NCBI GenBank assembly: GCA_023267045.1
Contig: JAHFOB010000009.1
Coordinates: forward strand, 1-34,857
Source: Candidatus Zambryskiibacteriota bacterium
GTDB lineage: Bacteria > Patescibacteriota > Minisyncoccia > Phycocordibacterales > DATDWN01
Length of the DNA stretch: 34,857 nucleotides
Reading direction: 5' to 3'
Shown in pieces: positions 1-34,857 of the stretch (positions within the stretch are counted from its first letter, which is position 1; each line of letters opens with the position of its first letter). Below the pieces are notes generated by a model, which was given only the letters and a program-made list of their open reading frames with translations, did not search any database and was not told the origin of the DNA. The position numbers and the translations under genes are program-made.

Positions 1-2155
1 TTGTGTAAAATGTGCTTGTTGCTGATTGATTGTTGTATTCTGTAGTAATCCAGTCGGCGGAGCGATTTGTATTACTTGTCCGAAACTCATCGATAGAACC
101 CAACCAGTAATTATTTTGGTCACCAGTCCCCCCGCCTGGTGTGAGTGGACTACTAGCATCGTCGTGCATCGTCCCAACCGTTGTTGCTGTACCGTTTGCT
201 ACACCATCTATATATAAGGCATGGCTTCCAGAAGCATAATTGATAACTATATAGTGCCAGTTTCCATTACCTATATTGGTGCTCCCAAGAATTACTTGGC
301 TACCATATGGAGACCAAGACAGATATGCAAGTGATGGGTTGATTCTAGTCGTTTGCATTTTCATTTCAGTAAACGACCCATTTTTTTGCCTCGACACAAA
401 ACCTATACTACCAAGATTGTCAGCCGTCTTTAGCCATGCACTAATACTTCCAGTTTGGATGTTATTTAAGCCCCCACCATTCGGTAGACTTATATATTGA
501 CTACTTGAGCGAACAAACGCACCAGCACCATCTATTTGACCTGCTGTTGCAGTCGGCGTATTTACTAAAGTCCCGTTGTTTGCATTACTGGTAGAGTCAT
601 TAGCAGTTAAGCTTGTCCCATCTGGTAAATGCCACACACCTTTGTAGTTACTATCCCAAGTATTCACTGCATCTTGCTGGTCACTTGCACCAGCATTACC
701 GTAGTACATATAAATAACAGTATCTGAAGCTGTTGCAACTGTCGGTACTTTGACCCATGCGGTCAATCTTCCTGTTGAAGTGGTGTATATTTCTCTTTCG
801 TAAGGGATTTTGGTTGTGCCATCAGATGAGGTAAACAAAATATCGTTACCATTTGAAAGAGCATTTGCTTGGAGATTACTGTCAGTCAAATCTATTTCTA
901 CAGGAAAATTTGTCTGGTCAGTATTCGGCACTTTTGTGTGGTCAATAGTGATAGCTTTTCTATAAAGCCATGACGATGAGTACCATGATGGGCCAGTTGT
1001 TGTGTAGTTGGTCAGTGTTGGATTTTGAATTTGTCTTGCGCTGTATGCATAAAAAGTAGAGGGTGAGTTTTGATTTGCGTATTCAGTGGTAATCCAAGAT
1101 GCAGTACGAGTTATGTTAGAAACTCTGACCTCATCAACGATGCCGTCCGTATATTGACCATTTTGCGTACCTATAACAAATTGAGTTGGTGTTCCGTTTG
1201 GTGTACCCACACCAATACTTTGTACGGTGAGATTATCTCCTAATTTTGCCATGTAACCAGTTGCCGTTCCGTTAGCTTGGTCTATCGTAATAGAAAAGTA
1301 ATACCATTGACCTGTGGTAACCGTCAGATTACTAAAAGAATAGTCTGCTACCCCCCCAAATGTAGCCTCCGGGTGATTGGTGTCGTTAACAACTAGTTCA
1401 TACCCATCGTTCCCCCCACTATTGAATGCTAAAAATGTATGATAAACATTAAGCGAGGATAATTTAAACAAAGCACTCATGGTAATAGGTAACCCTGGAG
1501 CTGTCATTGTTCCATGAATAGATTGTCCAGAAGCTCTTACAAAATTAGCACCGCCATCTATTTGGCCAGTTACAGCAGTTGGAGAATTGCTCAATGTCCC
1601 ATTGTTTGCATTACTTGTAGAGTCAAGTGCAGACAATGTCGTCCCATCAGGCAAGTGCCACACTCCCTTGTAGTTAGAGTCCCACACCCCAGTCGGATTT
1701 GGCTGGTAGGTTGTAGTTTGTGAACCGTAGTACATATATATAGTAGTGTCGTCTGTCGGTGAGAGACTAGGGATTTTAACCCAAGCGATGATTTGTCCTG
1801 TGGTGGAAGCGTAGTATTCTATTTCGTGAGAAAGTTTAGTTGTGCCGTCAGATGAGGTGAATAGTATGTCACCTGCTGTGGAGGAGGCGACGAAACCTCC
1901 ACTGTCTGTGTACTTTAGGTCAGAGTCTGTGACAGAGAAGAGCATTGGGAAGTTTAGGAGTGGTGTTGTGGTTGCTGTGATTTTGGTATGGTCGATAGTG
2001 ATGGATTTGCGATAGGACCAGGTGGAGCCGGAGGAGTACCAGCTAGCAGAGGATTTTTTCGGAGTGTTGAAAATTACTCCAGAGATGACCAAGACAATAA
2101 CAATCAAGATGATTGGGAGAGTTCGTGAGAGAAGTTTTGAAGAGTTGTGAGACAT
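1..2155 (-). CDS. Partial (3' end beyond window) surface protein with N-terminal TM/signal anchor and two tandem DUF2341 + LamG/ConA-like modules
   Basis: Not in ORF track because it runs off the left edge. Reverse strand from ATG at 2155 reads MSHNSSKLLSRTLPIILIVIVLVISGVIFNTPKKSSASWYSSGSTWSYRKSITIDHTK..., then DILFTSSDGTTKLSHEIEYYASTTGQIIAWVKIPSLSPTDDTTIYMYYGS...VWDSNYKGVWHLPDGTTLSALDSTSNANNGTLSNSPTAVTGQIDGGANFV; a second WYSSSWLYRKAITIDHTKVPNTDQTNFPVEIDLTDSNLQANALSNGNDILFTSSDGTTKIPYERE copy follows. Confidence 0.85.
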   Translation of the reverse strand, partial: MSHNSSKLLSRTLPIILIVIVLVISGVIFNTPKKSSASWYSSGSTWSYRKSITIDHTKITATTTPLLNFPMLFSVTDSDLKYTDSGGFVASSTAGDILFTSSDGTTKLSHEIEYYASTTGQIIAWVKIPSLSPTDDTTIYMYYGSQTTTYQPNPTGVWDSNYKGVWHLPDGTTLSALDSTSNANNGTLSNSPTAVTGQIDGGANFVRASGQSIHGTMTAPGLPITMSALFKLSSLNVYHTFLAFNSGGNDGYELVVNDTNHPEATFGGVADYSFSNLTVTTGQWYYFSITIDQANGTATGYMAKLGDNLTVQSIGVGTPNGTPTQFVIGTQNGQYTDGIVDEVRVSNITRTASWITTEYANQNSPSTFYAYSARQIQNPTLTNYTTTGPSWYSSSWLYRKAITIDHTKVPNTDQTNFPVEIDLTDSNLQANALSNGNDILFTSSDGTTKIPYEREIYTTSTGRLTAWVKVPTVATASDTVIYMYYGNAGASDQQDAVNTWDSNYKGVWHLPDGTSLTANDSTSNANNGTLVNTPTATAGQIDGAGAFVRSSSQYISLPNGGGLNNIQTGSISAWLKTADNLGSIGFVSRQKNGSFTEMKMQTTRINPSLAYLSWSPYGSQVILGSTNIGNGNWHYIVINYASGSHALYIDGVANGTATTVGTMHDDASSPLTPGGGTGDQNNYWLGSIDEFRTSNTNRSADWITTEYNNQSATSTFYT

Positions 2156-2159
2156 GGAT

Positions 2160-2603
2160 AATTTTTAAATTTTTACTTTAAAATTTTTAATGAATTTTTA
2201 CTTTTTAAAGTGGTTACTATCTTGTGGAAAATTAAAACAAATTCTTGAGCTTCTTTCCAGTACTTTCTTAATTCTTCTTTATTTTCAGGATAATAATTAG
2301 ATAGCATTCTTAGCCAATGCTTACTTTCTTGAGCTTCTTTTTTACAAATATATATTTTATTAGCAAAATCTTTTGGTGAACTTGCCCCATTTGCTTCCAT
2401 ATAGTTTGCACCAATACTCGTTGCTGAACGAATAATTTGTGTTAGCAGTGGCATTACTAATGGATCACGTTTTACTTTGCGACAAAATTGAATAATATTC
2501 TCACCAAAAACAGCTGTTCTTTCTTCTAAATCGTAATTGTTTTTAAATGGTTCATTAGTCATTGGACATTAATTAAAAATTCTAAAGTAAAAATTAAAAA
2601 TTG
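2160..2603. repeat. ~36-bp imperfect inverted repeats (2160-2195 and 2568-2603) bracketing the four-helix-bundle gene
   Basis: Left AATTTTTAAATTTTTACTTTAAAATTTTTAATGAAT; reverse complement of right CAATTTTTAATTTTTACTTTAGAATTTTTAATTAAT; about 33 of 36 positions match with one indel. Confidence 0.7.
2173..2562 (-). CDS. Four-helix-bundle protein (S23 / 23S rRNA intervening-sequence protein family)
   Basis: 129 aa; ...AVFGENIIQFCRKVKRDPLVMPLLTQIIRSATSIGANYMEANGASSPKDFANKIYICKKEAQESKHWLRML... matches the S23/IVP family pattern. Confidence 0.85.
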   Translation of the reverse strand: MTNEPFKNNYDLEERTAVFGENIIQFCRKVKRDPLVMPLLTQIIRSATSIGANYMEANGASSPKDFANKIYICKKEAQESKHWLRMLSNYYPENKEELRKYWKEAQEFVLIFHKIVTTLKSKNSLKILK

Positions 2604-2637
2604 TTTATTTGGTTAATTGTCTGGGTGTTTTTAATGT

Positions 2638-2665
2638 TTGACATAAATTTTTGTATTGATATACT
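2638..2665 (+). promoter_or_regulatory. Sigma70-like promoter: TTGACA (2638-2643), 16-bp spacer, TATACT (2660-2665)
   Basis: Direct match to -35 consensus, 5/6 match to -10 consensus; followed 3-4 nt later by a structured region and then a terminator on the same strand. Confidence 0.7.
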
Positions 2666-2668
2666 CTA

Positions 2669-2757
2669 GTTGGCGTTTGGAGGGTTCGCCCTCTCACGGC
2701 TTCCAAGCCGTAGCCAAGCGCCAACAAAGTGTGTCACCTATAAGGTGGCATTTTTTG
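2669..2757 (+). ncRNA. Candidate uncharacterised structured small RNA (~88 nt)
   Basis: 12-bp closing stem GTTGGCGTTTGG (2669-2680)/CCAAGCGCCAAC (2714-2725, one G-U) enclosing hairpins GAGGG-TTCG-CCCTC and ACGGCT-TCCA-AGCCGT, then intrinsic terminator; promoter just upstream; no ORF. Confidence 0.6.
2732..2756 (+). terminator. Intrinsic terminator of the candidate small RNA
   Basis: TGTCACC-TATAA-GGTGGCA hairpin (7 bp) followed by TTTTTT at 2751-2756; no T-tract on the opposite strand. Confidence 0.75.
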
Positions 2758-2758
2758 T

Positions 2759-3043
2759 TTAATCTTCTTCTGGCACGCCATTGTGTAATATTCTGGTCAT
2801 TGTATTTTCATTCATCCCCCAAAATGGAATAATACTCCAAAAGAATTTCTCACCATTATCAATCTGCTTTGCAATCACTCTTACTCTATTTCTTTTTATA
2901 ACTGCAATGAATTCATAATAACTCACTGGCTTTAGAACAGTATCCGTTCTTCCTTTCATACGTATTCTCTCAAACTTTTTAGTTTCTAGAATACCTTCAT
3001 ATTTTTTATTATACTCTAGTTTCATCTTTATTTTTGTATTCAT
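2759..3043 (-). CDS. Hypothetical protein (94 aa), possibly a small nuclease-like or mobile-element protein
   Basis: Complete ORF; ...FERIRMKGRTDTVLKPVSYYEFIAVIKRNRVRVIAKQIDNGEKFFWSIIPFWG... Family not firmly recognised. Confidence 0.5.
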   Translation of the reverse strand: MNTKIKMKLEYNKKYEGILETKKFERIRMKGRTDTVLKPVSYYEFIAVIKRNRVRVIAKQIDNGEKFFWSIIPFWGMNENTMTRILHNGVPEED

Positions 3044-3069
3044 ACTTTATACTTTATACTTTATACTTT
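3044..3069. repeat. Short tandem repeat (period 9, tactttata) forming the entire spacer between two genes
   Basis: catactttatactttatactttatacttttta between the giant ORF stop and the 94-aa ORF start. Confidence 0.7.
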
Positions 3070-6000
3070 TTATTGTTGCGGTATTACCTCAACTGTTCTC
3101 GTAGCAAAACTCCAATTGCCTGCTCCGTCGACTGCACTGTAGACGATTGTGTGAGTAGTCGTTGCCTGCGGTGAGCTTGTCGAAACCGTTGTATCAATAG
3201 AAACTTCGCTTGCATCAGCACCATCAACGTTGAAATGTAAACCTAGATTGTTGTTTACTGCACCAGTCTCGTCTCTGTCTGCTACTGTTGCTCCCATGTC
3301 AGAATAAGTTGCTCCGATTTCTATTGTAGCTGGATTATTTCCTATAATCGTAATTTCAGGAGAAGTTATGTCTGTTGTCGTCGCATTCCCACCTCCTCCA
3401 TTCCCCAAGGGTGACCCTTGGGGAAGGTTTATACCACCGGCAAAAGCAAGTGATTGCCAAGCTGTTTCATCTGGCTGATACAAAGCCATCCAATCAAATG
3501 TTATGTCTTCTGTCGTCGGAGTTTTCATTGTAATAGTAAATCCATCGCCAGTTTTTTCAGTTACTCCGTAGTTTGAGTCTGGCAAACCTTGTGGAGTAAG
3601 AACGACTTTCGGAGCAGATGAGTATGGTTTATCAAATATTACTTTTGTAGAAACTGTGCCAGCTTTTATTGTTGCAGAACCTGCTGTATTTTTACTTGCC
3701 AAGATTATGCCTTTTATAGAAATATCTCCAGCTGATGTGACAGAAAGAACTTCGCCGTCGTTTGCCAAAACAGACAAAACAGGTTTGTTATCTGCTTTTA
3801 GATATTGTGAAGTGATTGCAAGAGTGCCGTCGTTTTTGATAAGCAGTCTGTCAGTGCCGTTCTGCTGAAGTTGTAAGATATTTCCACTTCCCTTCTGGTT
3901 TATTAGGAAAGTTGTGGCAGAAATTTGTGCGCCTGATCCAGACTCGGTTGTAGTTGCACTCGCAAGCTGTCCATCATCCTCACCCAAAACAAATGTGTTG
4001 TTTATTACTTTGTAACCAGTCTGAATGAAAGTTAGAACTGTTGTAATGGTGTTGGATTGCTCAGAACATGTCAACCTGCCAGGTTGACATGTTTCTGGTG
4101 AATCGACATCAGACGGCTCTAAGGCAACACCCAAAACATATCCACTTCGAGTTGCTTTCATGGCATAGCCGGGGTGCTCGGCTGATGTAGTCAAATAATC
4201 ACCGACAGCTATAGCCCCGTTTTCTAGAGAAACTTTTACTGGAACGCGACCAACTAGACCGACTATTTTTTTGAATTTATTTGAGTCATTTCGACCGCTT
4301 GGGTTATTACCTATGAAGGCTGCTTGGTTTGAAATTATACCCAAGATTTTATTGTCATAGGCTTTGTTCGATTTCATTATTGCGCTAACCAGTTTTGATT
4401 TTGCTGATAAACTATTTACTGTGGACGAAGCTTCTTCGTTTACTGCAGAAATATCAGAAGCTTGTGTTGTTGTAGAAAGTCCAGCGTCGGTTATGGCCGC
4501 CGTCATTAAAGCCGGATCCGTGATAGTTGCCACAACAATGTCACCAGTAGAGATAGTTGTATCAAATGTATCAAAATATTCTGCGTAGTCGGCACCAGAT
4601 GCGTTGAATGCTGCTTCACCGTAAACGTTACCGTCACCGCGAACTCGGAAGACAGCGTTTGTTCCATTTCTAGCGGAACCACTGAATGCAGTGATGAGGT
4701 TGTACCACGTTGTGTTTGTTGTCGTTGCTGATTCAACAGTCAAGATACCAGCACTACCTGCGGCAACGGCCGAAGTACATCCAGTTGCCTGACCGACACA
4801 CGGATATGGATTGGCATTTTTTATAAGAGCAGTTGGAGAATCACTATCAAAACTTATAACACGAAGTCCTGAAGCAGTAGATGAACCCATACTTGGGTTG
4901 TTACTTTCGCTAACAGAGAGGTCGCTTATAATATCAACCATTGCTACCCCAGATGTTGTCGTACCAAAAATAAATTTGGAGTTTAGTGTATCAACGTTAA
5001 ACAATGGAACCCCGGCACCACTTTGCAAACGGAATGCTGTTGTTGATGAAATATTTTGCAAGAATCCTCCATCGGCCATGAAAACAGCAAGTGGTGTTCC
5101 TCCTGATGAGAACAAGTTAAATAGATTTCCTGTCTGACTACCACCAGCAGTGACGTCTATTCCAGCGTTTGACGACGACTGTGTTGTGTCAACTGCAAAA
5201 ACTCTGTTGCCGGAACCGTCTTGCAAATCAAGAGCTGTGGTTGATGCAATATTTTGTAAAATACCTCCATACCAACCAATAGTAAGCGCGGCATTTCCTG
5301 TTGATGAGGAAACTTTAAACAAATCACCGATTGTTGCTCCGCCTTGTATGTGCATTAATGCTGTTGGATTTGCGATACCAATACCAACATTTCCAGAAGT
5401 ACCCAAAATAGTAAGTGCGGCGACAGATGTCGTTGCAGTTCCTGCAATAGTTGTTGTCCCAAGATAGAAGTTTCCTCCTGCGTTTCTGAATGCCCACTGT
5501 GCTACTCCTGCTCCTGCAGATAGGGAGAGTTGAGAAGCGGTAGATGAGAATGGATTCAAAAGATATGATGGCGTAGATGTCCCCAACCCTAGTCTGTTGT
5601 TGATTGCATCGAAGTAGAAACTAGATGTTGAAGATGCTTGAGTTAGTCTGTAACCGTCAGAGAATACTACACCACCGTTGTAGAAAGTTGTTGTTGCGGT
5701 GCCACCGTTAAGAAGAGTGTTTGAGAATGAACCACCACCAACACATATTCCGTTATATGCGTAACAACCTGTTGTAATATTAAATCCGACGTTTGATGTT
5801 GATGTTGCTTGACCAACGATGTTTAATCCAAGAATTGTTGTTGTACCAAATCCTGAACCTGAAATAGAAAGTGCTGATACTGATGTCGTTGCTGTTCCAT
5901 CTACTGTTGTCGTACCGAGATAGAAGTTTCCACCTGCGTTTCTGAATGCCCATTGTGCGATACCTGCACCAGCTGACAGTGATAGTTGTGAAGCTGATGA

Positions 6001-9000
6001 TGAGAATGGATTGAGTAGATATGAAGGAGTTGTTGTACCGAGACCTAGGTTGCCGAGGAAATATGAATTGTTTGTTGTTGTTGAGATGAGTGAACCTACT
6101 GTTAGCTGTGATGATGTGGCGATGAGTGAGAGACCGTCAGCAGATGATGTGATGATGGAGTTTAAAGCAAAAGATGTTACGTTTGTTCCTCCTTTTGAAA
6201 CTGGGACTGTACCACCGAGTGTTGAGAGTGACAGACATGTTGTACCAATAGCGTAACATCCACCGGTCAAACTAATGCCGACGTTAGATGTTGAAGTTGC
6301 AAGTCCCACAATATTCAAACCACGGATAGTTGTTGTACCGAAACCACTTCCAGAAATTTCCAAAGCAGAGATGGATGTTGTAGCATAGGCATCTGTTGAA
6401 GTGGCGATGTAGAAGTTGCCACCTTGTGATGCAAATGTCCAATGTTTTGCGTTTGCTCCAGCAGAGAAATCAGACAGAGCAAGTTGTGGTTTGAACCCAC
6501 CAGAAGATGAGGTGGTAGAAAGTTGCATCTGGAAACCCGGAGTTGAAGTACCAACACCGACATTGCCAACAGCATTTATTACAAACTTTGATGTTCCAGC
6601 ATTTTGCAAATCAATAAACTTTCCGTTGAATGACCCGCTGTTATTTCCAAAATTCATAACAAGTCCTGTGCCAGTGTAAGCAGAAGTTTCTTGATAAATA
6701 GAAACTAAGTTTGCAGAAGTTGCGTTGTCACTGTACGCACGAATTGCATTTCCAGATGTTGGCGCAGAGCCGTTGTCTAGATCAGCAAATATCGCAGCTG
6801 GGCTCGAGACTCCACCGGCTAGTCCGTCAGTTGTTCCTGTAACACCAAAAGTTTTTCCAAATCCTGCGATACCCGTGTTTGTTCCTGCTGTATTTGTTCC
6901 GGTCCATGCCTGAACTTCAAGTCCTCGCGTCGTGTTTGCTAGAGAAGTGCTATCGACGATTCGTATCAGTGTACCGATCTCACTACCAGCAAGACTCCCG
7001 TTAACTGTGTTTATAAATCTGTTCCCAAATTGTGTTCCACTTGAAGTGTTGTTGTTTAGAGTTAAATCTTGCAAGATGCCGGCAATCGCTCCCGGTCCTG
7101 CTCCAGACGAAGTAGCTGTTCCGGTAATTGCTAGTTTAGCGCCAGGACTTGTAGTTCCAATTCCTACATTACCACCATTACCAACAATAAAGTGTGTGGC
7201 ACTTGATGAACCGATGACAAACTCTGGAACATTTGAGCCGAGTGCGTTTGGATTGATTGAGAATAGCCCCCATGGTGTAGATGTTCCAACACCAATGTTT
7301 CCTGAACTTCCGATTATTGTCAGAGCTGATACTGATGTCGTTGCTGTTCCATCTACTGTTGTCGTACCGAGATAGAAGTTTCCACCTGCGTTTCGGAATG
7401 CCCACTGTGCGATACCTGCACCTGCAGAAAGAGCAAGTTGTGAAGCTGTTGATGAGAATGGATTGAGTAAATATGAAGGAGTTGTTGTGCCGAGACCTAG
7501 GTTGCCAAGGAAATATGAATTGTTTGTTGTTGTTGAGATGAGTGAACCTACTGTTAGCTGTGATGATGTGGCAATGAGTGAGAGACCGTCAGCAGATGAT
7601 GTGATGATGGAGTTTGGTGAAAATGAAGTTGCTCCGGTACCTCCATACAAAACTCCGATAGATGTTGTGGCAGAGACGACGCCGGCGTTTGCTTGGAGAG
7701 GGCCATTGAGAGATCCGACAGTTAAACCACCTTGTGCCGAAAGATTTCCGTTTATTGTAACTGCTCCATCAAACTGTGATGCGCCTGTACCGATTGATAT
7801 TGAATTCCAACGTGCACCAACTGAACCGAGTTTAAAGTTTGCGTTGTCATCAACGTATGGATTCATTGTGGCGTACCAACCAAGTTGGAAATTACCTGTC
7901 AGTAATGCGTAGGCAGAACTCAATCCTGTTTTACTGAACTGAATCCCCCAAGCTGTTGTGGCACCTTGGTCAGCAATAATGGTTGATTGATCACTACCAG
8001 AAGCTAGGACGTGCAATCTGCCGGTCGGTGATGCTGTGCCGATACCGACTTGTCCAGTTCCATCAACAAGAAAATGTGTACCTGTTGATGAACCGATTGC
8101 AAATTCTGGAATGTTTGATCCTGTATTACTTGTGTTAATTGACAATCTTGCCCACGGTGTTGATGTTCCTAAGCCTAGTTTTTGGTTCGTATCATCCCAG
8201 AAAAAAGATGATGTTGATGATGCTTGAGTTAATCTGTAGCCGTCAGAGAAGACGACACCACCGTTGTAGAAAGTTGTGGTCGCTGTACCGCCATTAAGAA
8301 GAGTGTTGGAGAATGATGAACCACCGATACATGTGCTGTTGTATGCGTAACAGCCAGTTGTGATGTTCCAACCTACGTTTGAAGTTGATGTTGCAAGTCC
8401 TAGAATATTCAAACCACGAATTGTTGTTGTGCCAAAACCACCGAGAGCTATTTCTAATGCTGATGTTGATGTTGTTGCTGTTCCTGCTACTGTTGTTGAT
8501 GAGATGTAGAAGTTTGTTCCATCGTTACGGAATACTGTTTGTGCAAATCCCGCTCCGGCTGAGAGTGCAAGTTGTGGTTGATTCGACGATGCAAGAGTTA
8601 GGTTGAATTGACTAAATGGAGAAGTTGTTCCGATACCAAGAGAGGCTGCAATGTAGGATTGAGCTAGAGCGCTTGAATATATTGCATAGTTAGTTGAAGA
8701 AGCCTCGACAGAGGTTATGGCAAGACCATAGTTATTATTTGCGCCGTAAGCAGTAATATTCACTCCATAGTTAGAATCCGCTGTGCCAGTTACAGCAGAC
8801 AAAAGACCGGTTTTTATTTTACTCCCAGCTCCAGTTAAATTATCTGAAAGGACGGACCATAGACCAGAAATGTTGGCATAATCGTTTGCAGCAACTGTGC
8901 CAGTAAATGAAGGGCTTGTTCGTAGGCCGGAAATAATAACACCATTAAAGCTGTTAGGAGTAGAACCAGATAATACTGGTGCAGAGTAAAAACCATACAA

Positions 9001-12000
9001 AGTAGGTGAACCGCCGGCTCCACTCAAAGTACTAGTTACTCTTGGAGATGAATCTATACCTTTAATTGTAGTTGGAGTATTAATTGACCCACTATCTGTA
9101 AAATTACTTAGGAGCCCTGTTAATGTTTTATTTGATTCTGAATTATTAAATTCAATTTGTAACTTTGCTATAGAACCTAATGTCGATGTCCCAATCCCTA
9201 CATTCCCCGCACCATTCACAACAAAGTGTGTCGCTGATGTTGAACCAATAACAAATTCTGGAACATTTGAACCAAGAGCGTTTGGATTGATTGAGAATAA
9301 TCCCCATGGTGTTGATGTCCCCAACCCCAATCTGTGGTTCGTATCATCCCAGAAAAAAGATGATGTTGATGATGCTTGAGTTAATCTGTAGCCGTCAGAG
9401 AAGACGACACCTCCGTTGTAGAAAGTTGTTGTTGCGGTGCCACCTGAAGATAGATTGTTAGTAAATACTGAGAGACAATTTCCTCCAATTGCATAACAAC
9501 CACCAGTGATGTTCCAACCTACGTTTGAGGTTGATGTTGCTTGACCGTTTGCTATTGTTAGACCTCTTACTGTTGTGGTGCCGAAACCTGACCCCGAGAT
9601 TTCAAGAGCTGAGATTGAAGTTGTTGCTGTTCCATCTACTGTTGTTGTTCCTAGATAGAAGTTACCTCCTGCGTTTCGGAATGTCCATTGTGCTACTCCT
9701 ACACCATCAGACAGTGAGAGTTGTGGAGCATTTGAGAAGTTTGTTGTTGATGAATACTGTGCTCCGAATATTGTTAGACCGAAGTTGTATCCTGCTGTTG
9801 TTGTTGAGAGGTGTGTTGTTGTTCCGATGCCGACTGGGCCGATGAAGCTTGCTCCTCCTTGGTAGATGTTGAGAGATGGGTTGATATTTACTTCTGATTT
9901 ACCGGAAGACATAGCTTGACCACTGTATGAAACGGCTGCAAAAATTCCATTTCCATATGCAACTGAAGTCCAATAAGTTGCTGGTGCTGCCTGTCGTGCC
10001 GTCCAATTAACACCATCTGGAGATGTCATTACCTTGTTTGTGCCAGATTCAGATGTTGCGACATAAAGTCCGTTTCCATATACAACTGAATTCCAATTAT
10101 TTGCTTCTGATGCTGTCTGAGCTGTCCATGTTACTCCATCTGGTGATGTCATGACACGATGTGAACCGTCATACGAAACTGCGACGAATTGGCCATGAGC
10201 ATATGTAACGGCAGTCCAATTATTTGCTTCTGATGCTGTCTGAGCTGTCCATGTTACTCCATCTGGAGATGTCATGACACGATGGGTACCGGTAATACCG
10301 ACTGCGACGAATTGGCCGTTACCATATGTAACTGCACGCCATGTGTTTGCTTCTGCTGAGGTTCTTGCTGTCCATGTCACTCCATCTGGAGATGTCATAA
10401 TTTCATGAGCACCATCAACTGCAACTGCAACGAATAATCCATTTCCGTATGTTACTGTCCACCAAGTATTTTGTTCGGCTGCGTTTTGGGCTGTCCAGTT
10501 AACTCCATCTGGAGATGTCATGACACGATGGGTACCACTTTGTGCAACTGCGACATAAAGACCATTACCATAAGTTACCGAATACCAGCTATTTGCTTCT
10601 GGCGCATTTCTTGCTGTCCAACTAACTCCATCTGGAGATGTCATGACACGATGAGTACCATTTGAACTAACTGCAATAAATTGACCACCACCATAAGTCA
10701 CTAGAATCCAATTGTTTGATTCTGCCGACGTTCTCGCCGTCCAACTTGTTCCCTTTGAAATAATATTACCGACAACTTCTAATTTCTCTCCTAGTGGTGT
10801 TGTTGTTCCAGGTGTCCCACCAAGACGAGCATTACCAAGAGAATCGATTATGAATGTGTTCCCAGTTGATGAACCGATAACAAATGCTGGTTCACCTGCA
10901 ATGTTGTTAATTGAAAGTTTTGCAAATGGTGTAGATGTACCGAGACCCAGTCTCTTGTTTGTTTCGTCCCAGAAGAAGTTTGAGGCACTAGCTGATTGTG
11001 TAAGTTTCGTTCCGTCAGAATAAACTACACCTCCGTTGTAGAAAGTTGTGGTTGCTGTACCACCGTAAAATAATCCGATAGATGTTGTGGCAGAGACGAC
11101 GCCGGCGTTTGCCTGCAAGGGGCCGTCAAACAACCCTGCCAAAGTCAAAACTCCTGCGTTAGAAAATGTTGAAGTTGCTGTTGCCCCAAAATATGCAGTG
11201 TAAGCAGAGAGAAGTGTTGTCGATGAGTTCCCACTTATTCTGACGTTGCCACCAAAGAAAGAATTTTTGCCGGGAGCGACTTCAAAAATATTTCCTGTAC
11301 CACCTTCTGTTGATGTAGCACTCCCACCCAAAACCAAAATGTTTGATGTGTTAGTTGGATAGATAATCATACTGTTGGTTGAAGTTGACCAAGCAGTCGC
11401 TCCACCACCACCCCCAGAAGTTAAGTCACTCTGCCAACTTGGGACCCCGCCGTTTAATTTCAAAACCAACCCGTCTGTTGTTGCAACTAATTTGGTTAGT
11501 GTAGTTGCACCTGATGCATACAAAATATCGCCTGTTGTGTATGTTGTTTGACCTGTCCCCCCTTGATTTGCCGCAAGTGTTCCAGAAATTGTAGAAAGTG
11601 TTGTCGTGGCAACCCATGTTGGTACTCCATTAACCAGTGCAAGAACTTGGCTATCTGTTCCAGCACTTGTTGTAGCGATTGCGCCTGTTCCATTTCCGAG
11701 TAAAACTGTGTTGGCAACAAAAGAAGTATTTCCTGTGCCTCCGTTTGCTACTGTGTTTGTGAAAGATCCATTACCGATACAGTTTCCTGAAATAGCAAAA
11801 CACCCTGTAGTGATATTGTAACCAACATTTGATGTTGATGTTGCTTGACCGATAATATTTAATCCTCTGATTGTGGTTGTTCCGAAACCTGATCCCGAGA
11901 TTTCAAGAGCAGAGATTGATGTTGTTGCTGTTCCTGCTACTGTTGTAGTTCCTAGATAGAAATCACCTCCTGCGTTTCTGAAAGCCCATTGTGATATACC

Positions 12001-15000
12001 TGCTCCAGCTGAAAGGGAGAGTTGAGCGCCTGTGGTTGAAGCGACTGTAAAGTTATAATAAGGGGTTGTTGTTCCAATTCCAGTTAGACCATTTACAACC
12101 AAACCACTTGTAGGGGCTGTTTGACCAGAAGAATACCCGATCGATGAATTACCGACTACTGCAAGTTTTGCTCCTGGTGCTGTGTCACCTATACCAAAGT
12201 TACCAGCCGAACTAAATCTCATCCTCTCAGCTAACGACCCAGCAATACTTGTGTAGAATAATAGACTTGAAGCATAAGTGGCATTATCGTGGGTATTAAT
12301 TACAGCTTGAATATTTACAGCATCTTTAAATGCTGTAGCCCCAGCACCAGTTGAATCACTTCGGAATGAAAGACTCTCACCATTGTTATCTGTTGTGTCT
12401 GTGTTCTGCATTGCAATAGTTGACGGTGTACCAGAATTTTTTACAACGACATGCAAAGTTCTTTGTGGGTTATCTGTTCCAATACCAACAAATCCACTGC
12501 TACCCAATATCGACAATGCTGATACGCTAGTTGTTGCTGTTCCTTCTACTGTTGTTGTACCGAGGTAGAAGTTTCCTCCTGCGTTTCTGAAAGCCCATTG
12601 TGATATACCTGCTCCAGCTGAAAGTGCGAGTTGAGAGGCACCGCTTGAATATACATCTAAAAGATATGCTGCTGTAGTTGTCCCAACGGCTACATTTCCT
12701 AGAAAATAAGACGTTGCTGATGTTGTTGCGATTATGTTCCCTACTGTTAGTTGTGTACCTGTCGCGATTATATTTCCAGATGAATTTGTTGTGACGATAG
12801 AATTAATCGGCAGAGTTGCTAGTGATGTCAGTGGTAAATTAGAAACTGTAAGTGCTCCAGAAGAATTTGTAAGCCCTGTACCGAGTAAGTTGTTAAATGA
12901 TTGGCCACCTATTACAAGATTTGTTGTTGATGCTGTGACAAATGACGAGTAGTTAGTTGATGATGAATAGTTGAATGTTTGAAGTGCTGTAAAAGTATTT
13001 GATGTATATGTTTTTGGAATTGTTGTAGATGAATTGATATATGAGTTTGTTGTGTTATTTAAAAATGTTGTATCAAGAGTAAGAACGTTGGAAGTATTTA
13101 CCAAACCACTTCCTAACAAATTATTAAATGATGAACCACCAATAACTAAGTTTGTTGTTGACGCCGTAAGAAAAGATGAATATATAGTAGATGAAGAATA
13201 ATTAAATGTTTGAAGTGCTGTCCAGATGTTTGGATCTGCTAGATTTAGTGTTACATTTCCTGCCGAGTATGAAAGTCCGCCAGAAAATGTCGTCGTGGCA
13301 ACCCATGTTGGTACTCCGCCGACAAGTGCTAGAACTTGGCCGTTTGTTCCGGCAGATGTTGTGGCGATTGCTCCTGTTCCGTTTCCGAGCAAAACTGTGT
13401 TAGCAACAAATGACGTGTTGCCTGTTCCTCCATTTGCGACTGTGTTTGAAAATGACCCACTACCAACACAAACTCCGTTTACTGCGAAACACCCGCTTAG
13501 AAGATTTATACCGTTTGAAAATGTTGATGAAGAAATAGTTCCTGTAACATAAAGTGTGTTTGTTGAAAGTCCGCCAGAAAATGTAGATGTTGCCGTTGTT
13601 GATGTTGCAGAAAAATATGATGCAACGATTTGCCCGACAACAGAAAGCGGAGCGTATGGTGAAGTTGTACCGATACCAACATTACCTGAGAAATATCCTA
13701 TTAAAGTATTTGGGTCATACCAAAATTTTCCTGTTGTACTAGAAGTTCCACCAATTACCAAAATATCATTTGTATTATTTGAATAGTTAAAAAGCACTCC
13801 TGGAACTCCAGATGTCGTTGTGGAAAATGTCCCACCAGCAGATCCTCCACCCGAACCATTTCCTATTCCTAGACATACTCCATTTACAGAAACACATCCA
13901 CCAGTCACCGCAATACCACCAGAGAAAGTTGATGTTGATGTGTTTGTGACAATAAGATTTGTGACTGTTGTTGTGCCGAGACTAGCATTGTCAGCAGTAA
14001 TATTTGAAACATTTATTGATGTGCCTGTGATTGACCCCCCTGTGATAGTTGGGTTTGTGATTGTTGTCCCACTTAAACTATTTATTATCTGGCTCTGTGC
14101 TATTTCTTGATAAACATTGGTAATATTCCCACCACTACCAGTTGATAGAGAAGAAAACTGTGCCTGTATTTTATTATTTAATTCTTGAAGTCTAGCTTCG
14201 ACATCTGCTTTTGTAATATCAGATGCCACTGGTCTCTCTATTATTCTTTCAACTACGTTTGTTGTGTTTGTAACGTTTGTATTTTTTGGAGCATTTGGAA
14301 TATTTTTTGTTTGTTCAGCTTTTGTAGCGACATAAACCGTGTTGACTATTGCTGGTGATTTTTTAAAGAAATTTACAATCGGAGAATATATTGATCTATC
14401 GAACCAGTTGTTGACTGTGTCATAAACAACAACACCAGAATGATCAACTGGATTTAGTTTTTCAGAAACTGCCGTTGCAACAGAAGCAGTTAGATTTTTT
14501 GTAGAATCTTTTACGTAAAGATTTGCATATGATGCCCCACCGATAGAATCAGAAATGAAAGCAAAAATTCTAGCGTGAGTATTTGAAATAGAATCGACAA
14601 TAAACATTGCTGTTTTATCTACAAATTTCTTTTCACCAAGAGAAACAGACTGCAAACTATTTACAATATAGGATGGAGGATTTTGTCCAAGTAGGGTTAG
14701 TTGGTTATAAAAAGCGTATGTTGTTTTCTGTAAAAAATTAGATAGTCTTTCATAACCTCCACCAAGTCCACTTGAATAAAAATCAACCAAAGCCGATAGG
14801 TTGTTATAAGCGACTATTGGAGACTTTGAGATAGTCTTTGAAAGATCGCCAAAAGTCAGTCCTTTAGTCTTAAGGTCTTCCTTTATCAAATTCGTCATAT
14901 TTGGCAAGCCAGAAACTGTCTCTAAAAATCTAGACGAGTTGTCTTTGATTGTAATAAGTCCGATAGTCAGTAGAAGAGTCAAAGCTAAACCTAATAGTTT

Positions 15001-15438
15001 TTTTGATATATTCAATTCAGGCACAAACAGCCCCTCATGAATAATTTGCCTATACTTTGGCCAATGTACTTTCTTCCATTCACTAGCTATATAAATATTA
15101 GACGTATGCGCATTTTTAGAAATTACTGGCTCAACCTTTGATGAAAAAAAGTTATTGTCCTTAGAAGGAGTTACTGTAGATTTCCGAGGAGAGACAACAC
15201 TAGTTATATTTTTATTAATCTGAGTTGATACAAAATTAGTCTTATATGACTGACTTGGTAAATTAATATAGTTGAGCAAAGAGTTCTCCTCTACATACCA
15301 AATTTTCCCGATTCTTTTACAATCAACTTTATTTCCTCTACAAAGTTGGCCAATATAATCTTTTGAGTAGCCAGTTAGAGTACTAGCATCTTTAGCTGAA
15401 ATATATTTTCTGTTGTCAAAAAATATTGCAGAATTCAT
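3070..15438 (-). CDS. Giant (~4,122 aa) HTH-TM-repeat surface protein: N-terminal helix-turn-helix, single TM segment, phage tail-fibre/adhesin-like repeats, internal 7-fold repeat, DYAEYF...GLVGRVPVKV module and C-terminal DUF5011/Ig-like domain
   Basis: Single ORF. N-term KYISAKDASTLTGYSKDYIGQLCRGNKVDCKRIGKIWYVEENSLLNYI; TM ~LLGLALTLLLTIGLITI; repeated GIGTTSP/LGLGTSTP and AGAGIAQWAFRNAGGNFYLGTTTVDGTATTS units; C-term SPEITIIGNNPATIEIGATYSDMGATV...YSAVDGAGNWSFATRTVEV. The ORF track begins at a TTG (15444); the first ATG is at 15438. Confidence 0.9.
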   Translation of the reverse strand: MNSAIFFDNRKYISAKDASTLTGYSKDYIGQLCRGNKVDCKRIGKIWYVEENSLLNYINLPSQSYKTNFVSTQINKNITSVVSPRKSTVTPSKDNNFFSSKVEPVISKNAHTSNIYIASEWKKVHWPKYRQIIHEGLFVPELNISKKLLGLALTLLLTIGLITIKDNSSRFLETVSGLPNMTNLIKEDLKTKGLTFGDLSKTISKSPIVAYNNLSALVDFYSSGLGGGYERLSNFLQKTTYAFYNQLTLLGQNPPSYIVNSLQSVSLGEKKFVDKTAMFIVDSISNTHARIFAFISDSIGGASYANLYVKDSTKNLTASVATAVSEKLNPVDHSGVVVYDTVNNWFDRSIYSPIVNFFKKSPAIVNTVYVATKAEQTKNIPNAPKNTNVTNTTNVVERIIERPVASDITKADVEARLQELNNKIQAQFSSLSTGSGGNITNVYQEIAQSQIINSLSGTTITNPTITGGSITGTSINVSNITADNASLGTTTVTNLIVTNTSTSTFSGGIAVTGGCVSVNGVCLGIGNGSGGGSAGGTFSTTTSGVPGVLFNYSNNTNDILVIGGTSSTTGKFWYDPNTLIGYFSGNVGIGTTSPYAPLSVVGQIVASYFSATSTTATSTFSGGLSTNTLYVTGTISSSTFSNGINLLSGCFAVNGVCVGSGSFSNTVANGGTGNTSFVANTVLLGNGTGAIATTSAGTNGQVLALVGGVPTWVATTTFSGGLSYSAGNVTLNLADPNIWTALQTFNYSSSTIYSSFLTASTTNLVIGGSSFNNLLGSGLVNTSNVLTLDTTFLNNTTNSYINSSTTIPKTYTSNTFTALQTFNYSSSTNYSSFVTASTTNLVIGGQSFNNLLGTGLTNSSGALTVSNLPLTSLATLPINSIVTTNSSGNIIATGTQLTVGNIIATTSATSYFLGNVAVGTTTAAYLLDVYSSGASQLALSAGAGISQWAFRNAGGNFYLGTTTVEGTATTSVSALSILGSSGFVGIGTDNPQRTLHVVVKNSGTPSTIAMQNTDTTDNNGESLSFRSDSTGAGATAFKDAVNIQAVINTHDNATYASSLLFYTSIAGSLAERMRFSSAGNFGIGDTAPGAKLAVVGNSSIGYSSGQTAPTSGLVVNGLTGIGTTTPYYNFTVASTTGAQLSLSAGAGISQWAFRNAGGDFYLGTTTVAGTATTSISALEISGSGFGTTTIRGLNIIGQATSTSNVGYNITTGCFAISGNCIGNGSFTNTVANGGTGNTSFVANTVLLGNGTGAIATTSAGTDSQVLALVNGVPTWVATTTLSTISGTLAANQGGTGQTTYTTGDILYASGATTLTKLVATTDGLVLKLNGGVPSWQSDLTSGGGGGATAWSTSTNSMIIYPTNTSNILVLGGSATSTEGGTGNIFEVAPGKNSFFGGNVRISGNSSTTLLSAYTAYFGATATSTFSNAGVLTLAGLFDGPLQANAGVVSATTSIGLFYGGTATTTFYNGGVVYSDGTKLTQSASASNFFWDETNKRLGLGTSTPFAKLSINNIAGEPAFVIGSSTGNTFIIDSLGNARLGGTPGTTTPLGEKLEVVGNIISKGTSWTARTSAESNNWILVTYGGGQFIAVSSNGTHRVMTSPDGVSWTARNAPEANSWYSVTYGNGLYVAVAQSGTHRVMTSPDGVNWTAQNAAEQNTWWTVTYGNGLFVAVAVDGAHEIMTSPDGVTWTARTSAEANTWRAVTYGNGQFVAVGITGTHRVMTSPDGVTWTAQTASEANNWTAVTYAHGQFVAVSYDGSHRVMTSPDGVTWTAQTASEANNWNSVVYGNGLYVATSESGTNKVMTSPDGVNWTARQAAPATYWTSVAYGNGIFAAVSYSGQAMSSGKSEVNINPSLNIYQGGASFIGPVGIGTTTHLSTTTAGYNFGLTIFGAQYSSTTNFSNAPQLSLSDGVGVAQWTFRNAGGNFYLGTTTVDGTATTSISALEISGSGFGTTTVRGLTIANGQATSTSNVGWNITGGCYAIGGNCLSVFTNNLSSGGTATTTFYNGGVVFSDGYRLTQASSTSSFFWDDTNHRLGLGTSTPWGLFSINPNALGSNVPEFVIGSTSATHFVVNGAGNVGIGTSTLGSIAKLQIEFNNSESNKTLTGLLSNFTDSGSINTPTTIKGIDSSPRVTSTLSGAGGSPTLYGFYSAPVLSGSTPNSFNGVIISGLRTSPSFTGTVAANDYANISGLWSVLSDNLTGAGSKIKTGLLSAVTGTADSNYGVNITAYGANNNYGLAITSVEASSTNYAIYSSALAQSYIAASLGIGTTSPFSQFNLTLASSNQPQLALSAGAGFAQTVFRNDGTNFYISSTTVAGTATTSTSALEIALGGFGTTTIRGLNILGLATSTSNVGWNITTGCYAYNSTCIGGSSFSNTLLNGGTATTTFYNGGVVFSDGYRLTQASSTSSFFWDDTNQKLGLGTSTPWARLSINTSNTGSNIPEFAIGSSTGTHFLVDGTGQVGIGTASPTGRLHVLASGSDQSTIIADQGATTAWGIQFSKTGLSSAYALLTGNFQLGWYATMNPYVDDNANFKLGSVGARWNSISIGTGASQFDGAVTINGNLSAQGGLTVGSLNGPLQANAGVVSATTSIGVLYGGTGATSFSPNSIITSSADGLSLIATSSQLTVGSLISTTTNNSYFLGNLGLGTTTPSYLLNPFSSTASQLALSAGAGIAQWAFRNAGGNFYLGTTTVDGTATTSVSALTIIGSSGNIGVGTSTPWGLFSINPNALGSNVPEFVIGSSSATHFIVGNGGNVGIGTTSPGAKLAITGTATSSGAGPGAIAGILQDLTLNNNTSSGTQFGNRFINTVNGSLAGSEIGTLIRIVDSTSLANTTRGLEVQAWTGTNTAGTNTGIAGFGKTFGVTGTTDGLAGGVSSPAAIFADLDNGSAPTSGNAIRAYSDNATSANLVSIYQETSAYTGTGLVMNFGNNSGSFNGKFIDLQNAGTSKFVINAVGNVGVGTSTPGFQMQLSTTSSSGGFKPQLALSDFSAGANAKHWTFASQGGNFYIATSTDAYATTSISALEISGSGFGTTTIRGLNIVGLATSTSNVGISLTGGCYAIGTTCLSLSTLGGTVPVSKGGTNVTSFALNSIITSSADGLSLIATSSQLTVGSLISTTTNNSYFLGNLGLGTTTPSYLLNPFSSSASQLSLSAGAGIAQWAFRNAGGNFYLGTTTVDGTATTSVSALSISGSGFGTTTILGLNIVGQATSTSNVGFNITTGCYAYNGICVGGGSFSNTLLNGGTATTTFYNGGVVFSDGYRLTQASSTSSFYFDAINNRLGLGTSTPSYLLNPFSSTASQLSLSAGAGVAQWAFRNAGGNFYLGTTTIAGTATTSVAALTILGTSGNVGIGIANPTALMHIQGGATIGDLFKVSSSTGNAALTIGWYGGILQNIASTTALDLQDGSGNRVFAVDTTQSSSNAGIDVTAGGSQTGNLFNLFSSGGTPLAVFMADGGFLQNISSTTAFRLQSGAGVPLFNVDTLNSKFIFGTTTSGVAMVDIISDLSVSESNNPSMGSSTASGLRVISFDSDSPTALIKNANPYPCVGQATGCTSAVAAGSAGILTVESATTTNTTWYNLITAFSGSARNGTNAVFRVRGDGNVYGEAAFNASGADYAEYFDTFDTTISTGDIVVATITDPALMTAAITDAGLSTTTQASDISAVNEEASSTVNSLSAKSKLVSAIMKSNKAYDNKILGIISNQAAFIGNNPSGRNDSNKFKKIVGLVGRVPVKVSLENGAIAVGDYLTTSAEHPGYAMKATRSGYVLGVALEPSDVDSPETCQPGRLTCSEQSNTITTVLTFIQTGYKVINNTFVLGEDDGQLASATTTESGSGAQISATTFLINQKGSGNILQLQQNGTDRLLIKNDGTLAITSQYLKADNKPVLSVLANDGEVLSVTSAGDISIKGIILASKNTAGSATIKAGTVSTKVIFDKPYSSAPKVVLTPQGLPDSNYGVTEKTGDGFTITMKTPTTEDITFDWMALYQPDETAWQSLAFAGGINLPQGSPLGNGGGGNATTTDITSPEITIIGNNPATIEIGATYSDMGATVADRDETGAVNNNLGLHFNVDGADASEVSIDTTVSTSSPQATTTHTIVYSAVDGAGNWSFATRTVEVIPQQ
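3401..3425. repeat. In-frame palindrome within the giant CDS (11-bp arms, TGA loop)
   Basis: TTCCCCAAGGG-TGA-CCCTTGGGGAA; its 21-nt core is identical to the core of the hairpin at 18939-18977. Confidence 0.8.
4065..4093. repeat. In-frame palindrome within the giant CDS (14-bp perfect arms, 1-nt centre)
   Basis: AACATGTCAACCTG-C-CAGGTTGACATGTT; encodes the atypical Cys-containing stretch ETCQPGRLTC. Confidence 0.85.
5881..6163 (-). repeat. 283-bp direct repeat inside the giant CDS, copy 1 (copy 2 at 7333-7615)
   Basis: Near-identical DNA of equal length (tgatgtcgttgctgttccatctactgttgtcgtaccgagatagaagtttccacctgcgttt...gtcagcagatgatgtgatgatggagttt). Confidence 0.85.
7333..7615 (-). repeat. 283-bp direct repeat inside the giant CDS, copy 2
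   Basis: See 5881-6163. Confidence 0.85.
9905..10746 (-). repeat. Seven ~41-aa (123-nt) tandem repeats within the giant protein, putative seven-bladed beta-propeller
   Basis: Seven units of [S/N/T]WTA[R/Q]xxxExNxWxxVTYGNGxFVAVxxxGTHRVMTSPDGV; the seventh is degenerate at its end. Confidence 0.85.
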
Positions 15439-15506
15439 TAACAAAATTATAACGTCAAAAGCTATTAAAAATATGAAAAATGTGTGGATAACAAAGGATT
15501 TCTTGG

Positions 15507-15533
15507 CTATCCGAGAAAATTTTTCTCGGATAG
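15507..15533. repeat. Perfect 13-bp inverted repeat upstream of the giant gene
   Basis: CTATCCGAGAAAA-T-TTTTCTCGGATAG, ~70 nt upstream of the ATG at 15438 (minus strand). Confidence 0.75.
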
Positions 15534-15964
15534 AAAAAATCTCAAAATTTTATAAGGTTACTAGACTAATATACAGATCAAAAAGTTTAGTAAAACCAAC
15601 CAACAAGTAACGACCAATTTTGGGTAAAAAAATATGGCTAATATAAACAAATAATTACAATGAATAAATTCTAAATAATTTAGACATTTAAAATATGATA
15701 AAGATTGTTAATGAATTATAAAAGTTTATAAAACTATTAGATATGTTTATTAATGTTTATATATGTACTGTATTATATTTGTAGCCACATTAACCTACTT
15801 CTATAACTTCAGTAAGTGTCTCTAATTTCTTTGGTATATCATATTTTTGGATATAAACTAACCCAATTTTTTATTTAATTTATCTAAACACAAAAGATCA
15901 GAGTCTTTGGAAATATGACTATTTTTATCTTTTTATTGAGTATAATTTGATTAGATTGGAAATT

Positions 15965-15995
15965 AAAAAACCACCATTGTCAATGATGATTTTTT
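15965..15995. terminator. Bidirectional intrinsic terminator downstream of gatB
   Basis: AAAAAACCACCATTGTCAATGATGATTTTTT: short hairpin with an A-tract on one side and a T-tract on the other, just past the gatB stop (16012). Confidence 0.5.
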
Positions 15996-16011
15996 GTCCT
16001 CAAAACTATCT

Positions 16012-17538
16012 TTACTTCAATAAATCTAGTGCAATCTCTTTCAAGATTTCGGGATTTGCTGAACCTTTAGATTCTTTCATTCCCTGTCCTACAAAAAACT
16101 GCAGTACTGATTCTTTACCAGATTTATAATCTGAAACAATAGTTGGGTTATCATTTATTATTTTTTGTACTATTATTTTTAATTCTTCTTTGTTGCTTTT
16201 CTGTATTAGATTTTTTTCTTTGGCTATTTCTTCTGCATCACCACCTGACTCAAACATAATTTTTAATGTATCTTTTGCTCCGCGTGAAGATAGATCTCCT
16301 TTTTTAATCATGACTATAAGTGTAGCAAAAATACTTGCCGTTATTTTTCCTGTATTAAACTCTGGCATATTTTTTGAAAGACCTATGAGGTCAGACGTTA
16401 TATAGTTTGAAGCAAGAGAAACCACTCCCCTATCCCCTAAAACTTTTGCTACTTCTTCAAAAAAGTTTCCGGCCAAAATATTGCTGACATAAGTTTCTAT
16501 ATCTTCTGATTTTATTCCAAAATCTTTTGAATATCTTTCTCTTTTTTCTTGTGGCAATTCTGGAAGCTGTGCTTTTAAGTTTGAACTACTGAATTCTGAT
16601 ATTTCTGACAAAACAAGTTTTGGTAGATCAGGATCTGGGAAATATCTATAGTCATGAGCTGACTCCTTGTCTCTTTGTGAAAAAGTCAGTCCCCTATTTT
16701 CATCCCATCCTCTAGTTTCCTGCATGACCTTTTCTCCCTTCTCTAACAAATCTTTTTGTCTTTTGAATTCAAAATCTATTGCTCTTCCTACAGCTCGGAA
16801 TGAATTTATATTCTTTACCTCGACTTTAGTACCTAAAGTCGAGGTCGCTGACTCACGCAGACTTAACGCAGAACTACGCAGACTGAAATAATCCTCTTTT
16901 TCTGCGATCGTCTGCGTCAAGTCTGCGCCTGTCCGCGATTTCTGTGAAACTGAAATATTAACTTCAACGCGCATTTCGCCTTTCTCCATGTTGGCATCCG
17001 ATACTGCAAGATATTGAAGTATGAGTTGTAATTCTTTAGCAAACTTCATTGCTTCCTCACCACTTTTTATAACTGGTTCAGTAACTAATTCCATAAGTGG
17101 TACACCAGCTCGATTGAAATCAACGAGACTAACTCCGGAAGTATTCTTTCCTTCGGGGTGTGTTGAACGAGCTGTATCTTCTTCTAAATGTATACGAGTA
17201 AGTAGAACTCCTAAAATACTACCGCCAGAAATTAATGGGTATTTATACTGACTTATTTGATAACCTTTTGGAATATCTGGGTAAAAATAGTTTTTTCTAT
17301 CAAACTCTGTGAAGTCAGCAACATCACCACCTACCGCAGTACCAACAAGTAAGACTTTTTTTACTGCTTCCTTGTTTATCACAGGAAGTGTCCCGGGATG
17401 GCCCATGCATATTGGGCAGGTGTTAGAATTTGGAGAAGAATCTTCTGGTGAGTTTAAACAGCCACAAAACATTTTGCTTTTAGTTTTCAGTTCGGCATGT
17501 ATCTCGAGCCCAACCGTCATTTTGTAGTCGTCTTTCAT
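16012..17538 (-). CDS. gatB: Asp-tRNA(Asn)/Glu-tRNA(Gln) amidotransferase subunit B
   Basis: VGLEIHAELKTKSKMFCGC, CPICMGHPGTLPVINKEAV, GTKVEVKNINSFRAVGRAIDFE, DYRYFPDPDLP, C-terminal YqeY-like domain. Confidence 0.97.
   Translation of the reverse strand: MKDDYKMTVGLEIHAELKTKSKMFCGCLNSPEDSSPNSNTCPICMGHPGTLPVINKEAVKKVLLVGTAVGGDVADFTEFDRKNYFYPDIPKGYQISQYKYPLISGGSILGVLLTRIHLEEDTARSTHPEGKNTSGVSLVDFNRAGVPLMELVTEPVIKSGEEAMKFAKELQLILQYLAVSDANMEKGEMRVEVNISVSQKSRTGADLTQTIAEKEDYFSLRSSALSLRESATSTLGTKVEVKNINSFRAVGRAIDFEFKRQKDLLEKGEKVMQETRGWDENRGLTFSQRDKESAHDYRYFPDPDLPKLVLSEISEFSSSNLKAQLPELPQEKRERYSKDFGIKSEDIETYVSNILAGNFFEEVAKVLGDRGVVSLASNYITSDLIGLSKNMPEFNTGKITASIFATLIVMIKKGDLSSRGAKDTLKIMFESGGDAEEIAKEKNLIQKSNKEELKIIVQKIINDNPTIVSDYKSGKESVLQFFVGQGMKESKGSANPEILKEIALDLLK
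16817..16845. repeat. Perfect 13-bp palindrome inside gatB
   Basis: ACCTCGACTTTAG-TAC-CTAAAGTCGAGGT, directly abutting the longer inverted repeat at 16846-16937. Confidence 0.75.
16846..16937. repeat. Inverted-repeat element (37-nt arms) inserted in frame inside gatB
   Basis: Left arm 16846-16882, right arm 16901-16937; left and reverse-complemented right arm match at 28/37 positions, sharing CGCAGACTT(A/G)ACGCAGA and CGCAGA blocks. Encodes an extra ~30 aa (RTGADLTQTIAEKEDYFSLRSSALSLRESA) between MRVEVNISV and LGTKVEVKN. Confidence 0.75.
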
Positions 17539-17547
17539 AGGCTTATA

Positions 17548-18513
17548 TTACAAGTTTCCTAAAATCTTTACCAACTGATCACTTAGCTCCTTAACAGACT
17601 TATCATCTATTATAGATACAGCGAAAATATATTTGTGACTCTTTTTAAATAGTTTTTTATAAGCCAAGAGAATCTTTTCGTCTATCATATCTGTTTTTGT
17701 CAGAAGTATCACTTCTGGTTTGTCTAAAAGAGTTGGGTCGTATTTTTTTAATTCTTTTCGAATGACATCATAGACTTTTTTTGGATCATCATGTTCACAG
17801 GAAATACAGTGCAGTAACATTTTTGTCCTTGCAATGTGTCTTAGGAATTTATGCCCCAAGCCCTTACCCTCGCCAGCACCCTCTATCAGTCCTGGGATGT
17901 CAGCTAAAACAAAACCATACAAGTCACCTAGATTTGGTACTAAAGTTGTAAATTGATAAGAGCCAACTTTTGCTTTTGCTTTTGTAAGACTATTTAAAAT
18001 ACTAGACTTGCCAGCGTTCGGCAAACCAACCAACCCCAAATCCACAACCAATTTAAGTTCCACAAAAAACTCTCCACCTTCTCCGGTTTTACCAGAAGTG
18101 AACTCTCTTGGACGAATATTTTTCGGGCCACGAAAATGAAAGTTGCCATAACCACCATTACCACCTTTTAGAAAAAGTTTTGGTTCTACAGTTAAAACCT
18201 CTGTTTCTTTACCTGTTTTTTGATCTTTGACAACACTACCTATAGGAAGCTCCAAAATAAGATCCCCGCCTGATTTACCATGCATACAGTTTTTCATGCC
18301 ATTACCACCATCTTGGGCCTTGAAATCTTTTATAAACTTGTACTCTGAAAGACGCCCGATATCTCGGACCCCCTTCAAATAAACGTTGCCACCACGCCCA
18401 CCATCTCCTCCACCAGGACCAGCACGATCTTTACCTTTTTGGTGTATCCAGGAGACAATGCCGTTGCCACCACGGCCTGCGTGTATATTGAGAGTTAGTT
18501 CATCTATAAACAT
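17548..18513 (-). CDS. obgE: Obg-family GTPase
   Basis: MFIDELTLNIHAGRGGNGIVSWIHQKG, GGDGGRGGNVYL, GLPNAGKSSILNSL, DIPGLIEGAGEGKGLGHKFLRHI. The start is internal to the track ORF (18549). Confidence 0.96.
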   Translation of the reverse strand: MFIDELTLNIHAGRGGNGIVSWIHQKGKDRAGPGGGDGGRGGNVYLKGVRDIGRLSEYKFIKDFKAQDGGNGMKNCMHGKSGGDLILELPIGSVVKDQKTGKETEVLTVEPKLFLKGGNGGYGNFHFRGPKNIRPREFTSGKTGEGGEFFVELKLVVDLGLVGLPNAGKSSILNSLTKAKAKVGSYQFTTLVPNLGDLYGFVLADIPGLIEGAGEGKGLGHKFLRHIARTKMLLHCISCEHDDPKKVYDVIRKELKKYDPTLLDKPEVILLTKTDMIDEKILLAYKKLFKKSHKYIFAVSIIDDKSVKELSDQLVKILGNL

Positions 18514-18540
18514 GAGCCCCAGTATAGCAGAGGAAATGCT

Positions 18541-18628
18541 AATTTTCAATTTTCAATTTTTAATTTTCAAATAATGATCAATGGCTTAATTTTCAAAGTA
18601 ATTCATTAAAAATTGAAAATTGTAAATT
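18541..18628. repeat. AT-rich inverted repeat (24-nt arms, 23/24) between obgE and the divergent acidic ORF
   Basis: AATTTTCAATTTTCAATTTTTAAT (18541-18564) versus ATTAAAAATTGAAAATTGTAAATT (18605-18628). Confidence 0.7.
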
Positions 18629-18647
18629 GTAAATTTGACCCCTATAG

Positions 18648-18656
18648 TTATCCACA
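18648..18656 (+). promoter_or_regulatory. Isolated DnaA-box consensus TTATCCACA
   Basis: Exact 9-mer in the obgE/acidic-ORF intergenic region; function unproven. Confidence 0.35.
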
Positions 18657-18742
18657 CATAGGCCTATTTGCAAAAAATGGATAATTTGGTACAAATATGA
18701 AAATAAAAGATTTGATTAATAATTTAGACAAATTTGAAAAAT

Positions 18743-18940
18743 ATGGATGATGATGAATTGAAACCAATAGACCCTGGAGATCTTGAGGAGGATTTGGAAA
18801 GTGATCTAGATGATGACGCTATTGCTGGAAAGAAAAAACCGAAAAAAGAAGTTGAGGAGGAATCTTTAGATGAGCTGGCTGACGCAGAAGATGAGGAGGA
18901 AGATGAATTCGAAGATGTAGAACCAGAAGACAAATGGTAA
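18743..18940 (+). CDS. Small highly acidic protein (~65 aa)
   Basis: MDDDELKPIDPGDLEEDLESDLDDDAIAGKKKPKKEVEEESLDELADAEDEEEDEFEDVEPEDKW; followed directly by a strong terminator. Confidence 0.65.
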   Translation: MDDDELKPIDPGDLEEDLESDLDDDAIAGKKKPKKEVEEESLDELADAEDEEEDEFEDVEPEDKW

Positions 18941-18977
18941 ACTAAAACCCCAAGGGTGACCCTTGGGGTTTTAGTTT
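18939..18977. terminator. Bidirectional terminator with perfect 18-bp stem
   Basis: AAACTAAAACCCCAAGGG-TGA-CCCTTGGGGTTTTAGTTT between the convergent acidic ORF (+) and tyrS (-). Confidence 0.85.
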
Positions 18978-20268
18978 AAAGAACTTTTATTTTTATAAAT
19001 CTCCTTTTGCCAATTTTGTAAACGCCTGACATAGCTTTTATTTCTGGGTCTGTAATTTTTCCTCGCCCCGTAGCGAGCTGTTCACCATGTACTGAGCTTT
19101 GCTCTAGTACTGTGGCTCTGCTACTGGGGTCGCTAGTATCCATATTTGTTACCGCTCCTTCTTCGATTAATCTTCTCCACTCCGTTTTGGAAGAAACTAT
19201 TTTTTCGGCAAGTAAAATATCTACAAGCAAAGTTTCTTTTGCAACTACCACTTCAGAAACTTCATCAGGCACACCACCTTTTGAAAAAGTTTTCTCAAAG
19301 TTTTCCTCGGCTTCTTTTGCAGATTTTTCTCCATAGCAGAGAGTGACAATTTCTTTTGCCAATCTTAATTTAAATTTTTTTGGGTTATCTCCTGAATTTA
19401 AGGATTTTTTTATCAATTCTATTTCATCTATTGCAATGCCTGTCACCAACTCAAAACCAGGAGAAATTAGTTCATCATCCCAACTCATGACTTTCCCGAA
19501 CATCTCTTCTGGGCTTTGGTTTAGAGCAACCATGTTGTTTTCTGTCTTACCCATTTTTCTACCAGTGGGGTCAACTATTAGTTTTGTAGCTACCACAAAC
19601 TTTTCTTTATTTTTGAGTGATTTCATCAAATCACGCCCAGCGAGCATATTAAACGTTTGGTCATTCCCACCAATTTCTCCGTCTACATCCATAGCCACAG
19701 AATCATACCCTTGCATTAGAGGATAGAGAAATTCGTGTATATATATCGGCTCTCCAGCTTCTCTTCTTTTAGCGAACATATCTCTTTTTAGCATTTGGTC
19801 AACAGTCATTAGAGAAGCTAACTCCAAAACATCACCAAAATTCATTTTAGCTAACCATTCAGAGTTAAACTTAAACATAGCTTTATTTGAGCCAGAAAAA
19901 GAAATAAATCTTGAAGCTTGTTTATGGTACTCTTTTAAATTAGCTAAAACTTCTTTTTGTGACAATTTTCTACGAGTAGCATTTTTATCTGTTGGGTCTC
20001 CTATCATTGCTGTAAAATCACCCATAAGAAGAATGATTTGATGACCAAGTTCTTGAAATTTACCCAATCTCATGAGAGGTATCACGTGCCCCAAATGAAG
20101 TGTCGGCCCAGTAGGGTCAATACCTAAATAGATAGTAAGTTTCTCCCCTTTCATCATTTTGGACTTTAAGAATTCTCTGTTGGGGAAAACATTTTCAATC
20201 CCTCTAGATAGAAGTTCGTTAATTTTGGCTTCGTTTGTTGATATTTTTGGTTTTTGAAAGCTAAACAT
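18976..20268 (-). CDS. tyrS: Tyrosyl-tRNA synthetase
   Basis: GIDPTGPTLHLGHVIPLM, GGNDQTFNMLAGRDLMKSL, GRKMGKTENN, C-terminal S4-like domain. Confidence 0.96.
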   Translation of the reverse strand: MFSFQKPKISTNEAKINELLSRGIENVFPNREFLKSKMMKGEKLTIYLGIDPTGPTLHLGHVIPLMRLGKFQELGHQIILLMGDFTAMIGDPTDKNATRRKLSQKEVLANLKEYHKQASRFISFSGSNKAMFKFNSEWLAKMNFGDVLELASLMTVDQMLKRDMFAKRREAGEPIYIHEFLYPLMQGYDSVAMDVDGEIGGNDQTFNMLAGRDLMKSLKNKEKFVVATKLIVDPTGRKMGKTENNMVALNQSPEEMFGKVMSWDDELISPGFELVTGIAIDEIELIKKSLNSGDNPKKFKLRLAKEIVTLCYGEKSAKEAEENFEKTFSKGGVPDEVSEVVVAKETLLVDILLAEKIVSSKTEWRRLIEEGAVTNMDTSDPSSRATVLEQSSVHGEQLATGRGKITDPEIKAMSGVYKIGKRRFIKIKVL

Positions 20269-20305
20269 GCTATTACTTTATCATAAATATGTTAGAATGC
20301 TAAGG

Positions 20306-22480
20306 ATGAAAAAGGGCTTTTTGGCTAAGCATGGATTGCGTAATATATTCATATTTATACTCTCCTGTGGGGCACTTTTCCTCGGGATTCTTTTTATCTG
20401 GGTTTCAACTTTCAAAATTCCTTCTCTTGATACAGTAGAAGAAAGAAAATTAAGCCAATCAACAAAGATTTACGATAGCACAGGTAAAATTTTGCTATAC
20501 GACGTGTACCAGAACACGAAAAGAACACCGATAGCCTTTGACCAAATTTCACAATATATAAAAGATGCCACGGTTTCTATAGAAGACAAAACGTTTTATA
20601 CAAATAGTGGCATTAGACCAACAGCAATAATACGAGCAATACTGGTTGATCTAACCACACTCAATTTCAGTCAAGGAGGTTCAACCATAACCCAACAGGT
20701 TGTTAAAAACTCTTTACTGACTGGAGACAAAAGTCTGTTTGGTGGCCCAGAAAGAAAAATAAAAGAGTTGGTCTTGTCGCTTAAACTAACTAAAGTTATA
20801 AGTAAGGATCAGATACTTTCTATGTATCTAAACGAAAATGCATATGGAGGAACTTTGTACGGCATAGAAGAAGCTAGCCAGTCGTTTTTTGGCAAACCTT
20901 CGTCTGATGTAACAATCGCAGAAGCTGCCTATCTGACAGCAATCCCCCAAGCCCCTACACATTATTCACCATACGGAACTCATTTAAACGAACTTGAGGC
21001 TAGAAAAAATCTAATCTTAAAGGAAATGTACGATGATGGGAAAATAACAAAAGAACAATATGATTCTGCTCTGGCAGAAAAAGTTGCTTTCTTGCCAAAA
21101 TCAAATACGGGCATAAAAGCCCCGCATTTTGTCATGTTCGTTAAAGATTATTTGGAAAACAAGTATGGCAGCGATGTTTTGGAACAAGGGGGACTGAAGG
21201 TAACAACAACACTAAACTACGACCTCGAAGTCAAAGCCGAAGCTGTGGCTAAACAATACGCTACAACAAACGAGCAAAACTTTAATGGCTCGAACGACGC
21301 TTTTGTGGCAATAGACCCAAAAACTGGTGGAATATTAACTATGGTCGGTTCTAGAGATTATTTTGACACGGCAATTGATGGCAATTTCAATGTAACCACA
21401 GCACACAGACAACCAGGTTCTACATTTAAACCATTTGTCTATTCTGAAGCATTTCTCAAAGGCTACACCCCAGAAACAGTTGTGTTTGATGTACCAACAC
21501 AGTTTGCTGCAAATTGCCCTTTTGATGATTTCACAAGTGGTTCTGAAAACAACTGTTACTCTCCAGGAAACTATGATAACCAATTCCGCGGTCCAATGAC
21601 CCTAAGAAATGCTCTAGCTCAATCTATAAACGTCCCTTCTGTAAAAGTTTTGTATCTTGCCGGTATAAAAGACTCTATTAATCTAGCTGAAAGTATGGGT
21701 ATACAGAGCCTCGGAGATGCTAACCAATACGGTTTAACTCTAGTTCTTGGAGGTGGCGAGGTGTCACTGCTTGATATGACATCGGCCTACGGAGTTTTTG
21801 CTACAGAGGGTATGCGAGTGCCATACACCAGTATTTTGAAAGTTGAGGATAAAAATGGCAAAGTTTTGGAACAAATGAACCCACAACCGTATCAAGTTCT
21901 AGATGCAGAGGTAACCAGAAAAATAACCGATATTCTCTCTGACAATGTTGCTCGAACACCACTTTACGGAGCAAATTCTGTTATTTATTTTGGTGATAGA
22001 CAAGTAGCTGTCAAAACCGGTACAACAAACGACTACAAAGACGCTTGGATTGTAGGCTACACCCCAAGTATTGTAGTGGGCACATGGGCAGGAAATAACG
22101 ACAACACACCAATGGCTAAAAAAGTCTCTGGTTTGATTGTAGCTCCAATGTGGCGAGCTTTCATGGACGAAGTATTGCAAACTGTGCCGGTTGAAATTTT
22201 TAACCCACCACAAAAAGAAGACTCGTATGATATAAAACCAGTTTTGCGAGGTAAGTGGCAAGGAGGAATATCAAATATAGTTCAAAATCCAAACTACGAC
22301 CCAAATATCCCTTATGACTCTGTTCAGGAAATTCTCTCTGGTGGCGTTCACTCAATACTATATTGGTTAAATAAAGACGACCCACGAGGCCTAGCGCCAA
22401 CCAACCCAGCAGACGACCCACAGTTTGATCATTGGGAATATGGTGTTCGTCTCTGGGCACAACAAAATGGTTACCCGTAA
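20306..22480 (+). CDS. Class A penicillin-binding protein (GT51 + transpeptidase)
   Basis: SIEDKTFYTNSG, GGSTITQQVVKN, QPGSTFKPFVY, SINVPSVKV, KTGTTNDYKDAWIVGYTP; probable start at MKKGFLAKHG. Confidence 0.94.
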   Translation: MKKGFLAKHGLRNIFIFILSCGALFLGILFIWVSTFKIPSLDTVEERKLSQSTKIYDSTGKILLYDVYQNTKRTPIAFDQISQYIKDATVSIEDKTFYTNSGIRPTAIIRAILVDLTTLNFSQGGSTITQQVVKNSLLTGDKSLFGGPERKIKELVLSLKLTKVISKDQILSMYLNENAYGGTLYGIEEASQSFFGKPSSDVTIAEAAYLTAIPQAPTHYSPYGTHLNELEARKNLILKEMYDDGKITKEQYDSALAEKVAFLPKSNTGIKAPHFVMFVKDYLENKYGSDVLEQGGLKVTTTLNYDLEVKAEAVAKQYATTNEQNFNGSNDAFVAIDPKTGGILTMVGSRDYFDTAIDGNFNVTTAHRQPGSTFKPFVYSEAFLKGYTPETVVFDVPTQFAANCPFDDFTSGSENNCYSPGNYDNQFRGPMTLRNALAQSINVPSVKVLYLAGIKDSINLAESMGIQSLGDANQYGLTLVLGGGEVSLLDMTSAYGVFATEGMRVPYTSILKVEDKNGKVLEQMNPQPYQVLDAEVTRKITDILSDNVARTPLYGANSVIYFGDRQVAVKTGTTNDYKDAWIVGYTPSIVVGTWAGNNDNTPMAKKVSGLIVAPMWRAFMDEVLQTVPVEIFNPPQKEDSYDIKPVLRGKWQGGISNIVQNPNYDPNIPYDSVQEILSGGVHSILYWLNKDDPRGLAPTNPADDPQFDHWEYGVRLWAQQNGYP

Positions 22481-22484
22481 AATC

Positions 22485-22739
22485 TTATTTTATATCTACT
22501 ATTTTAATAGGTAGTGAGGTGGAAATTTCTTTTAGGATTGTTTCTTTATATATAAACAGTTTGTTTTTTACTGCCGGGGAGGATTTTATGTTTATAATAT
22601 AGTTTTTTATTTCCAAATCTTCTGGAGAAATTTTTATTTGTGTTTGTTTTTCAATAATCTCCAGTATTTGTTTATTGAAAACTTCAGTAGATTTTAGGTT
22701 TTTGGAAAACTTTTCTAGAAATGATGAGATGTTGAACAT
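22485..22739 (-). CDS. DciA/DUF721-like small protein
   Basis: 84 aa; TQIKISPEDLEIKNYIINIKSSPAVKNKLFIYKETILKEIS resembles the DUF721 core; located directly downstream of dnaN. Confidence 0.55.
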   Translation of the reverse strand: MFNISSFLEKFSKNLKSTEVFNKQILEIIEKQTQIKISPEDLEIKNYIINIKSSPAVKNKLFIYKETILKEISTSLPIKIVDIK

Positions 22740-22760
22740 AAAAATAGTTTTAAAGTTAAA

Positions 22761-22784
22761 AGTTATAAAGTTTGTAAAGTATTT
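22761..22784. repeat. 24-nt repeat, copy A (copy B at 25604-25627)
   Basis: AGTTATAAAGTTTGTAAAGTATTT, identical at both sites; each copy is followed within 60 nt by a partially complementary segment. Confidence 0.8.
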
Positions 22785-22837
22785 TAATTATAATTTTTTC
22801 ACTTTATGAACCTTATAACTTTACAAACTTTTGACTC

Positions 22838-23938
22838 TTATTTATTCATTGGCATAACTAGATACAAAAAGGATTTATCCGAAACCCCCCTTACAATCAT
22901 CGGCTTACTTATATCAGCAAAAGTTAGTGTGACGCTGTCTGAATCAATAGAGTTGAAACAGTCTATTATATATTTATGGTTAAAACTCATAGTCATTTCC
23001 TCCCCTTTCAATACAGCGTCTAGTGTATTTGTGTTCTCTCCAATATCCATATTTTTAGTCATTATTTTGAAAGTCTTATTTTTTGGACTGACGTGGAAAG
23101 TAACCTGGCTAAATTTATCAGAGAAAATATTTGATATACGTAAACTACTTATCAGATCTTGTTTCAAAACAACAGCTTCAGTTTTAACCTCCTTTGGGAT
23201 AATTTGTTTGTAGTCAGGAAATGCACCATCTATAACACGTGAGGTTAGATAAATATCGTTATATGAAAAAGCTATTTGATTTTCATTTAGGTAAACTTGT
23301 ACATCATCTTTAACATCTTCTAGAGTTCTTATTATTTCATTTACATTTTTAAAAGGTATAAGTATTTGTGTGAATTCTTTATGTTTTTTAACATTTACTT
23401 TTTTCTCAGCTAGACGAAATGAATCAGTAGCAACAAAAATAACACTGTCTTCTTCTGAAGCTAGAAGTACACTACCTAAAACTGGTCTTATAGTAGAAAC
23501 TGAAGCACTATACATAACAGATTTAAATCCTTTTATTAAGTTCGGCACATTAAATGTAAAAGGTTTATCACTTGAGACTTTTGGAATATTTGGAAAGTCG
23601 TTTACTCCAAAAGCTTTAATGGTTGATTGTGAATGTTTTGTTGATATTTTTAAATTACCAGATACAACTTCGAGTGTTATGTTTTTATCGTTTGTTATGT
23701 TTGAAATAAAATTATATAAAACAGATCCAGATACTGCTACACTACCAGGTTTTATAACTTTAACTGGAATAGTTATTTCAACACCTAAATCTAAATTTGT
23801 AGCTTTTATTGTTAAAATTGAATCTTTTGCTTCAAGTAACACACAACTTAAAATAGGTAAAGTTATATTTTTAGATGTAATCTTTTCAGCTTTTCCTATC
23901 GCGTAAGATAATTTTTCTTTTATACATTCTATATTCAT
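22838..23938 (-). CDS. dnaN: DNA polymerase III beta sliding clamp
   Basis: MNIECIKEKLSYAIGKAEKITSKNITLPILSCVLLEAKDSILTIKATNLDLGVE..., GAFPDYKQIIP, C-terminal YLVMPMNK. Confidence 0.96.
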   Translation of the reverse strand: MNIECIKEKLSYAIGKAEKITSKNITLPILSCVLLEAKDSILTIKATNLDLGVEITIPVKVIKPGSVAVSGSVLYNFISNITNDKNITLEVVSGNLKISTKHSQSTIKAFGVNDFPNIPKVSSDKPFTFNVPNLIKGFKSVMYSASVSTIRPVLGSVLLASEEDSVIFVATDSFRLAEKKVNVKKHKEFTQILIPFKNVNEIIRTLEDVKDDVQVYLNENQIAFSYNDIYLTSRVIDGAFPDYKQIIPKEVKTEAVVLKQDLISSLRISNIFSDKFSQVTFHVSPKNKTFKIMTKNMDIGENTNTLDAVLKGEEMTMSFNHKYIIDCFNSIDSDSVTLTFADISKPMIVRGVSDKSFLYLVMPMNK

Positions 23939-24158
23939 AGTATTTAATTTATCTTTTTAAAACTTTATTACTATTAGTCTTGTTGATAGTGTTATAACTT
24001 TTAAAATATCCTTATTTTTGGCTATATTTTAGTTATTTTTATTGTGTATAACTACTTAAATTCTTTCTACATCTATATTTTAAAGTCTACTTTTATTAAT
24101 TAACCAACAACTTACCCAGACCTTTTTAGTCTGTTATCTACATACTATACACATTCTT
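23939..24158. promoter_or_regulatory. Candidate oriC (dnaA-dnaN intergenic, AT-rich, DnaA-box-like 9-mers)
   Basis: TGTGTATAA at 24043-24051 (reverse of TTATACACA), TTATCTACA at 24134-24142 and CTATACACA at 24145-24153 (each one mismatch), in the classical rnpA-rpmH-dnaA-dnaN context. Confidence 0.55.
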
Positions 24159-25508
24159 TTAAACAAATATAGAGCGCAATTGGTTTATCTCTTGGATAAG
24201 CATTTCGTCTAACTTCATATCATTTTTTATTTTGTCACACGAATGCATAACCGTCGTGTGGTCTCTTCCACCAAGTTTCTCCCCTATAGCTGGATAGGAG
24301 ATGTTAAAATCTTCACGGAGAATGTACATTATTATTTGTCGAGGTTTTATAATCTCTTTTTTACGAGTTTTGTCGTAAATGAGGTGTTCCTCTATATTGT
24401 AGAAATCTGCTACAGTTTTCACCACTTCCTTCGTAGAGACTAATTTTTTTGGTTTAGCATTATTTTTTACAAAATTTTTGACCTCGGATATATTTACTTC
24501 ACGATCTTTTAGCTGTGATTGAACAGTTATAGAGTTTATTATACCCTCGAGCTCACGAATATTTCCTTGGACTGAATATGCTAGATATTCAACAACTTCT
24601 TTCGATAGTGGATACGGACTTGAACCTGCTTTTGAGCGTATTATAGCTACTCGAGATTCATTATCTGGTGGAGGAATATCTACAACCATCCCAGCGCTAA
24701 AGCGAGATTTTAGTCTCTCTTCCAGGTCTTGGATAAGTGCTGGGTGTTTGTCTGAAGAAAAGATTATTTGTTTGTTGTTTTCGTATAAGTGGTTAAAAAG
24801 ATGGAACAGCTCCTCCTGAATTTTCATTTTGCCAGAGAAAAATTGGATGTCATCCATTATCAAAACATCGTATTTTCTATATTTCTCCTTGAAAAAGTTT
24901 GGTTTGTTTTGTTGTAGGGCGTTTATGTATTCCTGACCGAACTTTTCTGAAGTGGTGTAAAAAACCTTTTTATTACCAGAGTTTTTAAGGTAATTACCGA
25001 CAGCTTGTATGAGATGTGTTTTACCATGTCCAGTTCCTCCGTAAATAAAAAGCGGGTTGTAAACTATGCCCGGTTTTTTTATAACCGCTTGGCTGGCGGC
25101 GTGGGCGAATTCGTTAAAAGGCCCAACAACAAAAGTTTCAAATGTGTATCGAGGGTTTAGATTGTCATCTTTGTTTATATATATTTCAGCAATAGGTAAC
25201 TCTTTGTTAATCTGTTGGATTTTTGAATTTTCCTGTTTTTCTTTTATTTCTTCTTTGGAAATAAGATAGTGTAGGGATTGTATGTTTCCAGAGAGATTGC
25301 GAAGAGTTTTCAAAATAGTATTGTGGAACTTACTTTCGAGCCAGTCTTTAACAAAAGTATTTGGAACTCCTAAGTATATTGCCCCTTCTTCTTGTTTAAC
25401 TACTGCTGTATCTTTGAACCACGTATTGAAATTCGGTTTAGAAAGATTTAATTCCATCTCGACCAGAACGCTGTCCCAGAGTTTTTTGTTTTCCATCATG
25501 GCTACCAT
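24159..25508 (-). CDS. dnaA: Chromosomal replication initiator DnaA
   Basis: NPRYTFETFVVGPFNEFAHAAS, IYGGTGHGKTHLIQAVGNY, VLIMDDIQFFSGK, GGRDHTTVMHSCDKI. Confidence 0.98.
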   Translation of the reverse strand: MVAMMENKKLWDSVLVEMELNLSKPNFNTWFKDTAVVKQEEGAIYLGVPNTFVKDWLESKFHNTILKTLRNLSGNIQSLHYLISKEEIKEKQENSKIQQINKELPIAEIYINKDDNLNPRYTFETFVVGPFNEFAHAASQAVIKKPGIVYNPLFIYGGTGHGKTHLIQAVGNYLKNSGNKKVFYTTSEKFGQEYINALQQNKPNFFKEKYRKYDVLIMDDIQFFSGKMKIQEELFHLFNHLYENNKQIIFSSDKHPALIQDLEERLKSRFSAGMVVDIPPPDNESRVAIIRSKAGSSPYPLSKEVVEYLAYSVQGNIRELEGIINSITVQSQLKDREVNISEVKNFVKNNAKPKKLVSTKEVVKTVADFYNIEEHLIYDKTRKKEIIKPRQIIMYILREDFNISYPAIGEKLGGRDHTTVMHSCDKIKNDMKLDEMLIQEINQLRSIFV

Positions 25509-25603
25509 TATATAGAAAAGGAAAAAAGATAGTACTTGTTAAAATACTACAGATATGTTAGTAATATGTGTATATCCTGTGTACAGGAGTAGAAAGTTCA
25601 TAA

Positions 25604-25627
25604 AGTTATAAAGTTTGTAAAGTATTT
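25604..25627. repeat. 24-nt repeat, copy B
   Basis: AGTTATAAAGTTTGTAAAGTATTT, identical to 22761-22784. Confidence 0.8.
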
Positions 25628-25685
25628 GCCCCAAAACTCAATGACTTTATAACTTTTGACTTTAAAAACTTTATAACTCATTTTC

Positions 25686-25826
25686 ATGTCTCAAACATAC
25701 CAACCTAAAAAAAGAAAACGAGCAAGGTCTCATGGATTTCTAGTTCGAAGTAGAACAAAAACAGGCCGGAACACTCTTTTGCGAAGACGCAGAAAAGGCC
25801 GTAAGGCTATAACTACAGTTAATTAG
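25686..25826 (+). CDS. rpmH: Ribosomal protein bL34 (46 aa; absent from ORF track because short)
   Basis: [46 protein letters not shown]. Confidence 0.96.
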
Positions 25827-25897
25827 CATATAGCATATAGTGTTTAGGAAAATTCAAAAAACCTATATACTATTCACTAACTACTAACTACTATCCC

Positions 25898-26248
25898 ATG
25901 CTTCCAAAGAAGAGAAGGATTTCTCGAAAAGAGTTTCCATACATTCTCTCAAAAGGGAAAAGATACAACTCCCCTCACCTTTTATTGTATGTAGCTAAAA
26001 TAGACAATAGCCCAGAGACGAAAGATAGTCGCTTTTCCTTTTCTATTTCAAAGAAAGTCCACCCTCTGGCAGTGGACAGAAATAAAAGTCGTCGTCGAGG
26101 ATACTCGATAATCAACAAAAATCTTGCCAAAATAAGGCCTGGTTACCTGTGTTTTTTCTCTTTTAAAAAAGGAAATGGCGAGGTTAGCTTTAACGATTTA
26201 GAGAAAGAAGTTTTGGAGTTACTTTCGGCTTCCGGTGTGATAATATAA
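25898..26248 (+). CDS. rnpA: Ribonuclease P protein component
   Basis: MLPKKRRISRKEFPYILSKGKRYNSPHLLLYV...FSFSISKKVHPLAVDRNKSRRRGYSII; follows rpmH. Confidence 0.93.
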   Translation: MLPKKRRISRKEFPYILSKGKRYNSPHLLLYVAKIDNSPETKDSRFSFSISKKVHPLAVDRNKSRRRGYSIINKNLAKIRPGYLCFFSFKKGNGEVSFNDLEKEVLELLSASGVII

Positions 26249-26253
26249 GACCC

Positions 26254-26973
26254 ATGAGCGCATTTTTCCACACAATAATATCCGTTCCTCTCTACAATGG
26301 TCTTATAGTACTAATGAGTGGCCTGCCATTCTTTGACGCAGGTATTATAGTCATAATTTTTACTATCATTGTAAAACTTATAATGCTTCCCCTTTCAATT
26401 AAAGCTTCAAAATCTCAATTGGAGATGAAACATACAGAAAAAGATCTACAGCTCTTAAAAGATAAGTACAAAGACAATAAAGAAGAACAATCCAGAAAGA
26501 TAATGGAATATTACAAAGAAAAAGGCATCAATCCATTTGCCAGCTTTTTAATATTGATAATTCAATTACCTTTACTTATAGGTCTTTATAGAGTTTTTTT
26601 GAAATCTGGATTGCCCACAATAGACACTTCTCTCTTATATCATTTTGTTCCTGCTCCAGCTCATATTGACATGGTTTTCTTGGGTCTTATAAATATTGCT
26701 CAAAAAAGCATCACACTGGCCATACTAGCTGGTATAACGACATACTTCCAGATAAATTTGGCAAGCGCTGGGACTCAAGGAGGAGGATCTGGGGGTGAGT
26801 TTGGAAAAGCTATGCAAATGCAAATGAAATATTTTTTCCCAGTGCTAATGACCTTTATCGCCTACACCATCTCTTCTGCTGTGGCTCTCTACCTCATAAC
26901 AAGTAATCTTTTTGCTATTGGTCAGGAGATTTATATTAAAAAGAAATACCATAAATCCATCTTTGTCGAGTAA
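26254..26973 (+). CDS. yidC: YidC/Oxa1-family membrane protein insertase
   Basis: IIVIIFTIIVKLIMLPLSIKASKSQLEMKHTEKDLQLLKDKYKDN...GINPFASFLILIIQLPLLIGLYRVF; follows rnpA. Confidence 0.95.
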   Translation: MSAFFHTIISVPLYNGLIVLMSGLPFFDAGIIVIIFTIIVKLIMLPLSIKASKSQLEMKHTEKDLQLLKDKYKDNKEEQSRKIMEYYKEKGINPFASFLILIIQLPLLIGLYRVFLKSGLPTIDTSLLYHFVPAPAHIDMVFLGLINIAQKSITLAILAGITTYFQINLASAGTQGGGSGGEFGKAMQMQMKYFFPVLMTFIAYTISSAVALYLITSNLFAIGQEIYIKKKYHKSIFVE

Positions 26974-27254
26974 AACTCCCAAATTTAGCGATCTACTCGT
27001 TTCGAAATTAAAAATTCTCGTCACCTTACGACAGTAAGGCTTCTCGCCTTTTTAATTTCTCAACTTCGTATCTCATCTAAATTTGAGAGTTTCAAAATCT
27101 CGTCGAACCAAAACCTTTTCAGAGCACCCACAGGGCTTGAGCATGGTTTTGTCAATTGATCCTGAACGAAGTGAAGGAGGAAATTGACAAATCAAGCCCG
27201 AGGACAGAACGAAACTTTCGCTGGAAAGTTGAGTGTCTCTGAAAAGGTTTTGGT
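26974..27254. other. Highly structured intergenic region (two consecutive nested inverted-repeat modules)
   Basis: Module 1: AAAACTCCCAAATTTAG (from ~26973)/CTAAATTTGAGAGTTTC (15/17), GAAATTAAAAA (27004-27014)/TTTTTAATTTC (27049-27059), CCTTAC-GACA-GTAAGG (27024-27039). Module 2: ACCAAAACCTTTTCAGAG (27107-27124)/CTCTGAAAAGGTTTTGGT (27237-27254), GGGCTTGA/TCAAGCCC, TTTGTCAATT/AATTGACAAA, AACTTTC-GCTG-GAAAGTT. Confidence 0.75.
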
Positions 27255-27267
27255 GATAAAGAGATTT

Positions 27268-28494
27268 TTATTTCGTCAAATCCAAACTCCAGAGAGAATT
27301 ATCTGTCTTGTTCATAAACACTAGATACTGTTCACTATCAGAAAGTATTGGTTTTATTACATCAATCGATTCCCCGGCGTCACTAGAGAGATTTTCTACT
27401 ATAGAAGCCGTGTTATTTTTTATATCATATTTCCAAATATCATCACTGAAAGACTGGAAGCCCTTATACCACAAAGTTAGGCTGTCTCCCCCGATTGGAT
27501 TTCTTGGCACAGCACAATAAATCACGGTTTTGTCTTTTTTACTCCATACACATTTCTCTGGGGAAGTCGTTGGAGTCGTTACAGTAGATGTTTTTGTCGT
27601 TGTGTCCAACAAGTACATTAGATCACCGTTTCCTTCTATCAAATACAAAACTTTTGTCGCATCTGGACTAACAGAAGTAGATAAACCAGAAATATTTCCC
27701 AAGATTTTTTTAACTGCTCCTGTTGTTGTATCCACAAAATATAGAAAACCCGGGACATTTTGAGCTGGTTTTGTTGTTAGAGCAACAGTTTTTGTATTTA
27801 CAAATTGTGATAAGAGTTCTTTTATATCAGAATTCCAAATCATTTTCTTTTTTGTACCATCAAAGCTTGAAATATATCCTGATGAAGTATTAACTCCTTG
27901 TTGTAAATAGAAAATATTTGTATCAAAAACCGAGACATCACTTATCCCCCCAGGAAAAGCAATACCAGAAATAGTATTTTCTGTACTTGTGCTCGTCGCT
28001 TTTACCGTCAGGGAATAAGTATCGACTGTTTGGTTATCGTCTTTCAAATATCTAGCAACCAAAGAATTATTTTTGTTACCCCAAATAGCATCGTATACAA
28101 CAGGAATTGTGGTGTTTGAAATACGGTTATGTTGTGGAGAAAATAGTTCAACTTCATATATGTGTCCGGTAGCTTTTTCTATATATCTAACAACTGTTCC
28201 AGCTTTGATGTCCAAAGTTCCTGCTCCAGAGACAGGTTCTTTCGAAAGTTTTCGCAGTTTTAGATTAAAATTTTCAGGCGTTTGCGGTGTTTGAGTATTG
28301 TTTTGGTTTGTTGTTGTACTGACTTGACTACTGTTATCACTCCCACTCCCCCCAAAAGGAAAGAAACCTTTGAATCCAGAAATAATTCCTCCAGAAGTTC
28401 CGTTAGAAGCAGGCACCAAAAAATAATAACCAACAAGGCCGAGAAGAACCATTCCTAGAACTATCGATATTATAATTATAAATTTTTTGGACAT
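27268..28494 (-). CDS. Membrane-anchored protein, probable beta-propeller-like ectodomain
   Basis: N-terminal TM (FIIIISIVLGMVLLGLVGYYFLV), then repeated motifs such as SVSPDATKVLYLIEGNGDLMYLLDTTT and LSDSEQYLVFMNKTDNSLWSLDL, reminiscent of WD40/TolB-like blades. Confidence 0.65.
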   Translation of the reverse strand: MSKKFIIIISIVLGMVLLGLVGYYFLVPASNGTSGGIISGFKGFFPFGGSGSDNSSQVSTTTNQNNTQTPQTPENFNLKLRKLSKEPVSGAGTLDIKAGTVVRYIEKATGHIYEVELFSPQHNRISNTTIPVVYDAIWGNKNNSLVARYLKDDNQTVDTYSLTVKATSTSTENTISGIAFPGGISDVSVFDTNIFYLQQGVNTSSGYISSFDGTKKKMIWNSDIKELLSQFVNTKTVALTTKPAQNVPGFLYFVDTTTGAVKKILGNISGLSTSVSPDATKVLYLIEGNGDLMYLLDTTTKTSTVTTPTTSPEKCVWSKKDKTVIYCAVPRNPIGGDSLTLWYKGFQSFSDDIWKYDIKNNTASIVENLSSDAGESIDVIKPILSDSEQYLVFMNKTDNSLWSLDLTK

Positions 28495-28500
28495 TTCAGT

Positions 28501-29271
28501 TTATATAGATAAATGCCAGTGGTCACCGTCAGAGGCCACAGTTCCTCCACAGGTTTGGCCTTTTTGTTCCCATAAAAATGTCGCTACTTGTCCGCCAAGT
28601 GTTTGGGTGTATGTTGTACAACCATTTGAGCTACCAACTACTCCAGTTTTAATATAGGCATTAAGAGCAGAATTGCTAGAAGAAAGGTCTACTGCTCTAC
28701 CTTGGTAATGAAGTGAGTTTACATCATGAGGGCCACCCGTTGTACTTGTTATTAGATTACTAATATTACAATTACCGCACTTTGAATCAAGATCATTTAA
28801 TGCCGTTATGGTTGTGGGTAGTAATGAAGTAGCTCCTGCTGTTGCCCCAGTAACTGTCGCTCCTCCAGTTGTTGATGGCGGAGGTTTTATATCCAACTTA
28901 AAACTAAGAATTTGCGGGTTTATTGTATTTAAAATAACCCAAGCGCCAATAACAATAAGTAATCCCCAAATAGCGTCTTCTATAAACTTCTTACCATCCT
29001 GTTTTTTGAAAACAGAATCTGTCGTAGCATATGTAATACCCCCTAGAGTTATCATGACAAAAGCCATGGCAACTGCTAGACCGACTGCCAGATTAAATGC
29101 CGCAGGAAGATAGGAGGACAGAGTCGCTTTACTACTATCAAGACCTGGTACAGGAAGAGGAACGAGTAGTGTGTAGCCTTTATCAGTTTGAGCAGAAACT
29201 GTAGCAAAAACAGACAAAAACAAAAGAGCTGATATCGTTGCGTATTTAACTGTAAGAGAAATTGATTTCAT
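28501..29271 (-). CDS. VirB2/TrbC-like pilin domain fused to M15-type peptidase motif
   Basis: Signal peptide; AAFNLAVGLAVAMAFVMITLGGITYATTDSVFKKQDGKKFIEDAIWGLLIVIGAWVILNTINPQIL (two-TM pilin-like); C-term SLHYQGRAVDLSS...DGDHWHLSI (SxHxxGxAxD and HxH). Confidence 0.7.
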   Translation of the reverse strand: MKSISLTVKYATISALLFLSVFATVSAQTDKGYTLLVPLPVPGLDSSKATLSSYLPAAFNLAVGLAVAMAFVMITLGGITYATTDSVFKKQDGKKFIEDAIWGLLIVIGAWVILNTINPQILSFKLDIKPPPSTTGGATVTGATAGATSLLPTTITALNDLDSKCGNCNISNLITSTTGGPHDVNSLHYQGRAVDLSSSNSALNAYIKTGVVGSSNGCTTYTQTLGGQVATFLWEQKGQTCGGTVASDGDHWHLSI

Positions 29272-29284
29272 ATCTGTGATTATA

Positions 29285-30286
29285 TCACTGCACTCCAAGC
29301 TCTATATTGAAATTTCCTGATGCAAACTGCAGAATTTTGCTTGGGTTTTCGATCGAAAGAGAAATGTTTGATGTCCCAACAGTTCCCTGTTTTTGTCTGA
29401 AAATTCTTGTTGTCTGTGTGGTGTCGTTGTCTATCAGCGCGCCATTTACAGTCCATTTATATATTAATCCTTGAGAGTTAGTAGTGCCAAAGAAAAATGG
29501 CATTCCCACTATAGCTACTTCAGAATTACCAAAACTAGCTATACCAGAAAGAGCTTTTTGAAATTCTATGCCATAAAGAGGATTTTTTTGGTAGAAAATA
29601 ACAGATGGATCATCTGGGGCTAGAAATGTTTTAGCAAATCCGACAGAATCTGTGCTAGCACTGGTTACTTCTACCTCAATATCAAAAGGTCTGGAAATAA
29701 GTGGAGAAACAAATGTAAATGTGTTTTTACCATATCCAGAATCACTATCTTGCACTGATCCATTTTTGCTCCATTTATAGACCAAGTTTTTTGGATTTAT
29801 TTCAGAGCCATTTCCGAGAACCATGTGAGGTAGTGCAACAAAGGTTATTTTGTTTTGGTGGCTGAACATTGCTTTACCTTTGTAAAAAGGTGGGACAAAA
29901 CTGTCTGTTTGCCAGACCAGATCCACAGCCACAGGTTTTATGTTTAGAGTTTTTTCAATAGTATTTCCTTCTGCTGTTTGTATAATAACGTCTATCGATG
30001 TTGTTGTATTGACTTCTCCTGTTGTAAAACTGACACTTTTTATTCCAGTACCTTTTTGAACAGTTTTGCCGTTAATTTTCCATGTAATACCGGCCATATT
30101 TAAGTCTGTAACATAGCTGGTTATAGAAGCGTCAACATTCTGGTTTGAGCTAGGATTTTCTGGGTTTATATCAAGGTTTACATCAGCCCCAGATGATCCA
30201 ATAGTTTGGGCGGAAACAGTTTGAGAAGTCAAAAAAACAGAAAACAAAGAAAACACAATAAATAGACTGAAAATAACCTTTTTCAT
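29285..30286 (-). CDS. Secreted protein with probable Ig/PKD-like domains, T4SS-cluster associated
   Basis: Signal peptide MKKVIFSLFIVFSLFSVFLTSQTVSAQ; beta-rich segments (GITWKINGKTVQKG, YKWSKNGSVQDSDSG, YKWTVNGALIDND). The track start at 30343 adds residues encoded by an inverted repeat. Confidence 0.6.
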   Translation of the reverse strand: MKKVIFSLFIVFSLFSVFLTSQTVSAQTIGSSGADVNLDINPENPSSNQNVDASITSYVTDLNMAGITWKINGKTVQKGTGIKSVSFTTGEVNTTTSIDVIIQTAEGNTIEKTLNIKPVAVDLVWQTDSFVPPFYKGKAMFSHQNKITFVALPHMVLGNGSEINPKNLVYKWSKNGSVQDSDSGYGKNTFTFVSPLISRPFDIEVEVTSASTDSVGFAKTFLAPDDPSVIFYQKNPLYGIEFQKALSGIASFGNSEVAIVGMPFFFGTTNSQGLIYKWTVNGALIDNDTTQTTRIFRQKQGTVGTSNISLSIENPSKILQFASGNFNIELGVQ

Positions 30287-30403
30287 CCCGTTAGAGACAG
30301 GTCGCGATCTATTTTGGCAGTCAATTTTTAGAAATTTCATCACTAAAATTTTATATTATTACAATAGTTTGAAAACCAACCGTGACCGCGGTCTCTAACG
30401 GGA
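30286..30403. repeat. 13-bp inverted repeat abutting the start codon of the 29285-30286 gene
   Basis: TCCCGTTAGAGAC (30286-30298)/GTCTCTAACGGGA (30391-30403), perfect. Confidence 0.75.
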
Positions 30404-30457
30404 CTCATTGACTTTATTGTACCATATTGACCGTACCCCAATAAGGATTTATACACA

Positions 30458-30985
30458 CTAGGCCGCTTGTTCGTAATCTCCTTCAAGTAAGCTTATGTCA
30501 TTGTTTAACATGCTTATTTCCCTTTCAGTTAAATTGTCCAAGTTTTTGAGTTTTACCTCGGCTTTAGCCTTTCTTTTTTTAGTCAAACGCCAAGCATATA
30601 AAACTAACAGAGTGTTAATTGGTAATAAACTGACTATCGGTAATCCATCAACAAAAAGGCCTAAAACCCAATACCAAAATTTTATTTTCCATTTTAAAAA
30701 CCAGCCTTTACCAAGCATAAAAAAGAATAGAAATGAAGTTAGAAAAAGACCCGTAGCAAAATTAACACCAGGTATTTCTCCGATCAAAAGTAGATCAAGA
30801 ACAATGTCCATGAAATCTTTAAACAATGCGAGTATCATAGCAATCATAAAAGCACTTGTATCATTTCCTTTTGCTATTTCCTCATTTAACTTTTCTGCCA
30901 AGCTTTTAGCTCCAGAAACTATTTTCTTCTTAAGATTTACATCATAGATTATTCCTCCTCTTATAGTTTTTTCTTCATCATCCAT
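30458..30985 (-). CDS. Multi-TM membrane protein upstream of VirB2-like gene
   Basis: 175 aa, several hydrophobic segments (FMIAMILALFKDFMDIVLDLLLIG, GLFLTSFLFFFMLG, YWVLGLFVDGLPIVSLLPINTLLVLYAW). Confidence 0.6.
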   Translation of the reverse strand: MDDEEKTIRGGIIYDVNLKKKIVSGAKSLAEKLNEEIAKGNDTSAFMIAMILALFKDFMDIVLDLLLIGEIPGVNFATGLFLTSFLFFFMLGKGWFLKWKIKFWYWVLGLFVDGLPIVSLLPINTLLVLYAWRLTKKRKAKAEVKLKNLDNLTEREISMLNNDISLLEGDYEQAA

Positions 30986-31011
30986 ATTTTCTATTTCCTA
31001 TATACTATCTA

Positions 31012-34000
31012 CTATTTCCCACTCTGTTCTAAATCCAGTTTAGCTTTTTTGATTTGCAAAATTTGCGATGGGTCAGATGTGATTATTTGGTCCTCTGTGT
31101 ATGAAGCAATTATTTTTACAGCTACGTGCTTTAGTCCAGCGAAAAAGATTCCCTCTCCAACGTCGGATTCCAAAAGCAAATATTTTTCTTCGTCAGTTAG
31201 ATTAAATGTTTGCTGGAGTTTATCGATAGATGTTGGTGATTGCTTGAGCAAAATCTGAATAGATGAGTTTGTAATAATCGGCACACCATAGGGTGATTTC
31301 ATAAAGTCATCAACGTCTTGGGTGATTGTAGCAAGTCCAAGGAAATATTTTCGGCCTCTTTTGGCAAGAGAAAGTAGAAACGACGCTGTGTCTTCTGATT
31401 TCATCATCCACCATGCCTCGTCTATAACCAGCAGTCGCTTTTTCAGTTTTTTCCTGATCAAGTTCCATATATAGTGCATGACAATATACATAGCGATAGG
31501 TTTGAGCTCGTCCTCCATATCTCGCAGTGAAAAGACAATAAACTTTTTGTTTATATCAACGTTTGATGGTTTGTTTATAAAACCTGCCCATGTTCCACGA
31601 GTGTATTTTGTCAGTCTCTGTGCCAGCGAGTCTCCACCCTCCATTCCCGTCAGAACAAGCTCAAAGTCGGACATAAGTGGTGGTTCTACATTTTCAAAGT
31701 TTCCATCGGCTGTGATGTCTTTCAAGGCGTATGTTTCTGTTATCGCTCGGTCAATGATAGCGTCTTCTTCTGGAGAAAGTCCTCCCATCATGATACGGAA
31801 AAGTCCTACTAGGTTTATGATATTTGATCGCAAGACATTTGAAAAAGACTCGCCTTCTCCAGGGGTTGGCAGTTCAAACGGGTTTATATGATGCTCGGAG
31901 TTTAGTGAAATATTAAAATATTTACCACCGACAGCTTCTGCCAGGTACTCGTACTCTTTTTCTGGGTCAATAACGATGACATCTGTATCAAACATCAGGG
32001 TTCGAAGAATTTCCAGTTTTGTTGCGTAGGAATTGTGGACAAACATTCCATTAGAACCGGCCAGAAAGACTTCATTGTCAACCGTTAAATCGTAGACATA
32101 TTTTTCTTTTATATTTTGAGTTTTCTTTATAGCCACAATCGGATCCCAAAAAAGATCGGCAGAAGCAAGTCGTTCCAAATTTTTGAGAATTTCTTCAACC
32201 CGTGGCATTTTAGATGAAATATTCTGGTACGTTTCTTTAATAAAAAGTGCCGCTTCTCGAAGCATGTTATATGAAGTGCGATCTGGTAAATTTTTACGGA
32301 ATGCCACGCCCAAACTCGGATTCATATTTGTTATAGAGGAGTTAAAATCTATAAAACCAGAGTGGATTCGCACAAGAGATTGTTCTATTGTGCCAGCTTC
32401 TTTTTCACCAAGTGTTACTCGAGCCAGAGTCAAGACGTTTGCAAGACCAACCTCTCCCTTATTTCCTTTCATCCATGCCCAACTTGAGCCAAGTTCTTGC
32501 CATAATTTCTGATTGTATTCTCGATTTGATTTACCGAGTTTTATTAGGTCTAGAATATTTGGGAGTGAGCCGAGATCGTTCATTGCTCCCGCAATATTTT
32601 TAAAATGTTCAACTCGTTCTCGAACGCTTGCAATAAGTTTAATCAGTTCTTTTGGTGATGGGTTATAAACTCCGCGTGAAAGAGGTGAAATGTTTGCAAT
32701 ATTGTGAAGCTGACTACCGAAGTGTTCTCGCAGTTCACTAATCAGTGGCGCAATAGTGGGGATAATATTGACATTTGTGTTATAGGAGACAGACAGGGCT
32801 AACTTAAGGGATTGATTTTTTCTGATTGTGACAAAACCAATTTGGCGTGAAAATTTTTCTATATTTTCTTGTCCGGAGATAGTCAATTTCCAAAAAACCT
32901 TTTTTCGTTTGGCGCCAGAATACTTCTTCATTTGTTTGTGGACTCGCGTTATTATGCCAAAGAAATATAACAAATAAGATAGACTGGAAATAAGCTTTTT
33001 AGATTTGGAAAGAGCGGTAACGGTATTTTTTTCCATTCCGCCATCTCCTTCAAAATAAGCTCGTAAAAAAGCGGAAGTTATATTTTTTGGAGCGTTGAAT
33101 AGAACAGATGGCGCCACTTTTTCTCCAGATTTTTTTATTCCGACTAAGATGTGAATCATTTTTATAAATGGTCTGTCAGCTGTGGCAAGAGCATTTTTTA
33201 TTGTATAAAAATTAACGCCTATATCTTGAAAACATTTTTTAATATCACACAAAACCTCCGGATCAATATTGGAAATTATGACAGCACTACTAGTTATAGT
33301 TCCCTCGGCTATAATATAGCCAAGTAAACGAGCAAATGGTTCTGTCACTTTAAACCAAGCTGGCAAGACGCCCTTGCCAGAGGCACTGACAACTTTCAAT
33401 TCACGACAAGTTTTTGGATTAACGGCAATATTTAAGCTGGAGGCAATTTTCAAAAAATAATGAACCGGTATTCGTGAGCCATCTTTATATTTATACAAAT
33501 ATCGGTCTAAATTTTTATGGAGTGGTGTTTTTTTGAGAAGAGCGTAATTTTTTTGGATAATTTTTTCGGTGCCCGTAAGATACATTTGTTTTTTAGGGTT
33601 AGCAAAAAGATCGAGCAAATTAAGAGTGTTTTCGACGATTTTAGGCGCCTCAATCTGTCGTGGCAGAGGAATATATTCTCCTATAGTCACATCAGTGCTT
33701 TTAGCAACCACAATCTCGCCTTCTCGCAGAACTAACATATTGTGATCACCAGTAGTGGTTATTTGTCGACCACTTTGTGTTTCAAATTGATAAAAAGTCT
33801 CTGGAGCCACCTTACGAGCCGCCACAGAAACAGGACTCCATTCCCCCTTCATCTCTTTATTGTAAGTAAAAACTTTTAGACCTGGGTCTATTACTCCTTC
33901 AAGTTCATGATCTATTTTTACCAGCCCAAACTTTTTGATTTTTTGCTCAACCAATTCTTTTATATTTACTAACTTTGTTTCATGACCGTCTTTAACCAAG

Positions 34001-34818
34001 ACCGATTCAGAGCCAAGAATGCTTTTCCCGGCACCAGACTTGGCAAAAGTAATCGAGTTATAGTTTTCAAGTGAAAATCTATCAAACAGAACAAGCGACG
34101 AGTTGTGGCGGTTTATTCCATACAAAATTCCCTTGTCAGATGTTAGATCAAAAGAAACAAAAGGAAAAAGAGATGAAAGTGGTGATGAGTTTAGTTTGCT
34201 ATAGACTTGCAGACCGTCTGTACCCAGAGGAATAGTTGTTTTGAAGGCTTGTTCTTGCTGGAAAAGAGCCGGTTTTACATAAACCAGTTTTGACTCAAGG
34301 ATAGACTTGATTTCTGACTCTATTTTGTCTAGCTCGTTCTCTGAGTCGGCGTATATTGTGATATAGAGGCCTACATCAAACAGTTTTTCTTGGGCTTGCT
34401 GGAGCTGGTCACGGAGGTTTTCCAAGTCCTGATAGGCCGTATCGAGCATCGGGTTTCGTACTAGTCCCTTGGCCTCTCGAGCGTTTATCTGACTCTGAAC
34501 CTCTGCCACTTTCTTTTGAAATGTTCGCAATACTCCAGCTGTTTCAATAGGTGTGACGAAAATAGCGATATCAAATATTTTGTCTAGATTTATGATTGGG
34601 GCAAACCAATTTTCTGTAAGAAATCTCGGGTATGAAATAACAAAAAAGCTTCGCAGTATTTTTTCGCCAAGATTTATGCCTTTTGGAGTTACTTTCAAAG
34701 CGCTCGGTGCAATAATATCTTTCAGTTCAAGTGCACCAGAATCATATATTTCCTGTGGCAATATCGTAGATATTTGAGGTTCTTCGTTTTTCTTTTTTAA
34801 AAAATCAAATAGTGCCAT
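31012..34818 (-). CDS. virB4: VirB4/TraC-type conjugation/T4SS ATPase interrupted by an intein
   Basis: Extein: NYNSITFAKSGAGK|SYATKLEILRTLMFDTDVIVIDPEKEYEYL, LLVIDEAWWMMKSEDTASFLLSLAKRGRKYFLGLATITQDVDDF, ITNSSIQILLKQ. 1268 aa total, ~604 aa after intein removal. Confidence 0.93.
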   Translation of the reverse strand: MALFDFLKKKNEEPQISTILPQEIYDSGALELKDIIAPSALKVTPKGINLGEKILRSFFVISYPRFLTENWFAPIINLDKIFDIAIFVTPIETAGVLRTFQKKVAEVQSQINAREAKGLVRNPMLDTAYQDLENLRDQLQQAQEKLFDVGLYITIYADSENELDKIESEIKSILESKLVYVKPALFQQEQAFKTTIPLGTDGLQVYSKLNSSPLSSLFPFVSFDLTSDKGILYGINRHNSSLVLFDRFSLENYNSITFAKSGAGKSILGSESVLVKDGHETKLVNIKELVEQKIKKFGLVKIDHELEGVIDPGLKVFTYNKEMKGEWSPVSVAARKVAPETFYQFETQSGRQITTTGDHNMLVLREGEIVVAKSTDVTIGEYIPLPRQIEAPKIVENTLNLLDLFANPKKQMYLTGTEKIIQKNYALLKKTPLHKNLDRYLYKYKDGSRIPVHYFLKIASSLNIAVNPKTCRELKVVSASGKGVLPAWFKVTEPFARLLGYIIAEGTITSSAVIISNIDPEVLCDIKKCFQDIGVNFYTIKNALATADRPFIKMIHILVGIKKSGEKVAPSVLFNAPKNITSAFLRAYFEGDGGMEKNTVTALSKSKKLISSLSYLLYFFGIITRVHKQMKKYSGAKRKKVFWKLTISGQENIEKFSRQIGFVTIRKNQSLKLALSVSYNTNVNIIPTIAPLISELREHFGSQLHNIANISPLSRGVYNPSPKELIKLIASVRERVEHFKNIAGAMNDLGSLPNILDLIKLGKSNREYNQKLWQELGSSWAWMKGNKGEVGLANVLTLARVTLGEKEAGTIEQSLVRIHSGFIDFNSSITNMNPSLGVAFRKNLPDRTSYNMLREAALFIKETYQNISSKMPRVEEILKNLERLASADLFWDPIVAIKKTQNIKEKYVYDLTVDNEVFLAGSNGMFVHNSYATKLEILRTLMFDTDVIVIDPEKEYEYLAEAVGGKYFNISLNSEHHINPFELPTPGEGESFSNVLRSNIINLVGLFRIMMGGLSPEEDAIIDRAITETYALKDITADGNFENVEPPLMSDFELVLTGMEGGDSLAQRLTKYTRGTWAGFINKPSNVDINKKFIVFSLRDMEDELKPIAMYIVMHYIWNLIRKKLKKRLLVIDEAWWMMKSEDTASFLLSLAKRGRKYFLGLATITQDVDDFMKSPYGVPIITNSSIQILLKQSPTSIDKLQQTFNLTDEEKYLLLESDVGEGIFFAGLKHVAVKIIASYTEDQIITSDPSQILQIKKAKLDLEQSGK
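32032..34023 (-). other. Intein (~664 aa) with LAGLIDADG homing endonuclease, inserted in Walker A of VirB4
   Basis: Starts S-ILGSESVLVKDG after GAGK; block B-like TTTGDHNMLV; LAGLIDADG-type LLGYIIAEGT and FLRAYFEGDGG; ends VYDLTVDNEVFLAGSNGMFVHN followed by S. Confidence 0.92.
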
Positions 34819-34857
34819 ATTTTTATTGATTATTCATCTGTATTGGTTTTTCCGTAT

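What the first reader, a model, noticed from the sequence alone, without database searches (positions are those of the whole stretch)
2638..2757. Orphan promoter, three-way-junction RNA and terminator: candidate undescribed small RNA
Everything needed for an independent noncoding gene is packed into 120 nt on the + strand, between two minus-strand genes. It has TTGACA-16-TATACT, then a 12-bp closing stem starting 3-4 nt after the -10, two GC-rich hairpins inside it (one with a UUCG loop), and an intrinsic terminator with T6. There is no ORF. The GC-rich island stands out against AT-rich flanks. The fold does not match tRNA, tmRNA, RNase P, SRP or 6S RNA as I know them.
Basis: partly seen in the sequence, partly recalled or inferred. 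Interest (0 to 1): 0.85.

Follow-up and report, generated by a model that had tools for sequence, protein, structure and literature searches.

The report
Small RNA paired with toxin-like protein
This is a real, previously uncatalogued small RNA of tiny uncultured bacteria that almost always sits tail-to-tail with the gene for one RNA-cutting-enzyme-like protein, which suggests a new kind of toxin kept in check by an RNA.

Summary
In detail: promoter, three-way-junction RNA and intrinsic terminator lie at 2638-2757 (+), with no Rfam match. It is not a lone gene. A covariance model built from five relatives found it in 33 of 397 genomes of the order. Across 100 distinct copies, 10 of 16 pairs show compensatory changes (175 cells; shuffles 54 +/- 14). 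In most copies the RNA converges with one ~158-aa protein family, X; the window's neighbour (2759-3043, -) is an X cut down to its C-terminal half. Conversely, of 80 loci picked by protein X alone, 74 have this RNA and 3 a second RNA type, always convergent. More divergent X paralogues carry that second RNA with the same layout. X has an invariant His in a helix and Ser in strand 4, as in BECR endoRNases. No other gene is a constant neighbour, but some X genes directly follow hsdM. Best reading: a new RNA-neutralised toxin module of Patescibacteria, working like type III toxin-antitoxin without being a member. The pairing is shown; toxicity and neutralisation are inferred.

The parts
2638..2643 (+). 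-35 element TTGACA
   Evidence: a TTGAC-like -35 is kept in most homologues
2660..2665 (+). -10 element TATACT (16-nt spacer)
   Evidence: in 63 of 103 homologues the best -10 ends exactly 4 nt before the modelled RNA
2672..2756 (+). predicted transcript, about 85 nt (core plus terminator); start site inferred from the -10
   Evidence: inference; expression not tested
2672..2725 (+). type-A three-way-junction RNA core: P1 2672-2680/2714-2722, P2 2682-2684/2689-2691, P3 2696-2701/2706-2711; highly conserved segments CUCUCACGG and CYGUARCC around P3
   Evidence: model R1, 100 distinct homologues, 10 of 16 pairs with compensatory changes
2731..2756 (+). intrinsic terminator (stem 2731-2751, T6 2751-2756); its tail abuts the stop codon of the convergent gene
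   Evidence: terminator-like sequence after 92 of 103 homologous RNAs against 5 of 103 shuffled
2759..3043 (-). truncated member of protein family X (94 aa): matches residues 73-158 of a 158-aa relative at 73%; the part with the invariant His44 is missing

Best explanation
The element is the RNA half of a two-gene module of Patescibacteria (CPR). A strong constitutive-looking promoter makes a roughly 85-nt RNA with a rigid three-way junction and a conserved single-stranded junction segment. Tail to tail with it lies the gene for protein X, about 158 aa, predicted to be a BECR/LPD3-like metal-independent endoribonuclease with His44 and Ser134 as likely catalytic residues. The RNA most likely folds, binds X and holds it inactive, so X is released only when RNA synthesis stops or the RNA is destroyed, for example after loss of the locus or during phage takeover. 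That is the logic of an RNA antitoxin acting on a protein toxin. Shown here: the RNA family and its structure, the near-obligate convergent pairing with X, and the match between RNA type and X clade. Inferred: transcription, RNase activity of X, toxicity, binding, neutralisation and a role in defence. In this window X has lost its N-terminal half, so the intact RNA is probably the survivor of a decayed module.
For: (1) RNA: R1 found in 33 of 397 genomes of the order and 26 of 384 of the class; covariation in 10 of 16 pairs, 175 cells against 54 +/- 14 in shuffles, 99.6% of cells paired against 32-56% when slid; many G-U pairs, e.g. 55 of 100 at one P3 pair, as expected of RNA rather than folded DNA. 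(2) Pairing: 80 loci chosen by protein only; 74 carry R1 on the opposite strand, at a median of 32 nt after the X stop codon in the 60 measured; three more (L153-L155) carry R2. (3) Co-divergence: in the order, X hits with E < 1e-50 have R1 in 21 of 21 cases; at 1e-50 to 1e-25, 23 R2, 3 R1, 2 none; the proteins next to type-A RNA form one clade with 100/100 support. R2 is a separate RNA of the same architecture with 8 of 17 pairs compensatory. (4) X: AlphaFold2 pLDDT 89.8, pTM 0.84, helices then a four-strand meander, His44 invariant in a helix and Ser134 invariant in strand 4; that arrangement is the one described for BECR endoRNases (PMC5512222); LPD3 of Pfam matched by 24 of 49 members, best 3.7e-7. 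(5) No protein is a constant neighbour of X (at most 9 of 78 loci), so the RNA is the only candidate partner. (6) Defence context: HsdM directly upstream in 7 loci (0-54 nt), HsdS downstream and RhuM upstream in 5 each. (7) Patchy distribution, several copies in some genomes, and close X relatives in different candidate phyla, as expected of a transferred module.
Against: No experiment. No significant Foldseek match to any solved BECR nuclease; the best viral matches are LPD3 proteins at E 0.07-0.3, so the fold assignment rests on topology and residue placement. About a quarter of R1 and a third of R2 copies have no adjacent X (9 of 33, 19 of 57), so the RNA persists without it; this fits a retained antitoxin, but also an RNA with a job of its own. 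The convergent layout is unlike known type III systems. One X-like clade (about 120-131 aa) has no such RNA.
Confidence: 0.6

Rival explanations
1. The RNA is a working part of an RNA-protein effector rather than an inhibitor: X needs the RNA as guide, activator or scaffold (for instance a defence ribonucleoprotein), or X processes the RNA.
For: Near-obligate pairing and co-divergence do not say whether the RNA switches X on or off; junction segments almost invariant; R-M context.
Against: No guide-like variable segment: the P3 loop varies in length but is shared within subclades. RNAs persist without X, and the window keeps an intact RNA with a truncated X; a cofactor would be expected to decay with its enzyme.
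Confidence: 0.17
2. The RNA controls X expression by base-pairing with its mRNA or by convergent transcription (type I-like).
For: Tail-to-tail layout; read-through past the terminator would be antisense to X.
Against: The two genes meet only at the terminator, so the RNA core is not antisense to X. Predicted duplexes with the X translation start are hardly better for cognate (-31.7) than for non-cognate pairs (-30.4 kcal/mol). An antisense mechanism does not explain the conserved junction or the RNA type following the protein clade.
Confidence: 0.08
3. The conserved fold is a DNA element: a recombination or insertion site (attC-like) at the 3' end of mobile toxin cassettes.
For: Always at the 3' end of the gene; some copies lie next to other toxin-like genes (NYN in L022, L218, L223, L225; Fic in L035, L068; zeta in L039; PemK/MazF in L220); tandem copies in L205 and a second copy near X in L051.
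Against: Promoter and terminator are kept with the fold; G-U pairs are frequent; no integron-type array was seen; the RNA type follows the protein clade, which a general recombination site would not.
Confidence: 0.07
4. An independent regulatory small RNA whose proximity to X is by descent only.
For: Copies without X are well conserved, e.g. L022 at 76.8 bits.
Against: 77 of 80 protein-selected loci carry one of the two RNAs, across many candidate phyla with otherwise unrelated neighbourhoods; chance or inertia does not keep a pair so tight while everything around it changes.
Confidence: 0.05

Closest known systems
Type III toxin-antitoxin systems (ToxIN, CptIN, TenpIN)
   Same: A noncoding RNA paired one-to-one with a predicted endoribonuclease; RNA ends in a Rho-independent terminator; RNA and protein types co-diverge; patchy distribution.
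   Different: Known systems are one operon with the RNA upstream, a tandem-repeat pseudoknot RNA and a ToxN-family toxin (PMC5086642). Here the RNA is convergent, has its own promoter, is a single three-way junction, and the protein is LPD3/BECR-like.
PBECR and LPD3 domains of phage and plasmid polyvalent proteins (LPD3 = Pfam PF18798)
   Same: Weak profile match of X to LPD3; closest viral structures are LPD3 proteins; His-in-helix and Ser-in-strand-4 layout described for PBECR (PMC5512222).
   Different: X is a free-standing chromosomal protein with a dedicated RNA; the passages read in that paper describe no RNA partner for LPD3. X was not found in viral contigs.
PrrC/RloC anticodon nucleases linked to type I restriction loci (from own knowledge)
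   Same: A predicted RNase gene inside hsd operons: X starts 0-54 nt after hsdM in 7 loci.
   Different: PrrC is an unrelated protein held silent by the restriction complex; most X loci are not in hsd operons, and X has an RNA partner.
Type I toxin-antitoxin systems
   Same: Small RNA gene facing the toxin gene.
   Different: Type I antitoxins are antisense to the toxin mRNA; no such complementarity was found, and X is not a small hydrophobic peptide.

Membership tests
Type III toxin-antitoxin | RNA gene upstream of the toxin in one operon with a terminator between them | tested here: not met
   RNA is on the opposite strand, downstream of X
Type III toxin-antitoxin | Antitoxin is a tandem array of short repeats | tested here: not met
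   One copy of the fold per locus in nearly all loci
Type III toxin-antitoxin | Repeat folds as an H-type pseudoknot | tested here: inconclusive
   Consensus is a nested three-way junction; pseudoknots were not searched for
Type III toxin-antitoxin | ToxN/AbiQ-type toxin | tested here: not met
   No ToxN match in Pfam, NCBIfam or PADLOC, no PDB sequence or fold match
Type III toxin-antitoxin | RNA binds and inhibits the protein toxin | not testable with these tools
   needs experiment
[quoted passage not shown]
   AlphaFold2 model, helices then strands 81-93, 96-113, 116-125, 131-137
BECR-fold endoribonuclease | His in the helix and Ser/Thr in strand 4 | tested here: met
   His44 and Ser134 invariant in 49 sequences
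BECR-fold endoribonuclease | Structural match to a known member | tested here: not met
   No significant Foldseek match in PDB
LPD3 (PF18798) | Profile match above the curated cut-off | tested here: inconclusive
   24 of 49 members match at E up to 1, best 3.7e-7; one member scored 13.3 bits against a cut-off of 27; bit scores of the others were not listed
Any Rfam family | Score at or above the gathering threshold | tested here: not met
   No match for the window or for type-A and type-B loci except a neighbouring tRNA
Integron attC site | Array of tandem gene cassettes | tested here: not met
   No cassette arrays seen in the loci read; the attC core consensus was only judged by eye

The most novel reading that the evidence does not exclude
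A new, large class of RNA-controlled toxins of Patescibacteria: BECR/LPD3-like RNases, each with its own convergently encoded three-way-junction RNA, diversified into several co-evolving RNA-protein types and in part lodged in restriction-modification loci as a defence layer.
Probability: 0.5. Interest if true: 0.9.

Novelty: new variant of a known kind. Interest (0 to 1): 0.8.

Why it matters
RNA-neutralised protein toxins are known so far, to my knowledge, essentially as one toxin fold with repeat pseudoknot RNAs in one operon layout. This would be a second, independent solution with another toxin fold, another RNA fold and another gene order. It gives an uncultured, reduced-genome lineage a recognisable RNA-based conflict module. 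Type-A and type-B pairs offer a ready-made test of RNA-protein specificity. It also supplies two RNA family models and a protein family that annotation pipelines currently miss.

Tried and rejected
Rfam at gathering and relaxed thresholds: nothing. tRNA/tmRNA: none. Protein libraries for X (Pfam, NCBIfam, PADLOC, PHROGs): only weak LPD3. PDB by sequence and by fold: nothing significant. Viral contigs for X and for the RNA motif: none. Antisense control of X: not supported. A protein antitoxin next to X: none conserved. RAYT/REP element: one IS200-like gene near L002 only, not general. Literature searches on CPR RNAs and RNA antitoxins gave no description of this module; the library lacks most subscription papers and preprints. 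TIGR-Tas (found) was set aside from its abstract: tandem guide arrays are not present here.

Full report
WHAT IS THERE. The sequence at 2638-2757 (+) is as described: TTGACA-16-TATACT, a GC-rich three-way-junction sequence, and a terminator stem with T6. The stretch 2665-2770 folds at -45.2 kcal/mol, z = -6.35, better than all 200 shuffles. Core GC is 0.64 against 0.19 and 0.35 in the flanks. There is no Rfam hit and no tRNA or tmRNA.

RELATIVES OF THE RNA. The window lies in a 750-kb, 94.6% complete genome in which the element occurs once. A blastn search of 99 relatives gave four clear homologues in other genera. All have the promoter, the core and the terminator. Their alignment already showed compensatory changes. 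A covariance model, R1, then found the RNA in 33 of 397 genomes of the order (E up to 0.1; about five of these are weak) and 26 of 384 of the class, scattered and sometimes two or three per genome. On 102 aligned copies (100 distinct), 99.6% of cells pair, 10 of 16 pairs have changes on both sides, and the covariation score is 0.386 against 0.222 +/- 0.007 shuffled and at most 0.130 when slid. RNAalifold on the same alignment returns the same three helices plus two more pairs. That alignment was fitted to R1's structure, so it leans towards it; the first five sequences were aligned by MAFFT without structure. Across 103 distinct copies the best promoter scores mostly 8-11 of 12 against a shuffled mean of 7.3, and in 63 the -10 ends at the same position. 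Terminator-like sequence follows 92 of 103, against 5 of 103 shuffled.

THE PARTNER. In the window, in L002, in L003 and in L004 the RNA faces the 3' end of genes of one protein family, here called X. In most R1 loci the X stop codon lies about 30 nt past the RNA core, at the end of the terminator. The reverse test was made from the protein side. An alignment of 31 X proteins was used to search named genomes, and the best 80 loci were kept, mostly Nomurabacteria, Taylorbacteria, Yanofskybacteria, Uhrbacteria, Magasanikbacteria, Peregrinibacteria and other Patescibacteria; a few records named Nitrospira, Rhizomicrobium and Verrucomicrobia are probably mis-binned contigs (inference from their place in the tree). 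R1 finds the RNA in 74 of the 80 at E of 2e-4 or better, always on the opposite strand just past the stop codon (my notebook says 75, which counted one locus too many). L153, L154 and L155 carry a different RNA, R2, at 47-81 bits in the same place. Of the last three, L092 and L123 end 25 and 56 nt past the stop codon (L123 shows a cut-off partial match), and L143 matches X only in part. The median gap from X stop to RNA core is 32 nt in 60 loci measured.

A SECOND RNA TYPE. Searching the order with 49 X proteins gave X or X-like genes in 54 of 397 genomes. The more divergent ones lacked R1, but reading their 3' flanks showed another three-way-junction RNA with the same layout: P1 GUGCCUG/CAGGCAC, a GGGC-GCAA/GUCA-GCCC hairpin and UUCGGCU/AGCUGAA. 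Its own model, R2, has 8 of 17 pairs compensatory among 14 sequences and hits 45 of 397 genomes. Cross-tabulated with X in the same genomes: X with E < 1e-50, 21 of 21 R1; 1e-50 to 1e-25, 23 R2, 3 R1, 2 none; 1e-25 to 1e-15, 9 R2, 8 none; weaker, 6 R2, 17 none. Several of the 'none' cases show by eye further three-way-junction RNAs with promoter and terminator (L166 at 8088, L228, L230, L233, L241); these were not modelled. One clade of about 120-131 aa X-like proteins has no such RNA. In a tree of 114 proteins the type-A-associated ones are one clade (100/100), the RNA-less ones another (96/89), and the four labels need 8 changes against 38 when shuffled. RNA type thus follows protein clade, as expected of a specific RNA-protein pair; shared inheritance of a linked pair contributes to this.

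WHAT X IS. AlphaFold2 gives a confident model (pLDDT 89.8, pTM 0.84): helices 39-46, 56-65, 68-75 and a four-strand meander 81-137. His44, Arg54, Gln59, Gln80, Ser134 and the FWS-I-P-W motif are invariant in 49 sequences, Arg62 nearly so. Iyer and colleagues describe BECR endoRNases as an N-terminal helix plus four or five strands, often with His in the helix and Ser/Thr in strand 4 (PMC5512222). Half of the members match Pfam LPD3, best 3.7e-7, and the closest viral models are LPD3 proteins; in that paper LPD3 occurs beside PBECR domains. No solved structure matches significantly, so RNase activity is a prediction.

CONTEXT. No protein is a constant neighbour of X: after X itself the most frequent neighbour cluster is HsdM in 9 of 78 loci, with X starting 0-54 nt after it in seven; RhuM-family and HsdS genes follow with five loci each. 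Copies of the RNA without X (9 of 33 R1, 19 of 57 R2) sometimes face other toxin-like genes: NYN-domain (L022, L218, L225; same strand in L223), Fic (L035, L068), zeta (L039), PemK/MazF (L220). Others face ordinary genes, and no background rate was computed.

THE WINDOW COPY. The X gene here is cut to 94 aa: it matches residues 73-158 of the L076 protein at 73% identity, the N-terminal half with His44 is gone, and a very large adhesin-like ORF lies just beyond. Promoter, RNA and terminator are intact. An antitoxin outliving its toxin would look like this; so would an RNA with a second function.

MECHANISM. Most likely the RNA is a constitutive inhibitor of X, as in type III toxin-antitoxin systems. 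Steps shown: RNA family, structure, promoter and terminator conservation, convergent pairing, co-divergence. Steps inferred: transcription, X as RNase, toxicity, binding, inhibition, release under stress or infection. Antisense control is unlikely. It fails three type III criteria tested here (operon order, tandem repeats, ToxN toxin; criteria from PMC5086642), so it is not filed as type III.

NOVELTY. Nothing in Rfam, Pfam, NCBIfam, PADLOC or the open literature searched describes the pair. That is absence from these sources, not proof that nobody has seen it.

Noticed in passing
L021-L075 and L076-L152, 30-50 nt upstream of the RNA: TGTGGAYAA (complement of a DnaA-box-like TTRTCCACA) lies within 80 nt upstream of 22 of 103 RNAs, against 0.35% of background 80-nt windows, mostly at -45 or -36 from the RNA. 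It may be a general promoter feature of these genomes.
   Followed up: partly
window 31012-34818 (-): Large VirB4-like ATPase whose Walker-A region appears interrupted by an intein-like insert (GAGKS...HNS); read by eye only.
   Followed up: no
window 3070-15444 (-): 4124-aa repetitive adhesin-like ORF directly upstream of the truncated X gene.
   Followed up: no
L205 (G282:C7:43416-43545): Two R2-type RNAs about 75 nt apart on the same strand, without X.
   Followed up: partly
L051 2231-3007 (G107:C37): X gene flanked by two type-A RNAs, one convergent and one divergent with its own promoter.
   Followed up: partly
L170, L171, L173, L174, L239, L240: Clade of about 120-131 aa X-like proteins without the convergent RNA; how they are kept in check is unknown.
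   Followed up: partly
L221 and L224: Orphan R2 RNAs next to members of another small uncharacterised protein family (IPRRLNKIKKLMREYY.. / ISRRIARLKKLVRAYF..), convergent in L221 and on the RNA's own strand in L224; no Pfam match for the L221 protein.
   Followed up: no
window 2173-2562 (-): Four-helix-bundle 23S rRNA intervening-sequence-type protein (PF05635), divergent from the RNA.
   Followed up: no
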